From: Arthrobacter sp. MYb214
Lineage (GTDB): Bacteria; Actinomycetota; Actinomycetes; Actinomycetales; Micrococcaceae
Length of the DNA: 64,000 nucleotides
Assembly: GCF_002979865.1 (NCBI RefSeq)
Contig: NZ_PCPZ01000001.1
Location: 1 to 64,000, forward strand
Reading direction: 5' to 3'
Position numbers and translations under genes: made by a program
Part shown: piece after piece, positions 1 to 64,000 of the stretch
Position numbering within the stretch: the first letter of the stretch is position 1
Layout of the letters: each line of letters begins with the position of its first letter
Notes under the pieces: model-generated
Told to the model about the DNA's origin: nothing
Database searches by the model: none
Seen by the model: only the letters and a program-made list of their open reading frames with translations

Positions 1-206
1 ATGCCCAACCCGAGATAGTGCCCGCGGCGGCGGCCGACCAGTCCAGCTTCGGTGACCAGCTTCTTGACGTGGAAGAAGCTCTTGGGGTCGCCCGGCTTGA
101 CCGTTGGCCCTTGGGGATGGAGTGTTGCAGTGCTGCTCAAGAAAATATCCTTGGGTACTAGGCGTCGACCTCGCAGTCGAAAGAACTGAAAAACTCGGCT
201 CCCATA
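1..206 (-). CDS. Hypothetical protein, 5' part only
   Basis: A reading frame on the minus strand starts with ATG at 206 and stays open to the window edge, giving 68 residues without a stop. An AGGA sequence about 8 nt upstream of the ATG could be its ribosome binding site. The translation is basic and near its end reads FFHVKKLVTEAGLVGRRRG, which resembles a winged-helix recognition region. That likeness is weak and I do not assign a family. It could also be a chance frame. The 61 bp between it and the next gene show nothing else. Confidence 0.35.
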
Positions 207-267
207 GTGCCAATCCTACGTTGGATAGCTGTGAACTTGCCAGTGCAATAAGTGCCCAAGTGAGGCC

Positions 268-1908
268 CTAGAAATGGGCCGTTAGTTGACCCTGTGCAAC
301 TTCCCATCGGGCGTCCAGTCGCACATTCTCCAGCAAGCGCCGATCATGGGTGACCAGCAGCAGTGCTCCGGTGTACGCTTCCAGGGCTTCTTCGAGCTGT
401 TCGATGGCCAGTACGTCCAGGTGGTTGGTCGGCTCATCGAGCACCAGCAGGTTCACCCCGCGGGCCTGGAGCAGCGCCATGGATGCGCGGGTTCGCTCGC
501 CGGGGGAGAGCGAATCCACCAGGGCCGAGGACTGGTCGGCCTTCAAGCCGAACTTGGCAAGCAGGGTGCGCACCTCCGCGGCGGAGTACTCGGGCACTTC
601 CAGTTCGAAGGCTTCGCCCAGTGGCAGGTCGCCGGGCAGCTGGGTGCGCGCCTGGTCGATTTCTCCGATATTCACCGAACTGCCCAGGGATGCCGAGCCG
701 CTGTGCGGGGCCAGCTTGCCCAGCAGCAGGTTCAGCAAGGTCGACTTGCCTGCTCCGTTCGGGCCGGTGATGCCAATCCGGTCCCCGGCGTTGACCTGCA
801 CCGAAACCGGTCCGAAAGCGTAGTCCCCGTGGGATACCGAGGCCTCGTTGAGCGTGCACATCACCGAGGACCCGCGCTCAGCCGCGGCGATGGAGAACTG
901 CAGGACCCATTCCTTGCGCGGTTCGGCCACTTCGTCGAGCCGGGCGATGCGCGATTCCATCTGGCGCACCTTGGCGGCCTGCTTTTCCGAGGACTCGGAG
1001 TTGGCCCGGCGGCGGATCTTGTCGTTGTCCGGCGCCTTGCGCATGGCGTTGCGCACGCCTTGCGAGGACCATTCGCGCTGGGTGCGGGCGCGGGAGACCA
1101 GATCGGCTTTCTGGTTCTCGAACTGCTCGTAGGCCTCACGGGCATGGGTGCGGTTGATGGCCCGTTCGGCAAGGTACGAGTCGTAGCCGCCTTCATAGGT
1201 GGCTACCTGGTTCTGGGCCAGGTCCAATTCGATGATGCCGGTGGTGCAGCGGGAGAGGAACTCGCGGTCATGCGATACCAGGATCACCGGCGCGCGCAGG
1301 GAATTGATGAAATGCTCCAAATGCTCCAGGCCCTCGAGATCGAGATCATTGGTCGGTTCATCGAGCAGCACCGCATCGAAGCGGGAGAGCAGCAGGGCTG
1401 CCAGAGCCACGCGGGCTGCCTGGCCGCCGGACAGGGCAGTCATCTCGGTTTCTACCGGGAGGGTGAAGCCGAGCTTGGCCAGCACCTCGGGGATGCGGTC
1501 TTCCAGATCCATGGCGCCACAGGCCATCCAGTGGTCGAATGCAGCGGTGTAGGCGTCATCCGCACCGGGCTTGCCGCTGCCAAGTTCTTCGGCGGTGGAT
1601 TCCATGGCGGTGGTGGCGGCGGCGCAACCGGTGCGGCGGGCCAAATACGCGGTGATGGTTTCACCTGGAACGCGGTCGTGTTCCTGGGGCATCCAGCCGA
1701 TGAACGCAGAATCCGGGGCGGTGCTCACCGTTCCGGCCTGCGGGGCCGCGGCCCCGGCAAGCAGCGAGAGCAATGTGGACTTGCCAGCGCCGTTGGCACC
1801 CACTACGCCGTAGACATCACCGGGTGCGGCGGTGAAGTTCAGATTCGAGAAGAGGGTTCGGTGGGCGTGGCCGCCAGTCAGGTCCTTGGCCACGAGCGTT
1901 GCAGTCAT
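268..1908 (-). CDS. ABC-F family ATPase (duplicated ABC domains, no membrane segment)
   Basis: This 546-residue soluble protein has two ABC ATPase domains and no transmembrane region, the ABC-F layout. Domain 1 has Walker A GANGAGKS (residues 37-44), signature LSGGQ and Walker B LLDEPTNDLD. Domain 2 has GPNGAGKST, a variant signature LSPGE and Walker B VLDEPTNHLD. A charged, alpha-helical linker rich in Arg, Lys and Glu lies between them (about residues 240-330), where ABC-F proteins contact the ribosome. Known family members act on translating ribosomes (EttA-like) or protect them from antibiotics. The sequence does not show which applies. It is transcribed away from the ArsR gene at 1992, and the 83 bp between them must hold both promoters. 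Confidence 0.85.
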   Translation of the reverse strand: MTATLVAKDLTGGHAHRTLFSNLNFTAAPGDVYGVVGANGAGKSTLLSLLAGAAAPQAGTVSTAPDSAFIGWMPQEHDRVPGETITAYLARRTGCAAATTAMESTAEELGSGKPGADDAYTAAFDHWMACGAMDLEDRIPEVLAKLGFTLPVETEMTALSGGQAARVALAALLLSRFDAVLLDEPTNDLDLEGLEHLEHFINSLRAPVILVSHDREFLSRCTTGIIELDLAQNQVATYEGGYDSYLAERAINRTHAREAYEQFENQKADLVSRARTQREWSSQGVRNAMRKAPDNDKIRRRANSESSEKQAAKVRQMESRIARLDEVAEPRKEWVLQFSIAAAERGSSVMCTLNEASVSHGDYAFGPVSVQVNAGDRIGITGPNGAGKSTLLNLLLGKLAPHSGSASLGSSVNIGEIDQARTQLPGDLPLGEAFELEVPEYSAAEVRTLLAKFGLKADQSSALVDSLSPGERTRASMALLQARGVNLLVLDEPTNHLDVLAIEQLEEALEAYTGALLLVTHDRRLLENVRLDARWEVAQGQLTAHF

Positions 1909-1991
1909 GGCTCCAATTCTAGTTCCAGTCGGACGCGGAATATTTCCGGTGTGCCCTAGGCAATACCGGGCGAGAGTATTAGTCTATTAGC

Positions 1992-2357
1992 ATGCATGCA
2001 GATAATAAGATTTATGCTCCGGATCCTTCCTCGGATTTCGTGGAGCTGGCCGCGGAAGTCTTCGGCTTGCTGTCCGATGCCACCCGGATCCGGATTGTGC
2101 TGCATCTGCGCCGTGCCGGTGAGCTCTCGGTCAACGCGCTCGCGGAACTGGTCGAGAAGAGCCCTTCGGGGGTATCCCAGCACCTGGCCCGTTTGCGCAT
2201 GGCGCGCATGGTGACCACGCGCCAGGACGGAACCAAGGTCCTGTACAGCCTCACCGATGAGCACCCGGCGCGCCTGGTCAGCGAAGCGATCAAGCAGGCG
2301 GAGCATTCGGTATCCAACGGCCAGCTGCCGCTGCACCACGAAGCCCCGCAAGGCTAG
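1992..2357 (+). CDS. ArsR/SmtB-family transcriptional repressor, probably metal-responsive
   Basis: This 121-residue winged-helix protein has the ArsR core: LLSDATRIRIVLHL, then the recognition helix region SPSGVSQHLARLRMARMV, then the wing TRQDGTKVLYSL. Helix 5 has D89-x-H91 and H105. This matches the DxH(x10)HxxH/E site of Ni/Zn/Co sensors except that the third ligand position is Gln102. His2 at the N-terminus and His115-His116 in the tail could supply further ligands, as in NmtR-type sensors (inference). No Shine-Dalgarno sequence precedes the ATG. A -10-like TATTAG at 1977-1982 would put the transcript start at or near the ATG, so the message may be leaderless. The MFS gene follows 27 bp later and is the likely target. 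Confidence 0.85.
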   Translation: MHADNKIYAPDPSSDFVELAAEVFGLLSDATRIRIVLHLRRAGELSVNALAELVEKSPSGVSQHLARLRMARMVTTRQDGTKVLYSLTDEHPARLVSEAIKQAEHSVSNGQLPLHHEAPQG

Positions 2358-2384
2358 CGGCAAAAGATACGGGAGTCGGCAAAG

Positions 2385-3629
2385 ATGCTCGCAGTACTCA
2401 GGGACCAGGCGTACGCCAAGCTTTTCAGCGCCCAGATGATTGCGCTGCTGGGCACGGGCCTGCTTACCGTTGCCCTGGGCCTGCTGGCTTTCGATATTGC
2501 CGGCAGCAACGCGGGATTAGTGCTTGGGCTGGCTTTGACTGTGAAGATGGTCGCCTATGTGGCCGTTGCTCCTGTGGCCAATGCCCTGGTTTCCCATATT
2601 CCGCGCAAACCCGTGCTCATCGGGTCCAACATCATTCGTGGACTAGTGGCGCTCTGCCTCCCATTCGCCAGCGAAGCGTGGCAGATCTATGTGCTGATTT
2701 TCGTACTGCAATCAGCATCGGCGACCTTCACCCCCGCGTTCCAAGCGGTCATTCCCTCGATCCTGCCCGATGAGCGGGATTACACCCGGGCCTTGTCGCT
2801 GTCGCGGCTGGCCTATGACATGGAGTCGTTGGCCAGCCCGATGCTGGCGGCCGCGCTGCTGACCGTCACCAGCTACCACAACCTCTTCGCCGGGACCGTG
2901 CTCGGCTTTGCCGCGTCCGCTCTGCTTGTTGCCGCGACGCGCTTCCCGGCGATCCCGCCGCCCCAGAAGTCGCTCTTCTTCCATCGCCTCACCGGGGGAA
3001 CCCGGGCATTCTGGGCGGCACCGGAACTGCGCAGCCTGATGGCGCTGAATCTGGTGGTCGCCGCGATCTCCGCCATGGTCATCGTCAACACAGTGGTGCT
3101 GGTGAAGGGGGATCTGGGCCGTTCGCAGGTGGATGTGGCGCTGCTGCTCGGAGCATACGGTGCAGGTTCGATGGCGGTGGCACTGGGCATGCCGGGGTTG
3201 CTGGAGCGATTCGAAGACCGCAGCGTGATGCTCGCAGGCGCCGTGATGGTGCCGCTGCTGCTGTTCGTCGGTGCCGCTGTGATCGGCTGGGGCGAGGGTT
3301 CTGGCCAATGGGCCGGGCTCCTTGGCCTGTGGCTGGCCCTGGGTGCGGCGACCGCAACTATCCTCACGCCCTCGTCGAGGCTGCTGCGCCGCAACAGCAC
3401 CGAGCAAAACCGCCCCGGTGTTTTTGCCGCGCAATTTTCCTTGTCCCATGCCTGCTTCCTGTTGGCCTATCCGGTGGCCGGCGCCCTGGGCGCTTCGATC
3501 CGCCTGTGGGGTGCGGCTCTGGTCCTGGTCGGCATCGGAGTGGTCGGTACGGTGCTGGCATTTGCCTCGTGGCGCCCGGAAACGGTTTCGGCGCACCAGG
3601 CTGATCCGATACCCAACGCCAATTCTTGA
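2385..3629 (+). CDS. MFS exporter co-transcribed with ArsR regulator
   Basis: This 414-residue membrane protein has about 12 hydrophobic segments and the MFS_3/enterobactin-exporter-like pattern. It opens LRDQAYAKLFSAQMIALLGTGL, has a cytoplasmic loop with IPRKPVLIGSNIIRG between helices 2 and 3, and a conserved DERDYTRALSLSR stretch after helix 4. It lies 27 bp after the ArsR gene in the same direction, so it is probably the effector of that repressor. A metal ion or toxic-compound efflux role is inferred from this pairing. The substrate is unknown. Confidence 0.8.
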   Translation: MLAVLRDQAYAKLFSAQMIALLGTGLLTVALGLLAFDIAGSNAGLVLGLALTVKMVAYVAVAPVANALVSHIPRKPVLIGSNIIRGLVALCLPFASEAWQIYVLIFVLQSASATFTPAFQAVIPSILPDERDYTRALSLSRLAYDMESLASPMLAAALLTVTSYHNLFAGTVLGFAASALLVAATRFPAIPPPQKSLFFHRLTGGTRAFWAAPELRSLMALNLVVAAISAMVIVNTVVLVKGDLGRSQVDVALLLGAYGAGSMAVALGMPGLLERFEDRSVMLAGAVMVPLLLFVGAAVIGWGEGSGQWAGLLGLWLALGAATATILTPSSRLLRRNSTEQNRPGVFAAQFSLSHACFLLAYPVAGALGASIRLWGAALVLVGIGVVGTVLAFASWRPETVSAHQADPIPNANS

Positions 3630-3833
3630 GCTGTCGTCTTCGGGATTTATGCGCGGCTGCACGGCAACAGGCCGGTGGATCGTGTTCCAAGTACCGTGCA
3701 GCGGCGGAGCGGTGCGCTCATCCTGCCACCGCCGGTCGGCCAATTACTAGCTGGCGAGGCACGGGCGCCGATGACAGGATGGTTGCCGTGTCTCGCGGGA
3801 CGGTGAGATGAATCCACTTATTTCAAAAAGTTC
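3630..3833. other. Intergenic stretch without a gene
   Basis: No convincing coding frame was found between the MFS gene and the promoter at 3834. GC-rich short inverted repeats are present around 3700-3740, but none has the stem plus T-run of a clear terminator. Confidence 0.5.
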
Positions 3834-3862
3834 TTGCTGTGTTGTGGCTCACTTGCTACAGT
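3834..3862 (+). promoter_or_regulatory. Predicted promoter of the CoA-transferase/lyase/transporter arm
   Basis: TTGCTG (3834-3839) and TACAGT (3857-3862) are separated by exactly 17 bp. Transcription would begin near 3869, just upstream of the operator-like palindromes at 3876-3901. Confidence 0.55.
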
Positions 3863-3875
3863 CTTACCGCTAAAA

Positions 3876-3901
3876 GGGATTCCGATCCCATTCAGTGGGA
3901 A
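3876..3901. promoter_or_regulatory. Predicted IclR operator (site 1 of 4) with overlapping palindromes
   Basis: Two overlapping inverted repeats sit just after the predicted transcription start: GGGAT-TCCG-ATCCC (3876-3889) and TCCCA-TTCAG-TGGGA (3886-3900). On the minus strand 3885-3901 reads TTCCCACTGAATGGGAT. This is closely related to sites at 8347-8363, 8434-8450 and 8455-8471 next to the IclR gene. Its place downstream of the promoter suits a repressor roadblock. Confidence 0.55.
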
Positions 3902-3939
3902 CACTTACCTTCAGATTAACATGAAAAGGGGTCATTCTG

Positions 3940-5175
3940 ATGGACGATCAGCTGAACCTCGGCGAGAACAACCTTCCGTTAGCAGGCGTGCGCGTGCTGG
4001 AACTTGGAAACTTCATTGCTGCTCCCTTCGCTGCCCGGATCTTTGGCGATTTCGGCGCTGAAGTAATCAAGATCGAGCGACCTGATGGGGGAGATGAACT
4101 GCGCGACTGGCGCAAGGCCCGCGGTGAAACCTCCATGCTCTTCCGCACTATCGCGCGCAACAAGAAATCTGTCGAGCTCGATTTGCGCAGCGAGCTAGGT
4201 GCGAGGGCAATTAAGGAAATCATCAGGACCACAGATGTGCTGATCGAGAATTTCCGTCCTGGCACTTTGGAAAAGTGGGGGCTTGGCCCTGAGGTGCTCA
4301 GTGTAATCAACCCTGAACTGGTGATCGTGCGTATCTCGGGCTACGGTCAGACTGGACCCTATAAGGACCGCGCCGGATTCGGCAGTTCTGCTGAATCATT
4401 TGCCGGATTGCGCTACATCACCGGCGAACCCGACCGTCCCGCAGGACGGGCCGCCGCCTCCTTGGGTGATACCGTCGCAGGTCTCTACGGAGTCATCGGC
4501 GCCTTGATGCTGATGCTCAACAAGGCCAAGGGAGGGAGCAACCAGGAGCAGAACGTCGTTGATGTGGCACTGTACGAAGGTGTCTTCTCGCTGCTCGAAT
4601 CACTGGTCCCGGACTACGATGCCTACGGCATGGTCCGCGAGCGTACCGGCGGCCGGCTTCCAGGAGTGGTGCCTACCGGCTCCTATACTTGCCAGGATGG
4701 CCTGGAGGTGGTTATCGGAGGGAACTCCAACTCGGTATTCACCAGGTTGATGCGCGCTGTCGGGCGCGAGGACCTGGCCAACGACCAGTCCCTTTTAACC
4801 ACCGAGGCTCGCGGTTCCCGCGAGGCAGAGCTCAACGGAGCCATCGAGGCATTCACCGGATCCCTGCCGCTGCCGCAGGTGCTCGACGCGTTGGATGCGG
4901 CCGGGGTTCCGGCGGCTCCGGTCTACGACGCTGCCTCCATCGCCCAGGACGAGCACTACCTTGCCCGCGGCATGATCGAGACCCACGAAGTGAAGGTCGA
5001 CCAGGAGCCCGAACTGATCCGCTTCCCGGGCGTGGTGCCAAGGATTCCCGGCCACCAGGGCGAGGTCAAGTGGGTCGGCCCGGACCTGGGGGAGCATACA
5101 GAGGAAGTCCTCAAGGACCTGGCTGGCTTCGATGAAGGGCAGATCCGGGCCATGGGCAACAAGGCGGTGAAATGA
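3940..5175 (+). CDS. CaiB/BaiF family (class III) CoA-transferase
   Basis: A cytoplasmic enzyme of 411 residues that moves CoA between carboxylic acids through an aspartyl-CoA thioester. The family pattern is clear: LAGVRVLELGNFIAAPFAARIFGDFGAEVIKIE at the N-terminus, the RNKKSVELDL motif, IENFRPGTLEKWGLG, SGYGQTGPYKDRAGF, and the probable catalytic Asp177 in SLGDTVAGLYG. ATG 3940 is preceded by AGGGG at 3926-3930. Its stop overlaps the start of the lyase gene (ATGA), so the two are translationally coupled. With a 2-hydroxycarboxylate transporter and an HMG-CoA-lyase-like partner, it probably activates an imported hydroxy-dicarboxylic acid to its CoA ester. The substrate is not determined. 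Confidence 0.85.
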   Translation: MDDQLNLGENNLPLAGVRVLELGNFIAAPFAARIFGDFGAEVIKIERPDGGDELRDWRKARGETSMLFRTIARNKKSVELDLRSELGARAIKEIIRTTDVLIENFRPGTLEKWGLGPEVLSVINPELVIVRISGYGQTGPYKDRAGFGSSAESFAGLRYITGEPDRPAGRAAASLGDTVAGLYGVIGALMLMLNKAKGGSNQEQNVVDVALYEGVFSLLESLVPDYDAYGMVRERTGGRLPGVVPTGSYTCQDGLEVVIGGNSNSVFTRLMRAVGREDLANDQSLLTTEARGSREAELNGAIEAFTGSLPLPQVLDALDAAGVPAAPVYDAASIAQDEHYLARGMIETHEVKVDQEPELIRFPGVVPRIPGHQGEVKWVGPDLGEHTEEVLKDLAGFDEGQIRAMGNKAVK

Positions 5176-6053
5176 TGCGGATCGAAATCACCGACGTGTT
5201 CTTGCGTGACGGATTGCAGGACGAACCGGTCATCGTTTCCACGGCCGACAAGGTGAAGATCGCCCGAGCCACCATGGACGCAGGTGTCGAGCGCATGGAG
5301 ATCGCGTCATTCGTCAACCCGAAGCGCGTGCCGCAAATGGCCGACGCCAGCGACGTGTTGTCCGCGCTGTCCATGGAATCCAGGGTGCGTTTCACGGTCC
5401 TGGCCCTGAACGGCCAGGGCATCGCCCGGGCGGCAGCTGCCGGAGCGCGCGAAGTCCAGGTGGTGGCGTCGGCCAGCCAGGCGCACAGCAATGCCAACGC
5501 CGGTGCTGGCATCGAGAAGTCACTGGCCTCGCTCGCGGGCGATGTCGCAGCCCACCCGGAAACCGGATTCCACGCCGGGATCTCCACCGCCTTCACCTGC
5601 CCCTACGAGGGCGAGATCGACCCCTCTCGTCTCCTGCAACTGGTACGCGCCTTCAAGTCCATGGGCATCACGGACATCGGGCTGGCTGACACCCTCGGAA
5701 CCACGCCACCGCAACGCCTGATCGACAGCGTGAAGCACATCCAGGACGCTGAACCCGACCTGGCCTACTCGTTGCACCTGCACAATGCCCACGGCCTGGC
5801 CCTGGACACGGTGAAATTGGCCATCGATGCGGGCATTACCCGCTTCGATGCCGCACTGGGCGGCTATGGGGGCTGCCCATTCGCTCCGGGCGCGGCAGGA
5901 AACCTGTCCACAGAAGAGCTCGTGGATTTTCTGCACGCCGAAGGGCACATCACAGGAATTGATCCTTCAGGGCTCGCAAAGGCCACCGATCTGGCCCGCG
6001 CAACGATCTCCAACGCACCACCTGTCCAAACAGATTCCCTCTCCATCCACTAG
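5172..6053 (+). CDS. HMG-CoA-lyase-like enzyme (DRE-TIM metallolyase)
   Basis: This 293-residue TIM-barrel lyase has the RDGLQDEP substrate and metal motif (about residues 12-19), the IASFVNPKRVPQMAD stretch of HMG-CoA lyases, the metal-binding HxH in SLHLHNAHG, and the family signature GGCPFAPGAAGN with Cys235. Family members cleave 3-hydroxy-3-methylglutaryl-CoA to acetyl-CoA and acetoacetate, or related 3-hydroxyacyl-CoAs. Its start overlaps the CoA-transferase stop by 4 nt, so the pair should act in sequence: activation to a CoA ester, then cleavage. The real substrate may be HMG, a citramalate-like acid or another branched hydroxy-dicarboxylate. Confidence 0.85.
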   Translation: MMRIEITDVFLRDGLQDEPVIVSTADKVKIARATMDAGVERMEIASFVNPKRVPQMADASDVLSALSMESRVRFTVLALNGQGIARAAAAGAREVQVVASASQAHSNANAGAGIEKSLASLAGDVAAHPETGFHAGISTAFTCPYEGEIDPSRLLQLVRAFKSMGITDIGLADTLGTTPPQRLIDSVKHIQDAEPDLAYSLHLHNAHGLALDTVKLAIDAGITRFDAALGGYGGCPFAPGAAGNLSTEELVDFLHAEGHITGIDPSGLAKATDLARATISNAPPVQTDSLSIH

Positions 6054-6146
6054 GCAACCAGGCCTGCCTTCACGGCTGGCCATGCAACGGCCTTCCGCGC
6101 AAAGACGCCGGTAGCCTTGCAAGCCACGAAACATCGGGAGAATACG

Positions 6147-7550
6147 ATGTCAAAGACCAACCAGGAAGCCCAGCTTCCGCGTTCCATCCAGGGTGAAGAC
6201 CAAGACCTTCTGCGGCGGCTGAACGAAAAGGCCCAGCTGCCCAAGGGCGCCCACCACGCCAACCCCCGGCACTTCGCCATCTCGGGCCTGCCGATCTGGC
6301 TTTACCTGACCATGGCCGCGGTAGTGCTCATCGCAGCCGTGACCGGCAAGCTTCCCGGCGGCATGTTGCCAGGCTTCGCCGTCGCGATGCTGCTGGGCGG
6401 CCTGCTGATCTGGTTCGGCAACCTGTTCCCGATAGTCCGTGACTTCGGGCTGCCGACGATCCTGTGCACCTTCGTCCCGGCGCTGGTGATGTTCTACGGG
6501 TTCATGCCGGAGGCGATCATTACCGTGGTCACTGACTTCATCACCACCCACGGGTTCCTTGACTTCTTCGTGGCTGCGGTGATCGCCGGCTCGATCCTCG
6601 GCGCGCCGCGCGCCCTGCTGCTCAAGGCAGGTCCGCGCTTCGCGATCCCGCTGGTTTCCTGCATCCTGATCTCCTTTGCTGCAATCGGACTGATCGGAGC
6701 CGTAGCAGGATTCGGTTTCTGGAACGCGATGCTCACCGTAGCGGCCCCGATCATGGCTGGCGGCCTGGGCCTGGGGGCGGTGCCGATGAGCGAAATGTAC
6801 GGCGCCCAGACCGGGCAGGATTCCTCGGCATTCATGGGCGACCTGATGTCGGCTGTGGTCGTCGCCAATGTCTTCTGCATCCTCTTCGCCGGAATCCTCA
6901 ACGGACTGGGCAAGCGCAAGCAGCTGTTTATCGGCTTCAGCGGCAACGGCGACCTGATGCGCGTGAAGGGAACCAGCAAGGAGCTGTCCAACCCGCCCAA
7001 GCGCACCATGGCGAGTTTCCTCACCTTGGGCAAGGGACTGGTGCTGACGGCAGGGCTCTACGTGCTGGGGGAACTGCTCGGCGGGTTCTTCGCATTCCTG
7101 CATCCCTACGCCTGGATGATCATCGTCGTGGCCGCGCTGAAGATCTTCGGGTTGCTGCCCAAGGATATCGAGGAAGCCACCACCGACTGGGGCGAGATGA
7201 TCACCTCGGTGCTGGTCCCGGCGCTGCTGGTGGGCGTGAGCATTTCCTACATCGACATCAACGAGGTCTTGGCTTCGCTGGGCGACCCGATGTTCATCGT
7301 GCTGGTGGTCATTACCGTGCTGATCGCCGGACTGAGCGCCGGAATTGTGGGCTGGCTGCTGAAGTTCAACTTCGTCGAAGCGGCCATCACCCCGGGCCTG
7401 GTCATGGCCGACACCGGCGGTTCGGGCGACGTGTCGGTACTCAGCGCGTCGGAGCGCATGCACCTGATGCCGTTCGCGGCCCTTTCCAACCGCATCGGAG
7501 GGGCCTTCGTGCTCTTCTTGACTACACTGCTGGTGCCATTCATGGGCTAG
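6147..7550 (+). CDS. 2-hydroxycarboxylate transporter (2HCT family, CitS/MaeN-like)
   Basis: An inner-membrane secondary transporter of 467 residues. Both re-entrant-loop motifs of the 2HCT family are visible: GGLGLGAVPMSEMYG in the first half, and GGSGDVSVLSASERM followed by LMPFAALSNRIGGA in the second. Known members carry citrate, malate, lactate or related 2-hydroxycarboxylates with Na+ or H+. I chose ATG 6147 because GGGAG (6136-6140) precedes it. An in-frame TTG at 6117 lacks such a site. It lies 93 bp after the lyase gene in the same direction and ends just before a strong hairpin, so it closes this arm of the regulon. Confidence 0.88.
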   Translation: MSKTNQEAQLPRSIQGEDQDLLRRLNEKAQLPKGAHHANPRHFAISGLPIWLYLTMAAVVLIAAVTGKLPGGMLPGFAVAMLLGGLLIWFGNLFPIVRDFGLPTILCTFVPALVMFYGFMPEAIITVVTDFITTHGFLDFFVAAVIAGSILGAPRALLLKAGPRFAIPLVSCILISFAAIGLIGAVAGFGFWNAMLTVAAPIMAGGLGLGAVPMSEMYGAQTGQDSSAFMGDLMSAVVVANVFCILFAGILNGLGKRKQLFIGFSGNGDLMRVKGTSKELSNPPKRTMASFLTLGKGLVLTAGLYVLGELLGGFFAFLHPYAWMIIVVAALKIFGLLPKDIEEATTDWGEMITSVLVPALLVGVSISYIDINEVLASLGDPMFIVLVVITVLIAGLSAGIVGWLLKFNFVEAAITPGLVMADTGGSGDVSVLSASERMHLMPFAALSNRIGGAFVLFLTTLLVPFMG

Positions 7551-7570
7551 CGAACCGCGGCGTGCTCGCC

Positions 7571-7610
7571 AAGGATCCGGTCCACGCATCGATGGCGGGG
7601 CCGGATCCTT
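7571..7610. terminator. Hairpin terminator between convergent genes
   Basis: AAGGATCCGG (7571-7580) pairs perfectly with CCGGATCCTT (7601-7610) across a 20-nt loop and is followed by TT. It separates the transporter from the convergent IclR gene. Confidence 0.75.
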
Positions 7611-7631
7611 TTGGTGATTGCCGGGGTGGCG

Positions 7632-8276
7632 CTACCTCTGGTCGCTGAAGGCCGCGGAGATCCTCGCTGCGGTGCCCGCTACCAGCTGGCCGTGATCGGT
7701 GCCGGGGGAGACTTCGCATCGCGAGAGCGGCATGGCCAGGCAGATCGAAGCAATGATGTGATCACTCTGGAGTACCGGTGCGCTCACCGATCCCAGCCCG
7801 GGAGTGCGCAGCCCCACGGATTCCACCCAGCCGTGGCTTTCGATCGAGGCCATGGCCTCCTGGTCGAAGGCCAGCAGCCGTCCGCTGGAACCATGCGGCA
7901 GGGCGAGGCTTGCTCCTGGGGGCAAGGTCGCCTTCAATTCGTGCCGGGAATCCACGGAGCTGATGCAAACCCGATGATCGCCGCGGCGAATCCATAGTTG
8001 CGCCGTCTCACCGGTCGCATCGCGCAGTTCGGTGAGGTGTCCGAGTCCGACCAGTTCAAGCCGGCTGCGCACGAACCGCCTCCCCAGGCTGTAGTTGCCC
8101 GACGGCTCGCGCTTGAGGAAGTCGTACTCGACTAGGCTCAGTGCCAGCCGGTGGGCGGTGGAAGTGGACAGTCCGGTTTGGCGGGCCAGCTCGCTGGCCG
8201 TTGCATCACCGAATTCGAGCGCGTCGAGGAGCTGGCAGATGCGTTCCAGCTGCCGATTGGTCGTGGGTTCAGTCAT
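7632..8276 (-). CDS. IclR-family transcriptional regulator
   Basis: This 214-residue regulator has an N-terminal winged helix (about residues 8-60, with the recognition helix in LARQTGLSTSTAHRLALSLVEYDFL) and an IclR effector-binding domain (DATGETAQLWIRRGDHRVCISSVDS, then the conserved LPPGASLALPHGSSGRLLAF). It is somewhat shorter than the usual 250 or so. It is divergent from the dehydrogenase gene at 8487 and convergent with the transporter. Four related palindromes upstream of both neighbouring transcription units suggest that it controls both. The likely effector is the pathway substrate. Confidence 0.88.
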   Translation of the reverse strand: MTEPTTNRQLERICQLLDALEFGDATASELARQTGLSTSTAHRLALSLVEYDFLKREPSGNYSLGRRFVRSRLELVGLGHLTELRDATGETAQLWIRRGDHRVCISSVDSRHELKATLPPGASLALPHGSSGRLLAFDQEAMASIESHGWVESVGLRTPGLGSVSAPVLQSDHIIASICLAMPLSRCEVSPGTDHGQLVAGTAARISAAFSDQR

Positions 8277-8346
8277 GGAGCGGGCCTTTCAGGGTAACGG
8301 GTAAACGGGCGGTGGCGTGGTCGGTGCTCGGGGATTGAATCAGTGA

Positions 8347-8363
8347 TTCCTACTGTATGGGAA
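8347..8363 (+). promoter_or_regulatory. Predicted IclR operator (site 2 of 4)
   Basis: The sequence TTCCTACTGTATGGGAA is an imperfect palindrome in the 210-bp divergent region. It differs at three positions from the minus-strand reading of site 1. It lies on the regulator side of the region and may mediate autoregulation. Confidence 0.5.
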
Positions 8364-8433
8364 GTGGATTTCGCTGGCCAGTAATGAATACTGCCCTGGG
8401 GTCTAGTGATCCTCGATACATACTGATATTGTA

Positions 8434-8450
8434 TTCCCGCTGAATAGCAA
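8434..8450 (+). promoter_or_regulatory. Predicted IclR operator (site 3 of 4)
   Basis: The sequence TTCCCGCTGAATAGCAA shares TTCCC(A/G)CTGAAT(G/A)G with site 1 at 3885-3901. It lies 37 bp upstream of the dehydrogenase start. Confidence 0.5.
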
Positions 8451-8454
8451 TTGA

Positions 8455-8471
8455 ATCCCACTACATAGGAA
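8455..8471 (-). promoter_or_regulatory. Predicted IclR operator (site 4 of 4)
   Basis: On the minus strand this reads TTCCTATGTAGTGGGAT, with the same TTCC-N8-GGGAT frame as the other sites but a less conserved centre. Its centre is 21 bp, two helical turns, from the centre of site 3, which suits cooperative binding of two dimers. Confidence 0.42.
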
Positions 8472-8486
8472 TATCAGGAGGTTGTC

Positions 8487-9581
8487 ATGGCCAATTACAG
8501 GATTACGGTCATTCCCGGTGACGGGATCGGGCCGGAAGTCGTCGACTCGGCGCTGAAGTTGCTCGGAGAGGTCCAGGAGCAGTTCGGGTTCACCCTTGAC
8601 TACGTCACCTACGATTTCTCAGCTGATCTGTACCGGCGCACCGGGCGCAAGATCACCGCTGCCGACATGGACGAGATTGGAAAGAGCGACGCAGTGCTCT
8701 TCGGGGCCATGGGGCTGCCCGACGTGCGAGACGAAGAAGGCCTGGAACTTGGAGCGCAGGTCGAGATGCGCGCCCACTACAAGCTGTTCGCCAGCCTGCG
8801 TCCGGTCAAGCTCTTCAAGGGTGTTCCGAACGCGGTACGGGCTGAGAACATAGACATGCTGGTGATCCGTGAGACCTCCGAGGGCATGTTCGCAGGTCTG
8901 CACGACAAGCATGAACCCAGCGATGTGGAAGCCACCGACCGGATGACCATCACGCGGGCGACCTGTGAAACGCTCTTTGCTGAGGCCTTCGACCAGGCCC
9001 GGTCCCGCCGCAAGCGCGGTACCCCCGGCCGGGTGACCCTGCTGCATAAGTCCAATGCCCTGCGCAGCAACGTGCTGATGGAAAAGGTCTTCGACGAAGT
9101 CGCAGCGAAGAATACCGACATCGATAGCAGCAAGTACTATATTGACGCCGGTTCGATGTACATGGTGACTGATCCGGGGCGGTTTGACGTGATCGTCAGC
9201 GAGAACATTTTCGGCGACATCACTTCGGAAATTGCCGCCGGTCTAGTTGGCGGACTGGGCGTGGCACCTTCGGCTGATGTGAGCCGGACCCACGGGGTCT
9301 TCCAGCCGTCGCATGGCAGCGCGCCGGATATCGCCGGCACTGGCAAGGCCAATCCCACAGCAATGATCCTCTCTGCCGCCATGATGCTCGACTGGCTGGG
9401 AGAAAAACGCGAGGATGAAGCGCTCGTCTGCGCTGCACGCAGCATTAACTCCGCTGTCCAAGAGGTGCTCGCCACCGGTCCGCGCTCGGCCGATCTGGGC
9501 GGGAATGCCAGCACCGGGGAAGTGACCGACGCGGTACTCCGCGCCCTGCAAGCCTCCGCAAGTATCCCGGCCGGATCCTGA
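8487..9581 (+). CDS. Isocitrate/isopropylmalate dehydrogenase family enzyme (tartrate/malate-type)
   Basis: This 364-residue beta-decarboxylating dehydrogenase has the family start VIPGDGIGPEVVDSALK, the LLHKSNALR motif, the metal site DVIVSENIFGDITSEIAAGLVGGLG, and FQPSHGSAPDIAGTGKANP at the nucleotide site. The substrate-specificity loop reads RETSEGMFAG. This is unlike the usual LeuB loop and closer to the RExTEG of tartrate, malate and homoisocitrate types. An oxidative decarboxylation of a malate-like 2-hydroxy-dicarboxylate is therefore likelier than leucine synthesis, and the catabolic context agrees. AGGAGG lies 6 nt upstream of the ATG. The next gene follows after 10 bp. Confidence 0.82.
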   Translation: MANYRITVIPGDGIGPEVVDSALKLLGEVQEQFGFTLDYVTYDFSADLYRRTGRKITAADMDEIGKSDAVLFGAMGLPDVRDEEGLELGAQVEMRAHYKLFASLRPVKLFKGVPNAVRAENIDMLVIRETSEGMFAGLHDKHEPSDVEATDRMTITRATCETLFAEAFDQARSRRKRGTPGRVTLLHKSNALRSNVLMEKVFDEVAAKNTDIDSSKYYIDAGSMYMVTDPGRFDVIVSENIFGDITSEIAAGLVGGLGVAPSADVSRTHGVFQPSHGSAPDIAGTGKANPTAMILSAAMMLDWLGEKREDEALVCAARSINSAVQEVLATGPRSADLGGNASTGEVTDAVLRALQASASIPAGS

Positions 9582-9591
9582 AAGGATAATC

Positions 9592-10584
9592 ATGACCTGG
9601 AAAGTCCTATTCATCAACCCATTAAATGACTACATCGACGGCCTGAAAGCATCGACTCCCGAAGGGTTCGAGCTGGTGGTATTGCCAGCTGGCACCAGCG
9701 TGGAGGAGCTGGTAGCCGAGGCAGCTGACGCAGACTTCATCATTTCGGGCATCGAGGTCCCCGAAGAAGTCTTCCGTGCAGCCACCCGCGCGAAGTTCAT
9801 CCAGTACATGAGCTCGGGTTACGGCCAGCTGCCGTTGGGGGTGCTCAACGACCTGGGCATTCCCGTGGCGCAAATGAAAACCCATTCGATCTCGGTGGCC
9901 GAGCACGCGGTGAGCCTGATCCTTAACTTGTTGCGCCGTATTCCGTCCTCGATGCAGCTTTTGCGCGAGGGCAAATGGCGCCAGGACCTGGATGAAGCCT
10001 CCTATGCGGAACTGTATGGCAAGACCGTGGGAATCGTAGGCCTGGGAAATATTGGGCGTTGGGTTGGCAAGGTGGTGCACCATGGCTTCGGTGCCAACGT
10101 CGTCTACTACGACACTGCCCAGATCCCGCTGACAGTGTCCGAGCTGATCTCGGCACGGGCGGTGTCATTGGAGACTTTGATGCGCGAATCCGATGTTGTC
10201 TGCGTAAGCCTTCCGCTGAATCAGGGGACCGGCAAGCTCATTGGACGCGAGGAACTGGCCATGATGAAGGCGTCCGCCGTGCTGGTCAATGTCGGTCGCG
10301 GCGAGGTCATCGATGAAGAGGCATTGATTGACGCCTTGCGCACCGGGAGCATTGCCGGTGCCGGGCTGGATGTCTTCGAACTGGAGCCGCTGGAACTGGG
10401 CAGCGAGCTATTGAGCCTGGACTCGGTGATCTGCACGCCCCATATGGCGGGGGTGGGCTGGGAGAATGTGCAGCGGAGGCTGGCCACAGTTTGGGACAAC
10501 ATCGATGCCGTTTTGCGCTCAGAAGTTCCTCTTGGGGTCGTCACCGAAACCAGGCGCGTCCCGATAAGCGGTGCCGTAGGTTGA
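9592..10584 (+). CDS. D-isomer-specific 2-hydroxyacid dehydrogenase
   Basis: An NAD(P)-dependent dehydrogenase of 330 residues. The Rossmann motif GIVGLGNIGRWVG lies near residue 145. Catalytic residues of the family are visible: Arg236 in NVGRGEVID, a Glu in the GLDVFELEPLE stretch, and His284 in CTPHMAG. An AAAGGA site precedes the ATG, which lies 10 bp after the upstream dehydrogenase, so the two form an operon. It may interconvert a 2-keto product and a D-2-hydroxy acid within the hydroxy-dicarboxylate pathway. A weak CCTGT/ACAGG hairpin follows the stop. Confidence 0.85.
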   Translation: MTWKVLFINPLNDYIDGLKASTPEGFELVVLPAGTSVEELVAEAADADFIISGIEVPEEVFRAATRAKFIQYMSSGYGQLPLGVLNDLGIPVAQMKTHSISVAEHAVSLILNLLRRIPSSMQLLREGKWRQDLDEASYAELYGKTVGIVGLGNIGRWVGKVVHHGFGANVVYYDTAQIPLTVSELISARAVSLETLMRESDVVCVSLPLNQGTGKLIGREELAMMKASAVLVNVGRGEVIDEEALIDALRTGSIAGAGLDVFELEPLELGSELLSLDSVICTPHMAGVGWENVQRRLATVWDNIDAVLRSEVPLGVVTETRRVPISGAVG

Positions 10585-10652
10585 TCCGCCGGTTGGCCAG
10601 GCCTGTCTATCCTGAACAGGAAGACCGGTTTGGCTGACTAGGTCCTGGGACC

Positions 10653-11315
10653 TCACCGCGCGGAGCGCAGCATTTCCAGGACCTGGTCCTGGCCCACTTG
10701 CCCGAAGTCCTCGTAGAAGGCTCCGACGGCAGTGAAATTTTCCGGGGTGAGCAGTTGGCAGATGCCATTGACCCGGGGTGCCAATTCGGCAGCCGTTCCA
10801 GGCGAAGCCACCGGAACTGCCAGCGTGATGGAGGCGGGATCCAGGTCCTGGATAAGATCCAGCGCGGCCTTCATCGTGGCGCCCGTGGCCATTCCGTCAT
10901 CGCAAAGCAGCAGGTCGCGCTCGGCCAGATCGGGGCAGTAGTCCTTGAAGGTGCTGGCCAGAGCCAGCAGGTCGGCACCGGTGCCGCGTTCCAGGGATTC
11001 GAGTTCGTCCTTGCCGAAATACTGCAGAGCCCGGCGGTAGATCGCCTCGTTGATGTGGCGAGCGCTGCTAATCCCGTACCTGGCAATGGCGCCGAATGCC
11101 AGTTCGGGATTGCGCGGCACCCCGAGCTTGCGCACTGCCACCGCGCCCAGTGTGGCCCCGAGGGCCTTGGCCACTTCATGGGCGATGGGCACTCCGCCGC
11201 GCAGCAAACCCAGCACGGTGTATTCGCCGGCGGGCAGCAGGGTGGACAGCTTCATGCCCAGCGCGGCGCCGGCATGGCTGCGGTTTTCGAACACTGTGCT
11301 TCTGCCTGTTGCCAT
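10653..11315 (-). CDS. Phosphoribosyltransferase-family protein
   Basis: This 220-residue protein has the type I PRTase fold. The PRPP-binding loop is LLLCDDGMATGATMKAAL (two acidic residues followed by a small-residue loop), with an earlier LGLLRGGVPIAHEVAKALGA segment matching the pyrophosphate loop. Proteins of this subgroup are often annotated only as predicted phosphoribosyltransferases and the base acceptor is unknown. I prefer ATG 11315. The frame also opens with TTG at 11333, which has no better ribosome site. It stands alone, convergent with the dehydrogenase operon. Confidence 0.8.
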   Translation of the reverse strand: MATGRSTVFENRSHAGAALGMKLSTLLPAGEYTVLGLLRGGVPIAHEVAKALGATLGAVAVRKLGVPRNPELAFGAIARYGISSARHINEAIYRRALQYFGKDELESLERGTGADLLALASTFKDYCPDLAERDLLLCDDGMATGATMKAALDLIQDLDPASITLAVPVASPGTAAELAPRVNGICQLLTPENFTAVGAFYEDFGQVGQDQVLEMLRSAR

Positions 11316-11515
11316 AGTCCAAGTCTTGCCCAATGGCGCCCGATTGCAAGGGGGCTGCGGGAAATATCCAGCATTCCGAGTTCTGCGCGGTGATCAGGTG
11401 CCGCCACCGGATGCCGGCGAAGAAGTGCTGGCCGTGCGTGGCGGGGATCTTGAATGTTTATGGCCAGGAACTATTTCCGGGCAGACCCGGGTTGGACCCA
11501 GGATTCCGGGCGCTG

Positions 11516-11962
11516 CTAGAGACCCAGGAGGGACCGGGTGCGCTGGTATTTCTTGGCCAGCCGCTGCCGGGTAGCCTGATCCAGCTGGCTTGTGCGTTCC
11601 GGGTCGGTGTTATCGGCCAGGTCCGCTTCCTTGACCAGCAAGGCCAGCGCATTGCCGCGTACCCCGGCGCAATATTCTTCCAGGCTCTGCCCGGGCCGCT
11701 TGCTCAGCAGTTCCACCGCCACGATGACCGTGTCGGGAATGCCTGCGGCACGCAGGTCCGCCGCGCTCACGTCGCAATCCTCGATCACATCATGCAACCA
11801 GGCGGCTGCGATGGCTTCTGGCGAACCGCCGAGGTCGCGGGCGTGCCCGGCCACTCGTGCCGGATGCCCGATATACGCGGCGCCGAGCTTGTCGACCTGT
11901 CCTTCGTGGGCGCCGGACGCGATGTCCTTGGCCGTATCGATCATCGATTTGCGCTCGCGCAT
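11516..11962 (-). CDS. HD-domain hydrolase, small RelA/SpoT (MESH1)-like
   Basis: This 148-residue protein carries the metal-binding HD pattern of (p)ppGpp hydrolases: a first His in YIGHPARVAGHA, the AAAWLHDVIEDCD motif with the His-Asp pair, and the later LLVKEADLADNTDPE with the Lys-x-x-Asp-x-x-Asn of the MESH1/SpoT HD domain. There is no synthetase domain, so a small alarmone hydrolase is the natural guess, although other nucleotide substrates are possible. Start ATG 11962; ATG 11944 is an alternative. Upstream extension of the frame is low-complexity and overlaps the terminator region, so it is not coding. Confidence 0.78.
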   Translation of the reverse strand: MRERKSMIDTAKDIASGAHEGQVDKLGAAYIGHPARVAGHARDLGGSPEAIAAAWLHDVIEDCDVSAADLRAAGIPDTVIVAVELLSKRPGQSLEEYCAGVRGNALALLVKEADLADNTDPERTSQLDQATRQRLAKKYQRTRSLLGL

Positions 11963-12099
11963 CGTCCGCCTCGCTGGGTAGTTCCTGTCGAGTCCCACTC
12001 TACGCATGGCGGCCGGCATTTGGGGAGGTAGCCTGATCCTTGAACTTCCACGTGCCTGCAGGGTGCAGCCGGCCGGCCCGGCGAGGGCAGCCGAGCCAA

Positions 12100-12132
12100 G
12101 GGCCGGTCCAGCAGCCGTTGCCGGACCGGCCC
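12100..12132 (-). terminator. Hairpin terminator of the malonate-type operon
   Basis: GGGCCGGTCC (12100-12109) pairs with GGACCGGCCC (12123-12132) and lies 18 bp downstream of the carboxyltransferase stop on the minus strand. It is followed there by only two T. Confidence 0.6.
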
Positions 12133-12149
12133 GGTGTCCCAGTGCGGAA

Positions 12150-13658
12150 CTAGCTGGAGGCTTGTCCCAAGTTCTGGAACTTTTTCTGCCGGCGCTCCAA
12201 CCGATCTGCTTCGGGAATGGCAAGGGCCAGGGAGATTTCCGCAGCAATAGCCGTTCCGAGTTCCTGGCAGAACTCGCGCGGCCGGGTGGCAGCGTCATCG
12301 AACTCGTCCACCACGTGGTCCACCAGGCCAAAGTCGCACAGCGAAGCAACGCCGATCTTCTGCTGGCGGGCCATATCCGGGGCATGGCTGGTACTGCGGT
12401 GCATGATGGCGCTGGCGCCCTCGGGCGGCAACGGCGAGAGCCAGGAATTGCGGGCTGCGATGGTCCGGTCCGCCGGCAGCAGCGCCAGTGCGGCGCCGCC
12501 GGTACCTTGGCCGAGGAGCACCGACACCGAGGGGGACCGCAAGCCGATCAATTCGCTGAGCGAACGGGCAATCTCTCCGGCCAACCCGCCTTCCTCTGCC
12601 TGCACCGAGAGCTCGGCGCCGGTGGTGTCGATGATGGTGACCAGCGGCAGGCCGAGTTCCTGGGCCAGTTGCATCCCGCGGCGGGCCTCGCGCAGCGAGG
12701 CGGGCCCGAGGCTGGCCGTGTCCGGGTGCCGCGGCCGCTGCTGGCCGAGCACCACGCAGCGCTGTCCTGCGAACCGCGCCAACGCCAGCATCAGCCCGGG
12801 GTCTTTCTCTCCCTGTCCGGTTCCGTTCAAGGGCAGCGCGTCGTCAGCTGAGGCCAGCAGCATCCGGGTGTCCGGTCGGCGCGGGTTCCGGCTGGCTTGC
12901 ACAGAGCGCCAGGCGTCCTCGTCCGCACTGCACGAGATGCTGCCCACCGGTGCCGGGAAAGCGCCGGAATCTCGTACCGGCTGCAGGATCTGCAGTGCCC
13001 GGTCCACTAGCTGCGGAAGGTCCTGCGGCGGGACAACCGCGTCGATCAAGCCCTTGCGGAACAGGTTCTCCGAGACCTGGACGCCCTCCGGGAAGTCCTG
13101 TCCGTAGAGTGCCTGGTAGACCCGTGGACCCAGGAAACCCAGCAGCGCCCCTGGCTCGGCAACGGTGATGTGCCCCAAAGAGCCCCAGGAGGCCATGACA
13201 CCGCCGGTGGTGGGATGGCGCAGGTAGACCAGATAGGGAAGTCCTGCCGCCTTGTGCCGGCGGACCGCATCGGTGATGGCGACCATCCCCAGGAAGGCCA
13301 AGGTGCCTTCCTGCATGCGGGTGCCCCCGGAAGCGGGCCCCGCCAGCAGCGGCAGTCCGGCCGCCGTTGCGCGCTCGATGGCCGCGACAATGCGCTTCAC
13401 GGCAGCCTGCCCGATGGAACCGGCCAGGAAGTTGAATTCCGAGACGATCACCGCCACTTCGCGGCCCTGGATCAGCCCCTTGCCCGTGAGCACCGATTCA
13501 TCGGTGCCGCTTTTTGCGCGGGCGGCATCGAGGTCGGCCGCATAGGATTCGCTGAGCTCGGGCTGCTGCGGCTGGCTGTCCCAGGACTCGAAGGAGTCTT
13601 CATCCAAGACGATGGACAGTAGCGCCGACGCGTCAATCCGTTGGGTTCTGGTGCTCAT
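12150..13658 (-). CDS. Fused carboxyltransferase (AccD-like + AccA-like halves)
   Basis: This 502-residue protein has two crotonase-fold carboxyltransferase halves. The N-half contains SEFNFLAGSIGQAAVKRIVAAIE, PASGGTRMQEGTLAF and RHPTTGGVMASWGSLGHITVAEPGALLGFLGPRVYQ, the AccD beta pattern without the zinc-ribbon cysteines. The C-half has TIIDTTGAELSVQAEEGGLAGEIARSL, GQGTGGAALALLPADR and LSPLPPEGASAIMHR, the AccA alpha pattern. Classic members move CO2 from carboxybiotin to acyl-CoA, but no biotin carboxylase or carrier lies nearby. In this context it may instead decarboxylate malonyl-CoA, as the related MdcD/MdcE subunits do for malonyl-ACP (inference). Its ATG overlaps the CoA-transferase stop by 4 nt. 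Confidence 0.8.
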   Translation of the reverse strand: MSTRTQRIDASALLSIVLDEDSFESWDSQPQQPELSESYAADLDAARAKSGTDESVLTGKGLIQGREVAVIVSEFNFLAGSIGQAAVKRIVAAIERATAAGLPLLAGPASGGTRMQEGTLAFLGMVAITDAVRRHKAAGLPYLVYLRHPTTGGVMASWGSLGHITVAEPGALLGFLGPRVYQALYGQDFPEGVQVSENLFRKGLIDAVVPPQDLPQLVDRALQILQPVRDSGAFPAPVGSISCSADEDAWRSVQASRNPRRPDTRMLLASADDALPLNGTGQGEKDPGLMLALARFAGQRCVVLGQQRPRHPDTASLGPASLREARRGMQLAQELGLPLVTIIDTTGAELSVQAEEGGLAGEIARSLSELIGLRSPSVSVLLGQGTGGAALALLPADRTIAARNSWLSPLPPEGASAIMHRSTSHAPDMARQQKIGVASLCDFGLVDHVVDEFDDAATRPREFCQELGTAIAAEISLALAIPEADRLERRQKKFQNLGQASS

Positions 13659-14884
13659 GACTGGTCTTCCTTCTGCTCTTCGAGCCAGCGGTCCACGTCC
13701 GCTGCATCAGCATTGAGCAGGGGCGGAGCGGTATGCGCCTTGCGGGTGGTCTCCTTGCTGGTGGCGGCATCGAAGAAACGCAGGGGAGGGCCGGGCAGGC
13801 TGACCCTGCCCAGCACTTCGTGCTCCACCTCCACGACGAGCCCTTGGGAGTGGACCTGGTCCCAGTCATAGACCTCCTCGATGGAGCGCACCTTTCCCGC
13901 TGGAATGCCGGCTGCGTCAAGGGAGTTGAGCAGCTGCGCCGCATCGTATGCGCTAAAAGCCCGTTCGATCAGCTCATTGAGCGCCGCGCGGTTCTCCACG
14001 CGCTGGGAGTTGCTGGCAAAGCGGGGATCCCCGGCGGGCAAGCCGAACCGGGAGGCGAAGGCCTGCCAGAGCTTTTCGCTGCCGATGCTGATCTGCACTT
14101 TCCCATCGGCACAGGAATACAGGCCGTAGGGTGCAATGGAGGGATGGTGGTTGCCGATGGCTTGGGGATTCTCCCCGGCCACGGTCTGCCGGGTGCCCTG
14201 GAAGGCATGTACCCCGATGATCGAGGCCAGCAGGGAGGTGCGGACCACTTGGCCACGACCGGTCCTTTCGCGTTCCAGCAGCGCTGCCAGCGCCCCGTAC
14301 GCTCCATACATCCCCGAGAGCAGATCCGCGATGGGCACCCCGACCTTCTGCGGATCCTCCGGGCCGGAGCCGGTAATGGACATCAGCCCGGCCTCGCCCT
14401 GCAGGATCTGGTCGTAGCCGCTGCGGTGGGATTCGGGGCCGTCGTGCCCGAAGCCGGTAATGGACAGGATCACCAGCTGCGGATTCAATTCATGGAGCAC
14501 CTCGACGCTGAAGCCGAGCCGGTCCAGCACGCCGGTGCGGAAGTTCTCCATGAGCACATCAGAGTTCCTGACCAGGTCGGCCAGCTTGGCTTGGTGCGCG
14601 GAATCCTTCAGGTTCAGCGCAACAGACTGCTTGTTGCGATTGCATGACAGGAAGTAGGTGGCCTGCCGGTTGTCTTCCGGCCCGACGAAGGGTGGGCCCC
14701 AGCCGCGGGTGTCGTCCCCGGTGCCCATCGCTTCGATCTTGATGACCTTGGCACCCAGGTCGCCCATCATCATTCCGGCATGAGGCCCGGCCAGTGCACG
14801 GGTCAGGTCAAGGACCACGTAGCCGCTCAGGGGGCCGGTGCCGGTGGCCAGGGTTTCTTCGGGTTGGACTGTAATCGAGCTCAA
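13655..14884 (-). CDS. CaiB/BaiF family (class III) CoA-transferase
   Basis: This 409-residue enzyme has LSGYVVLDLTRALAGPHAGMMMGDLGAKVIKIEAMGTGDDTRGWGPPF, CNRNKQSVALNLKD, MENFRTGVLDRLGF, ITGFGHDGPESHRSGYDQILQGEAGL and the probable catalytic Asp187 in VPIADLLSGMYGAYG. The start is TTG at 14884, supported by AGGAGG six bases upstream. It is coupled to the carboxyltransferase gene by a 4-nt overlap and follows the MatC-like carrier by 44 bp. The likely reaction is transfer of CoA from acetyl-CoA or succinyl-CoA to imported malonate or a similar diacid, in place of the ATP-dependent MatB ligase found in other mat clusters. Confidence 0.84.
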   Translation of the reverse strand: MSSITVQPEETLATGTGPLSGYVVLDLTRALAGPHAGMMMGDLGAKVIKIEAMGTGDDTRGWGPPFVGPEDNRQATYFLSCNRNKQSVALNLKDSAHQAKLADLVRNSDVLMENFRTGVLDRLGFSVEVLHELNPQLVILSITGFGHDGPESHRSGYDQILQGEAGLMSITGSGPEDPQKVGVPIADLLSGMYGAYGALAALLERERTGRGQVVRTSLLASIIGVHAFQGTRQTVAGENPQAIGNHHPSIAPYGLYSCADGKVQISIGSEKLWQAFASRFGLPAGDPRFASNSQRVENRAALNELIERAFSAYDAAQLLNSLDAAGIPAGKVRSIEEVYDWDQVHSQGLVVEVEHEVLGRVSLPGPPLRFFDAATSKETTRKAHTAPPLLNADAADVDRWLEEQKEDQS

Positions 14885-14928
14885 GAGATACCTCCTAGGA
14901 GTGGAAAGATTGGCGGTTCCGCTGGTGC

Positions 14929-16290
14929 CTACAGCCAGCCGGGCAAGACCAGCAGCGCCCAGGCCAGGACAGGGCCGGCCAGGACGATGATGCCGCCGTA
15001 GCCCAGGACCTGCTTGTAGAAGCGGTCCTTGTCGGTGCCTTCCGGGGCGTTGGCAAGGACCAGGGCGCCGTTGGTGGAGAAGGGCGAGACATCCACGATG
15101 GTAGAGGCGATGGCCAGCGCGCAGATCAATCCGGTAGCGCTGATCGAGCCCGAGCCCAGGAACGGGATCGCCAGCGGGATGAGCGCGGCCAGGATGGCAG
15201 TGGATGATGCGAAAGCCGAGACAACGGCGCCGATGTAGCAGATGAGCAAGCCGGCAAGCAGCGGTGCTCCCAGGGTCGCCACGGCGTTCGAAGCGTATTC
15301 GATGGTGCCGGCTTCCTCCAGGACTCCGACGAAAGTGAGCATGCCGCAGATGAGCAGGACCGTGGACCAGCTGATCTTGTTGACCGCCCCCTTCTGGGCA
15401 GCGGGGTTGACCAACGCCAGGACGACAGCGATGGTGATCGAAACGAAGCCGACGTCGACCTTGAAGCCCAATGCGATCACGGCCAGGGCGACCAGGCCGA
15501 GGATGGTCATTGCCTGGCCGAAGCGCTGGCCCGGGGCATGCGGCGCGGCGCCGTCGCCGGCAGGATCGCGGGGACCGTAGGTTCCCGAGCCGCTGCCCTT
15601 GAAATCGACATCGGCTGCCTGCGAGCCCACGGAGACCGACAGGCGGGCCTCGGCAACGCGTTCGGCGATGGCGCTGGCCCGCTGGCCAGCCAGTTTGCGC
15701 CCGCCCAGGACCAGGAACAGCACGATGGCGATCACCAGGTTGAAGGCGAAGCTGGTGAGGAACAGGGCGGTGGGGCTGAAGGCGAACCCGGCTTCCTGGA
15801 TCAGCCCATTGACGATCACGCCGTAGACGGCGATCGGGGAGAAGCCGCCGGCTTGCGCGCCGTGCACGATCAGCATGCCCATCATGAGCGGGTTGATCTC
15901 GTATTTCTGCGCGAAGCGCAGGCCGATCGGGGCGATGATCGCCACCGCTGCCGGGCCCAGGGCGCCAATGGCGGTAATGGCTGCGGTGATGGCGAACATG
16001 ACCCAGGGGATCAGCGAGATCCGGTTGTCGACAAGTTTCACCGCCCGGTCAACCAGGATGTCGATGGTGCCATTGTTCTGGGCTATGGCGAAGAGGTAGG
16101 TGACCCCGACCAGGGTCAAGAACAGCCCTCCGGGGAAGCTGGCGAGAATGTCCTTGGCATCCATGCCGAGGAATATCGTGCCGAGCAGGAAGGCGCCAAC
16201 GAAGGCCAAGGCTCCCATGTTGATCGGGAACATCGTGGCAATTATGAACATCACCGCCAAGACGATGATGGAGACGAGTGCGACAGACAT
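14929..16290 (-). CDS. MatC-like malonate/dicarboxylate carrier
   Basis: A membrane protein of 453 residues with about 12 hydrophobic segments in two halves and a hydrophilic central loop (about residues 190-240). The N-terminal half reads PINMGALAFVGAFLLGTIF, FPGGLFLTLVGVTYLFAIAQNNGTIDILV and MMGMLIVHGAQAGGFSPIAVYGVI. This matches the MatC N-terminal domain of malonate carriers in the DASS/ion-transporter superfamily. AAAGGA precedes ATG 16290. It is first in an operon with a CoA-transferase and a carboxyltransferase and is divergent from a FadR-type regulator, the layout of rhizobial matR-matC. Confidence 0.82.
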   Translation of the reverse strand: MSVALVSIIVLAVMFIIATMFPINMGALAFVGAFLLGTIFLGMDAKDILASFPGGLFLTLVGVTYLFAIAQNNGTIDILVDRAVKLVDNRISLIPWVMFAITAAITAIGALGPAAVAIIAPIGLRFAQKYEINPLMMGMLIVHGAQAGGFSPIAVYGVIVNGLIQEAGFAFSPTALFLTSFAFNLVIAIVLFLVLGGRKLAGQRASAIAERVAEARLSVSVGSQAADVDFKGSGSGTYGPRDPAGDGAAPHAPGQRFGQAMTILGLVALAVIALGFKVDVGFVSITIAVVLALVNPAAQKGAVNKISWSTVLLICGMLTFVGVLEEAGTIEYASNAVATLGAPLLAGLLICYIGAVVSAFASSTAILAALIPLAIPFLGSGSISATGLICALAIASTIVDVSPFSTNGALVLANAPEGTDKDRFYKQVLGYGGIIVLAGPVLAWALLVLPGWL

Positions 16291-16443
16291 GGGAAATCCT
16301 TTTCGGGAGGCTTTGCACTGAATGGTTTTGATGTGGCGGGTGTCACTGGCTCACTGGCCTAGCCTCCTAGACTCTCGGTGTCTTGTCAAGGTAATTTTCG
16401 GTGTAAGTTTGAGGAAGAACACATTTTCAGGTGGGGAGTGGTT

Positions 16444-17154
16444 GTGGCAGAAGCCAAGAAGGCCAGGGCGTTCGCGAAGGTGCAACGCCCTCGGCTCTAT
16501 GAGCAGTTGATGCAGCAGATCCTGGCTTTCGTCGAGGCTGAGCAGTTGGGGCCCGGTGACCATTTGCCGGCCGAGCGCGAGCTGGCAGAGCAGCTCGGCG
16601 TCTCGCGAGCGACCCTGGCCCAGGCCCTGGTGGCGTTGGAAGTACTCGGGGTCATCGACGTGCAGCATGGAACCGGCGCGGTGCTCGTGCACCGTCCGAG
16701 CGTCGCCACGGTGCTGCGCGAACTGCGCGAGCACAAGAACCGGTTGCCGGATATCGTCGAGGCGCGCAGTACCTTGGAGGTCAAGCTGGCCGCGCTGGCT
16801 GCCGAACGCCGCACCGAGGCTGACCTGCGCAAAATCGATCACGCGCTGGGGGTGATGGCCGCGGAAATTGGCGAGGGCGGCCGTGGCGAGCGCGGTGATG
16901 AGCTTTTCCACGAGGCAATTACCGCTGCAGCCAAATCAGCGGTTTTGCAAAAACTCATGACGTTTATCGCCGAGATGGTGCTCGAAACCCGCATCGAATC
17001 GTTGGGGCAGCCAGGACGCCCGGAGCGTTCGCTGGAGTCGCACCTGAAAATCGCCGATGCGATTCGCCGCGGCGATTCCACGGGTGCCGCCGCCGCGATG
17101 GGCGAGCATATAGAAATGGTCTCCGACGTGGCCCTGCTCAGGGACGGCAGGTAG
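16444..17154 (+). CDS. GntR-family regulator, FadR/FCD subgroup
   Basis: About 236 residues from GTG 16444, chosen because GGGGAG (16433-16438) lies just before it; longer in-frame starts lack one. The N-terminal winged helix has the GntR signature (GPGDHLPAERELAEQLGVSRATLAQALVALEVLGVIDVQHGTGAVL). The C-terminal FCD effector domain begins with DIVEARSTLEVKLAALAAERRTEADL, then a metal-site-like DELFHEAITAAAKS and a final ESHLKIADAIRRGD with the conserved His. It is divergent from the MatC-like gene and is probably the local regulator, the counterpart of MatR. Confidence 0.85.
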   Translation: MAEAKKARAFAKVQRPRLYEQLMQQILAFVEAEQLGPGDHLPAERELAEQLGVSRATLAQALVALEVLGVIDVQHGTGAVLVHRPSVATVLRELREHKNRLPDIVEARSTLEVKLAALAAERRTEADLRKIDHALGVMAAEIGEGGRGERGDELFHEAITAAAKSAVLQKLMTFIAEMVLETRIESLGQPGRPERSLESHLKIADAIRRGDSTGAAAAMGEHIEMVSDVALLRDGR

Positions 17155-17619
17155 CCGCAAAGCCGTTCAGCCAATTGCTGCCGGGCGAGGCTGGCCCTTT
17201 TCCGCTGGAGCCGTTTTCTTCAATGTCCGGGCGGCTCGAGGTGCTGCCGGCCGCTGGCTTTTGCTATTCTCCCGCGCGCAGTGCGCGGAAGGCCGCCGTG
17301 GCTGGAGGTTAGCCTGTTGCGGCAAATTCGCAGTTATCAAAAGGCGATGGGCGATGGGCCGGGCTGGAAAAGCGCGGCCACTGCCGACTATGGACCACGC
17401 TGCGCTGGAATTCAACTGATCTTGGCACTCCAGTCCAGTCGCCAGTCCTGCCGCTACGCGATGCGTTACTTGCTGGTTTGCTTGTGCGGGCTCAGCGCCA
17501 CCGCTCACTTCCGGCTGCAGCCCCCAGTTCTGCAACGAATAGCATTGAACACCCGTTCTCATCTTGTGACAGTAATGTGTGATTGACGATAGTGTGTGGC
17601 GCACGGTAATGTGAGCGGC
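17155..17619. other. Intergenic region with predicted PadR promoter
   Basis: No convincing gene was found. A small frame at 17281-17586 has no family likeness or ribosome site. Near the end, TTGTGA (17564-17569) and GATAGT (17588-17593), 18 bp apart, form a plausible promoter. Around it repeated GTAATGTG and AGTGTG elements (17571-17615) could be the PadR binding site. Confidence 0.45.
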
Positions 17620-17949
17620 ATGGAAGAGTTCGACACCCAACTGCAAGAGCTGCGACGCGGCACCGTTGTGCTCGCTTGCCTGCAGCTGCTGCGCAGTGCA
17701 GGATACGGCTACAGCCTGCTGGAGCAGCTCGACGACCACGGTTTCTCCACCGATGCCAACACCTTGTATCCGCTGCTGCGGCGTCTGGAGAAGCAGGGTT
17801 ACCTCACCAGCGAGTGGAACACCGAGGAGGCCAGGCCACGCAAGTTCTACCGAACCTCGCCTGACGGTATCCGTCTTGCCGACACGTTGACCACGGAATG
17901 GCGATCACTGGCAACGGCGATCGCCTCGCTCACCGAAGAGGAGCACTGA
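17620..17949 (+). CDS. PadR-family transcriptional regulator
   Basis: This 109-residue winged-helix protein reads LRRGTVVLACLQLLRSAGYGYSLLEQLDDHGFSTDANTLYPLLRRLEKQGYLTSEWN, the typical PadR core, with wing EARPRKFYRTSPDG. It is of the short PadR-s2 type. I chose ATG 17620; a GTG at 17596 in frame would add eight residues within the promoter region. The next gene starts one base after its stop and encodes a HAAS-domain membrane protein, the usual PadR partner. Confidence 0.88.
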   Translation: MEEFDTQLQELRRGTVVLACLQLLRSAGYGYSLLEQLDDHGFSTDANTLYPLLRRLEKQGYLTSEWNTEEARPRKFYRTSPDGIRLADTLTTEWRSLATAIASLTEEEH

Positions 17950-17950
17950 C

Positions 17951-18946
17951 ATGACTGCCACATTGACCGAACGCTACATCTCGGCCACGATCCGCAGCCT
18001 CGAGCCCGGGATGCGGAACGACATCCGCGCCGAACTCGAAGCCTCCATTGCCGACGCCATCGAGGCGCGCGTAGCCCAAGGCGAAGCCGCGCAGCAGGCG
18101 GAACGCCGAGTCCTGGCCGAACTCGGCGACCCCGGCATCCTCGCCGCCGGCTACGCAGACCGGCCGCTGCACCTGATCGGGCCGAAGTACTACCTGGCTT
18201 GGTGGCGCCTGTTGAAACTGCTGCTGTGGATTGTGCCGCTCTGCGTGGCAGGAGCAATGGCGCTGGGTTTGCTGGTCTCTGGACAGGACGTGGGCGAAAG
18301 CATCGTCCAGTCGCTTACCGTCGGACTGCAGATCATCGTGCACGTGGGCTTCTGGACCACGCTCGTGTTCGTCGTGCTCGAGCGCACCGGCGCGGCCACT
18401 GGCGTGAAGTGGGATGTCGACCAGCTGCCGGAAATTCCCGAGGATGGCGCGGGCCGCAGCGAGTTGATCGCGTCGCTGGTATTCCTGGGCATCGCCGCCG
18501 GCGCGGTGGTATGGGACCTGGTCCGAGGATTCTTCCCCACAGGCGGTGAACCGATCCCGATCCTCAGCCCGGGGCTGTGGCCGTGGTGGATCGGCATCCT
18601 GTTCGCACTGATCATCCTCGAGGCCGTCTTCGCCGTCGCGCTGTTCCGCCTGCGTCGTTGGACAACTGCCATGGCGGTGCTGAACACCGTGCTCGCCTTG
18701 GCCTTCGCGGCCTGGGCGCTGATCCTGCTGTTGCGCGGCGAGCTCGTCAACCCGGAATTCCTCTCGTTCGTTGCGGTTGCCGGAGGCGACGGGTTCGCCG
18801 CCGGAAACGCACAGGCCGCTGGCAATGGCGGCATCTTCCGCATTCTCGCCGTGCTGCTCGGGTGCGGAATCGCGGCCGGCATTGGCTGGGATATCGTTGA
18901 CGGCTGGCGCAAGGCCGTGCGGGAACGGGGCACAGCCCGGGGCTGA
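17951..18946 (+). CDS. HAAS-domain multi-pass membrane protein (PadR partner)
   Basis: This 331-residue protein has an N-terminal HAAS-type helical domain (YISATIRSLEPGMRNDIRAELEASIADAIEARVAQG, then AERRVLAELGDPGILAAGYADRP) followed by about seven hydrophobic segments. HAAS proteins are commonly encoded next to PadR regulators and are thought to respond at the membrane to signals that relieve PadR repression. The true cellular role is unknown. It is separated from padR by a single base and is certainly in the same operon. Confidence 0.78.
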   Translation: MTATLTERYISATIRSLEPGMRNDIRAELEASIADAIEARVAQGEAAQQAERRVLAELGDPGILAAGYADRPLHLIGPKYYLAWWRLLKLLLWIVPLCVAGAMALGLLVSGQDVGESIVQSLTVGLQIIVHVGFWTTLVFVVLERTGAATGVKWDVDQLPEIPEDGAGRSELIASLVFLGIAAGAVVWDLVRGFFPTGGEPIPILSPGLWPWWIGILFALIILEAVFAVALFRLRRWTTAMAVLNTVLALAFAAWALILLLRGELVNPEFLSFVAVAGGDGFAAGNAQAAGNGGIFRILAVLLGCGIAAGIGWDIVDGWRKAVRERGTARG

Positions 18947-19375
18947 ACGCGCTGAATGGCAGGTGGGAGTCCGTGCCACCGTGTCCAGCGCCGAGCTGCC
19001 TGCCGGCAATGATACGAGCTCGCGGGTCACTGCCCCCGGCTTGTGTTCCGGCACGGAAGCCCCTCCATCAATTGGGCAGACAGTTGCTCGAAAGGCACCT
19101 AGGAAAGCACGTCATCACGATCAGGAAGAGCGCCGTCAACCACGACTGGTCCGAACGCTTCCGGCGCTCGCTCGGCTCCGCCTGCGCAAATACTCGCCGT
19201 TCGAATCCCGGGTGCACCCGACGAGTGAAGCCTCCGGCAATCAGCGATCCCTCGGAGGGGCCATCACGGTACATGCGACTGCCTCCGTGCCGCACCGCCA
19301 CCCATTAGCTGGGGCCGCTGTTCGGCCAGTAGAATCCCATGCCGGCCCCTGCGGCGAGGCCGTCTTCTTCCCGGA
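18947..19375. other. Intergenic region of about 430 bp without a clear gene
   Basis: No frame here has family likeness. GTTCGAATCCCGGGTGCACC at 19199-19218 resembles a tRNA T-arm, but the flanks do not fold into a cloverleaf. It may be a decayed tRNA end or chance. Confidence 0.45.
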
Positions 19376-20272
19376 TCAGTATTCCTGCATCAGGGCCGTG
19401 ATCTGCTGGATCAGCGCACTGACCAAGGCTGGTTGCCGGCGTCGCGGCATGGTGAGGATCTGTGCGCTGCGTTCGGCCAGAGCCGGATGGTCAATCGGGA
19501 TGAACCTCAGCCCTTGGCTCAGCCCATCGCGACGAGCGAAGCGGCTGAGCAAGGTCACCCCCGCGCCGGAACGCGCGAACTCCATGGCCGGATTGATGTG
19601 ATCGGTAGTTAGCGCGATCTTCGGCGTGAGTCCGGCCATGGAGGTGGCGATGTCAAAAAGCTCGCGCTGGGTGATGCCCTTGGCCGGCATGGACATCGGG
19701 TACTCGCAGAGCTCGGCCAGCGACAGCTGCGTCCGCTCAGCCAGGGGGTGGTCGGCGCAAACCACGGCATAAGCCGGAGCTGGGCAGGAATGCTCGACGG
19801 TTACATGGCGCTGCGGGCCCAGGGCAAAGATCGTCGCGAGATCCGCAGTGCCTTCGATAACCTGCCTGGTGGCCTCGGCCGAGGGCAAGACGCTCAGGTG
19901 AACCGTCACCTCGGGATGTTCCTTGCAGAACGCGGAGACGGCGCGAGGAGTCACCGAGGCAGCAAGTCCTTCCGAGCTGGCCACCTCGATGACTCGTGAA
20001 GCCCCCGAGGAGAGCTCGCTCAGATCCTGAGCCAGTTGCTCGCCTTCGGAGAGCATGCGGCGGGTATGGGCCAGCAGCAGCACCCCGGCATCGGTCAATT
20101 CCATGCCGCGGGCATGGCGGCGGAAAATTGCCGCGCCGACGTGGCGTTCGAGCTGGCTGATCTGCCGGCTGATCGCCGACGCGGAAACATGTTGCGATTC
20201 GGCGGCATCGGAAATAGATCCCGTGCTAGCCACCTCATGGAAGTAGCGCAGCGCCGTTGGCAATGTTTGCAT
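19376..20272 (-). CDS. LysR-family transcriptional regulator
   Basis: This 298-residue regulator has the LysR helix-turn-helix at the N-terminus (LRYFHEVASTGSISDAAESQHVSASAISRQISQLERHVGAAIFRRHARGMELTDAG) and a periplasmic-binding-like effector domain. It is divergent from an M20 peptidase and MHS transporter operon, which it probably activates. A TGCAT-N14-ATGCA inverted repeat lies 28 bp upstream of its start. Confidence 0.88.
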   Translation of the reverse strand: MQTLPTALRYFHEVASTGSISDAAESQHVSASAISRQISQLERHVGAAIFRRHARGMELTDAGVLLLAHTRRMLSEGEQLAQDLSELSSGASRVIEVASSEGLAASVTPRAVSAFCKEHPEVTVHLSVLPSAEATRQVIEGTADLATIFALGPQRHVTVEHSCPAPAYAVVCADHPLAERTQLSLAELCEYPMSMPAKGITQRELFDIATSMAGLTPKIALTTDHINPAMEFARSGAGVTLLSRFARRDGLSQGLRFIPIDHPALAERSAQILTMPRRRQPALVSALIQQITALMQEY

Positions 20273-20299
20273 TCTCTTGTTCCCGTTCGATCAGCATTT

Positions 20300-20323
20300 T
20301 GCATTTAACTCAAACCTGATGCA
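20300..20323. promoter_or_regulatory. Possible LysR binding site
   Basis: TGCAT (20300-20304) and ATGCA (20319-20323) form an inverted repeat in the divergent LysR/M20 region. The position is right for an autoregulatory LysR site, but the repeat is short. Confidence 0.3.
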
Positions 20324-20398
20324 CGAAACGGCACTGGTTCCCGTCGCGCCCATCTCCTAATGTGATCTACAGTACAACACGCCGAGCGGGGAGAAATC

Positions 20399-21814
20399 AT
20401 GCCGAATAGAGAAGATTTGCTAGTAGCTGCGGACAAGTATGTCGACTCGGGGGAGCTGTTCGAGGACTTGTCCGAGCTGGTTGCCTGCCCGACAGTCAGC
20501 ACCGACCCCAGCCAGAGGGTTGCAACGAACTCATATCTGGATAAGAACTTACGATCGAGGCTCGAAGGCATGGGCTTTACTGTGCGGCTTGATCTGGACT
20601 GGCGGGGATCGGGCAATTCTTTCCTGCGCGCGGTTCGCACAGAACATCGGGATTACACTACGGTGCTGTGCTACGGGCATGCCGATGTGGTTGACGGCCA
20701 AGCGGGGCAATGGGAGCAGGGGCGCGATCCTTTCGTGCTGGATGCCCAGGGCGAGCGCTGGTACGGACGCGGCGCGGCGGATAACAAGGGCCAGCACCTG
20801 GTGAACCTCAAGGCCTTCGAGATGCTGCTGGCCCAGCGCGGGGAATTGGGATTCAACGCGGTCTTCCTGTTCGAAGCCGGCGAGGAAATCGGGTCCCCGC
20901 AGCTGGATGAATACGCCGCGGCGCACCGCGAAGAACTCGCCGCAGATCTCTTCATCGCCTCGGACGGCCCCAGATTGTCAGCCCAGGAACCCACGATATT
21001 TCTTGGCGCACGGGGTGGGGCGACCTTCGAACTCAGCATTCCGCTGCGCGCGGGCGGCTATCATTCAGGGAATTGGGGCGGCCTGCTGCGCAACCCCGCA
21101 ACCACGCTGGCTGGCGCGATCGGTGCACTGGTCGATGGGCATGGGCGTATCCAAGTACCAGGGCTGCTTCCCGACGAACTGCCCGACTCGGTGCGCCAAG
21201 CGCTCCAATCGGTGCAGGTGGGCGGAGGAGCGCAGGACCCGCAATTGGCCGACGGCTGGGGCGACACCAGCCTGAGCGCGGCAGAACGGCTCTACGCCTG
21301 GAATACCCTGGAGGTGATCGCCCTGCAATCGGCCGACGTCGCCCGGCCGGTCAATGCCATCCCGGGTGAGGCCCGGGCGGTCCTGCAACTGCGCTTCGTC
21401 GTTGGAACGGATCTGGCGGGGCTGGAAGCGGCGATCCGGCGGGCACTGGACGAGGCCGGCTACCCGATGGTGCAGCTGGCCATGGGACAGTGCTTCCCGG
21501 CCAGCAGGACCAACCCCGACAACCCCTGGGTGCGCTGGGCCAGCGAGTCCATCCAGCGGAGCACCGGCGTGCCCGCGGTGGTCTTGCCCAATATCGGCGG
21601 TTCGCTGCCCAATGCGGTCTTCGAATCGACGCTTGGCCTGCCGACCTTGTGGGTCCCGCATTCCTATCCGGGGTGCCAGCAGCACGGGCCCAACGAGCAC
21701 GCCCTGGAGCCGGTGCTGCGCCAAGGACTGAAAATGATGTGCGGGCTCTTCCATGACCTGGCAACGAACACGACCTTGCCGCGCACGGTAGCGGCTAGCA
21801 GCGAGAAGATCTAG
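20399..21814 (+). CDS. M20-family metallopeptidase / amidohydrolase
   Basis: This 471-residue dizinc hydrolase has the M20 ligand and catalytic motifs in order: CYGHADVVDG (first zinc His and Asp), YGRGAADNKGQH (bridging Asp), FEAGEEIGSPQ (catalytic and ligand Glu), ASDGPR, and a final CQQHGPNEHALEP with the last His ligand. Such enzymes remove an amino acid from a dipeptide or an acyl group from an N-acyl amino acid. GGGGAG lies just upstream of the ATG. It shares an operon with an MHS transporter 9 bp downstream, suggesting uptake and hydrolysis of one dipeptide-like or N-acylated substrate. Confidence 0.87.
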   Translation: MPNREDLLVAADKYVDSGELFEDLSELVACPTVSTDPSQRVATNSYLDKNLRSRLEGMGFTVRLDLDWRGSGNSFLRAVRTEHRDYTTVLCYGHADVVDGQAGQWEQGRDPFVLDAQGERWYGRGAADNKGQHLVNLKAFEMLLAQRGELGFNAVFLFEAGEEIGSPQLDEYAAAHREELAADLFIASDGPRLSAQEPTIFLGARGGATFELSIPLRAGGYHSGNWGGLLRNPATTLAGAIGALVDGHGRIQVPGLLPDELPDSVRQALQSVQVGGGAQDPQLADGWGDTSLSAAERLYAWNTLEVIALQSADVARPVNAIPGEARAVLQLRFVVGTDLAGLEAAIRRALDEAGYPMVQLAMGQCFPASRTNPDNPWVRWASESIQRSTGVPAVVLPNIGGSLPNAVFESTLGLPTLWVPHSYPGCQQHGPNEHALEPVLRQGLKMMCGLFHDLATNTTLPRTVAASSEKI

Positions 21815-21823
21815 GACTCCAGC

Positions 21824-23137
21824 ATGGAAAATCAGCAATTACCAGTTAAAGACCAGACAGCGCCGGCCCGACGCCAGTCCACCGCTCGCGGTATCGCCGC
21901 AGCCACCATTGGCAATGCGCTGGAGTGGTACGACATGGCCATCTATGCGCTGTTGGCAATCTATATCGGCCACAACTTCTTCCCCTCGGAAAATCCGGCA
22001 GTAGAGGTCATCCAGGCTTTTGCGGTCTTCGGTATCTCCTACCTGATCCGCCCTCTAGGTGGACTTGTACTCGGATCCTATGCGGACCGCAAGGGCTTGA
22101 AAAAGGGGTTGATCCTCACTATCAGGCTGATGGTAGTGGGTACGGCGATCATTGCACTGCTGCCGGGCTACGACACCATCGGCATCTTCGCTCCGCTGGG
22201 GCTCATCCTGGGGCGGCTCATCCAGGGCTTCTCCGCCGGTGGCGAGTTCGGTGCCGCCACCTCGTACCTCTTGGCGCAGGACAAGGGGCGCAAGGGATTC
22301 CTGGGCAGCTTCCAGTTCGCAAGCCAAGGCCTGGGCGCGATGATGGCTGCCATCACGGTGGTCGCTTTGACCAGTATCTTCACGACGGAGCAGATGAACG
22401 ACTGGGCCTGGCGCATACCGTTCTTCATCGGTCTGCTGGTGGGCCCTGCCGGCTGGTGGATCCGTCGCCACGTCGATGAAGCGCCGCTGCCCGAAGCGGC
22501 CCCGGGGGATCGGCACAGCGCCAAGAACGCGGTGCATGCCCCGGTGCGCGAGCTGTTCCGCTCGAACAAGGCCTCGGTGTTCATCGCCGGCGGAGCGCTG
22601 GCTATTTCGACAGCGCTGAACTTCGTGCTGCAGTACATGCCGACTTTCGGCATCAGCCAATTGGGCATGAGCCCTACCGTTTCCTTCTCCTCGCTGATTA
22701 TCTCCGGGGCGATCTTGACCTTCGCCACGCCAGTGGTGGGCCACCTTTCGGACCGCTTCGGACGATTGCGCATCATGATTCCCGCCGCGCTGGCGATCAT
22801 GCTGCTGACCATCCCGCTGTTCCTCTGGTTGATTGCGGGCAAGACCTTCCTGGTCCTCGCGGTCGTAATGGTCATCCTGGGATTGCTCAAGGCTTTGTAC
22901 TTCGGTGCGCTGCCGTCGGTTATGGCTGATGTCTTCAGCGATTCGTCGCGGGCCACGGGCCTGTCCTTCAGCTACAACACCTCTGTGGCGATTTTCGGCG
23001 GATTCACCCCGATGATTTGCGCCTTCCTGATCGAGGCCACTGGCCAGCCGATTGCCCCGGGCTACTACCTGGCGGTGCTGGCCATCGTGAGCATCGCGGC
23101 GCTGGGCTCCGCCTTCCGTTTCCGGGCGGTGCGCTGA
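21824..23137 (+). CDS. MFS transporter, metabolite:H+ symporter (MHS, ProP-like) family
   Basis: This 437-residue membrane protein has the MHS signature: ATIGNALEWYDMAIYALLAIYIGHNFFP in helix 1, FGISYLIRPLGGLVLGSYADRKGLKKGL at loop 2-3, and LGRLIQGFSAGGEFGAATSYL in helix 4. About 12 transmembrane helices are visible. Family members take up betaine, proline, citrate, ketoglutarate or shikimate with protons. Here it probably imports the substrate of the adjacent M20 hydrolase. Confidence 0.86.
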   Translation: MENQQLPVKDQTAPARRQSTARGIAAATIGNALEWYDMAIYALLAIYIGHNFFPSENPAVEVIQAFAVFGISYLIRPLGGLVLGSYADRKGLKKGLILTIRLMVVGTAIIALLPGYDTIGIFAPLGLILGRLIQGFSAGGEFGAATSYLLAQDKGRKGFLGSFQFASQGLGAMMAAITVVALTSIFTTEQMNDWAWRIPFFIGLLVGPAGWWIRRHVDEAPLPEAAPGDRHSAKNAVHAPVRELFRSNKASVFIAGGALAISTALNFVLQYMPTFGISQLGMSPTVSFSSLIISGAILTFATPVVGHLSDRFGRLRIMIPAALAIMLLTIPLFLWLIAGKTFLVLAVVMVILGLLKALYFGALPSVMADVFSDSSRATGLSFSYNTSVAIFGGFTPMICAFLIEATGQPIAPGYYLAVLAIVSIAALGSAFRFRAVR

Positions 23138-23169
23138 CCCCGCCACTGGTGAAGCAGCGCAGGAAGCAC

Positions 23170-23200
23170 AAGGCCGGCAACCGCAGCGGTTGCCGGCCTT
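23170..23200 (+). terminator. Strong hairpin terminator
   Basis: AAGGCCGGCAACC (23170-23182) pairs with GGTTGCCGGCCTT (23188-23200) across a 5-nt loop, between the convergent transporter and WYL genes. Confidence 0.85.
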
Positions 23201-23216
23201 TGCGCGCTCGCGACGA

Positions 23217-24212
23217 TCACGAGCGATCCGGCTCTCGGGGCACCGGTGCGGCGGATGGATCCTGATGGCGCGAAACCAGATCGGTGGCCAGCGCGCGAAT
23301 CATGTCACGTGCCGCTGGGGGACCAGTTACGTGGATATGGTCGGCAAATTGGAGCAGTTGGCGCACGTCTTGGATTTGCCGGAACACGATAGTGATCGGG
23401 TACCACCCTCCTTCGGCTGCGTCCACGTCCCGGAGACGCTCGCCCAAGATTCGCCGGGCCAAATCCAGTCGAGTTGCACGCAGGCGGGCCGTGATCATCA
23501 CGTCCCCGGGTGCCTCTGTGCGTTCCTTGAGCGAGAGCCACACCGTGCGCAGGGTGGCATCGACCTGCAAGTTTGCCGGCGCCTGCAGGATTTCGAATGA
23601 GTAGAGCCGCTCCAACGAGAACAGCCGCTGCTCACCTTGCTGTTCGGCGACGAGATACCAGCGACCGGACTTGGCCACGAGTCCATAGGGATCCACGAGC
23701 AGGAACGCTGGGTGCGCCTCGGTACTGCGCCGATACTTGATGCGCAGCTGGCGCCGAAGCCGCAACGCGGTTGCCAGATCCGCGATATCGACCAGCAGGC
23801 TCCGGCCCGACATCCAGGCAGAACTATCCACCATGACAATATCGGCCAACGTAGCCCGGGGATGGGCCGCTGGAGCTGCGTCCTGCTTCAGCGCGACCTT
23901 GCGCGCCGCCGTAGCATGTGCGTCCCGCAAGCCCAGAAGTTCCAAATGCCGTTCATCGAGCCCCGCCACGGACAAGGCTTCCAGCTCCGGCGGCTCCAGA
24001 TGGGCCAGATTCAATCGGGAGCCCGGCAGCAAGGCGATTCCTCCGTGGCGCCCGCGCTCGGCGTAGACAGGGACGCCAGCCATGGACAGCGCTTCGACAT
24101 CGCGCAGGATGGTCCGTCGCGAGACCTCCAGCGTCTGGGACAGTTCCGAGGAGCTGATGCGCTGACGAGTCTGCAACAGCAAGAGCAGGTGCAACAGCCT
24201 GGAAGCTTTCAT
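23217..24212 (-). CDS. WYL-domain HTH transcriptional regulator
   Basis: This 331-residue regulator has an N-terminal DeoR/HTH_11 helix-turn-helix (LLHLLLLLQTRQRISSSELSQTLEVSRRTILRDVEALSMAGVPVYAERGRHGG) and a WYL domain (YRRSTEAHPAFLLVDPYGLVAKSGRWYLVAE) followed by a C-terminal WCX-like segment. I chose ATG 24212 because GGAGG (24216-24220) precedes it; the frame also opens at 24242. It is divergent from a small VOC protein, a pairing in which the regulator usually controls its neighbour. Confidence 0.87.
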   Translation of the reverse strand: MKASRLLHLLLLLQTRQRISSSELSQTLEVSRRTILRDVEALSMAGVPVYAERGRHGGIALLPGSRLNLAHLEPPELEALSVAGLDERHLELLGLRDAHATAARKVALKQDAAPAAHPRATLADIVMVDSSAWMSGRSLLVDIADLATALRLRRQLRIKYRRSTEAHPAFLLVDPYGLVAKSGRWYLVAEQQGEQRLFSLERLYSFEILQAPANLQVDATLRTVWLSLKERTEAPGDVMITARLRATRLDLARRILGERLRDVDAAEGGWYPITIVFRQIQDVRQLLQFADHIHVTGPPAARDMIRALATDLVSRHQDPSAAPVPREPDRS

Positions 24213-24306
24213 GACCTCCAAGTATCCCAGAAAAGAAGACATGTTCTGTCGTGATTTTCTGGTGGACTGCTAATGTCCACTAATTCATTGATCCCAGGAG
24301 TCCCCG

Positions 24307-24672
24307 ATGCCCCGCCCGAACCTGTTCCTCGTTTATGTCATAGATGCCCGGAAAGCTGCCGAATTCTATGGCGATTTGTTCGATATGGATCCCGTCTTCG
24401 TCTCGCCGCGCTATGTGGCATTCGCCCTCAGCGAGCAGGTGAGCTTCGCTGTGTGGTCCGGCAAGAATGAAGATGCGGTCCCGGAAACCCCGCGCACCAG
24501 CGAGGTGGGTTTGATGGTCCCCGGCTCCGGCGGTGACGTTGACGAAACTTGCCGCCAATGGTCCGCCAAGGGAGTGCGCATCGTGCAAGAACCTTACGAC
24601 GAAGTCTTTGGCAGGACCTTTGTTGCCGCGGATCCAGATGGCAACCTGATCAGGGTCTCGCCGATGGACTAG
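24307..24672 (+). CDS. VOC (glyoxalase-like) family protein
   Basis: This 121-residue single VOC domain begins NLFLVYVIDARKAAEFYGDLFDMDPVFVSPRYVAFALSEQ and ends FVAADPDGNLIRVSPMD, where the Asp-Pro-Asp-Gly-Asn turn is typical. The expected early metal His is replaced in the N-terminal strand, so it may be a binding or resistance protein rather than a metalloenzyme. It is divergent from the WYL regulator and followed by its own terminator. Confidence 0.82.
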   Translation: MPRPNLFLVYVIDARKAAEFYGDLFDMDPVFVSPRYVAFALSEQVSFAVWSGKNEDAVPETPRTSEVGLMVPGSGGDVDETCRQWSAKGVRIVQEPYDEVFGRTFVAADPDGNLIRVSPMD

Positions 24673-24695
24673 GAATTAGCGTGGCCAATAAAAGC

Positions 24696-24743
24696 AGAAT
24701 CCCGGGGCATCGGCGAAGAAATTCGCTGATGTCCCGGGATTCT
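24696..24743. terminator. Long hairpin terminator
   Basis: AGAATCCCGGG (24696-24706) pairs with CCCGGGATTCT (24733-24743), and inner bases GCGAA/TTCGC extend the stem. It separates the VOC gene from the convergent hpa operon. Confidence 0.82.
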
Positions 24744-24798
24744 TGTGTTGCAGCTCAGGGAAGCTGCCAAGCTCTGGGTCTAGAAGAGCTTGCCTGGC

Positions 24799-25908
24799 TT
24801 AGAGCTGGTTGCCCAGCTTGAAGCCCTTGGAAGCCTGGCCATGGTACGAGCCGTCTTCGTCACCGGCACGGGTGAAGGAGAAGCCGTCGGCGCCAATGGT
24901 GACTTCCAGTTCGGAGTCATCCGTGCGCTCGATGACTTCCTGCACGTTGCCATCCAGGTCCAGGACCTTGGAAGCTTCGGTGTACCACGATGGAACAACC
25001 GGGTTGCCCCACCAGTCGCGGCGCTGGTTGTCGTGCACGTTCCAGGTGATGGTCGGGTTGTCCGGATCGCCGGTGTAGTAATCCTGGGTGTAGATCTCGA
25101 TGCGGTGGTCATCTGGATCCAGGATGTACAGGTAGAACGCGTTGGAGACGCCGTGGCGGCCGGGGCCGCGCTCGATGCGGTCCGAGATGCGCAGTGCGCC
25201 CATCTTGTCGCAGATCTGGATGATGTTGTGCTTCTCGTGGGTGGAGAAGGCCACGTGGTGCAGGCGCGGGCCGTTGCCGCCAGTCAAAGCGGTGTCGTGC
25301 ACGGTGCCCTTGCGGTGCATCCAGGCTGCGTAGGTGGTGCCTTCGTCGTCCTGGATGTCCTCGGTGACGCGGAAGCCCAGGTCCTCGAGGTAGGCGCGCC
25401 CGCGCGGCACGTCCGGGGTGACCTGGTTGAAGTGGTCCAGACGGACCAGTTCGCCGGCCGAGTACAGGTCGTAGCGCATGTGCAGGCGCTCAACGTGGGT
25501 GGTCTCGAAGAAGAACTCGTACGGGAAGCCCAGTGGATCCTCGACGCGCAGTGCATCGCCGATGCCCTTGACGAAGCCTTCCTTGCGGCGCTCGGTGCGG
25601 CAGCCCAGTTCCTTGTAGTAGGCCTCGGCCTTGTCGACCTCTTCGGCGCTGCGCACACGGAAAGCCATGGCCTTCAGTGCTGCCACCGGGCCCTTGGTCA
25701 GCACCAGGTTGTGGTGGATGAATTCCTCGAAGGAACGCAGGTAGATCTGGTTCTCGTCTTCGTAGGATACGTGCAGGCCCAGTACGTCCACGTAGAACTT
25801 GCGCGAGCGCTCCAGGTCGGTGACGACCAGTTCAGCGTAGGCGCAGCGCAGGATATCCGGTGCTGGAACCGAAGGGGTTGGGATCGGGTTTGCGATCTCT
25901 TTGCTCAT
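24799..25908 (-). CDS. hpaD: Homoprotocatechuate (3,4-dihydroxyphenylacetate) 2,3-dioxygenase
   Basis: An extradiol ring-cleaving dioxygenase of 369 residues that opens 3,4-dihydroxyphenylacetate to 5-carboxymethyl-2-hydroxymuconate semialdehyde. Offsetting by four residues from the well-studied Brevibacterium fuscum enzyme, every key residue is present: metal ligands His159, His218 and Glu271, acid-base His204, and active-site Asn161 and Tyr261. Two VOC modules form the N-terminal half and two the rest. ATG 25908 has AAAGGAG just upstream. It is the last gene of the operon and feeds HpaE, whose gene lies 51 bp upstream. The metal (Fe or Mn) cannot be told from sequence. Confidence 0.95.
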   Translation of the reverse strand: MSKEIANPIPTPSVPAPDILRCAYAELVVTDLERSRKFYVDVLGLHVSYEDENQIYLRSFEEFIHHNLVLTKGPVAALKAMAFRVRSAEEVDKAEAYYKELGCRTERRKEGFVKGIGDALRVEDPLGFPYEFFFETTHVERLHMRYDLYSAGELVRLDHFNQVTPDVPRGRAYLEDLGFRVTEDIQDDEGTTYAAWMHRKGTVHDTALTGGNGPRLHHVAFSTHEKHNIIQICDKMGALRISDRIERGPGRHGVSNAFYLYILDPDDHRIEIYTQDYYTGDPDNPTITWNVHDNQRRDWWGNPVVPSWYTEASKVLDLDGNVQEVIERTDDSELEVTIGADGFSFTRAGDEDGSYHGQASKGFKLGNQL

Positions 25909-25959
25909 GATTTGCTCCTTTGCAAGCAAGAAAAACTAGGGGCGGGAAGCGCGTGCTTC

Positions 25960-27453
25960 CTAGACGCCGAACTTAGGGGAGTGCGCTTCGTTCAGGGTGA
26001 TCTGGATGGACTGCTGGGTGGTGTAGAAGTCCACCGAGCGGTAGCCGCCTTCGCGGCCCAGCCCCGAAGCCTTCACGCCGCCGAATGGGGTGCGCAGGTC
26101 GCGGACGTTGTTGGAGTTCAGCCACACCATGCCCGAATCGATCTGGTGCGCGAAGTTGTGCGCGCGCTTCAAGTTGCTGGTCCACACGTAGGCTGCCAGG
26201 CCGTACTTGGTGTTGTTGGCCAATTCCAGTGCTTCCTCGTCGGTGTCGAACGGGGTGATGGCAACAACCGGGCCGAAGATCTCGTCCTGGAAGATCTGCG
26301 CATCCGGGGCAACATCGGCGAAGACGGTCGGAGCAACGTAGTTGCCCTCTTCGAAGCCTTCGGCGCGGCCGCCGCCGGCCAGCAAGCGGCCTTCGGTCTT
26401 GCCGATCTCGATGTAGCCCATGACCTTCTCGAAGTGGTTAGGGTGCACCAGTGCACCGACTTCGGTCTTCGGGTCACTCGGCAGGCCAACGCGGATGTTC
26501 TTGGCGCGTTCTGCGAACTTGGCTACGAAATCATCGTAGATATCGCGCTGGACCAGCACGCGGGAACCGGCGGTGCAACGCTCGCCGTTCAGCGAGAACA
26601 CGCCGAACACGGTGGCGTCCAGGGCAGCTTCCAGATCAGCGTCGGCGAAGACCACTGCAGGGGACTTTCCGCCCAGCTCCAGGGACAGGCCCTTGAAGAA
26701 TGGCGCAGCCGCGGTGGAGATGGTGGCGCCGGTGGAGGAGTCGCCGGTGAAGGACACCAGCGGCACATCCGGGTGCTTGACCAGGTAGTCGCCGGCCACG
26801 CCGCCGGAACCGAAGATCAGGTTGAAGACGCCCTCTGGCAGGCCGGCTTCGCGGAAGATTTCTGGCCACAGGCCAGCGGAGAGCGGGGTGTAGCTGGCAG
26901 GCTTGAGGACCACCGAGTTGCCGGTGGCGATGGCCGGAGCCAGCTTCCAGGATTCCTGCATGAATGGAACGTTCCACGGGGTGATCAGCGCGGCGACGCC
27001 AATGGGCTTGCGGTTCACGTAGTTCATCTGGCGTCCTGGGACGCGGAAGGAGTTATCCACCTGCGCGACGATCAGGTCGGCGAAGAAGCGGAAGTTCTCC
27101 GCGGCGCGGCGGGCCTGGCCCTTGGCCTGGGTGATCGGCAGGCCGGAGTCGTAGGACTCGAGCAGCGAGAGCTCTTCGTCGCGGGATTCGACGATGTCAG
27201 CGATCTTGTGCAGCACGCGGGAACGCTCGCGTGGCAGCATCTTGGCCCAAGGGCCTTCCTTGAAGGCCTTGTTGGCGGCGGCAACTGCCAGGTTCACGTC
27301 TTCGGGCTGTGCCGAAGCCACGGTGGCGTAGTTGGTGTTGCTTACCGGTTCCTGCACGTCGAAGGTTGCTCCGCCGATGGAGTCAACGAATTCGCCGTTG
27401 ATGTAGTGCTGCAGGTGGGTCGGAAGGTTTTCCGGTACGAAGTGCTTGCTCAT
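25960..27453 (-). CDS. hpaE: 5-carboxymethyl-2-hydroxymuconate semialdehyde dehydrogenase
   Basis: This 497-residue NAD-dependent aldehyde dehydrogenase oxidises the ring-cleavage semialdehyde. The catalytic general-base Glu lies in SLELGGKSPAVVFADAD, the nucleophilic Cys in NGERCTAGSRVLVQ, and the conserved EIFGPVVAITPFDTDEEAL and PFGGVKASGLGREGG segments are intact. AAAGGA precedes ATG 27453. The specific activity is assigned from its place beside hpaD. Within the aldehyde dehydrogenase family, sequence alone would not fix it. Confidence 0.9.
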   Translation of the reverse strand: MSKHFVPENLPTHLQHYINGEFVDSIGGATFDVQEPVSNTNYATVASAQPEDVNLAVAAANKAFKEGPWAKMLPRERSRVLHKIADIVESRDEELSLLESYDSGLPITQAKGQARRAAENFRFFADLIVAQVDNSFRVPGRQMNYVNRKPIGVAALITPWNVPFMQESWKLAPAIATGNSVVLKPASYTPLSAGLWPEIFREAGLPEGVFNLIFGSGGVAGDYLVKHPDVPLVSFTGDSSTGATISTAAAPFFKGLSLELGGKSPAVVFADADLEAALDATVFGVFSLNGERCTAGSRVLVQRDIYDDFVAKFAERAKNIRVGLPSDPKTEVGALVHPNHFEKVMGYIEIGKTEGRLLAGGGRAEGFEEGNYVAPTVFADVAPDAQIFQDEIFGPVVAITPFDTDEEALELANNTKYGLAAYVWTSNLKRAHNFAHQIDSGMVWLNSNNVRDLRTPFGGVKASGLGREGGYRSVDFYTTQQSIQITLNEAHSPKFGV

Positions 27454-27531
27454 GGCAGTTCCTTTCGTGCTGTTCCGGTGTTTTCACCGGATGGGTTGTG
27501 GCAAATCTATGAAAGTTCTCGGTGCTGCTGG

Positions 27532-28191
27532 CTAGATGGCGCTAGGTGCCATGCCGGCCGCTTTCAAATAGGCGTTGAGCGTATTCGAGCGGTGGTCCCG
27601 GCAGGCGGCTTCGATCTGCGCCGGGGTGGCATGGTTGCCGATCAGATCCAGCAGCGCCTCATGCTCCTGAACCGAGGCGCGAGCCCGGTTGGGAATGTGG
27701 GTGAAGCTGCTGGCCCGCATGGCCGCCAGCCGGCGCCATCCGCGCTGGACCAGGTCCAGGATGTGCGGATTGGGGCACTGGCCGTAGAGCAGCTGGTGGA
27801 ATTCGGTATTCATCCGGGTGAAGGCCACCGGATCGAAATCCTCCAGGCACTGGCGCATGTTCTCGTTCAGCGCCCGTGCCTTGGCAAGCCAGGCGGCATC
27901 CATGGCATCGGCAGCCAGCGCGGTAGCGGCCGGCTCGATGACCATCAGGGTCTGCATGGTGTGCAGGTACAGGGTGGAATCCACGTGGGCCACCGTCGCC
28001 CCGACGTTGCGGGTGAAGTGCACCAGGCCCTCGGCCTCCAGCCGGCGGATCGCCTCGCGCACCGGAACCACGGAGCAGCCCAGCTCATCGGCAATGGTGC
28101 CCAGCACCAGCCGGTAGCCGGGGGAGTATGCCCCGTTGACGATGCGCTCGGATACCAGCTGGTAGGCGGCTTCGGACTTGGAGGCGGTCAT
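27532..28191 (-). CDS. GntR-family regulator (FCD type) of the hpa operon
   Basis: This 219-residue regulator has the GntR winged helix (AYQLVSERIVNGAYSPGYRLVLGTIADELGCSVVPVREAIRRLEAEGLVHFTRNVGATV) and an FCD effector domain containing MIEPAATALAADAMD, RMNTEFHQLLYG and VQEHEALLDLIGNHA, with likely metal-binding Asp/His residues. Its ATG at 28191 shares a base with the stop of the upstream enzyme gene (TAATG), so it is translated as part of the operon; ATG 28203 is an alternative start. It probably binds the palindrome at 29737-29748 and senses a pathway intermediate. Confidence 0.84.
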   Translation of the reverse strand: MTASKSEAAYQLVSERIVNGAYSPGYRLVLGTIADELGCSVVPVREAIRRLEAEGLVHFTRNVGATVAHVDSTLYLHTMQTLMVIEPAATALAADAMDAAWLAKARALNENMRQCLEDFDPVAFTRMNTEFHQLLYGQCPNPHILDLVQRGWRRLAAMRASSFTHIPNRARASVQEHEALLDLIGNHATPAQIEAACRDHRSNTLNAYLKAAGMAPSAI

Positions 28192-29714
28192 TACAGCGAC
28201 CATGAGTCCAGATCCGGGCTGCCTGCGTCCTTCCAGGCGTTGTACTTGCTCTTCCACGCATCATTCATCGGGAACAGGCCCTCGATGCCGTGGCCGCGCT
28301 GGACCATGGCGAAGATGAATTCGTCATTGGATTCGGTCACCGCGGCTTCAGCGGCCACCTCGGCCACCATTGCTGGCGGGATGACCACGATGCCATCGGA
28401 GTCGGCCACGATCACATCTCCTGGCTGCACCGATACGCCGCCGCAGGCCACGGTGATGTCCTTGTCCCAGGCCACGTGCTTGCGGCCGAGAACCGCTGGG
28501 TGGGCGCCGTTGTAGAAGACCGGGATCTGCAGGTTGGACACGGCGTCCAGGTCCCGTACGCCGCCATCGGAGATGATGCCGGCGGCGCCGAGCTGCTGGG
28601 AGCGCAGGGCCAGGATGTCGCCCAGGGTGGCCGAGCCGGTCTCGCCGCGGGCTTCCATGACCAGGATCTCGCCGTCATTGAGCGAGTCGATGGACTGCTT
28701 CTGCATGTTGTAGCCGCCGCCGTGGGCCTTGAACAGGTCCTCGCGGTTGGGGATGTAGCGCAGGGTGCGGGCGGTGCCGATCACGCGCTGCATGCCCTTG
28801 GTGGCACCGGGGACTTCGATGTTCACGTTGTTCAGGCCGCGCTTGCGCAAGGTGGCGGACAAGGTGGCGGTAGCCACCGAAGCCAGCTGCTCGCGGACCT
28901 TGTCGGTCAGCACGTCCTTGCCGGTGATGATCGGGGCCATGCCGGCGGTCTCGCGATCGCCGTAGGCATCTTCCTTGTCCTTGTCGGTGACCTTTGGCTG
29001 GTTGCCGAAAGCGGCGAAGGCCGCGGTGCCCTCGACGGCGGTGGTCTCCAGCTTGCCGGTCGTGGCGCCGGAGACCAGATCGGTGACCTCGACCTCGACA
29101 ACGTCGCCGGGGAAGAAGACGGTGGAGCCGGCCGGGGTGCCGGTGAGGATCATGTCACCTGGCTGCAGGGTCATCTGCTGGGACAGGTCGGCGATGATGG
29201 TTGCGAAGGAGAAGAGCAGCTCGGAGGTGTCGGCGTCCTGGGCGAGCTTGCCGTTGACCCAGGTCTGCACGCGCAGCTTGGCAGGATCCAAGGTGGCAGC
29301 ATCCAGGGCGTTGGGACCCACCGGGGTGTAGCCGTCGCCGGACTTGGAGCGGATGTTCGAGCCCTTGTCCGCGTACTTCATGTCGTGCACGCCGAGGTCG
29401 TTCGATGCGGTGACCTGCCCGACGTAGCCCCAGGCTTCGTCTACCGAGACGCGGCGAGCGGTCTTGCCGATGATCAGTGCGATCTCGCCCTCGAAGGCGA
29501 GCAGCTCGGTGCCAGCTGGGCGTTCCACGGTGGAACCGCTGGCGGCCAGCGAGCTGGTGGCCTTCATGAAGTAGCTGGGGAACTTCGGGGTGCGTCCGCG
29601 CTGCGCTGCACGCGAGGAGTAGCTAAGGTGTACGGCCAGGATCTTGCCTGCCTGCGCGAAGGTCTCTTCGGTTACTGGGACAATATTGCTCACCGTTGAT
29701 CGGCCTGCTTTCAT
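28191..29714 (-). CDS. FAH-RraA fusion enzyme (HpaG-like isomerase/decarboxylase + RraA-like aldolase/decarboxylase)
   Basis: This 507-residue protein joins two enzyme families. The N-terminal part (about 25-235) is a fumarylacetoacetate-hydrolase domain like HpaG: LSYSSRAAQRGRTPKFPSYF, metal ligands in LLAFEGEIALIIG and TASNDLGVHD, and MTLQPGDMILTGTPAGS. The C-terminal part (about 275-470) is RraA-like: VPGATKGMQRVIGTARTL, GDIL-ALRSQQLGAAGIISDGGVRDL with the conserved Arg-Asp, and QPGDVIVADSDGIVVIP. RraA relatives include pyruvate-forming aldolases and oxaloacetate decarboxylases. One chain could therefore supply the HpaF/G steps plus a later aldol or decarboxylation step. It is first in the operon. 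GTG 29693 is an alternative start. Confidence 0.85.
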   Translation of the reverse strand: MKAGRSTVSNIVPVTEETFAQAGKILAVHLSYSSRAAQRGRTPKFPSYFMKATSSLAASGSTVERPAGTELLAFEGEIALIIGKTARRVSVDEAWGYVGQVTASNDLGVHDMKYADKGSNIRSKSGDGYTPVGPNALDAATLDPAKLRVQTWVNGKLAQDADTSELLFSFATIIADLSQQMTLQPGDMILTGTPAGSTVFFPGDVVEVEVTDLVSGATTGKLETTAVEGTAAFAAFGNQPKVTDKDKEDAYGDRETAGMAPIITGKDVLTDKVREQLASVATATLSATLRKRGLNNVNIEVPGATKGMQRVIGTARTLRYIPNREDLFKAHGGGYNMQKQSIDSLNDGEILVMEARGETGSATLGDILALRSQQLGAAGIISDGGVRDLDAVSNLQIPVFYNGAHPAVLGRKHVAWDKDITVACGGVSVQPGDVIVADSDGIVVIPPAMVAEVAAEAAVTESNDEFIFAMVQRGHGIEGLFPMNDAWKSKYNAWKDAGSPDLDSWSL

Positions 29715-29736
29715 CGAACATCATCTCGTACATCAA

Positions 29737-29748
29737 ATCGTATACGAT
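29737..29748. promoter_or_regulatory. Palindromic operator of the hpa operon
   Basis: ATCGTATACGAT is a perfect 12-bp palindrome with the TNGT...ACNA frame typical of FCD-type GntR regulators. It lies at the predicted transcription start, one base after the -10 box, so binding should block transcription. Confidence 0.7.
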
Positions 29749-29749
29749 C

Positions 29750-29778
29750 AGTGTGCGCCGAATCTCAAACGGTGTCAA
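29750..29778 (-). promoter_or_regulatory. Predicted promoter of the hpa operon
   Basis: On the minus strand a consensus -35 TTGACA (29773-29778) is followed after 17 bp by CACACT (29750-29755) as a weak -10. The start of transcription would fall near 29743, inside the palindrome. Confidence 0.65.
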
Positions 29779-30261
29779 GCGGGCTTTGGAAATCTTTGGA
29801 AATGATTACCGTGAAGGCCTGGGAATCCGCAAGATCACGCGGAATTCTCCGGGAGCGGGAATGTTTCGAAATGGACAATTGCGGGGCGCCGGAACGGATG
29901 TACTGCAGCACACAATCGATAGCTGGAATCCTGGCTAGCCAGTCGATCTGATGCCGGATTCCCTGCATGGCCATCGTTGCCCTGTAGTCGGCAAAGGATG
30001 CCCGACCGGCGCTATCCTCTTGCCAGCTGGGCGGCAGTGGCAAGCTCGCTCGCGAACCGAAGCCGAGCTACGGCAGGCGCTCTTTTGCCGTTCGTGGAAA
30101 TAGGCCATTTCACTGAGGGTGAGGGCAAGTGGAGTCATGGATTGTTCACGAGAAATATTCCGTTGCTTCCTCCTGCATGCCGGGTAATTGTAGATAGCCT
30201 GTATTTATGGGGAGTGTATTTAATATCCGAAACTCGCTGAGATGAGAGCGCAAGGAAAAAG
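29779..30261. other. Noncoding or decayed region of about 480 bp
   Basis: No gene is convincing. Overlapping minus-strand frames at 29765-30043 and 29935-30138 look protein-like in short patches but break each other by frame, have no ribosome sites and match no family I know. They may be remnants of a lost gene. The last 60 bp are AT-rich and carry the ribosome site (AAGGAAA) of the next gene. Confidence 0.45.
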
Positions 30262-31890
30262 ATGTCTTCAGGTCAAAACACAGGCGTGATTGATTCGACG
30301 CTGCCGTCGCACCCCACCGAGGTCCACGCAAATAGCTGGATGTGGGGATCCGTGGCGTTGGTCGCCAGAGTTCCGGCATCTTCGATCACGGAACCTGATG
30401 GAAACTTGTGGTGGGTCCCGTCGAATGCCGCGGATATCACGTGGAAGATGTTCTGCAAAGATCTGCAAAGCGAAACTTCTGAGTTTCTCCAAAACGACGC
30501 GGGAAATCTGCATAAAGCATCAAAAAGCTGGTTCGACAAGACTTCGGTCGGACCTCATTTCCTGGCCATGACTGCCGACGCGAAGCAAGCACTATCGGGT
30601 GCTCCAACGTTTGCTTTCGACAACCAGAAGGTAATCAGCAAGCTGACCGGCGCCGGTATCCGGATCGCTGGAATTTCACGTTCTCGTAGTGAGGCGGAAA
30701 CAGGAGCCGGCAACGCTGAATACGTCGCCTTGCACCTGAAGCTTTCGAAAGAGGCATTGCAAACCCCCGGTTGGGTGACCTCTGCGTTGCACCGGCCGAC
30801 TCGTGCTGGGCTACTGCCGGGCACAAACATCGATGGCAAGGACTTGCGAGCGGGTGTAAACAACGCCTTGCGTTCAGCAGGCTTGGCAGTAGAACTGAAT
30901 AATGGCGGCGCTCTGCAATCAAAAGACAAGCAGGATCCATGGGGGAACATCTATACGATCTCCACTTTTATTCCGCAAGACAAGATTCCTCAGTGCCAAA
31001 AACACTGGCACGGACCGAGCGCGATGGACAACCCTGCAGTGCGCTGGGCGCATGCACTGAGCATTGCTCAAACCGCCACGCCTAAGCCAACTTTGAGCGA
31101 CTGGTCCGACCTCGGAGTTAGCAAAGCCCAAGTCTCCCTTGGCCCGTCAATTGGTTGGTGCAGTGATCGGGGGATGGGGATTGTTGCCCAGTCCCGTCCG
31201 GATGGCGATCCTGAACACTGGATCGCAGAGACTGGGCATACGGTGGCCTTAGCGCATTCAGTCTTCGTCGATTTGGCGGTCTTGACGATGCAGCAAGATG
31301 AATTCTTGACCCAGCGCGCGGCACACCTGGCCAATCTAGCGGCAACCGGAAACCTTGAGGATTCCGCTGCTTCGCTTAAGCGATACAAGGACATTCAAAA
31401 AAGGTTTATCGAGTTCCACGGCAAGCGCTGGTTGCAGGAGATACCCGGACGTGAATCTGCAACTCGGGTGCTGCAAGCCATGCAGAACGTGCGCATGCTG
31501 GAAGAAAGAATCAAGCATTCACTGATCGAACAGAAATCCATCATGGATTATCTGGAAGCCAACCAGCGCGCCGAAGAAGAGCAGGTGAATCGCGAACGAG
31601 CCGAACAACTGCGCGAAGAGGCGGTTAAGCGTGAGAAGTTCAGTCACCGAGTGAATATTTTTGCGTTTATATTCCTGCCGGCCACACTGATTTTCACCGT
31701 TACCGGAGGTCTGGGGATCCAGTTATCCACACTTTGGGGAACTATTTGGATCGGCATCGCTGCTGTCACTACTATCGGGTTGATTGCTTGGATGAAGACG
31801 GAAGATGGAAAGAGGAAGAAGGATAGAAAACGCGCGTCCGGAGGCGCATCGCGCAGCGACGAATCCCTCCCTGCCGTGAGCAAGGGATAA
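30262..31890 (+). CDS. Uncharacterised membrane protein with CorA-like C-terminal topology
   Basis: This 542-residue protein matches no family that I can name. The N-terminal 400 residues are soluble with no signal peptide (tryptophan-rich start NSWMWGSVALVARV). A long helical, probably coiled-coil stretch (about 400-460, rich in Glu, Gln and Arg) leads into two membrane helices (about 463-486 and 490-511), with FIFLPATLIFTVTGGLG between helix and turn, then a basic tail. A large cytoplasmic part, a long helix and two C-terminal membrane helices recall CorA-type channels, although the GMN motif is absent (TGG instead). It stands alone with a strong terminator downstream. A channel or signalling effector role is inference only. 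Confidence 0.7.
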   Translation: MSSGQNTGVIDSTLPSHPTEVHANSWMWGSVALVARVPASSITEPDGNLWWVPSNAADITWKMFCKDLQSETSEFLQNDAGNLHKASKSWFDKTSVGPHFLAMTADAKQALSGAPTFAFDNQKVISKLTGAGIRIAGISRSRSEAETGAGNAEYVALHLKLSKEALQTPGWVTSALHRPTRAGLLPGTNIDGKDLRAGVNNALRSAGLAVELNNGGALQSKDKQDPWGNIYTISTFIPQDKIPQCQKHWHGPSAMDNPAVRWAHALSIAQTATPKPTLSDWSDLGVSKAQVSLGPSIGWCSDRGMGIVAQSRPDGDPEHWIAETGHTVALAHSVFVDLAVLTMQQDEFLTQRAAHLANLAATGNLEDSAASLKRYKDIQKRFIEFHGKRWLQEIPGRESATRVLQAMQNVRMLEERIKHSLIEQKSIMDYLEANQRAEEEQVNRERAEQLREEAVKREKFSHRVNIFAFIFLPATLIFTVTGGLGIQLSTLWGTIWIGIAAVTTIGLIAWMKTEDGKRKKDRKRASGGASRSDESLPAVSKG

Positions 31891-32023
31891 ACAGATCAGC
31901 TCAACACAGTTCGCGGCCACTGAGCTGGAGAAGAACCTCTTGGTTTGAGACCTCGGCGACGGAGGCTTTCTCAACGGTCCTCGGCTACCGCAGTTAATCA
32001 GCCGACTCACCAGAGGTACGCAG

Positions 32024-32064
32024 AAGGCGCTGGAACGGAAGTCATGCTTCCGTTCCAGCGCCTT
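32024..32064. terminator. Perfect 18-bp hairpin terminator
   Basis: AAGGCGCTGGAACGGAAG (32024-32041) pairs without mismatch with 32047-32064 across a 5-nt loop. It sits 15 bp past the permease stop on the minus strand and also faces the orphan gene. Confidence 0.85.
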
Positions 32065-32079
32065 AGCGGCATCTGCATA

Positions 32080-33315
32080 TTAGACGCGAATAGCATCCAC
32101 AATCTTGACTCGGGCTGCCACCAGCGCGGGAAGCACACCGGTCAGTGCGCCTACGGCGATGGAAACTCCCATGCCAAGTACGGCCGCACCGATAGGGAAT
32201 GCCGGCATCTGGTCCAGCTCGGTAGCCATCACCATATTCAGCAGATTCTCGTTGGAGACCAAGGCAACGGAGATGAGCACGCCAATGCCACCTGCTACGG
32301 CCGTGGCCACGACGCTTTCCATCATCACCGAGAAGAATACGCGTCCGGTTGTTGCACCGAAGCTGCGTCGGATACCCACTTCGCGGATACGCTGCTTCAT
32401 GGTCACCATGGCAACATTGAGCAGACTCAGGGAACCAAGCAGCAAGATGATGATTGCGATCCCGGCAACCACCATGGTCAACATCTTCAAGCTCTCATCA
32501 GCACCCCACATCAGATAATCTTCGCGGTGCGCATCAACTGTGAGACCAGGAAGTTCTGCCTGCATTTGCTGGCCGAAGTGCATGGCCAGCTCTTCGGATC
32601 CCTCGATGGGCACCCACAGCTTGTAGCTGACCTCATTGAGCGGAGCTTGCATGCCGAACCAGTGCTCATAGGTGGCCGGCAGCATCCACAGCTTGCCGCC
32701 CATGCCGTAGCTAGATGCTTTGGTGGTTCCGATGACCGTAACTGAGACGGTGTTCCCATTGCTCATCAAATCCACGGTTAAAGGCAGTCGCTGGCCTTCC
32801 AGTCCCAATTCTTTGATGAAGGTGTGGTCAACCACCGCCGCTGGGGCAAGATTCTGTGCATCTTCGGCTTCCAGCCAGCGGCCGTCAGTAACAACTAACC
32901 GGTGCATTGGAGCGTAGTCGGGATCAACCACCATGATCTCGGCATCAAGGCTCAGCCCTTGGGCTGAAGCTTTCTGGTCGTAGCTGCGTCCCATCATGGT
33001 GGTGTACTCGACCTTGAACCGGTCAATGGTCTTTTGAAAGGCCTCATCGATTTGGTCGTTGCCCGCAGGACCAGCATCCGAGTTCGGGTCGTAGGCGTAG
33101 ACAACAATCATTGCTGGCCGACCCTCGCTTTCAAGGCTTTCGGTCATCATCTGACGCGCCATGCCAGCTCCGGCCAATGCCGTAGTCAACGAGGCCACCG
33201 CAATGGTGACACCAACCAAGGAGAGCAAGACGCGCAACTTGTGAATACGCAGTTCCTGCCATGCCTCCAGCAGCGCAGCAACAAAACCGGTTCCTAAGCG
33301 AGTTAAGGATTTCAT
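32080..33315 (-). CDS. ABC transporter permease, MacB/FtsX type
   Basis: This 411-residue permease has one N-terminal membrane helix (LRVLLSLVGVTIAVASLTTALAG), a large extracytoplasmic MacB_PCD domain (about 45-285), and three C-terminal helices with the FtsX pattern (LGSLSLLNVAMVTMKQRIREVGIRRSFGATTGRVFFSVMMESV). Its start overlaps the ATPase stop by 4 nt. With the ATPase and adaptor genes it forms a three-part export system of the MacAB/LolCDE type. In a Gram-positive cell such systems export peptides or drugs or resist envelope stress. The substrate is unknown. Confidence 0.86.
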   Translation of the reverse strand: MKSLTRLGTGFVAALLEAWQELRIHKLRVLLSLVGVTIAVASLTTALAGAGMARQMMTESLESEGRPAMIVVYAYDPNSDAGPAGNDQIDEAFQKTIDRFKVEYTTMMGRSYDQKASAQGLSLDAEIMVVDPDYAPMHRLVVTDGRWLEAEDAQNLAPAAVVDHTFIKELGLEGQRLPLTVDLMSNGNTVSVTVIGTTKASSYGMGGKLWMLPATYEHWFGMQAPLNEVSYKLWVPIEGSEELAMHFGQQMQAELPGLTVDAHREDYLMWGADESLKMLTMVVAGIAIIILLLGSLSLLNVAMVTMKQRIREVGIRRSFGATTGRVFFSVMMESVVATAVAGGIGVLISVALVSNENLLNMVMATELDQMPAFPIGAAVLGMGVSIAVGALTGVLPALVAARVKIVDAIRV

Positions 33316-34019
33316 CTTGCCGCCACCTCACTGAGCGGATGCAGCCGCCCGCCATCCAACTGCAGCTGTTCTCGGGCCAAGGCCGCAACATTGCTGTCGT
33401 GCGTGATGGTGATCAGGGCAGCGCCGGAATCAACCGTGGCGGAATCCAAGAGATCCATCACCGCACGTCCGGTAGTGACATCCAAGGCACCGGTGGGCTC
33501 ATCGGCCAGTACGACTCGTGGCCGGCGGACCAGCGCGCGAGCGATGGCCACACGTTGCTGCTCACCACCGGAGAGGGTCTGGGGCATTGAATCCAAGCGT
33601 TTGCCCAGTCCCACGCGCTCCAAGGACTCGGTTGCTAGCTTGCGCCGATTCCAGAAGTCGCGTCCACCGGCGTACATCAGTGGAGCCATGACATTTTCCA
33701 GGGCAGTGCGTCCTGGCAGGAGGTTGAACTGCTGGAAAACGAAACCGAGGTCGCGCCCGCGTGCATGGGCCGCCTGTTTGGCGCTCAGCCGGGTCGCATC
33801 CTTGCCTCGCCACAGCAGGCTACCGTTGGTGGGCCGATCAAGCAGGCCAAGGATATTCAGCAGCGTGGACTTGCCCGTACCCGAACGGCCGACAATGGCT
33901 ATGTGATCGCCTTCGGACACCGTGAGATCAATCCCGTTGAGGATATGCAGCTCGCTGTCGTCGGGCAGCAGGACGCTGCGCGTGACATTCTCGAGCTTCA
34001 GCAATGGCTCACCACTCAT
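33312..34019 (-). CDS. ABC transporter ATP-binding protein, MacB/LolD type
   Basis: This 235-residue ATPase has Walker A GRSGTGKSTLLNILGLLDRPTNG, the Q-loop region LGFVFQQFNLLPGRTALENVMAPLMYAG typical of MacB/LolD ATPases, signature LSGGEQQRVAIARALV, Walker B VVLADEPTGALD and a switch His in ITITHDSNV. It overlaps the adaptor gene by 11 nt and the permease gene by 4 nt. Confidence 0.92.
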   Translation of the reverse strand: MSGEPLLKLENVTRSVLLPDDSELHILNGIDLTVSEGDHIAIVGRSGTGKSTLLNILGLLDRPTNGSLLWRGKDATRLSAKQAAHARGRDLGFVFQQFNLLPGRTALENVMAPLMYAGGRDFWNRRKLATESLERVGLGKRLDSMPQTLSGGEQQRVAIARALVRRPRVVLADEPTGALDVTTGRAVMDLLDSATVDSGAALITITHDSNVAALAREQLQLDGGRLHPLSEVAAR

Positions 34020-35088
34020 CTGAGTAGGACTCCATATCCATCATTTCTTCAGGTGCCGGGGTGGATCCTGGGACGAAGCGGAGAATTTCCGTCTCATCCT
34101 TCAGTCCTGAAATCACCTCGATGACCTTTCCGTCGGTCACGCCAAGCTCTACCTCGGTGCGGATTTCCTTGCCGTTTTCATCCAGCCTCCACACCGCACC
34201 CTGGCCAACCAGGCCGCGAACAGCCGATACCGGTACGGTCAATACGTCCTCGGCGGTGCCTGCATCAATTTCCATGTTCATGCTCAGGCCGTCGAAAACC
34301 ACGATGTCTGCAGGTACGGCACAAGAAATCTCGCTGCCCGAAGAGCTCTCCGTGGATTCTCCGGATGCCATTGGATCCACCTGCGATACCATGTCCTGGT
34401 CGGCGGAGCCGGCGCTGGTTTTCTTCGAAGCGCTGTCACCGACAGACAGGTCCTTGCAGGTGAATGGCTCCGGTCCGCCGTCAATGGTGATCGTTGCTTC
34501 GAGGCTTTCATCGAGCAACCGGTAGCGGTCCAGCGGATCGATCGAACCGGCGGCCAAGAATTCTTGGGGCTGGATCGCGCCGAGTCCTGTGCCCTTGGTG
34601 ACGTCATCGCCAACCTCGATCTGGAAAGCGCCGACCTTGCCTGTGGCCGTTGCGTAGACGTCGTGGTACTTCACCACTGGCGCAGCTTCCTGCGGTTGCT
34701 GCTCGTCTTGTGAACCTTCACTATCCGAGTCGTTGGCCTCAACGCTCTCTGGCTGGGATTCGGCGCGGACCTGGAAGATTCGATCGCCGAGGGAGACATT
34801 GTCGCCTGGCTTGACGAAAGCCCAATTGACAACGCCGTCCACGGGCGCATTCAGCTCTTTCGATTCGGTGAGCTTAATGGTTCCGGGAATGGACAGCTTG
34901 TTCTCTACCGTGGCTTTCTCAGCAAAGATGGTCTCTGCCGGGATCTCTCCGGTGGGGAACAGGTCATCGTCGGCGCTGGCAGTGCCGCCGGCAAACGCGA
35001 GTTTCACGAGGCTGACGGCGATCAAGGCGCCGATAACTAGCCATGCAGCGGGAAGGAATATGCGACGGAACGCGCGTCGTTGGCTCAT
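34009..35088 (-). CDS. Efflux adaptor protein (MacA-like, HlyD family)
   Basis: This 359-residue membrane-anchored extracellular protein has one N-terminal hydrophobic helix (FLPAAWLVIGALIAVSLVKLAFAGG) followed by beta-barrel/lipoyl-like segments (LNAPVDGVVNWAFVKPGDNVSLGDRIFQV, then ATGKVGAFQIEVGDDVTKGTGLGAI). An acidic Ser/Glu/Gln-rich insertion (about residues 115-135) divides the lipoyl region. The C-terminus has the ALTVPVSAVRG-like strand typical of adaptors. I chose ATG 35088 (AAGAG seven bases upstream) over an in-frame TTG at 35112. It is the first gene of the efflux operon. Confidence 0.82.
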   Translation of the reverse strand: MSQRRAFRRIFLPAAWLVIGALIAVSLVKLAFAGGTASADDDLFPTGEIPAETIFAEKATVENKLSIPGTIKLTESKELNAPVDGVVNWAFVKPGDNVSLGDRIFQVRAESQPESVEANDSDSEGSQDEQQPQEAAPVVKYHDVYATATGKVGAFQIEVGDDVTKGTGLGAIQPQEFLAAGSIDPLDRYRLLDESLEATITIDGGPEPFTCKDLSVGDSASKKTSAGSADQDMVSQVDPMASGESTESSSGSEISCAVPADIVVFDGLSMNMEIDAGTAEDVLTVPVSAVRGLVGQGAVWRLDENGKEIRTEVELGVTDGKVIEVISGLKDETEILRFVPGSTPAPEEMMDMESYSDEW

Positions 35089-35842
35089 AGGGTTGCTCTT
35101 TTCACCATTCAATGATTACCAAAGTGTTCAGCAACTACCAAGCTCAAACGGAGAAAACACGCAACCTTTATCAGATTGAGATTTATTTTTACTTTGCAGG
35201 TCAGACCGGGTACTCAAATTAGTAGTTGAAGGTCGTAGTGAATCTTCTCGACGTCCCGGGGTGAGGCGGGGCAGTCTCCGGGGCTCGATGCCGCGGAGCT
35301 CTTCGGTGGATGTGGAGCTCCCGAGGCGCAGTGCCATTGCTTCTGTACTGGCCCCGGGGTCGGCAGGATTGTTCCAGGCCGGTTTCTGCCAAGCCTTTCG
35401 GGTGCCGCGGGCGAGCGGGGGTGCCGAAGCCGCTGTCGCAGAGCATCGACCTTCATTGCTGTCCGCTAGGGCCTGAATCGTGAATTTGGCAGGTGACAAG
35501 CACGTTTAATCCATGGGCAAAGAAGTGCACCGATTGCTTCATTTTCAGCCAAATTTATTTCCTTCCATTTGCTGGCACAAAGCCGAATGCCGGCGTAGGA
35601 TGTCGGCATATCGTTGTCTTGAATTGGGGGATTTAAAGACGAATTGAAACACTCGCATTCATTTCGCATCTTTAGATGCATTGGGGAACTTATCCTGAGC
35701 AGTTGAGCCACATGGGGTGGCTGAATCATGGGCCAGGCTTTCATTATCTGAGGTCAAAGCCTTACTATAGCTCGCTCTTTTTCGGGTGGATCGCTCCTGC
35801 ACGCCGCGCGATCCACTCAGGACATTCTTGTATGGGGGAGAA
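35089..35842. other. Long untranslated region upstream of the giant surface protein
   Basis: About 750 bp hold no gene that I can support. The part nearest the surface-protein gene (35460-35780) is clearly AT-richer than the flanks. GTGGATCGC (35786-35794) and GCGATCCAC (35808-35816) form a perfect 9-bp hairpin ending 26 nt before the ATG, close to the ribosome site GGGGGAG (35834-35840). A long regulated leader is possible. I recognise no known riboswitch class. Confidence 0.5.
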
Positions 35843-38800
35843 ATGTCTAGGCATCAAAGGCGTGGCACTTTTGTGCCAAATTTGCGCCGTAAAACAGCTT
35901 TAAACAGATTATTAAAAGGATGCTTGGCGATAATTTCGTCGATTTCCTTGTGCTTTGTCATGACCATTCCGGGCATGGCAGTTGCTGCCGAAGCTTCTGT
36001 TGGGGAAGAAGTCGAGGCCAAACAGCAGGGGACTGAACCGGAGAACTCTGAATCGGTCCTGGCCACCGGCTCGGCCGAGGAAACCAAGGCCGAAGCCGAC
36101 GAATCGTCCACGGCTGACACGGGGGAAGAACAGCCAGCTGCCGAAGCAGTAGACAGCGCCAAGACCTCGGCGCCAGAGGAAGAAGCAGCGGCCGAACCCG
36201 AGTCCGCCCCTGCACCGGCACCGGCAACTCAGAAGCCAGAAAAGCCAAAAGCTGTGGAAACCACGCAGCCGGCACCCGAAGCGCAACCTGTGGAATCAGC
36301 TGCGCCCAAGACAGAGAAGAAGCCAGTGGACAAGGCTTCACCGGAACTTGCGCAGCCGAAGGCCGAAGTTTCGGAATCGGAAGATTCTACCGGGTCCTCG
36401 ACAGCGGCCCGCGAGCCGATCACGGCCGCTGCCCTTGAGTCAGGTGCTCCGCGGATTTGCGAGTACAACGAAGGAGACGGCTCGGTCGACACCTTCATGC
36501 AGAAGTCCGATGAGATGCCCACCTTCGCCAACGGCAATGTCCACGACGGGCTCTATGAGGGCGGTGTGGTTCACCAGCGCTTGGAAATGACATTGCCCGC
36601 AGGCGAAAACGAGCTGGTCATCAATTACCAGGTCAAGCAGGCCGGCAAATGGGCCTATGACTATTTGCTCAACGAGACAGTGGACGGCGCGAACATCACC
36701 GGCTGGACTGTCGATGAAGGCGCCGGGAACGACCGCGTCGACACCGTCTTCATCACATTGATGGTCGACGGAGAAGAAGGCGACGAGTCAAGCGTCACCC
36801 TCTACTTCGATGCGCATATCGCCTCGGAGCTGGATCACGGCCCGGGTACCGGCGCTTCCTCAATCAACGGTTCGCCGTACCACGTCCTGATCTCGTCGTT
36901 GAACTGCAAGTCCGTTGGCCAACGCGATAACCAGATCCAGGCCGGGGCGGTCCAAGCAGGTTTCGTGACCGTCATCAAGGACGCGGTTCCTGCCGATGGC
37001 ACTGATTTCGGGTTCACCCTCGCCGAGGACCGCTTCGGTGACTCGACGGCATTCAACCTCGATGACAGCGCCGATTCCGATACCGGTGCGAGCCTGCCAG
37101 ATCGCGTTACCTACACCGTGGCGCCATCTACGGTAACCATTACTGAAGTAGACCTGCCAGCTGGCTGGAATCTTTCCTCGATCGCCTGCACCGGCGCCGC
37201 CGCCATCCGCAGCGGTTCGGCCATCACCTTCGAGCTGGGCGACAACGATGAAGTCACCTGTACCTTCACCAATACGAAGACCACCTACGACGAGCTCACG
37301 GTCCACAAGGATGTGCAGGCATCCTATGACCGCGACTACGACTGGGATCTGGACAAGTCGCTGGCCCAGGGCCAGCAAGCCACAGTGAAGGCCACGGCCA
37401 CCGGAGTGGACGTCGACTACAACGTGGTCGCCACCGCCAGCGAGGCCCAGGACAGCAACTTCCAGCTCTCCGGCACCATTACCGTGATGAACCCGAATGA
37501 CACAGAGATGTCCGGGATCACGCTGGCCGACCAGCTCGATGGCGCCAATTGCGTCATCTCCGCTGGCGGATCGCCGATCGCCAATCCGGTGACCATCCAG
37601 CCCGGCGAGAATTCCTTCACCTATGAATGCGACCTTCCCGAGGGAACCAGTGCCGCCAGCGCCGGCACCAACACGGTGAGTGCAACCTGGGACCCGGAGG
37701 CCTACTATGGCACCGATGGCCAAGCCAGCGCCTCGGCCGACTACGATTTCGCGTCCGTCTCGCCAACGGTGACCGACGATGAAGTCACCGTTACCGATAG
37801 CGAAATCGACCTTTCGGGCATCGCCGGCGGTAACACCGTTACAGCCGGGGAAAGCCCGAAGTCCTTCGCGTACACCATCGAGTGGGACGGCGTGCTCGGA
37901 GAATGCACCGACTACCAGAACATCGCCAGCCTCGCCGCAGACGACGGCGAAACGCTGACCGACAATGCCACCGTGGAAGTCTGTATCGGCCAGGACCTGG
38001 CCATCGAGAAGCTGGTCGTGTCCAGTTTCAACCGCAGCTACGACTGGAGCATCGCCAAGGACGCAGTAGGCGAGCAGCCATTCACCGCGGATCCGGAAAC
38101 CGGCGAATTCACCGCGCAATACTCCGTCACTGTCACTCCCGAAAGCTATTCGGACAGCGACTGGGCCATGAGCGGAACCATCACGGTATCCAACCCGAAT
38201 GACTGGCAAGCCATTGACGTGACCGTCACCGACCAGGTCGATGTGGGCGGGGACGCAACCTGCCAGGTGGTCGGCATTGCCGGCGAACCGGACACGCTGG
38301 ACGCCGATCCGGTGGCACCGGGCTTCCAGGCAACACTGGATGCCTCCCAAACACTGACCTTCAGCTACAGCTGCACCTTCGGATCGCAGCCGAATTACGA
38401 GGGCAGCAACACCGCCGAAGTGACGTGGTCCTCCAGCGAGGCCTCCACCGCTTCGGGCAGCGCCACCGAAGTTGTACCGGTGGATGCAGGCGACTGGACG
38501 CAGACACCACTGAACCAGACGGTGACCGTGACCGACCCGCTGCATGAATTCGATCCGGCCTGGACCATCAATTACTCCGATGGACCGCAGACTCGGACCT
38601 ATGAATACACCTGGACGGTGGAGGAAGCCGGCAAGTGCCAGAGCTTCATGAACACCGCCACGATCACCGGAAGCAACCAGCTGGTCAAGAGCGATGACGC
38701 CCAAGTCGAAGCGTGCCGCCAGGCAGGGCTGACCGTCACCAAGGACGTGACAGCCTCCTATGACCGCACCTATTTGTGGAGCATCGACAAGCAGCTGGCC

Positions 38801-41800
38801 GAGGGCCAATCGCCAGATGCCGTCGTCGAGGAAGACGGAACCGCCACCGTTCACTACACGGTGCTGGTGGACAATACCGGCTACGAGGATTCCGGGCAGC
38901 AGCTTTCCGGGTCCATTACCGTGGCCAATCCCAACGAATTCGAAGACCTCGAAGTGACGATCAGCGACGAGAATACCCTCTCGGCCGCCTGCACCATCAT
39001 TGCCGAGGACACGAATCCGGGAATGGAAGGCATGCAGCAGGTGGTGCCGCGCAGCGGCTCGATCACCGTGGACTACAACTGCGATGCATCGGCCGTGGCG
39101 GAGGCCGACTACACCGGCCACACCAACACCGCGGTGGTCACCTGGGGTGATGGGCTGCAGGCTGAGAGCCAGCCGGTACCCATCGAATTCACCCTGGATG
39201 AGAGCACCGATGAATCAGTTGGCGTCTGGGATGACCAGGCTGATCCTTCCGGGGACCCGGTACTGCTGGGCACGGTCCACTACGCCGACGCCCCGCAGAG
39301 CTTCAGCTACGAGATCACCTACGAAGTGCCGCGTGATGAATGCCTGGTCTTCACGAATACCGCGTGGGTGGATCTGGCCGGCGAGGACATCGAGGACTCG
39401 CAGGACGTGGGCATCTGCGACCAGAAGAATCTGGTTATCACCAAGGACGTGGACGCCAGCTACGCACGCGACTACGACTGGTCGCTTCACAAGCAGGTGG
39501 ACCGCAGCGAATTCACGGTCGCCGGCAACGGCACGGTCACCGCGCACTACACGGTAGTGGCCACCGCCGGCGAAGCGCAGGACAGCGCGAAGCAGGTGTC
39601 CGGGACCATCACCATCAGCAACCCGAACACGCAAGTCGGGGACCTGGCGGCCACGGTCACCGATGTGCTCTCCATCCCGTCGGCCAGCTGCACCATCGAG
39701 GGCACCGATGCGGATGGAAGCGCCGGCGGTTTCCAGCTCGTGCTCGGTGACAGGGAAAGCACCACCCTGGGCTACAACTGCCAGGTCCCGGCGGACACCG
39801 ACATCACCGCCCAGTACACGAACACCGCAACCGTGGCCTGGGGCCAGGAGCGCCAAGCTGAAACGGACGTCGATTTCGGGTTCGAGCAGGCCCTGCTGAC
39901 CGACGGCGAAGTCGCCATCACCGATGACCAAACCGTAGAAGGCCAGGAAGTGGTGCTGGGCACCGCGATGGCCGGGGAATCGCCGAAGGCCTTCGAATAC
40001 GACCTGGAACTGCAGGGCGTGGCCGGAACCTGCACCGAGTACACCAACACCGCGGTGCTCGATGAGGCCACCGGCGAGGGCAAGGAGAACACGGCTTCGG
40101 CCAGCACCACGGTGTGCGCCGGAGCAGATCTGGATATCGCCAAGAACGCCGTGACCTCCTTCGACCGCTCCTACCTGTGGTCGCTGGACAAGGAACTGCT
40201 CTCCGGGCAACCGCTGGCAGCCAACCCGAATACCGGCGAAGCCACCGCGAACTACCGGATCACCGTGACCCCCGAAGGCCACGAGGACGGCAATTGGGCA
40301 ATGAGCGGAGAAATCACGCTGGCCAACCCGAACGACTGGCAGGACGCGCCGGTCACGGTGCAGGACTTCGCCGATGTCGGCGGGGACGTGGCCTGCACGA
40401 TCACCGGGGTGCAGGGCGAAGCGGTGGCTGACATGTCCGCCGAGCAAGCCGGCTTCCAGACGGTGATCCCCGCAGGGGCCCAATGGGTGATGGCCTACTC
40501 GTGCACCTTCGCATCCCAACCGGACTACGAAGGCAGCAACACCGCCACCGTGGACTGGGACGCCCAGGCGCTGAGCACGGCCAATAGCCAGGACTCGGAC
40601 ACCGTGGGGATCTCGGAACAGGACTGGAACCAGACGCCGCTGAACGACACGGTCACCATCACGGACAGCGCCCACGAGTTCGATCCGGCGTGGACAGTGG
40701 ATGTGGCCGATGGGCCGCAAAGCCGGGACTACTCGGTGACGTGGAACGTGGAGGAGGCAGGCACCTGCCAGGTCTTCGAGAACGTCGCCACACTCACCGG
40801 CGATGACGGCTTCACCGCGACGGACAATGCGCTCGCCGAAGCCTGCCGCGAGGCGGCCTTGGAGATCAGCAAGACCGTCGAAGCCGCGTACGACCGCACC
40901 TACCAATGGCAGATCGACAAGTCCTTGGCCGAAGGCCAAGACCAGGAGATCACCACCAACGGGGCGGCCAGCGAACCGGTGGACTACGTGGTCAAGGTGG
41001 AGAACACCGGGTATGAGGATTCGGGATGGGTGCTGGAAGGCCAGATCACCATCACCAACCCGAACCAGTACACGGGCATCGACGCCACGATCCAGGACGT
41101 GGTCGATCTGGACGCGGTCACCTGCACCACCTCTGAATCGCTGGTGGGCATCCCGGCCAACGGGACGATCACCGTCGGCTACAGCTGCGATGTCTCCGCG
41201 GGAGTCGATCCCGGCTCCTACAGCGGCGGCACCAACACCGCCACGGTCAGTTGGGGCGATGACCGGGCATCGAGCACGCAGGTGCCCATCGAATTCGCCA
41301 TTGATTCCCACATCGATCGGCAGGTCGAGATCTGGGATGACCAGTCGAATCCCCAGGAGCCGGTGCTGCTGCGCACCGTGGACATCGATGATTCGCCGGT
41401 GCTCATCGAGTACCAGCTGGAGCATGATGCTCCGGCCGGTGAATGCATGAGCTACACGAACACCGCCTGGGTCGATATCCAGGCAGGGGAGGATCCGAGG
41501 GATGAGGCGACCGTGCAGCTATGCGGCTTGCTCGATCTGATGATTGCCAAAGATGCCGAAGCCAGCTTCGATCGGACCTACCTGTGGGACCTGGAGAAGA
41601 AGGTTGACCGCACCGAAACCATCGTTGCCGAGGACGGCACCGCCGACTTCTCCTACACCGTGTCGGCCATCCCGGACGGAGCGGAGGATTCCGGCCATGA
41701 AGTGCACGGAATGATCGTGCTGGTGAATCCGAACCGCTTCGCAGCAGCCTCGACGGTAGCCACCATCACCGATGAGATCAGCATCGAAGGGGTCACGTGC

Positions 41801-43828
41801 ACCATCGACGCCGAGGACGCCGATCCGCAAACCGGGGGCCTGCAAGTCGCGGTCCCGGTGGGCAGCGACGGAACCGGCGCCACGGTGCAGCTGCCTTACA
41901 GCTGCTCGGGCACCCCCGGCCAGCTGCACGGCAGCAACACGGTTACGGCAACCTGGGGCGAGGGTTCGGTGGCCACGTCAACCGCACCGGTGGACTACCT
42001 GCTGGATGCGGAAACCGATCAGCAGGTCACCGTCATCGATGACAAGACCAATCCCGAGTCGCCGGTAGTGCTGGGCGAAGCGATCTGGAATGCCGAAGGC
42101 ACCCCGGTCGACTTCGACTACACCCTGCGCCACCAGGCCCAGGCCGGCACCTGCACCGAGTTCACCAACACCGCGGTGATCCAGCAGACCGGGGCCGAGG
42201 ATTCGACCACCGTCACCCTCTGCGGACAGAAGGCCCTGGGCCTGCAGAAGACCGCGCAGGGACTGGTGGATCTGGATTACGAATGGGAGGTGGAGAAGCG
42301 GATCGACCAGAGCAAGCTCACCGCGAACGGGGATGGAACCTTCACCGCGCACTACTGGGTTCAGGCTCGCAACACCGCAGCCGTTGAGCAGAACTTGCGG
42401 CTGGCCGGTGAAGTGATGGTGCAGAACCCGAATGATTTCGGTTCCATCACCGCCACCTTGGAAGACCGGAGCGATACCGCTGGCACCAGCTGCCGGATCG
42501 ATATGGAAGATGCCGATGAAGCGGCCGCTGGATTGCAGGTCGTGCTCGATGCCGGGGAGAACTTGGGGGCCCGGTATGAATGCGACCTCGCTAGCTGGCT
42601 CTCCACCGATGCCTTCGAAGGAGCAGTCAATACGGTGATTGCCACCTTCGATGACCGCGAAGTGCGTGCCGAGGCACCGATCGGCTTCACGATCGATGCA
42701 GTCACGGACGAATCGGTGAGAGTCACCGACGACATGATGGATCCTGGCGCCGAACCGAAGGTGCTCGGAGAAGTCCACGTCCAGCAAGCTCCCATGCAGT
42801 TCGAATACGAACAGGTGCTGGAACCCGAAGCGGGAACCTGCACGGTATACACCAATACCGCGGCAGTGCATGAGAGTACCGACGGCAACGGCAAGGACGA
42901 ATCCTCGGTGGACCTGCAACTGTGCATTGAGCAGGGCCTGATGATCGCCAAGAGCGCCGCCGCCCAGTACGTCAGGGACTACGATTGGTCGGCCCGCAAG
43001 GAGGCGAAGGAAACGAAGTTCGAGGTTGACCCGGACGGGCAGGCCACGGCCAAGTACACGGTCCAGGCGATGCTGGAGGGCTACGAAGACCAGGACTTCA
43101 CCGTCACCGGTGAGATCACCGTGGCCAATCCGAATGACTTCAAGGACACGCAAGTGCTCCTGGAAGACAAGCTATCCATCGCCGGGGCCAGCTGCTCCAT
43201 CGAAGGATTGGCGGAGGGGAAGCTGGAGCTTGCGGCCGGGGAAACCCGCACCGTGAAGTACAGCTGCACCTTCGAAACACCTGTTGCCGAGGCCGACTAC
43301 ACCGGCCACGAGAACACGGTGAACGCCAGCTGGACCGACGTGGAGGGGACAACCCGCACGGTCAGTGCCAAGGCTCCGCTGGAATTCGAGGCGGCAACGG
43401 CCACCGATGAAATGGTGACGGTCTTCGATGACTACACCAATCCCGGCCAGCCGCGGGAACTGGGCACGGCCAAGGCCGAAGAACAGAGCAAGAAGTTCAC
43501 GTACGAACTGGTCTTGGACGGCGTAGCCGGCAAGTGCCAGACGATGACGAATACGGCCTCGATACCGGAGAAGTCCGGCGAGGATGGGAACAATTCGGAT
43601 TCGGCGGACGTGGAAGTTTGCTCCGAGGCTCCGCAGGCAGCGCCACCGGCACCACCGGTTCCTCCGGCTCCGCCAGCGCCGGCAGCGCCGGCAGCACCAC
43701 CTGCCCCGCCAGCACCGCTTGCGGCAACCGGCCTTGACCAGGGCTCGTTGTGGCTGGCAGGGGCTGCAGGGATGGTGATTATCGCCGGAGCATTGATCCT
43801 GCTTCGGTACCGTCGCCGGAACCCATAG
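35843..43828 (+). CDS. Giant repeat-containing, sortase-anchored surface protein (2661 aa)
   Basis: A secreted cell-wall protein. Residues 1 to about 50 are a long signal peptide with a basic N-region and hydrophobic core (LAIISSISLCFVMTIPGMAVAA). Residues about 50-205 are low-complexity Glu/Ala/Pro/Thr, likely a flexible stalk. About 205-480 include a unique domain and a collagen-binding-B/prealbumin-like strand set ending EVTCTFTNTK. From about 484 to 2592 come nine repeats of roughly 234 residues, each opening with a motif like LxIxKDVxASYDRDYDWSLDK. A Pro/Ala stalk leads to LAATG (2626-2630), a membrane helix and RYRRR, a class E (LAxTG) sorting signal. ATG 35843 follows GGGGGAG. An adhesin or fibre role is inferred. 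Confidence 0.85.
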   Translation: MSRHQRRGTFVPNLRRKTALNRLLKGCLAIISSISLCFVMTIPGMAVAAEASVGEEVEAKQQGTEPENSESVLATGSAEETKAEADESSTADTGEEQPAAEAVDSAKTSAPEEEAAAEPESAPAPAPATQKPEKPKAVETTQPAPEAQPVESAAPKTEKKPVDKASPELAQPKAEVSESEDSTGSSTAAREPITAAALESGAPRICEYNEGDGSVDTFMQKSDEMPTFANGNVHDGLYEGGVVHQRLEMTLPAGENELVINYQVKQAGKWAYDYLLNETVDGANITGWTVDEGAGNDRVDTVFITLMVDGEEGDESSVTLYFDAHIASELDHGPGTGASSINGSPYHVLISSLNCKSVGQRDNQIQAGAVQAGFVTVIKDAVPADGTDFGFTLAEDRFGDSTAFNLDDSADSDTGASLPDRVTYTVAPSTVTITEVDLPAGWNLSSIACTGAAAIRSGSAITFELGDNDEVTCTFTNTKTTYDELTVHKDVQASYDRDYDWDLDKSLAQGQQATVKATATGVDVDYNVVATASEAQDSNFQLSGTITVMNPNDTEMSGITLADQLDGANCVISAGGSPIANPVTIQPGENSFTYECDLPEGTSAASAGTNTVSATWDPEAYYGTDGQASASADYDFASVSPTVTDDEVTVTDSEIDLSGIAGGNTVTAGESPKSFAYTIEWDGVLGECTDYQNIASLAADDGETLTDNATVEVCIGQDLAIEKLVVSSFNRSYDWSIAKDAVGEQPFTADPETGEFTAQYSVTVTPESYSDSDWAMSGTITVSNPNDWQAIDVTVTDQVDVGGDATCQVVGIAGEPDTLDADPVAPGFQATLDASQTLTFSYSCTFGSQPNYEGSNTAEVTWSSSEASTASGSATEVVPVDAGDWTQTPLNQTVTVTDPLHEFDPAWTINYSDGPQTRTYEYTWTVEEAGKCQSFMNTATITGSNQLVKSDDAQVEACRQAGLTVTKDVTASYDRTYLWSIDKQLAEGQSPDAVVEEDGTATVHYTVLVDNTGYEDSGQQLSGSITVANPNEFEDLEVTISDENTLSAACTIIAEDTNPGMEGMQQVVPRSGSITVDYNCDASAVAEADYTGHTNTAVVTWGDGLQAESQPVPIEFTLDESTDESVGVWDDQADPSGDPVLLGTVHYADAPQSFSYEITYEVPRDECLVFTNTAWVDLAGEDIEDSQDVGICDQKNLVITKDVDASYARDYDWSLHKQVDRSEFTVAGNGTVTAHYTVVATAGEAQDSAKQVSGTITISNPNTQVGDLAATVTDVLSIPSASCTIEGTDADGSAGGFQLVLGDRESTTLGYNCQVPADTDITAQYTNTATVAWGQERQAETDVDFGFEQALLTDGEVAITDDQTVEGQEVVLGTAMAGESPKAFEYDLELQGVAGTCTEYTNTAVLDEATGEGKENTASASTTVCAGADLDIAKNAVTSFDRSYLWSLDKELLSGQPLAANPNTGEATANYRITVTPEGHEDGNWAMSGEITLANPNDWQDAPVTVQDFADVGGDVACTITGVQGEAVADMSAEQAGFQTVIPAGAQWVMAYSCTFASQPDYEGSNTATVDWDAQALSTANSQDSDTVGISEQDWNQTPLNDTVTITDSAHEFDPAWTVDVADGPQSRDYSVTWNVEEAGTCQVFENVATLTGDDGFTATDNALAEACREAALEISKTVEAAYDRTYQWQIDKSLAEGQDQEITTNGAASEPVDYVVKVENTGYEDSGWVLEGQITITNPNQYTGIDATIQDVVDLDAVTCTTSESLVGIPANGTITVGYSCDVSAGVDPGSYSGGTNTATVSWGDDRASSTQVPIEFAIDSHIDRQVEIWDDQSNPQEPVLLRTVDIDDSPVLIEYQLEHDAPAGECMSYTNTAWVDIQAGEDPRDEATVQLCGLLDLMIAKDAEASFDRTYLWDLEKKVDRTETIVAEDGTADFSYTVSAIPDGAEDSGHEVHGMIVLVNPNRFAAASTVATITDEISIEGVTCTIDAEDADPQTGGLQVAVPVGSDGTGATVQLPYSCSGTPGQLHGSNTVTATWGEGSVATSTAPVDYLLDAETDQQVTVIDDKTNPESPVVLGEAIWNAEGTPVDFDYTLRHQAQAGTCTEFTNTAVIQQTGAEDSTTVTLCGQKALGLQKTAQGLVDLDYEWEVEKRIDQSKLTANGDGTFTAHYWVQARNTAAVEQNLRLAGEVMVQNPNDFGSITATLEDRSDTAGTSCRIDMEDADEAAAGLQVVLDAGENLGARYECDLASWLSTDAFEGAVNTVIATFDDREVRAEAPIGFTIDAVTDESVRVTDDMMDPGAEPKVLGEVHVQQAPMQFEYEQVLEPEAGTCTVYTNTAAVHESTDGNGKDESSVDLQLCIEQGLMIAKSAAAQYVRDYDWSARKEAKETKFEVDPDGQATAKYTVQAMLEGYEDQDFTVTGEITVANPNDFKDTQVLLEDKLSIAGASCSIEGLAEGKLELAAGETRTVKYSCTFETPVAEADYTGHENTVNASWTDVEGTTRTVSAKAPLEFEAATATDEMVTVFDDYTNPGQPRELGTAKAEEQSKKFTYELVLDGVAGKCQTMTNTASIPEKSGEDGNNSDSADVEVCSEAPQAAPPAPPVPPAPPAPAAPAAPPAPPAPLAATGLDQGSLWLAGAAGMVIIAGALILLRYRRRNP
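37292..43620 (+). repeat. Nine tandem DUF11-like protein repeats with period-three order
   Basis: Repeats start at residues 484, 718, 962, 1196, 1429, 1672, 1898, 2131 and 2365 of the surface protein, lengths 234, 244, 234, 233, 243, 226, 233, 234 and about 228. Repeats 2 and 5 are near twins (both contain NPNDW, DVGGD and TPLN, and are about ten residues longer). Repeats 3 and 6 share EGQ, NTGYEDSG and a TNTA ending, and repeats 1, 4 and 7 share a third form. The gene therefore seems to have grown by duplicating three-repeat blocks. Repeats 8 and 9 diverge. Confidence 0.75.
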
Positions 43829-43931
43829 TCCGCGCGCCAACTGGATGCCGGTCTTGCCTTTCGGGGCAGGGCCGGCATTCGGCGTGCGGGGAACAATCCC
43901 TGCTGCTTCGGGGCTAGTGCCTTGGAAACAG

Positions 43932-43975
43932 AACAGGCCCGGTCCGCTTATTCGCATAAGTGGTCCGGGCCTGTT
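43932..43975. terminator. Long hairpin terminator
   Basis: A 20-nt arm from AACAGGCCCGG (43932) pairs with an arm ending CCGGGCCTGTT (43975) across a TCGC loop. It lies between the convergent surface-protein and ilvD genes. Confidence 0.8.
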
Positions 43976-43995
43976 GCCATGGTCAAGCCTTCTGG

Positions 43996-45915
43996 CTAGA
44001 TTTGGGCTGCGCTTTGGGCTGCGGCTTCACGCTCATCGGCTTCGCGCATGGCACGTTCTACGCGATCCACGTCGCGGACTGCACCCTTGTCAGCGGACAA
44101 CGCCATGGCGGCGTAGGCACGCAACGCAGGGGAGACCACGCGCTCGCGGCTCTTCGGGCGGTAGCCGGTGGTAGCGATCAAGCGCTCGCGGCGTTGTGCC
44201 AAGACCTCGTCAGAGACGTTCAGGGTCAGCTCGCGGGTCGGGATATCGATGGAGATAGTATCGCCATCTTCCACCAGGGCGATCATGCCGCCCGAAGCAG
44301 CCTCCGGGGAGACATGCCCGATGGACAGGCCCGAGGTACCACCAGAGAAGCGGCCATCGGTGATCAGTGCGCAGGCCTTGCCCAGGCCGCGGCCCTTGAG
44401 GAACGAGGTGGGGTAGAGCATTTCCTGCATGCCCGGCCCGCCCTTGGGACCTTCGTAGCGGATGACTACTACGTCGCCTTCCTTCACCTGCTTGTTCAGG
44501 ATCTTCTCGACGGCTTCATCCTGTGATTCGCAGACCACTGCCGGGCCGGAGAAGGTCCAGATCGAAGGGTCAACGCCAGCGGTCTTGACCACTGCACCGT
44601 CCACGGCGATGTTGCCGCGCAGTACGGCCAAGCCGCCGTCCTTGGAGTAGGCGTTCTCAACCGAGTGGATGCAGCCTTCTGCATCATCGGTGTCCAGCGC
44701 CGCCCACCGCTCGGACTGCGAGAATGCGGTGGAGGAGCGGACGCCGCCCGGGGCCGCGTGCCACAGGTCGAAGGATTCCTCCTTGGCCTTGCCACTGCGG
44801 ATATCCCAGTCATCGAGCCATTCGCCCAGGGTTGCCGAGTGAACCGTGTGCACGGTTTCATCCAGCAGGCCGCCGCGGCGCAGCTCGCCGAGGATTGCGG
44901 GGATGCCACCGGCACGGTGGACATCTTCCATGTAGTAGATGGTGCCGTTGCCGGCAGCGTTGGGTGCAACCTTGGCCAGGCACGGGACACGGCGGGACAC
45001 TTCATCGATCTCATCGAGGCCGAATTCCACGCCGGCCTCGCGGGCGGCGGCCAGCAGGTGCAAGATGGTGTTGGTGGAACCGCCCATGGCGATATCCAGC
45101 GCCATGGCGTTGCCGAAGGCCTTCTTGGTGGCGATGCTGCGTGGCAGGACCGTCTCGTCGTCTTCGCCGTAGTAGCGGTTGGCGATATCGACTACCAGCT
45201 TGCCGGCGTTTTCATACAGGTCCTTGCGGGCCGTGTGGGTAGCCAGGGTGGAGCCGTTGCCCGGCAGGGACAAGCCCATGGCCTCGGTCAGGCAGTTCAT
45301 CGAGTTGGCGGTGAACATGCCCGAGCAGGAGCCGCAGGTTGGGCAGGCCGACTCTTCGATGCGCAGCAGGTCTGCATCCGATACGTTCTCGTTCACGGCC
45401 TCGGAGATGGCGTCCACCAGGTCCAAGGTGCGCACGGTGCCGTCAACCAAAGTGGCGCGGCCGGCTTCCATCGGTCCACCGGAGACGAAGACCGTAGGGA
45501 TGTTCAGGCGCAATGCGGCCATCAGCATGCCCGGGGTGATCTTGTCGCAGTTCGAGATGCAGATCAGCGCGTCGGCACAGTGGGCATTGACCATGTATTC
45601 CACGGAGTCGGCAATGAGGTCGCGCGATGGCAGCGAGTAGAGCATGCCTCCGTGGCCCATGGCGATGCCGTCGTCCACGGCAATGGTGTTGAATTCGCGG
45701 GGGATGCCACCGGCGGCGGTGATGGCGTCGGAGACAATGCGGCCTACCGGCTGCAGGTGGGTGTGCCCTGGAACGAATTCAGTGAAGCTGTTGGAGACAG
45801 CGATAATCGGCTTGCGCCCGAGGTCAGCGCCGTTCACGCCGGCTGCGCGGAACAGTGCGCGAGCGCCGGCCATATTGCGGCCATGGGTGACAGTGTGTGA
45901 ACGAAGTGTGGTCAT
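43996..45915 (-). CDS. ilvD: Dihydroxy-acid dehydratase
   Basis: This 639-residue dehydratase of branched-chain amino acid synthesis converts 2,3-dihydroxy-isovalerate and -methylvalerate to the 2-keto acids. Cluster and active-site motifs are present: [62 protein letters not shown], the [14 protein letters not shown] stretch, and the [22 protein letters not shown] signature. The length fits the longer E. coli type. ATG 45915 is used. It stands alone, divergent from an XRE regulator. Confidence 0.95.
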
Positions 45916-45936
45916 ACCTAAAATCTCACCATATAT

Positions 45937-45966
45937 TTGCCCTCAAACCCAGACGGTGACGATACT
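45937..45966 (+). promoter_or_regulatory. Predicted promoter of the XRE regulator gene
   Basis: TTGCCC (45937-45942) and GATACT (45961-45966) are 18 bp apart, and the palindrome at 45966-45979 begins at the last base of the -10. Confidence 0.45.
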
Positions 45967-45979
45967 AGTAGTACTACTA
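45966..45979. promoter_or_regulatory. Perfect palindrome, probable autoregulatory operator
   Basis: TAGTAGTACTACTA is a perfect 14-bp palindrome 21 bp upstream of the XRE regulator start and 50 bp from ilvD. It is well placed to repress its own promoter. Confidence 0.6.
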
Positions 45980-46000
45980 CCATGCAATGAGGTTTACCCC

Positions 46001-46780
46001 GTGACTCCAAGTCAAAGACGTCGCGAAGAACTCGCCGCGTTCCTCAAGGACCGCCGGGCCCGGGCTGACAGGGCTTCCCATGGACTGCCGGAGATCGGAC
46101 GCAGCCGGGTGCGCGGCCTGCGCCGCGAAGAAGTCGCCACCTTGGCCGGCGTTTCTGTTACCTGGTACACCTGGCTTGAGCAGGCCCGCGACATCAATCC
46201 CTCGCGCCAGGTTCTGCAGTCCTTGGCACGGCTGTTCCGGCTCACCCCGGTGGAATCCTCGTACCTGTTTTCTCTGGCAGGGCACGGTGAGCTTGACCCG
46301 ATTGGCACCGGCGGCATGACTCCAGCCCTGCAGCGTTTGCTCGATGCTTTGCAGTTCCCGGCCTTCCTGCTCTCCGCCGACTGGACCATCCTGGGCTGGA
46401 ATGAGGCCTATGAACAGCTGTATCCGCGGGTGGCTTCACTGGACAGCGAAGATCGGAACCTGTTGTGGCTCGTTTTCACCGATGCGCAATTGCGTGAGAT
46501 GCTCCCGGATTGGGAAGTGCAAAGCCGCGGTTTTGTGGGAAGCTTCCGTGCCGAAACGCGTGGATGGCTCAGCCCATCGGGGGACAGCGGCATTGTTGCC
46601 CGGGTCTCGGCGGCCTCCCCGGAATTCGCCGCTATCTGGAATGAACGGGACGTTGCCGGTTTCCGTACTGGTGAACGGGTGTTCCGGCACCCTAAATTGG
46701 GGCTGACGCGCTACGAGCAGCACAACCTGACGCCGACGGAAGCCACGGACTTGACCCTGTTGATGTACACGCCGCGGTAA
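46001..46780 (+). CDS. XRE-family regulator with MmyB-like ligand-binding domain
   Basis: This 259-residue regulator has an N-terminal helix-turn-helix (ELAAFLKDRRARADRASHGLPEIGRSRVRGLRREEVATLAGVSVTWYTWLEQARDINPSRQVLQSLARLFRLT) and a PAS-like MmyB domain (LLSADWTILGWNEAYEQLYP, WLVFTDAQLREMLPDWE). The MmyB type in Actinobacteria usually controls a neighbouring oxidoreductase, but none is adjacent here. GTG 46001 has GAGG eight bases upstream. The 120 bp after it are AT-rich. Confidence 0.86.
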   Translation: MTPSQRRREELAAFLKDRRARADRASHGLPEIGRSRVRGLRREEVATLAGVSVTWYTWLEQARDINPSRQVLQSLARLFRLTPVESSYLFSLAGHGELDPIGTGGMTPALQRLLDALQFPAFLLSADWTILGWNEAYEQLYPRVASLDSEDRNLLWLVFTDAQLREMLPDWEVQSRGFVGSFRAETRGWLSPSGDSGIVARVSAASPEFAAIWNERDVAGFRTGERVFRHPKLGLTRYEQHNLTPTEATDLTLLMYTPR

Positions 46781-46899
46781 TTCGACAGCATTCAAGGATT
46801 AATTTCCAATATTTCATGATCAAGGACCAGATTGGCCATTTATTGTACCATTTAATAAAATGCCGAATTATTCTATGGAAATTTTAGGAAGGTGTGAGC

Positions 46900-48891
46900 G
46901 TGCGAATTAGATGGTTTGAGATTGATAATTATAGGGGAATTAGAAATGCCAAGGCCGAGAACCTTGACGAGAGTCCTTTGGTGCTCATAACTGGGCGAAA
47001 TGGTACCGGGAAAAGTCTGGTTCTGGAAGCAATCGCAGCCGTATGGTCTGGAAATATTAATCTTCCGGATTTGGTGGGACCATATGGGGCTAGTCTCCGA
47101 ATAAGAATTGCCGTGAAACTAGAACAATCTGAGAAAGTGGCAATCGACTCTTGGCGAGATGCAAGGGGGATGAGCCGAGCGGAGCATAAGGCTGAACACC
47201 TTCTAGAAGTTATGTCTTTGAACTCTGAGGAATCTGGCTTCTACTCGGAGCAAGATGAAGTTCTGGAAACACTGATGAATCCAGTCTTTTCTCGATCACA
47301 TCCTTTTACTAGTATCGATCTCCTTTCGGCCAGACGGCAAGTTTCCATTGATACAAGTACATCTGTAGATCTCAAAATGCTAGATCGTACATCGGTAGCT
47401 GATGACCGTCGAAGGATGTACGAACAGGAAATCCGGTGGAAATCTTCCATGCAGATGCCGGATATTGGCACATATCTCACGTCACTGGATTACAGGGATT
47501 TCATTGCAGCGCGTGATGGTCATGCCGAGCGTGGAGAGTATGACCGGCTCGCGGAGATCTTTATGGAAGCAACTGGCAAAGGCATTCTTAAACCTAAGTT
47601 TGATCCGATGGCAGTTGAAACCTTCATTAACGTTCATTTGACGTCCGGTGCAACTCACAGGCTCGAAGACCTATCGAACGGTGAACGTGAGATGTTGGGA
47701 ATGCTGTACTATGTGAGCCAGCTTTCCGCGAACGGCGGGGTGCTGTTGTTGGATGAGCCGGAGAAGCATTTGCATCCATCGCTTCAGCTCGCAGTGCTAA
47801 AAGCAATGATGCATGTAGCTGATAGGGGGCAGCTACTGGTAGTGACGCATTCAGCTAATCTTATTTCCGCGGCACAGATGGACAAGGTGCTTGTGGTAGA
47901 AGGTGCTTGGAATGTCCCTGGTAATCAAATTACGAAGATTATGGATGCCGATGACACGGCCGGATTGCTCGCGGAGCTTGGCGTCACTAAGCGAGAGCTA
48001 TTCCAATTTGATTTCATGGTAGTGATCGAAGGGGAGCATGATAAAGCTCGCTTGAGCTTGGCTTTCCCTGACTACTTCGCCCGGGCGAAGGTAATCGTTG
48101 CGGGGAGTAGGGAAAACGTGTTGAAACTACACGGTTCAATGGAAGCATTAGGACTCCCGATACCTTGGATATGTATTATTGACCGTGATTTTTATCTAGA
48201 AGCTGAATATCGATCCCAGTCAAACAAGGATAATTTGTTTATCTGGAATTTCCGAATGTTTGAAAATGTCTTCCTTGACGCTTCTCTTATAGCGAAGGTT
48301 TTGGAGCCCACAGGTGCCGAGATTGGAGACGTAGAGAGGTTTATGGAGCAACTTGCCGAACAGAATAAAAATGCCTCGTATGATCAATTTGTTGAATATG
48401 GAATCCGCCGCCTACAGGTCAGTTCAACATCAAGTGAAACTCCCAGGAAGGCGATTGATAGGGTTCATGGAAGACTAATTGCTCAGTTCGATGATTTGAG
48501 TTTTAGGGTCGATAATTATTCGGTTATGCGAGGCGAAATTGAAGAATTTATCGATGAACTCTGGAATGATGACTGGCGAAAGGTAGTTTCCGGGAAGAAG
48601 ATTCTTGCGGGTGTGCAGAAAAAATGGAATGCATTCAGTAGTGCCGCACTACTGGTGAACGCCGTCCTGATTAAGTCAAGAGAATCAAGCGAAATGATGC
48701 CGTTGGAAATGACACGTTTATCAGAAAAATTCAAAGAACTTAGCTCCGCCAGAGAGCAGACGGGTAACGTGATTAGTGTAGTTGAAAACGTGGAGTTGGA
48801 TGAATTAGTCAATTCGCGATCTATGTCAATAATGGATCGACCGAAAGGGCTGAACGGAGATGACGAATTCAACAATTCTTACGGTTGCTGA
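46900..48891 (+). CDS. OLD-like ATPase with C-terminal TOPRIM/DUF4435-like nuclease domain
   Basis: This 663-residue protein from GTG 46900 (AGGAAGG seven bases upstream; GTG 46894 is less well placed) has Walker A GRNGTGKS (32-39), signature LSNGEREMLGM (about 258), Walker B VLLLDEPEKHLHPS (about 281-294) and a switch His in VVTHSANLI. A TOPRIM-like domain follows, with IEGEHDKARLSL (about 373), VAGSRENVLK and IIDRDFY (about 427). This ATPase plus TOPRIM order is that of OLD-family nucleases, several of which, with relatives such as GajA, defend against phage. Its base composition is visibly AT-richer than its neighbours and codon use is looser, suggesting acquisition. No partner gene is evident. 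Confidence 0.8.
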   Translation: MRIRWFEIDNYRGIRNAKAENLDESPLVLITGRNGTGKSLVLEAIAAVWSGNINLPDLVGPYGASLRIRIAVKLEQSEKVAIDSWRDARGMSRAEHKAEHLLEVMSLNSEESGFYSEQDEVLETLMNPVFSRSHPFTSIDLLSARRQVSIDTSTSVDLKMLDRTSVADDRRRMYEQEIRWKSSMQMPDIGTYLTSLDYRDFIAARDGHAERGEYDRLAEIFMEATGKGILKPKFDPMAVETFINVHLTSGATHRLEDLSNGEREMLGMLYYVSQLSANGGVLLLDEPEKHLHPSLQLAVLKAMMHVADRGQLLVVTHSANLISAAQMDKVLVVEGAWNVPGNQITKIMDADDTAGLLAELGVTKRELFQFDFMVVIEGEHDKARLSLAFPDYFARAKVIVAGSRENVLKLHGSMEALGLPIPWICIIDRDFYLEAEYRSQSNKDNLFIWNFRMFENVFLDASLIAKVLEPTGAEIGDVERFMEQLAEQNKNASYDQFVEYGIRRLQVSSTSSETPRKAIDRVHGRLIAQFDDLSFRVDNYSVMRGEIEEFIDELWNDDWRKVVSGKKILAGVQKKWNAFSSAALLVNAVLIKSRESSEMMPLEMTRLSEKFKELSSAREQTGNVISVVENVELDELVNSRSMSIMDRPKGLNGDDEFNNSYGC

Positions 48892-48979
48892 TTTGCAGAT
48901 GGTTGGATGCATTTCAGGTGTTGATTGAATTGGTTTCAGGGCGCACCTATAGGGCAGCTAAATGGTTTTGAAAATGCGC

Positions 48980-49741
48980 CTAGGACTTCGCGAACTCAAG
49001 GGCTCTCTCTTTGAACTCGCGACTGGTCACAGCGTTGGCGTGATTGCGACCTGACAGCCACAGCACTTCATTGCGTGTTCCTACGTCTTTCAGGAGGCGA
49101 CGCAAATGCGGCATGGTCGTCGCGAGATCGTCCTGGTCTCCGGCGACCAGCAAGGTTGGAACTGACGGCACCTTGGCTGCCGGATCGTAAGGCTCGGATT
49201 TGATTGCTTCTATCAGCTCAAAGAGCGCTGATAGATCATTGGACGGTTCAGCCTCGGCAATCCGCATGATGGCGGCGGTGTAGTCGTCATGGATCTTTTC
49301 GCCCGTCTCGACGTAGGCGCGGGCCTGGCCCAATTCGAAGGCGGCCAGCGGATCACCGGCTCCTGGACCCCCGATGACCAGATGATTCACCAAATCCGGA
49401 TTGAAAGCGGCGAACTCCCAAGCCAGCCGGGAACCCAAAGAGTAGCCGATGACGTCTACGGGACCATCATCCAGATCCATCACGATGGCAGCGAGGGCCT
49501 GGCGAATCTGGCTTGGCGCCCAGCTGCCGTCATTGCGGCGAGGATCTTCTCCATGGCCGGGCAAGTCAACCAGAAGGACATCTCGTCCTGCATCAGTGAA
49601 ATATTTCAGCCAACGCGAGCGGTCCCAATTCAGTTCGCCGGATGAGGCGAAGCCGTGGATGAAAAGCACGGATGGGCTTTTCACCTCAGTGTTTGCGCGA
49701 ACCACTCGAAGATTCAGATCCAATGTCATGCCATTGATCAT
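48980..49741 (-). CDS. Alpha/beta-hydrolase fold protein
   Basis: This 253-residue hydrolase has the oxyanion segment LFIHGFASSG, the nucleophile elbow GYSLGS, an Asp in VAGDQDDL and the catalytic His in GRNHANAV. Esterase, lipase or lactonase activities are all possible, and no neighbour points to a substrate. It is divergent from the NrtR gene; the NrtR-like site in between could also affect it. Confidence 0.82.
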   Translation of the reverse strand: MINGMTLDLNLRVVRANTEVKSPSVLFIHGFASSGELNWDRSRWLKYFTDAGRDVLLVDLPGHGEDPRRNDGSWAPSQIRQALAAIVMDLDDGPVDVIGYSLGSRLAWEFAAFNPDLVNHLVIGGPGAGDPLAAFELGQARAYVETGEKIHDDYTAAIMRIAEAEPSNDLSALFELIEAIKSEPYDPAAKVPSVPTLLVAGDQDDLATTMPHLRRLLKDVGTRNEVLWLSGRNHANAVTSREFKERALEFAKS

Positions 49742-49788
49742 AGGCCATTCTCCCTCGAAATGTGGTCTGGGCTAGCGCCTGAAGAGCG

Positions 49789-49809
49789 TTAATGTCAGAA
49801 TGACTCTAA
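49789..49809. promoter_or_regulatory. NrtR-type operator upstream of nrtR-nadABC
   Basis: TTAATGTCA-GAA-TGACTCTAA is a 21-bp interrupted palindrome 36 bp upstream of the NrtR start. The form, TTAnnGTCA...TGACnnTAA, matches the NrtR boxes I know from actinobacteria. It suggests autoregulation together with control of NAD synthesis. Confidence 0.72.
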
Positions 49810-49845
49810 CGAATCCGAATGTGCTGAAAACGAGGCAAATAAGAA

Positions 49846-50571
49846 ATGTCATCCGTACCGGGTTGGGCGAATGTCGACGAACGCCGCAACCTCCCACCCG
49901 CTCTTGCGGTCTCCACTGTGATCCTGGGAATCCGTGAAGGCAAGGATGGCGGACCCGACAAACTCTGCTTGCCAGTGGTACGCCGCATTCGCCAACCCCA
50001 CACCGGAATGTGGGCGCTGCCAGGCGGACCCGTTGATCCGCGCGAATCCCTCGGCCAAGCGGCCGGGCGCAACCTTGACGAAACCACGGGCCTGCGCCCC
50101 ACCTACCTGGAACAGCTCTACACCTTCGGCGATATCGACCGCTCGCCAACCCACCGCCTAGTCACCATCGCCTACTTTGCGCTGCTGAACGCAGATCAAG
50201 TGGGCGCCACCGTCCAAGACGACAACGTGGCCTGGTTCGATATCGATGACCCGCAGATTGCCCAGATGGCTTTCGACCACCGGGAGATCTTGGACTACGC
50301 CATGTGGAGGCTGCGCAACAAAACCGAATACGGGCAGATAGCCCATCGGCTGCTCGGCGAACGCTTCACCCTGGCGGCCCTGCGCGGAGTCTATGAAGCC
50401 ATCCTCGGACGCCGTCTGGACCCTGCGAACTTCCGCCGAACGCTCAAGAGCACGGCATCCATTGAGGAGACCGACGAATATCTGGCTGGCGGACAGCACC
50501 GGCCACCACGGCTATACCGCTACGTTGGCCACGGACCTGACCCGTTGGAAGTCGACCCGCTGCACGACTAG
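49846..50571 (+). CDS. nrtR: NrtR, Nudix-related regulator of NAD biosynthesis
   Basis: This 241-residue regulator combines a Nudix-fold sensor domain (1-150) and a winged helix (about 150-230, with HRLLGERFTLAALRGVYEAILGRRLDPANFRRTL). The Nudix box (61-83) is degenerate: the REUxEExG core reads R75-N-L-D-E-T-T-G, with two catalytic Glu replaced. It should therefore bind ADP-ribose or NAD-related ligands without hydrolysing them, as known for NrtR. It lies directly upstream of nadA in the same direction, behind the predicted operator at 49789-49809. Confidence 0.9.
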   Translation: MSSVPGWANVDERRNLPPALAVSTVILGIREGKDGGPDKLCLPVVRRIRQPHTGMWALPGGPVDPRESLGQAAGRNLDETTGLRPTYLEQLYTFGDIDRSPTHRLVTIAYFALLNADQVGATVQDDNVAWFDIDDPQIAQMAFDHREILDYAMWRLRNKTEYGQIAHRLLGERFTLAALRGVYEAILGRRLDPANFRRTLKSTASIEETDEYLAGGQHRPPRLYRYVGHGPDPLEVDPLHD

Positions 50572-50622
50572 CAAGCACCATCCATACTTTTCACCGTCAT
50601 CCTGCAAGAAACGGACGAACCC

Positions 50623-51906
50623 ATGAGCACCCAAATCACTGACAACGCCAACGCCTCGGTAGCCCAGAACATCGCTCGGCTCAATCTGCTGGCTCCGGCT
50701 TCCACCTGTTCCACCGACCTGGCCTCCAACCCGTGGGACACCCCCGCAGGCTACGGGCCAGGTGCCTCCCAAGCGGATTCGATTCCAGCGGGTTACCCGG
50801 TGCAGGGTTCGATCCCGGAGGAATACCTGGAGGCCAGCGACGCAGAGCTTGATACCCGCATCAGGGCAGCCAAGGAAACCCTGGGGGACAGGGCAGTGAT
50901 CCTCGGGCACTTCTACCAGCGCGATGAAGTCGTGAAGTACGCAGATTTCGTGGGTGACTCCTTCCAGCTGGCCAACGCCGCATTGACCCGCGACAAGGCC
51001 GAAGCCATCGTGTTCTGCGGGGTGCACTTCATGGCCGAAACGGCAGATATTCTCAGCCGTGAGGACCAGTCGGTGATCCTTCCGAATCTTGCAGCAGGCT
51101 GCTCCATGGCGGACATGGCAGACGGTCCGAGCGTGCAACAGTGCTGGGAAGAGCTCACCGCCCTGTATGCAGATGAAGCCGATGACGGGCGGATGCCGGT
51201 CATTCCCGTGACTTACATGAACTGCTCTGCAGAACTCAAGGCCTTTGTCGGTCGCAACGGAGGACTGGTCTGCACATCCTCCAACGCTGCAACTGTTCTT
51301 CAGTGGGCTTTCGAGCGGGGACGCCGAGTCCTGTTCTTCCCGGACCAGCACCTTGGACGCAACACCGCTAAGGCGATGGGCATTTCCCTGGAGCAAATGC
51401 CGATGTGGACCCCGCGCAAGGAATTAGGCGGGAACGAAGCCACCACCCTGCTCGATGCCAAGGTCATTTTGTGGCACGGCTTCTGCTCCGTGCACAAGCG
51501 CTTCAACCCCGCGCAGATCGCCAAGGCGCGTGAGGATTTCCCCGGCGTGCGCGTGATTGTGCATCCCGAATGCTCCATGGAAGTTGTGGACGCGGCAGAT
51601 GAAGCAGGCTCTACCGACTACATCCAAAAGGCTATTGCCGCTGCTACCGAGCCAACTGCTTTTGCCATCGGCACCGAAATCAACATGGTCAACCGGTTGG
51701 CTGCCCAGTACCCGCAGCACAACATCTTCTGCCTGGACCCGGTGATCTGCCCCTGCTCCACGATGTACCGAATCCACCCGGGCTACCTTGCCTGGGTGCT
51801 CGAAGAGCTGGTTGCCGGACGAGTGGTCAACCAGATTTCCGTGCCGAAGGAACAGCAGGGGGATGCAAAGATCGCCCTGGAGCGCATGCTAGCTGCCAAG
51901 CCATGA
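50623..51906 (+). CDS. nadA: Quinolinate synthase
   Basis: This 427-residue [4Fe-4S] enzyme condenses iminoaspartate with dihydroxyacetone phosphate to quinolinate. The three cluster cysteines are visible in AAGCSMADM, VHPECSMEVV and CPCSTMYR. VILGHFYQRDEVVKYADFVGDSFQLA and PVTYMNCSAELKAFVGR are typical. Its N-terminal extension of about 80 residues is of the longer actinobacterial type. Its stop overlaps the nadB start (ATGA). Confidence 0.95.
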   Translation: MSTQITDNANASVAQNIARLNLLAPASTCSTDLASNPWDTPAGYGPGASQADSIPAGYPVQGSIPEEYLEASDAELDTRIRAAKETLGDRAVILGHFYQRDEVVKYADFVGDSFQLANAALTRDKAEAIVFCGVHFMAETADILSREDQSVILPNLAAGCSMADMADGPSVQQCWEELTALYADEADDGRMPVIPVTYMNCSAELKAFVGRNGGLVCTSSNAATVLQWAFERGRRVLFFPDQHLGRNTAKAMGISLEQMPMWTPRKELGGNEATTLLDAKVILWHGFCSVHKRFNPAQIAKAREDFPGVRVIVHPECSMEVVDAADEAGSTDYIQKAIAAATEPTAFAIGTEINMVNRLAAQYPQHNIFCLDPVICPCSTMYRIHPGYLAWVLEELVAGRVVNQISVPKEQQGDAKIALERMLAAKP

Positions 51907-53546
51907 GCCAGGGGCAACAAGAACCGAAGAAGCTGGTGATCGTCGGCTCCGGTGTGGCCGGCCTGTGCGCTGCCTTGCAAGCCGTAGAGCTGGGCATCCA
52001 GCCGGTATTGCTGACCAAAGGCAAACTGGGGGACTCGAACTCCGAGCTCGCGCAGGGCGGGCTATCAGCTGTTACCGGAGCATCCATGGCCCAAGGCGAC
52101 TCCGTGTCCAAACACGTTGCCGACACGCTCAAAGCTGGCGCTGGCCACTGCGGCGTGGGGCCGGTGGAACACCTGTGTACCTCAGGCGAAGAGCTGGTGC
52201 AGGCTTTGGAATCCTATGCAGTGGCCTTTGACCGCGACGCAGACGGTTCCTACCAGCTTGGCCTTGAAGCCGCGCACAGCGCGCACCGGATTCTGCATAT
52301 CAACGGGGATGCCACCGGCGCTTCACTGGTGCAAACCCTGGTTGGTGCCGTGCGCCAGCTGGAGACTGCCAAGAAGCTCAGTATTATCGAGGACGCGCTT
52401 GCCACCGAACTGCAGCTGCAGGACGGAAGAGTCTCAGGGGTGCACTACTTGCGCCACGATGCACAGCAGCTGCTCCCGTCCAGCGCAGTACTGCTGGCTA
52501 CCGGCGGACTGGGCCAGTTGTACTCAGCGACCACCAATCCCCGAGGAGCAACCGCCGACGGCCTGGGACTGGCTGCCCGGGCAGGTGCCGTCATCGCGGA
52601 CGCCGAATTCGTCCAGTTCCACCCGACACTGGTTGACCCGGCCCGATATCCCGAAGCCGGGATGGTTTCCGAAGCCGTCCGTGGCGAGGGCGCCATCCTG
52701 GTCAATGACGCAGGGCAGCGGTTCATGCCTGGAATTCACCCGGATGCTGAGCTGGCACCTCGTGATGTCGTGGCCCGAGGCATCCATGAGCAGATCCAAG
52801 CCGGACACCAGGTGTACCTTGATGCGCGGGCCGTGGAAGAAACGCGCGGCTCCGGATTCCTCGCTCGCCGTTTCCCATCCATCACCGCCAAGCTCGCGAA
52901 TTGCACCGTGGGCGGCTCCGGCCTGGACATGGCTCATGACCTGATTCCGGTAGTAGCGGCCCAGCACTACTTCATGGGCGGGATCTACACCGACACGTCA
53001 GGACGAACCTCTGTCCCCGGTCTTTATGCGGCCGGCGAATGCGCCAACACGACAGTCCACGGCGCCAACCGCCTAGCCAGCAATTCCTTGCTGGAGGCCA
53101 TGGTTTTTGCGCGGAACGCCATTGCCGCCATGGCCGGCGAAGCTCCCGACACCGGGTGCGATATCAGCAGGCTGGTGGTCCAGGAGATCAGCGCGCCAAG
53201 CCCGGAAGCACCCCTGGATCTTGAACAGTTGCAAACGGCAGCCAGCAGCAAACTTGGTGTCTACCGCACCGGCGTGCAGCTCGAAGAAATGGTCCAGCTG
53301 CTAGCAACGAGCGCGCCTGTAGCTGCTACTGCCCGCGAGCAATCGGAACTGCGCAACCTGTGGACCACCGCACGGATCATCGCCGCAGGTTCCATGGCAC
53401 GCACCAAAAGCCTGGGTGCGCACCATCGCTTGGATTCAACCGAATTCACCAGCAGCCAGCCAGATGAGGGTGTGCGCTATGGCTGGACTCTGCACCCAAG
53501 CGAGCTGGACAATGAAAACCTTTTGAGCAAGGAATTGAACGCGTGA
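51903..53546 (+). CDS. nadB: L-aspartate oxidase
   Basis: This 547-residue flavoprotein oxidises L-aspartate to iminoaspartate, the substrate of NadA. The FAD-binding VIVGSGVAGLCAALQAVELG lies at the N-terminus. The conserved FVQFHPTLVDPARYPEAGMVSEAVRGEGAILVND and HYFMGGIYTDTSGRTSVPGLYAAGECANTTVHGANRLASNSLLEA segments identify the succinate dehydrogenase/aspartate oxidase family. It overlaps nadA and nadC by 4 nt each. Confidence 0.95.
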   Translation: MSQGQQEPKKLVIVGSGVAGLCAALQAVELGIQPVLLTKGKLGDSNSELAQGGLSAVTGASMAQGDSVSKHVADTLKAGAGHCGVGPVEHLCTSGEELVQALESYAVAFDRDADGSYQLGLEAAHSAHRILHINGDATGASLVQTLVGAVRQLETAKKLSIIEDALATELQLQDGRVSGVHYLRHDAQQLLPSSAVLLATGGLGQLYSATTNPRGATADGLGLAARAGAVIADAEFVQFHPTLVDPARYPEAGMVSEAVRGEGAILVNDAGQRFMPGIHPDAELAPRDVVARGIHEQIQAGHQVYLDARAVEETRGSGFLARRFPSITAKLANCTVGGSGLDMAHDLIPVVAAQHYFMGGIYTDTSGRTSVPGLYAAGECANTTVHGANRLASNSLLEAMVFARNAIAAMAGEAPDTGCDISRLVVQEISAPSPEAPLDLEQLQTAASSKLGVYRTGVQLEEMVQLLATSAPVAATAREQSELRNLWTTARIIAAGSMARTKSLGAHHRLDSTEFTSSQPDEGVRYGWTLHPSELDNENLLSKELNA

Positions 53547-54409
53547 ACACTTCGACCCATCCGGTACCGAAAGCGGCCATGGACCGCATCATCGAGCTGG
53601 CGCTCGCCGAGGACAATCCCCGCGGCGACATCACCGCGCTGACCATCGTTCCCGAAGGTGCGACAGCGACTGCTGTGGTGCAGGCCCGCCAACCAGGCGT
53701 ACTCTCCGGAGGTGCGGTATTCACCCGGACAATGCAGCTAGTGGATCTGCAGCTGGAGGTGGAACAGCTGATTGCCGACGGAGACACGTTTGCCGCCGGT
53801 GACAGCCTGCTCAAGGTCACCGGGCCGGCGGCGAGCTTGCTGACCGCTGAACGCGTGGGGCTCAATCTCCTGCAGCGCATGAGTGCCATCGCCACGGCGA
53901 CCGCTGAGCTCGTCTGCCTGGTTGCGCATACCAAAGCCCGCATTGTCGATACCCGGAAAACAACGCCGGGACTTCGCGTCCTTGAACGCTACGCCGTGCG
54001 CTGCGGTGGAGGAGTCAACCACCGTGACAACCTGTCGGATGCTTTCATGGCCAAGGACAACCACCTGGCTTTGCTGGATAACGGAGAGCAGCTTACCGCT
54101 GCCCTGAAATCCGTACGTGCGCGGCTGGGGCACACCACGTCGATGGAAGTTGAAGTGGATTCAATTGCGCAGATTCCAGCAGTGCTCGCCGCCGGGGTGG
54201 ATATCATCATGCTGGATAACTTTGATCCGGCAGACATTCCCGCAGCCATTGAACTGATCAACGGGCAAGCAGTGGTCGAAGCCAGCGGAAATATCAACGC
54301 CGCAACAGTCGTGGCTGTCGCTGAAGCTGGTGTTGATGTCATTTCCTCGGGGGCCATTACGCACTCGGTGAAAGCGATTGACCTTGGACTGGATATGGTT
54401 ATTGCATGA
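53543..54409 (+). CDS. nadC: Nicotinate-nucleotide pyrophosphorylase (quinolinate phosphoribosyltransferase)
   Basis: This 288-residue enzyme makes nicotinate mononucleotide from quinolinate and PRPP. Clear family motifs are LALAEDNPRGDITA, RKTTPGLRVLERYAVRCGGGVNHRDNLSDAFMAKDNHL (substrate-binding Arg, His and Lys) and the late MEVEVDS and DIIMLDNF barrel strands. It overlaps its two neighbours by 4 nt. Confidence 0.95.
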   Translation: MNTSTHPVPKAAMDRIIELALAEDNPRGDITALTIVPEGATATAVVQARQPGVLSGGAVFTRTMQLVDLQLEVEQLIADGDTFAAGDSLLKVTGPAASLLTAERVGLNLLQRMSAIATATAELVCLVAHTKARIVDTRKTTPGLRVLERYAVRCGGGVNHRDNLSDAFMAKDNHLALLDNGEQLTAALKSVRARLGHTTSMEVEVDSIAQIPAVLAAGVDIIMLDNFDPADIPAAIELINGQAVVEASGNINAATVVAVAEAGVDVISSGAITHSVKAIDLGLDMVIA

Positions 54410-55548
54410 TCTACATGGATGCCGCATCCACTGCGCCGCCTCGCCAAGACGTACTCGACATGCTCAATCCGTTGCTGACCAAAGATTTCGGCAATCCGGC
54501 ATCATTGCATGAAGCAGGCCAGCAGGCCAAGCGGGCTAACGACTGGGCAAGAACCCAGGTGGCTAGCCAGCTGGGCGTGGCAGCAGAGGAAGTCTATTTC
54601 ACTTCCGGCGGCACCGAGGGGGCCAATGCCGCCGTGATCGGGGCGGCCTTGGCCAACCCCCGCGGACGCGTGGTGGTCTCCAGTTCCATTGAGCATCCAG
54701 CGGTACTGGAAGCCTGCAAGTACCTTGTTGAATTCCACGGATTCGAACACCGCATCATCCCGGTATCGGCCACGGGGCTGGTCGATCTGGATGCGGCCGG
54801 CCAGCTGATCGATGCAGCTGTTGCCGTGGTTTCGGTGATGGCAGCGAACAACGAAGTCGGCACCATTCAACCGGTAGTGCAGGTTGCCCAACTGGCCCGC
54901 AACGCTGGGGCGATCATGCATACGGACGCCGTGCAGGGCGCCGGCTGGATCGATCTCAAGCCGTTGTGCGCCGCAGTGGACGCATTGAGCATTTCCGGGC
55001 ACAAGCTCGGCAGCCTCAAGGGCAGCGGAGCACTGTACCTGTCCGCCAAGCATCGCTTTGTGCCGCTGCTGCACGGTGGCGGACAGCAGGGCGGAATGCG
55101 TTCGGGAACCGAGAACCCGGCCGCTGCCGTGGGCATAGCCGCGGCATTGCAGGCAGCGACCGCACAGCGCGAAGCAGGACTGGGCGCAAGCTTTGGCCCG
55201 TACCTGGTTGAACGGATTCTCAAGGAACTCAATGCCAAGCATCCGGGCAGCGTCCAGCTGACAGGGGATCCGGAACATCGTGTTGGAGGCATAGTCTCCT
55301 TCGTTTTCCCGAAGACCGCCGGTGAAACTGTGCTGATTGAATTGGCCCGCAGGGGAGTCCTATGCTCTTCAGGTTCTGCATGCGCAGCAGGCTCGACCGA
55401 TCCTTCGGCGGTACTCACTGCGATGGGCTATGAAGAAGAACTGGCCCATACTGCTGTCCGTCTTTCGTTCATGCGCACCGCAAAAGAAAATGAGATCAGC
55501 CAGGTGGCCTCGGCTGTAGTTTCCTGCGTCTCCGGGCTCTTAAGCTGA
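54406..55548 (+). CDS. Cysteine desulfurase (NifS/IscS-like)
   Basis: This 380-residue PLP enzyme has the cofactor Lys in SISGHKLGSLKGSGALY, the catalytic Cys in GVLCSSGSACAAGS, and the early ASTAPPRQDVLDML and FTSGGTEGANAAV segments. It is translationally coupled to nadC. Its job is probably to supply sulfur for the NadA iron-sulfur cluster, as for the NifS-like genes known beside nad genes in other bacteria (inference from context). Confidence 0.9.
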   Translation: MIYMDAASTAPPRQDVLDMLNPLLTKDFGNPASLHEAGQQAKRANDWARTQVASQLGVAAEEVYFTSGGTEGANAAVIGAALANPRGRVVVSSSIEHPAVLEACKYLVEFHGFEHRIIPVSATGLVDLDAAGQLIDAAVAVVSVMAANNEVGTIQPVVQVAQLARNAGAIMHTDAVQGAGWIDLKPLCAAVDALSISGHKLGSLKGSGALYLSAKHRFVPLLHGGGQQGGMRSGTENPAAAVGIAAALQAATAQREAGLGASFGPYLVERILKELNAKHPGSVQLTGDPEHRVGGIVSFVFPKTAGETVLIELARRGVLCSSGSACAAGSTDPSAVLTAMGYEEELAHTAVRLSFMRTAKENEISQVASAVVSCVSGLLS

Positions 55549-55551
55549 AAA

Positions 55552-55589
55552 TCCTGCTTCCCGGAACAGAAAAGTTCTTGGAAGCAGGA
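55552..55589. terminator. Hairpin terminator between convergent operons
   Basis: TCCTGCTTCC (55552-55561) pairs with GGAAGCAGGA (55580-55589), between the nad operon and the convergent VanY-type gene. Confidence 0.75.
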
Positions 55590-55613
55590 CTGCAGCCAGC
55601 CGATGCCGGCGCC

Positions 55614-57041
55614 CTAGCGCAAGTACGTGCCGGAGACCCAGCCGTTCTTCCCGGCATACTTCACCGGGTACCAGCCGGACTTCTTCGAGCCGCGGATGGT
55701 CACCGTCTTTCCTTTGGGAATAGTGAGGATGACACGCTTGCCTGTTCCCGCACCACTGCGCATGTTCAGGTTCGCGATGGTCTTCTTGGACGAGGACTTT
55801 GAGCTCTTGGGATTGGTGGTCTTCGGCGCAGTCCCGGAGGAGGAGAAATTGCTCAGGTAGGTGCCCGAGACCCAGCCATTCTTCCCTGCGTACTTCACCG
55901 GGTACCAGCCGGACTTCTTTGCGCCGCGAATGGCGAGCTTCTTGCCATTCGGAATAGTCAGCACGACGCGATGGCTGGTGCCTGCCCCGGCACGCATATT
56001 CAAGTTCGCAGTGGTCTTGGCAGACTTGGCATTGCTGGTGCTCTTCTGAGGCGAGCTCTTCTTCGAATCCTTCTTCGGTGCTGCCGGCATCGAGATGTTC
56101 TTCAGGTACTTGCCCGATACCCAACCGGTTTTCGAGCTGTAGCGAACCTGGTACCAACCGGACTTCTTGGATCCGGTCAGCTGGACGCTCTTGCCTTTCG
56201 GGATGGTCAGCAACAGTCGGTTTCCGGCGCCTGCCCCGGTGCGCATATTCAGATTCGCGGTGGTCCGCGCGGTGCCCTTGGACTGCTTGGGAGTGCTCTT
56301 GGCTTTCTTGCCAGAAACCCCATAGTAGGCTTCGAGGCTCTTGGCGCCAGAGTTCTTCACGCTCTTGGCCAAGGAGGTACCCAGGTAGCGGAAGTGCCAC
56401 GGCTCGTAGGAGTAGCCCGTGACAGATTCCTGGCCCTTCTGGTAGCGCATGATGAAGCCGTACTTGTGTGCGTTCTTGCCGACCCACTTGCCCACGGGAG
56501 TGTTGGCGAAGCAGGCCTGCAAACCGCAAGCGCCGTTGGCATTTCCCACGTCAATGGCCAGGCCAGTCTGGTGCTCGCTGGTGCCCGGTACAGCGGAGAT
56601 GCGTGATGCGTAGCTCTTGCCATAGATGCGGGTGTAGTAGTTGAACAGCTCAGCCTGGCGGTTGTATGAACGATAACCGCTGACAGCCCGGATCTTGACA
56701 CCGTCCTTCGCAGCTGCCTTGGCCATCTTGCTGTAGGCCTTGGCCGCCGAGGACTTCAGCCGGACGTTGGTGCCCTTGACCGCTACCGTCTTCGGTGCGT
56801 ACTTAACGGGACTGAGCGGGTACTTCTTGTTGACGAAGACGTCATCCTTGCTCGGATTGCGCTGGATTTTCTTGGCGGCAATCTGCAGTCCGCCATCAAC
56901 TGCCAGTGCCTGAGCCTGTACCGCTGAAGTTGCTGGAGCAGGGGCTGCGGCTAGTGCCGGGGTTGCCGGAAGCACTGTTGCAAGCAGTGCGGCCGACAGG
57001 ACGGCAGCCATTGAAGTCTTGAACGCCCGAGGCAGTTTCAT
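55614..57041 (-). CDS. Secreted VanY-type D,D-carboxypeptidase with three SH3b repeats
   Basis: This 475-residue protein has a signal peptide (1 to about 31, cleavage after LPATPALA). Its VanY peptidase domain (about 80-220) has zinc motif S155-E-H157-x6-D164 and E213-x2-H216, with Arg in SGYRSYNRQ. Three SH3b wall-binding repeats follow at 261-314, 343-396 and 421-475, each with NLNMR-GAG and KSGWYxVxY-xxKxGWVSG. They are joined by Lys/Ser-rich linkers. It probably trims D-Ala from peptidoglycan stems. ATG 57041 has GGAGAG four bases upstream. The repeats are nearly alike, which suggests recent duplication. Confidence 0.9.
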   Translation of the reverse strand: MKLPRAFKTSMAAVLSAALLATVLPATPALAAAPAPATSAVQAQALAVDGGLQIAAKKIQRNPSKDDVFVNKKYPLSPVKYAPKTVAVKGTNVRLKSSAAKAYSKMAKAAAKDGVKIRAVSGYRSYNRQAELFNYYTRIYGKSYASRISAVPGTSEHQTGLAIDVGNANGACGLQACFANTPVGKWVGKNAHKYGFIMRYQKGQESVTGYSYEPWHFRYLGTSLAKSVKNSGAKSLEAYYGVSGKKAKSTPKQSKGTARTTANLNMRTGAGAGNRLLLTIPKGKSVQLTGSKKSGWYQVRYSSKTGWVSGKYLKNISMPAAPKKDSKKSSPQKSTSNAKSAKTTANLNMRAGAGTSHRVVLTIPNGKKLAIRGAKKSGWYPVKYAGKNGWVSGTYLSNFSSSGTAPKTTNPKSSKSSSKKTIANLNMRSGAGTGKRVILTIPKGKTVTIRGSKKSGWYPVKYAGKNGWVSGTYLR

Positions 57042-57490
57042 GGAACTCTCCGATAGAGGTGACAAGCGATGCGACCATCATTCCATCATCTATCCATGAC
57101 TCGTTCAAGACGTTACTGCAAACGTTAGAGAAGGAATAGTCTCGTTGGGCGCATCTTTTGAATCAACTAGCGCGGCAGTTCCGCACTTGGCGCCAGAGGC
57201 CGGCAACCAGTTGCTGCTGGCGGTGTGGATATGGATAAACGGCCTCCCACTTGAGCCACCGCAAGTATTCCATGGGCCGTGGCCGCAGGGTCTTCGCAAC
57301 TGGGTTTTCCAGTCGGCCAGGCGTGCCGCAAGGAGCACGGCCTGGGAAAATGCTCGCTGAACTTTGCTTGCAAGAAGTCGCAATCCTCACGCCAGCCGCC
57401 AGGAAAATGCCCCGTTCCTGGAGTCAAGTTGGTGGAAGAACACGAAGGGCCAATTTTTCTAGCTCGGCGAGATTTGGTAGGTTTGCGTGC
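57042..57490. other. Intergenic region of about 450 bp without a supported gene
   Basis: Small minus-strand frames (for example 57163-57390 and 57167-57547) cross each other and have no ribosome sites or family likeness. I see no clear promoter or terminator. Confidence 0.45.
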
Positions 57491-58000
57491 ATGCGTATCC
57501 GTCCAGAAGTCTTCGATGACCGAGCTGCGGTGTATGCAATAACCCATGCTGCGTTCTCCGGCATCGATCCGATGGTTGAGCCTGAGGAAGTCGGACTGCT
57601 GCAGCGTCTATTCGACTGCGACCAGTACGATAACCGTTTCTCAATCGTTGCCCTGGATGACACAACGGTCATTGGGCACGTCATCGCTACATGGGGAGAA
57701 GTGAATGGGGAACCCTTGCTGGGACTTGGCCCGCTAGCTGTCGCCCCGGAATACCAGCACCGAGGTGTCGGGTCGATCCTGATGCAAGAAATTCATGACA
57801 GGGCCGAGCAAGAAAGCATCAGCGGTATCGTTCTGCTGGGCGCCCCTGGCTACTACCGCCGCTTCGGCTACGAATCGGCGCAAGGTCGCGGGATCCTGCC
57901 TACGCGCACCTCATGGGGCGAGCACTTCATGGTGCGGGTCTTCGACGATAACCGCCTGCCGCGCGGCAACTACCGCTATGCCAAGCCGTTTGGCGTCTAA
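57491..58000 (+). CDS. GNAT-family N-acetyltransferase (YhbS-like)
   Basis: This 169-residue acetyltransferase has the acetyl-CoA loop LGLGPLAVAPEYQHRGVGSILMQE (Q/RxxGxG as QHRGVG) and a late VLLGAPGYYRRFGYESAQGRGI segment, typical of the COG3153/YhbS subgroup. Start ATG 57491 has GGTAGG about nine bases upstream. The acceptor is unknown. Confidence 0.85.
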   Translation: MRIRPEVFDDRAAVYAITHAAFSGIDPMVEPEEVGLLQRLFDCDQYDNRFSIVALDDTTVIGHVIATWGEVNGEPLLGLGPLAVAPEYQHRGVGSILMQEIHDRAEQESISGIVLLGAPGYYRRFGYESAQGRGILPTRTSWGEHFMVRVFDDNRLPRGNYRYAKPFGV

Positions 58001-58069
58001 GCGCTAATTTTCGCTGGGAATTTTCCCATATCTATTGTCACTAGTGCTCTTCGGGCGTAAACCTGTCTT

Positions 58070-58546
58070 ATGGAACCACATGAAGAGCTTCGCGAACTGT
58101 CCTTCACCGTGTCGGGAATCATTTCCAAATCGATCAGGCAAGTATACGAAGCTGTGGCTGATCCAGAACAGCTTTCCCATTACTTCACTACCGGCGGAGC
58201 ATCCGGGCACATGGAAAACGGTGCCACCGTGACCTGGGACTTCCATGATTTCCCCGGCCCGTTCCCGGTCAAGATCGTGGAAGTGGAAGAGCCAAAGCGT
58301 ATTGTCCTGCAATGGGGCGGCCAGCAATCCACTGTTGCCGATGGCATGAATACCGTGACGTTCGAATTCGCTTCACTGGAAGACAGCACCCGAACCAAGG
58401 TGACCATCAGCGAGGCCAGCTGGGTGGCGACCTCCGAAGGAGCCAAGGCTGCCTTTGGGAATTGCGAGGGCTGGACCGGGATGCTGGCCGCGATGAAGGC
58501 GTGGCTGGAATACGGGATCAACCTCCGCGAGGGGTTCTACAAATAG
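58070..58546 (+). CDS. SRPBCC-domain protein (AHSA1-like)
   Basis: This 158-residue START-like protein reads ISKSIRQVYEAVADPEQLSHYFTTGGASG, WDFHDFPGPFPVKIVEVEEPKRIVLQW, FTVxF-type strands, and a final GWTGMLAAMKAWLEYGINLREGF helix, the pattern of bacterial AHSA1 proteins. It likely binds a hydrophobic ligand or partner. Confidence 0.8.
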   Translation: MEPHEELRELSFTVSGIISKSIRQVYEAVADPEQLSHYFTTGGASGHMENGATVTWDFHDFPGPFPVKIVEVEEPKRIVLQWGGQQSTVADGMNTVTFEFASLEDSTRTKVTISEASWVATSEGAKAAFGNCEGWTGMLAAMKAWLEYGINLREGFYK

Positions 58547-58559
58547 CCGGGATTGGCAG

Positions 58560-59153
58560 CTAGCGGCGGCGCTGGTAGTATACGTGCGTGGCAAGCGTCG
58601 TTTCGCGCCGTGACACGCGGTCCATATGCGTTTCTATGTCTTCAACGCTGATCGGTTCGCCATGCCCGAGGCGGATGGGCGCGATATGCAGCCGCAGCTC
58701 GTCAATGAGGCCGGCTCGCAAGAACTGCACAATGGTGTTTGCTCCACCGGCGATGGCCACTGGATTCTCTCCCGCCGCTTCCTGGGCTTCGGCGAGGGCT
58801 TCCTCGATCCCATCGGGGACGAATTGGAAGCTGGTCCCGCCCTCCAGGCAGAGCATCGGCTTCGGATGGTGGCTGAGCACGAAGACCGGGGCATGGTACG
58901 GAGGGGTCTCTCCCCACCACCCGATCCAGTCGGCGTCTTCCTCCCCGGCTGGAGGGCCGAACATCTTGCTCCCCATGATGAAAGCCGAGGCCTGGGTAAT
59001 AGCGGAAATTTCCGCCTGGTTCTCTTCGAGGCGCTCAAACTGCCAGCGGTGCAGGGCTTCGGCTCCTTCGCCCAGCGGATTATCCATGCTCTGATTGGGT
59101 CCAGCGCAGAATCCGTCCAGGGAGACGGTGACATCGCAAACTACCGAGCCCAT
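58560..59153 (-). CDS. Dihydrofolate reductase-family (RibD C-terminal-like) protein
   Basis: This 197-residue reductase-like protein begins MGSVVCDVTVSLDGFCAGPNQSMDNPLGEG, has ASAFIMGSKMFG, FVLSHHPKPML and the nucleotide-binding IAGGANTIVQFLRAGLIDELRLHIAPIRLGHGEP. This is the usual form of orphan RibD-C/DHFR-like proteins. The substrate is not known. It lies convergent to the SRPBCC gene with a 13-bp gap. Confidence 0.82.
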   Translation of the reverse strand: MGSVVCDVTVSLDGFCAGPNQSMDNPLGEGAEALHRWQFERLEENQAEISAITQASAFIMGSKMFGPPAGEEDADWIGWWGETPPYHAPVFVLSHHPKPMLCLEGGTSFQFVPDGIEEALAEAQEAAGENPVAIAGGANTIVQFLRAGLIDELRLHIAPIRLGHGEPISVEDIETHMDRVSRRETTLATHVYYQRRR

Positions 59154-59262
59154 GGCAAATGCCTCGATTCAACCTACATGCCGGCGGGAGAGTGGCTACT
59201 CCTACAATGAACCTGCCCGGAGGCAGAATCAAGCCCAGGTTCGGGACAATGCACCCAGACGC

Positions 59263-59946
59263 CTAGCTCTCCACGTCTTTTGGCGCACCGGCAACATTCC
59301 ACAGCGACAAGTGGTATTTCCGGATCAGCGCTGCTTCCAGGAGCAGGGCCGCCTTGCGGTGGATGCAGGTGACCCACCGGCCTTCAAGATTCAAGCGGTC
59401 AATGGCCAGGCGTGCCACTTGCTGGATTGAGCGGGATTCACCGCGGTCCGCCTCGATTGCCAGGTCCCGCAGCCACTGGGGATCCGCTAGTCCTTCGTCA
59501 AAAGCGTACTTGCCCATGCCGGAGGTCGCGCCCTGGCCGCTGGAATAGATCTTCAGTCTTCCGCGAAGTCCCTTGCCGCTGCGTTCACCAGCCTGGCCCA
59601 CGTAGATTGGCTCATGGTCCGAGGCGCCCGCGCGGCGGAACATGTAGACGCCCGGGGCCACTGGCGCCGAGTCGGCGGTGGCTTCAAAGGAGTCCCACGG
59701 CGACCAGTCCAGGGATTCAATGACCTGGTCGTCAATGGGCGTGAGGGAAATTTCCAGCCCCGGCGCGCCGGCGAACTGAAGCTGGGTCTGCAAAGCGGCG
59801 GAGACATGCCAGTTGCCACCTGGCTGAGGCGGCTTCTGGATGGCGCCCTTGGGACGATGCTGGCGCAGATAGCTGCGCAACTCCTTGGTTTCTACGCCAA
59901 GGGTGCTGGCAGCTTCTTCCAAGCTGAATAGCTTTTCGTCCTTCAA
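59263..59946 (-). CDS. Putative GIY-YIG nuclease-fold protein with N-terminal helix-turn-helix
   Basis: This 227-residue protein starts with a small helical segment (LFSLEEAASTLGVETKELRSYLRQH) resembling a DNA-binding or stem helix-turn-helix. From about residue 95 it shows a degenerate GIY-YIG pattern: GVY (99-101), IYVG (114-117), GLRGRL with Arg128 and Arg130, and late Glu204 and Trp-Asn (216-217), which would correspond to the metal Glu and the final Asn. It could be a DNA repair or mobility-related nuclease, or catalytically silent. No neighbour explains it. Confidence 0.62.
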   Translation of the reverse strand: MKDEKLFSLEEAASTLGVETKELRSYLRQHRPKGAIQKPPQPGGNWHVSAALQTQLQFAGAPGLEISLTPIDDQVIESLDWSPWDSFEATADSAPVAPGVYMFRRAGASDHEPIYVGQAGERSGKGLRGRLKIYSSGQGATSGMGKYAFDEGLADPQWLRDLAIEADRGESRSIQQVARLAIDRLNLEGRWVTCIHRKAALLLEAALIRKYHLSLWNVAGAPKDVES

Positions 59947-60019
59947 GAGTGTTCTGCCTTCTGTGCGCCGGGATTGAACAGTTGATGCTGAATCAATTTA
60001 ATCCCATGGAATGCCCGGG

Positions 60020-60058
60020 AGCCCGGAAGGAGCTGCCTATGGCATGTCCTTCCGGGCT
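60020..60058 (-). terminator. Hairpin terminator downstream of the MarR gene
   Basis: AGCCCGGAAGGA (60020-60031) pairs with TCCTTCCGGGCT (60047-60058), just past the MarR stop on the minus strand. Confidence 0.78.
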
Positions 60059-60068
60059 GGGGCAAACG

Positions 60069-60527
60069 CTACTGCACCGCTTCACGCAGTTTGGTGCTCA
60101 AGCGTTCCAACTCATGGAATTCTTCTTCGGTCAGTGCGGTGCCCAGCAAATTGTGCAGATGCTTGACGTGTTCCCTTCCGATTTCCTGCTGGAGCTTGCG
60201 GCCTGCCTCGGTCAGCGAGAGCTGCATGGCACGGTGGTCATCCGGGTCGGCCTCGCGAACTACCAGCCCCTGGTCTTCCAATCGGGTGACCATGCGGCTG
60301 AGGCTGGGCTGCGAAATCAGCAACTGCTTGTTCAGGTCTACCATCCGGCTTTTGCCGCCGGGGCAGGTGCGCAAGTTGAACAGCACGTCGTACTCGCGCA
60401 TGGACAGCTTGCCGAACTCCGGCATTGCGGTGATCTGGCGCATGACCGCCACCTGTGCCCGGAAAAGCGCCTCCCAGGCATCGGTGGCGACCTTCAATGA
60501 GGCTGCTGGATTACTGGTCCCGGTCAC
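60069..60527 (-). CDS. MarR-family transcriptional regulator
   Basis: This 152-residue winged-helix regulator has FGKLSMREYDVLFNLRTCPGGKSRMVDLNKQLLISQPSLSRMVTRLEDQGLVVREADPDDHRAMQLSLTEAGRKL, the MarR core with its DxR wing. The start is GTG 60527, inside the 3' end of the LLM oxidoreductase gene (17-nt overlap), so it is co-translated with that gene and probably represses the pair. Confidence 0.87.
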   Translation of the reverse strand: MTGTSNPAASLKVATDAWEALFRAQVAVMRQITAMPEFGKLSMREYDVLFNLRTCPGGKSRMVDLNKQLLISQPSLSRMVTRLEDQGLVVREADPDDHRAMQLSLTEAGRKLQQEIGREHVKHLHNLLGTALTEEEFHELERLSTKLREAVQ

Positions 60528-61644
60528 TTGCTACAGGCTCCTTGGTGTTTGCTTGCTCAGCTTCCAGTTTAGCGTCGCGAGCAGCAACCAATCCCGCATG
60601 GGTAGGAGCCGGGGTAAGGTCCTTCGGTGCCCGGGAATCCATTTCCTTGCGCAGTTCAGGCAGCACGTACTCGCCGAACAGGTCCAATTGGTTCAGCACG
60701 GTCTTCAGCGGCAGGCCGGCATGGTCGATGAGGAACAGCTGGCGCTGGTAGCTGCCGAAGTACTCCTGGAAGGACAGTGTCTTCTCCAGCACCTGCTGCG
60801 GGGAGCCAACGGTCAGCGGGGTCTGGGAGGTGAAGTCTTCCAGCGACGGGCCATGGCCGTAGACCGGGGCGTTATCGAAGTACGGGCGGAATTCCTTGAC
60901 TGCCTGCTGGGAATCCTTGGCCATGTAGAACTGGCCGCCCAGGCCAACCACGGCCTGGTCGGCGCGTCCGTGCCCATAGTGCTCGTAGCGCTCGCGGTAT
61001 AGGTTGATCAGCTGCTGGTAGTGCTCCTTTGGCCAGAAGATGTTGTTGGCGAAGAAGCCGTCACCGTAGTAGGCGGCGATTTCTGCTACCTGCGGGGTGC
61101 GGATCGAGCCGTGCCAGACGAATGGTGCCACGTCATCGAGCGGGCGCGGGGTGGAGGTGAAGTTCTGCAGCGGGGTGCGGAACTTGCCTTCCCAGTTCAC
61201 CACGTCCTCATCCCACAGGCGGCGCAGCAGGTGGTAGTTCTCCACGGTCAGGTTGACCGAGTCCTGCATGTTCTTGCCGAACCATGGGTAGACCGGCCCG
61301 GTGTTGCCGCGGCCCAGAACCAGGTCCACTCGTCCATCTGCCAGGTGCTGGAGCATGGCGAAGTCCTCGGCGATCTTCACCGGGTCATTGGTGGTGATCA
61401 GCGTGGTCGTGGTGGAAAGGATGATGCGCTCGGTCTGGGCGGCAATGTAGGCCAGCGTGGTGGTAGGGGAGGAGGAGAAGAACGGGCGGTTGTGGTGCTC
61501 GCCGATGGCGTAGACGTCCATGCCGATTTCTTCGACCTTCTTGGCGATCGCCACCGATGCGTCGATGCGCTCTTTTTCGGTAGGGATGCGGCCGGTAGTC
61601 GGGTCGCGGGTGATGTCGCTGACTGAGAATACTCCGAATTGCAT
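60511..61644 (-). CDS. LLM-class flavin-dependent oxidoreductase
   Basis: This 377-residue luciferase-like monooxygenase has FGVFSVSDITRDPTTGR, IGEHHNRPFFSSSPTTTLAYIAAQTERI, EDFAMLQHLADGRVDLVLGRGN and a late FVWHGSIRTPQVAEIAAYYGDGFF. It would use reduced FMN from a partner reductase to oxidise an unknown substrate. ATG 61644 has AGGAG upstream; the frame is open further upstream but without a ribosome site. It is co-transcribed with a MarR gene. Confidence 0.87.
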   Translation of the reverse strand: MQFGVFSVSDITRDPTTGRIPTEKERIDASVAIAKKVEEIGMDVYAIGEHHNRPFFSSSPTTTLAYIAAQTERIILSTTTTLITTNDPVKIAEDFAMLQHLADGRVDLVLGRGNTGPVYPWFGKNMQDSVNLTVENYHLLRRLWDEDVVNWEGKFRTPLQNFTSTPRPLDDVAPFVWHGSIRTPQVAEIAAYYGDGFFANNIFWPKEHYQQLINLYRERYEHYGHGRADQAVVGLGGQFYMAKDSQQAVKEFRPYFDNAPVYGHGPSLEDFTSQTPLTVGSPQQVLEKTLSFQEYFGSYQRQLFLIDHAGLPLKTVLNQLDLFGEYVLPELRKEMDSRAPKDLTPAPTHAGLVAARDAKLEAEQANTKEPVASDRDQ

Positions 61645-61829
61645 GTCCACTCCTGTTTTCCTGGTGCAAGCGTTATGTCCTGCCACCAATTTATATGCGT
61701 ATGCATGTAATAACAAGTTGATGCGTCAAATATTCCCGGGCTCCTCGGAGATCTTTCTTCCTGGGGTGCACCGTCCGGCGGGTGCCCGCCGCACTGCCGG
61801 CAACGTGCAACGAGTCAATGGGCAATGAG

Positions 61830-62063
61830 TCAACGGCGGGTGGGGATGAAACCTGCACCCCAGAACAAGTTGCCTTGCTCGTGGGCCGGTTCCAAAGAGG
61901 GCTGCCCTGGCGCGCACCGGCAATTGCGCCTGTGCTTGCGCAACTGGCGCAAAGCCCGTCGCAGCTGGCGCGCAGTCAGCGCGGATCCGGTATCCGTACC
62001 GGACTGCTGCTCCTGGATGCGAGCGAGCAGGATGGTGCATGGCGGAATCTGGGTTGCGGTCAT
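61830..62063 (-). CDS. Small basic hypothetical protein (77 aa)
   Basis: The frame has an AAAGG ribosome site seven bases before ATG 62063 and a basic, amphipathic helix (LTARQLRRALRQLRKHRRN). No family is recognised. It is divergent from the soxR-like gene. GC-rich DNA readily yields such frames, so it may be spurious. Confidence 0.4.
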   Translation of the reverse strand: MTATQIPPCTILLARIQEQQSGTDTGSALTARQLRRALRQLRKHRRNCRCAPGQPSLEPAHEQGNLFWGAGFIPTRR

Positions 62064-62150
62064 GAGTTGGCCTTTCGTAGAAGTTCATACGACAGCCAAC
62101 AGGCTCCAGCTAACTTGAGGTCAAGCGGCCGGACCTGAATAATTCCTCAT

Positions 62151-62660
62151 ATGACATCCTCCAGCCAGTCCGCAGTTCCAACAAGGAAAAGCCAATTAGG
62201 CATCGGGGATCTCGCTCGGCGCGCGGGGGTATCAGTGGCGGCGATCAGGTACTACGAGTCGCGGAACCTGATTTTCTCCACGCGGACCAACGGGAACATG
62301 CGCGTGTTCCCCAAGCACACGCTGCGCAGGCTGGCGATTATCGCTGCTGGCCAGCGCGTGGGCCTGACCCTGGCTGAAATCGCCGGCACGTTGGGCGAGC
62401 TGCCCGAGGACCGGGCGCCACGGCAGAACGAATGGGAACAGCTCAGCATGCATTGGAAGAAGATCATCGATCGCCGCATGCTGCAGCTCGAATCGCTGCG
62501 GGATTCGCTGGATGGATGCATCGGCTGCGGATGCCTGTCGATCAAGAATTGCTCGCTGGTCAACCCCGGAGACGAGGCCGCCGCGGAAGGCGAAGGCTCT
62601 CGCTGGATCCGCAAACTCGATGCGAACTCCAACCACGGGGTTACCGGCGCCGTGGAGTGA
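62151..62660 (+). CDS. soxR: SoxR-type redox-sensing MerR regulator
   Basis: This 169-residue MerR protein has helix-turn-helix GIGDLARRAGVSVAAIRYYESRNLIFSTRTNGNMRVFPKHTLRRLAII and the SoxR [2Fe-2S] motif C123-x2-C126-x-C128-x5-C134 (CIGCGCLSIKNC). Actinobacterial SoxR responds to redox-active compounds and controls efflux pumps and oxidoreductases. No target is evident in the window apart from the nearby LLM oxidoreductase. Its 3' end overlaps the response-regulator gene tail-to-tail by 20 bp. Confidence 0.92.
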   Translation: MTSSSQSAVPTRKSQLGIGDLARRAGVSVAAIRYYESRNLIFSTRTNGNMRVFPKHTLRRLAIIAAGQRVGLTLAEIAGTLGELPEDRAPRQNEWEQLSMHWKKIIDRRMLQLESLRDSLDGCIGCGCLSIKNCSLVNPGDEAAAEGEGSRWIRKLDANSNHGVTGAVE

Positions 62661-63317
62661 CGATTCCGCCCTGATAGGCAATCAGGGCGGCCTCCACGCG
62701 GTTGCGGGCACCGAGCTTGAGCAGGATCGCGGTCATATGCCCCTTGACTGTCGCCTCGGTGAGCACCAGCCGGGCGGCAATCTCCGCATTGGACAGGCTC
62801 TGGCCCACCAGCGCCAAGACCTCGCGTTCGCGCACGGTCAAGCCGTGGACCAGGGACCGGGCCCGGGACTGCGCGGCGGTGTCGATCCCGCGCACCTTGT
62901 CGATCACCCTCCGGGCAATGCGCGGGGAGAGCGCTGCTGCGCCTTCGGCCACCGCGTGGATGGCGCCAAGCAGTTCCTCGGGTCCCGAGCTCTTGAGCAT
63001 GAATCCGCAGGCTCCGCCGGACATGGCCCGGTCGATGTATTCCTCCTCACCGAAGGTGGTCAGGACCAGCACCTTGGTTTCCGGAGCCTGGCCCAGGATG
63101 GCTTCCATGGCTCCCAGTCCGTCGAGCTGCGGCATGCGGATATCCATCAGGATCACCGAGGGGTCCAGGCGCGCGGCCAGTTCGATGGCGCGCACCCGTT
63201 CTCCGCTTCCCCGGCAATGAAGATGCCCGGGTCGCTGGACAGGATCGCGCGCAGCCCGGCGCGGATCAGCGCATCGTCATCCACTAGCAGGACGCTGACG
63301 GGGGTGTCCATGCTCAT
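62641..63317 (-). pseudogene. LuxR-type response regulator interrupted by a 1-nt frameshift
   Basis: The receiver starts at ATG 63317 (AAGGA upstream) with VSVLLVDDDALIRAGLRAILSSDPGIFIAGEAENG, where the acidic DDD is intact. The frame is then lost near 63195-63198. The second frame continues RAIELAARLDPSVILMDIRMPQLDGL, with the phosphorylatable Asp, and ends in a complete LuxR helix-turn-helix (LTVREREVLALVGQSLSNAEIAARLVLTEATVKGHM). Adding one G in the GGG run at the breakpoint restores one continuous frame. Either the gene is recently inactivated, or this is a sequencing or assembly error. Its kinase partner lies just upstream. Confidence 0.85.
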
Positions 63318-63332
63318 CTGCAGTTCCTTTGG

Positions 63333-64000
63333 CTAGCCGGCGGGGTAGAGGTGGTCGGTGGAAACCAGTACGTTTTCGGTGAAGCACAGGCGGAACATCT
63401 CGCTGCCCAGATCCAGCAGCCCGGTCCGGGCCGCATAGTAGCGGCACTGCGCATCCCCTGGCGGTGCCGGCTCGTCGATCACGGGAAGCGGCTCATCCAG
63501 GCCCGGGGCGTGGACCAGCGAAGCAACCTGCCGTGCGTCCATGCCCACCGAGAGCTTCTGGAAGTCCGAGGGGTGCGGGGCGGTGGCCTGGTAGGTGGCA
63601 TGCTGCAACAGCAGCAGGGCCGCGGCAATCACCGTGACGGCGAGGGCCGGCATCAGCACCAGCATCGAGGTGCTCGTGCGCTTCACCGGCGGCTGCACCC
63701 CGGCAGGCGCCTGGCGCGGGGATGCCTGGGCAATGGAAGCGCGCAGTTCGAAACGCTCCTTGGTGCGGTGCACCGCCAGCGAGCCTCCGGCAGCTTCGAG
63801 GGTGCCGCGCAGCGAAGCTATCCCGGTGGCCCCAACCCGGCTGGGAAGCAGGGGGCCATGCAGCGGATTGGAAATGCTCAGCACCGCCTGCTCCGAGCGC
63901 GTATCGAGCTCGAGGTCCACCTCGGCGTGCGGCGCGTACTTCGCCGCATTGGTCAACGCCTCCTGGGCCACCTGGCGCAGCACCGCGGCCCGCCGGATGG
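63333..64000 (-). CDS. Sensor histidine kinase, C-terminal part (5' end outside the window)
   Basis: The visible 221 residues begin in an HATPase domain of the NarX/DesK type (VLRQVAQEALTNAAKYAPHAEVDLEL, then VGATGIASLRGTLEAAGGSL). Unlike most such kinases the chain does not stop there. A hydrophobic helix (about LVLMPALAVTVIAAALLLLQ) and a domain with FQKLSVGMDARQVASLVHAPG follow, resembling the BamE/SmpA fold, probably outside the membrane. The regulator gene follows 15 bp downstream. ATG 63983-like starts seen inside are internal. Confidence 0.78.
   Translation of the reverse strand, partial: IRRAAVLRQVAQEALTNAAKYAPHAEVDLELDTRSEQAVLSISNPLHGPLLPSRVGATGIASLRGTLEAAGGSLAVHRTKERFELRASIAQASPRQAPAGVQPPVKRTSTSMLVLMPALAVTVIAAALLLLQHATYQATAPHPSDFQKLSVGMDARQVASLVHAPGLDEPLPVIDEPAPPGDAQCRYYAARTGLLDLGSEMFRLCFTENVLVSTDHLYPAG

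What the first reader, a model, noticed from the sequence alone, without database searches (positions are those of the whole stretch)
46900..48891. Solitary AT-rich OLD-like ATPase-TOPRIM protein, candidate phage defence
The gene combines an SMC/ABC-type ATPase with a TOPRIM/DUF4435-like domain. Its codon use and composition differ strongly from all neighbours, and it sits at an edge between housekeeping genes (ilvD side and NAD operon side), a place typical for an inserted defence gene. No GajB-like helicase or retron accompanies it.
Basis: partly seen in the sequence, partly recalled or inferred. Interest (0 to 1): 0.55.

Follow-up and report, generated by a model that had tools for sequence, protein, structure and literature searches.

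The report
Single-gene PARIS-type phage defence protein
An AT-rich foreign gene has landed between housekeeping genes of this actinobacterium; it encodes what looks like a one-chain version of the PARIS sensor-plus-nuclease, which probably shuts infected cells down, making it a distant new member of a known defence kind.

Summary
One intact AT-rich ORF (GC3 0.46; six neighbours 0.64-0.80) lies between an HTH regulator beside ilvD and an alpha/beta hydrolase beside nrtR-nadA-nadB-like genes. No orthologue was found in 17 same-genus genomes. The site is nearly empty (42-110 bp) in 3 of 15 genus mates with both flanks and differently filled in 12. The family call needs correcting: the TOPRIM half is nearer to AriB of PARIS than to OLD. 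Best PADLOC model AriAB (128 bits); AriB is the best solved-structure match of that half by profile, Foldseek and VIA-align, with AriB's catalytic E26 on E379; a TOPRIM-half tree splits off the OLD-type rows (98/96). It is a divergent fused AriAB, 50% identical to one orthologue in another family of the class and 31% to one in the order. Likely mechanism: the ABC/SMC ATPase half senses a phage protein and switches on the tethered TOPRIM nuclease, which cuts tRNA or other nucleic acid and arrests the cell. Architecture and conserved sites are shown; trigger, target and defence are inferred. Fused PARIS is already described, so this is a new member of a known kind. The genome carries a second, different fused AriAB.

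The parts
46900..48891 (+). Fused AriA-AriB (PARIS-type) ATPase-TOPRIM gene; best start GTG 46900 (663 aa), an in-frame GTG also at 46894 (665 aa)
46993..47016 (+). Walker A GRNGTGKS (residues 34-41 of the 665-aa frame)
47671..47853 (+). ABC signature LSNGE (47671-47685), Walker B LLLDEP (47743-47760) and H-loop THS (47845-47853); nearest to AriA/PtuA-type and SMC-type ATPases
47989..48759 (+). AriB-like DUF4435/TOPRIM nuclease half, modelled alone (residues 366-622); putative metal-site residues E379, D383, D430, D432, E457
46780..48949 (.). Approximate extent of the inserted AT-rich DNA; the right edge lies in the intergenic region shared with G015. No target repeat or integrase seen
46886..46892 (+). 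Shine-Dalgarno-like AGGAAGG, 7 nt before GTG 46900
   Evidence: read directly

Best explanation
It is a divergent single-chain PARIS-type (AriAB) defence protein acquired horizontally. Shown: one chain with an ABC/SMC ATPase half with complete Walker A, signature, Walker B and H-loop motifs, and an AriB-type DUF4435-like TOPRIM half that keeps the acidic residues; a foreign composition; no orthologue in genus mates; an insertion site with alternative contents. Inferred from PARIS: the ATPase half assembles into an oligomer that holds the TOPRIM halves inactive; a phage protein (in E. coli PARIS, Ocr or Ptr1/Ptr2) binds the ATPase and lets two TOPRIM halves pair; the paired nuclease cuts host tRNA with two metal ions, stops translation and aborts infection. 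Because sensor and effector are one chain, the effector cannot be released as in two-gene PARIS unless the chain is cleaved, so activation should be an in-place rearrangement. That last step is my inference.
For: PADLOC best model AriAB PDLC02981, 127.9 bits, E 1.3e-37, best stretch 244-596, next model AriA 68.3 bits; the TOPRIM half alone hits only that model at E<=1e-5. Pfam AAA_21 65.9 bits (cut-off 27) and AAA_15 59.7 (32.1). Profile of the TOPRIM half and 12 relatives against PDB sequences: the only two hits under E 0.05 are AriB (0.0039, 0.0084), with E26, G27 and D30 of AriB on E379, G380 and D383. Model of the half (pLDDT 83): AriB chains are Foldseek's first two matches and the only ones at probability 1.00 among the 50 listed; VIA-align AriB Z 12.6 over 209 residues, against 9.3 over 165 for the best OLD entry (Xanthomonas) and 8.2 over 126 for T. 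scotoductus OLD. hhalign at matched depth: window half against five AriAB-type sequences E 1.6e-13 to 8.7e-16 in 5 of 5 draws, against five OLD-type sequences 0.072. Tree of 28 TOPRIM halves: the seven OLD-type rows split off at 98/96. Horizontal entry. PARIS mechanism and single-gene fusions: PMC9122126 and PMC12409363 (passages read).
Against: Pfam DUF4435 scores 25.2, just under its cut-off of 27. A 128-bit AriAB score is not decisive alone: L083, whose best model is Old (121.5 bits), also scores 93.8 to that AriAB model. Identity to 12 aligned relatives is only 17-24%. Against the two-gene AriB of Lichenicola (one sequence) the window half gives only E 0.01, no better than against OLD-type profiles (0.015 for the OLD set) in the same script. 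Foldseek's AriB matches are modest (E 1.2e-3 and 4.1e-3, TM 0.41-0.42, rmsd about 10) and the VIA-align rmsd to AriB is 6.5, looser than to OLD (4.5). With the whole chain, retron-Eco8 OLD, GajA and OLD rank 1-9 in Foldseek and AriA 43. The ATPase half does not discriminate: PtuA Z 18.2, AriA 16.9. The whole-chain tree places it beside PARIS-type proteins only weakly (55/49), and the TOPRIM tree carries a long-branch warning at the OLD split. No defence, trigger or cleavage was tested.
Confidence: 0.7

Rival explanations
1. It is a Class 1 OLD nuclease: a solitary ATPase-TOPRIM that acts on DNA (exonuclease/nickase), as in P2 Old and T. scotoductus OLD.
For: Single gene, ATPase plus TOPRIM in one chain, the definition of Class 1 by context (PMC10568477, passages). 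Whole-chain Foldseek: OLD 6p74 E 3.5e-11, GajA 2.1e-11. OLD TOPRIM domains are the next structural matches after AriB.
Against: TOPRIM-half profile: OLD-type E 0.072 against AriAB <=1.6e-13 at equal depth. No OLD sequence appears at E<=10 in the PDB profile search of the TOPRIM half, where AriB leads. Tree split 98/96.
Confidence: 0.14
2. It is an ATPase-TOPRIM of PARIS ancestry whose nuclease targets something other than tRNA (DNA, mRNA, rRNA) and whose trigger is not an anti-restriction protein. This overlaps with the best explanation.
For: Fused AriAB-type proteins are very diverse. In the rows listed by my paper searches I saw no fused AriAB with a biochemical test. P2 Old and GajA, TOPRIM nucleases, cut DNA in vitro (PMC12409363, passages).
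Against: Acidic residues line up with AriB. The closest orthologue lies 4.5 kb from type I RM genes hsdM/hsdS and this genome holds a type ISP RM enzyme; both are only suggestive, as RM genes are common.
Confidence: 0.3
3. It is a non-defence gene, for example a repair or plasmid/chromosome maintenance ATPase-nuclease that was horizontally acquired.
For: The ATPase half also resembles SMC, Rad50 and RecF heads.
Against: The AriB-like TOPRIM half; the gene is patchy and lower in GC than its surroundings in three actinobacterial hosts; the same site holds another AT-rich gene with a PIN-TPR-GreABC match in G005. PADLOC holds defence models only, so its hits do not count against this rival.
Confidence: 0.12

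Closest known systems
PARIS, single-gene fusion form (AriAB; PADLOC PDLC02981)
   Same: ATPase and DUF4435-like TOPRIM in one chain of similar length, same order, same acidic residues
   Different: 17-24% identity to 12 aligned relatives; 128 bits to the model against 366-695 for six of the ten proteins scanned (two more gave 228 and 153); pairs with G908 at 98/95, G1119 unresolved
PARIS, two-gene form of E. coli B185 (AriA + AriB; 8ux9, 8v46)
   Same: ATPase half matches AriA (Z 16.9, 20% id); TOPRIM half best matches AriB
   Different: One chain, so sensor and effector are fixed at 1:1, whereas the AriA hexamer holds three AriB, which are released and dimerise (PMC12409363)
Class 1 OLD nucleases (P2 Old, T. 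scotoductus OLD 6p74)
   Same: Solitary ATPase-TOPRIM chain; distant TOPRIM fold (6p74 Z 8.2)
   Different: Separated in profile comparison and tree
Gabija GajA and other Class 2 OLD; retron-Eco8 OLD
   Same: Same overall chain plan; high whole-chain Foldseek rank; Class 2 OLD TOPRIM domains Z 8.9-9.3
   Different: No helicase or reverse transcriptase gene adjacent
Second fused AriAB of the same genome (PDLC02982 type, G000:C12:165417-167120)
   Same: Fused PARIS-type gene of low GC (0.51) for its surroundings
   Different: Different subtype (220.6 bits to PDLC02982), 568 aa; its Pfam DUF4435 score (40.5) passes the cut-off

Membership tests
PARIS, fused form (AriAB) | AAA_15/AAA_21 ATPase domain above Pfam cut-off | tested here: met
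   59.7 and 65.9 bits against cut-offs 32.1 and 27
PARIS, fused form (AriAB) | Match to a fused ATPase+DUF4435 profile (Rousset et al. used dedicated fusion profiles with thresholds 80 and 20) | tested here: inconclusive
   PADLOC AriAB PDLC02981 127.9 bits, best of that library, but it is not known whether this is the profile of PMC9122126, and an Old-type protein, L083, also scores 93.8
PARIS, fused form (AriAB) | AriB-type catalytic residues | tested here: met
   E26 and D30 of AriB on E379 and D383, and E-N of AriB ENY on E457-N458; invariant in 13 of 13. AriB has E where this protein has D432
PARIS, fused form (AriAB) | TOPRIM half nearer to AriB than to OLD in structure | tested here: met
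   VIA-align Z 12.6 over 209 residues (rmsd 6.5) against 9.3 over 165 (rmsd 4.5); Foldseek first two matches, E 1.2e-3 and 4.1e-3. Predicted model, pLDDT 83
PARIS, fused form (AriAB) | Triggered by an anti-restriction protein; cleaves tRNA; aborts infection | not testable with these tools
   needs experiment
Pfam DUF4435 (PF14491) | Score above the curated cut-off of 27 bits | tested here: not met
   25.2 bits, E 1.6e-5. I therefore do not call it a curated DUF4435 member, only a relative
Class 1 OLD | Solitary ATPase-TOPRIM gene | tested here: met
Class 1 OLD | TOPRIM half groups with OLD sequences | tested here: not met
   hhalign E 0.072 against <=1.6e-13; tree split 98/96. Of the seven OLD-type rows only L083 was tested with PADLOC; the rest carry the label because they group with it
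Gabija (Class 2 OLD) | Adjacent GajB UvrD-like helicase | tested here: not met
   neighbours are a regulator and a hydrolase
Retron with OLD effector (Class 3) | Adjacent reverse transcriptase and ncRNA | tested here: not met
   no reverse-transcriptase gene among the neighbours; no Rfam match in the window, though Rfam may lack some retron RNAs

The most novel reading that the evidence does not exclude
A separate actinobacterial lineage of fused PARIS in which the nuclease is switched on in place, by dimerising halves that stay covalently attached to the ATPase oligomer at 1:1 stoichiometry, possibly with a different RNA target and trigger from E. coli PARIS.
Probability: 0.35. Interest if true: 0.5.

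Novelty: new member of a known kind. Interest (0 to 1): 0.33.

Why it matters
In two-gene PARIS a trigger leads to release and dimerisation of AriB, and its authors say that AriB is activated, not simply released, by a mechanism still unknown (PMC12409363, passages read). A fused version cannot release its nuclease without cleaving the chain, and a review calls it unclear whether fusions form a separate OLD class (PMC10568477, passages read). A solitary 2-kb gene with a 50%-identical orthologue is a convenient case for testing both questions. It also adds a PARIS-type gene to a genome that carries a second one of another subtype.

Tried and rejected
Considered and rejected: Class 1 OLD, Gabija and retron effector (see rivals and membership test); vertical inheritance in the genus (no orthologue in 17 genus mates); a mobile element at the site (no integrase ORF, no clear target repeat; the nearest relative with an empty site is 88% identical in its flanks, so junctions cannot be set to the base). 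A defence hotspot is only hinted at: 1 of 15 relatives with both flanks (G005) holds another conflict-type gene there (PIN-TPR-GreABC, 49.8 bits, gap GC 0.444); PADLOC has no hit for it at E<=1e-8.

Led nowhere: single-protein scan of viral contigs, no match; phages by tblastn, one short hit; PDB search with the TOPRIM half as a single sequence, nothing relevant; promoter-like sites 5 found against 3.4 expected and terminator-like 4 against 1.9; whole-chain tree, weak placement with long branches; whole-chain structure model, pLDDT 68.8 with residues 86-110, 133-186 and 622-665 under 50. In the VIA-align list of the whole-chain model only residues 1-373 were really tested.

Limits: genome searches scored only 2-4 candidates per genome and at most 12, so absences are lower bounds. 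Of the 16 rows of the AriAB-type profile, L080, Burk, L145, L146, L147 and L162 were not tested with PADLOC. Regex trimming misplaced the start of several rows (among them L066, L162, G828). One search's short-AriAB profile kept 2 of 6 sequences; one search used 28 rows after leaving out near-duplicates L080 and Kova, and the same four short rows were missing. (and the query side) ran on an empty window sequence through a name clash and was redone. In one search only candidates over 480 aa were used (35 rows).

Full report
What is there. The window holds one intact + strand ORF ending at 48891 with in-frame GTG codons at 46894 and 46900. The second is the better start: a Shine-Dalgarno-like AGGAAGG lies 7 nt before it, and the closest orthologue starts at the matching residue. 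The protein carries complete ABC/SMC ATPase motifs and, after them, a TOPRIM-type set (EGEHD, DRD, ENVFL); the acidic residues are invariant in 13 of 13 aligned proteins, K40 nearly so.

Foreign composition. GC is 0.462 and GC3 0.462, against 0.573-0.642 and 0.638-0.800 in six neighbours. The neighbours are IlvD and an MmyB-like HTH regulator on the left, and an alpha/beta hydrolase, NrtR, NadA and a NadB-like FAD protein on the right.

Insertion site. No orthologue was found in 17 same-genus genomes; the best match there is a 29% stretch over 151 query residues in an ATPase frame (none at E<=1e-12). The left flank is found in 15 of 17 relatives and the right flank in 17 of 17. In the 15 with both flanks the gap is 42, 42 and 110 bp in three (G014, G016, G015) and 863-4022 bp in twelve. 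Those twelve hold, by my reading of the ORFs, a lipoprotein-like gene alone (4) or with a cation-antiporter-like gene, split in G002 (4), small uncharacterised ORFs (2), a GNAT-like gene (1), and in G005 a 1217-aa gene in a 44% GC gap (1). Of these only the G005 gene and one small ORF were family-tested. The G005 gene matches the PIN domain of the TPR-GreAB-C-PIN system (49.8 bits, cut-off 27.8); its function was not examined here. The right edge of the insert falls in the intergenic region shared with G015.

Distribution. Searches with the protein found it in 1 of 295 genomes of the family, 1 of 396 of a phylum sample and 2 of 396 of an order sample, each count including this genome; few candidates per genome were scored. 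An AriAB-model search of a class sample gave 4 of 394, again including this genome. The nearest relatives are G908 (another family of the class, 312 of 619 residues identical, 50%) and G1119 (same order, 31%); more distant are G828 (26%), a Rhodococcus sp. BH4 plasmid (24%) and G1064 (22%). In G908 the gene lies 4.5 kb from type I hsdM/hsdS genes in a local GC dip. In G1119 it has 57% GC amid ORFs of 63-74%, with an ORF beside it that has an HNH match.

Which family. PADLOC's best model is AriAB (127.9 bits; next AriA 68.3) and the TOPRIM half alone hits only that model. The score is not proof: the Old-type protein L083 (121.5 bits to Old) also gets 93.8 to the AriAB model. Pfam's AAA_21 and AAA_15 pass their cut-offs; DUF4435 scores 25.2, just below 27. 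Profile-profile comparison of the TOPRIM half at matched depth (five sequences each) gives E 1.6e-13 to 8.7e-16 to AriAB-type sequences in 5 of 5 draws, and 0.072 to OLD-type. As a control, OLD-type against AriAB-type gives 3.5e-7 over 68 columns, the shared TOPRIM core. A profile of the half against the PDB brings up AriB first (E 0.0039), with E26 on E379 and D30 on D383 (the inactive E26A mutant is described in PMC12409363, passages read). The model of the half (pLDDT 83) matches AriB ahead of OLD by Foldseek and VIA-align. A tree of 28 TOPRIM halves splits the seven OLD-type rows from all PARIS-type rows at 98/96, with this protein on the PARIS side and paired with G908 at 98/95.

Results against. 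The window half against the single two-gene AriB of Lichenicola gives only E 0.01. Foldseek E-values to AriB are modest (1.2e-3, 4.1e-3; TM 0.41-0.42), and the VIA-align rmsd to AriB (6.5) is looser than to OLD (4.5) though over more residues. On the whole chain, retron-Eco8 OLD, GajA and OLD rank above AriA in Foldseek. The ATPase half is at least as close to PtuA. The whole-chain tree is weak at the relevant node, and the TOPRIM tree carries a long-branch warning. The best NCBIfam match is PtuA, far below its cut-off (49.2 against 500).

How it most likely works. In two-gene PARIS an AriA hexamer holds three AriB copies inactive; phage proteins such as Ocr bind AriA, and AriB is released, dimerises and cuts tRNA (PMC12409363, passages read; PMC9122126, passages read). 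The authors add that AriB is activated and not simply released, by an unknown mechanism. Single-gene fusions were noted in the original report, and a later review calls it unclear whether they work as PARIS or as Class 1 OLD (PMC10568477, passages read). From the homology I infer a sensor ATPase oligomer with attached nuclease halves that pair on triggering and arrest the cell. tRNA as target is the likeliest but untested. The covalent link argues for in-place activation.

Context in the genome. The same genome carries a second fused AriAB of another subtype on contig 12 (568 aa, GC 0.51, 220.6 bits to PDLC02982), 98% identical at protein level to a copy in G014 and without a match at E<=1e-20 in the other 16 genus mates, and a type ISP restriction-modification enzyme about 22 kb from it. 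Neither is linked to the window gene.

Verdict. Real, intact, horizontally acquired, and best read as a divergent fused PARIS-type (AriAB) protein, not a Class 1 OLD. New member of a known kind; moderate interest because the activation of fused PARIS is open and this is a compact test case.

Noticed in passing
G000:C12:165417-167120 (L206:5418-7121): Second fused AriAB (PDLC02982 type) in the same genome, 98% identical at protein level to one in G014, with no match at E<=1e-20 in the other 16 genus mates; G014 also has a 43% identical copy.
   Followed up: partly
G000:C12 about 138666-143222 (L205:6667-11223): Type ISP restriction-modification enzyme (Mrr_cat_2, ResIII, ISP_coupler, Type_ISP_C), at the start of a run of ORFs of 47-53% GC.
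   Followed up: partly
L061:2664-6317 (G005, same chromosomal site): AT-rich 1217-aa gene with a PIN-TPR-GreABC domain fills the same intergenic site in another species; no PADLOC hit at E<=1e-8.
   Followed up: partly
window 30262-31890 (+): 542-aa ORF in a 54-55% GC stretch with no Pfam match at E<=1e-5; another GC dip (0.517) lies at 35-36 kb.
   Followed up: no
window 35786-43828 (+): 2680-aa repetitive ORF with an N-terminal signal-like stretch and a C-terminal proline-rich, LPXTG-like (LAATG) anchor, probably a surface protein (read by eye).
   Followed up: no
L045:6712-8567 (Lichenicola cladoniae plasmid): A two-gene PARIS-like pair (ATP-binding protein + DUF4435 protein, AriB 43.9 bits) lies 2.6 kb from a fused AriAB on the same 28.8-kb plasmid.
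   Followed up: no
L145, L146, L147, L162: Relatives of fused AriAB (685-736 aa) lie on IMG/VR contigs; whether these contigs are truly viral was not checked.
   Followed up: no
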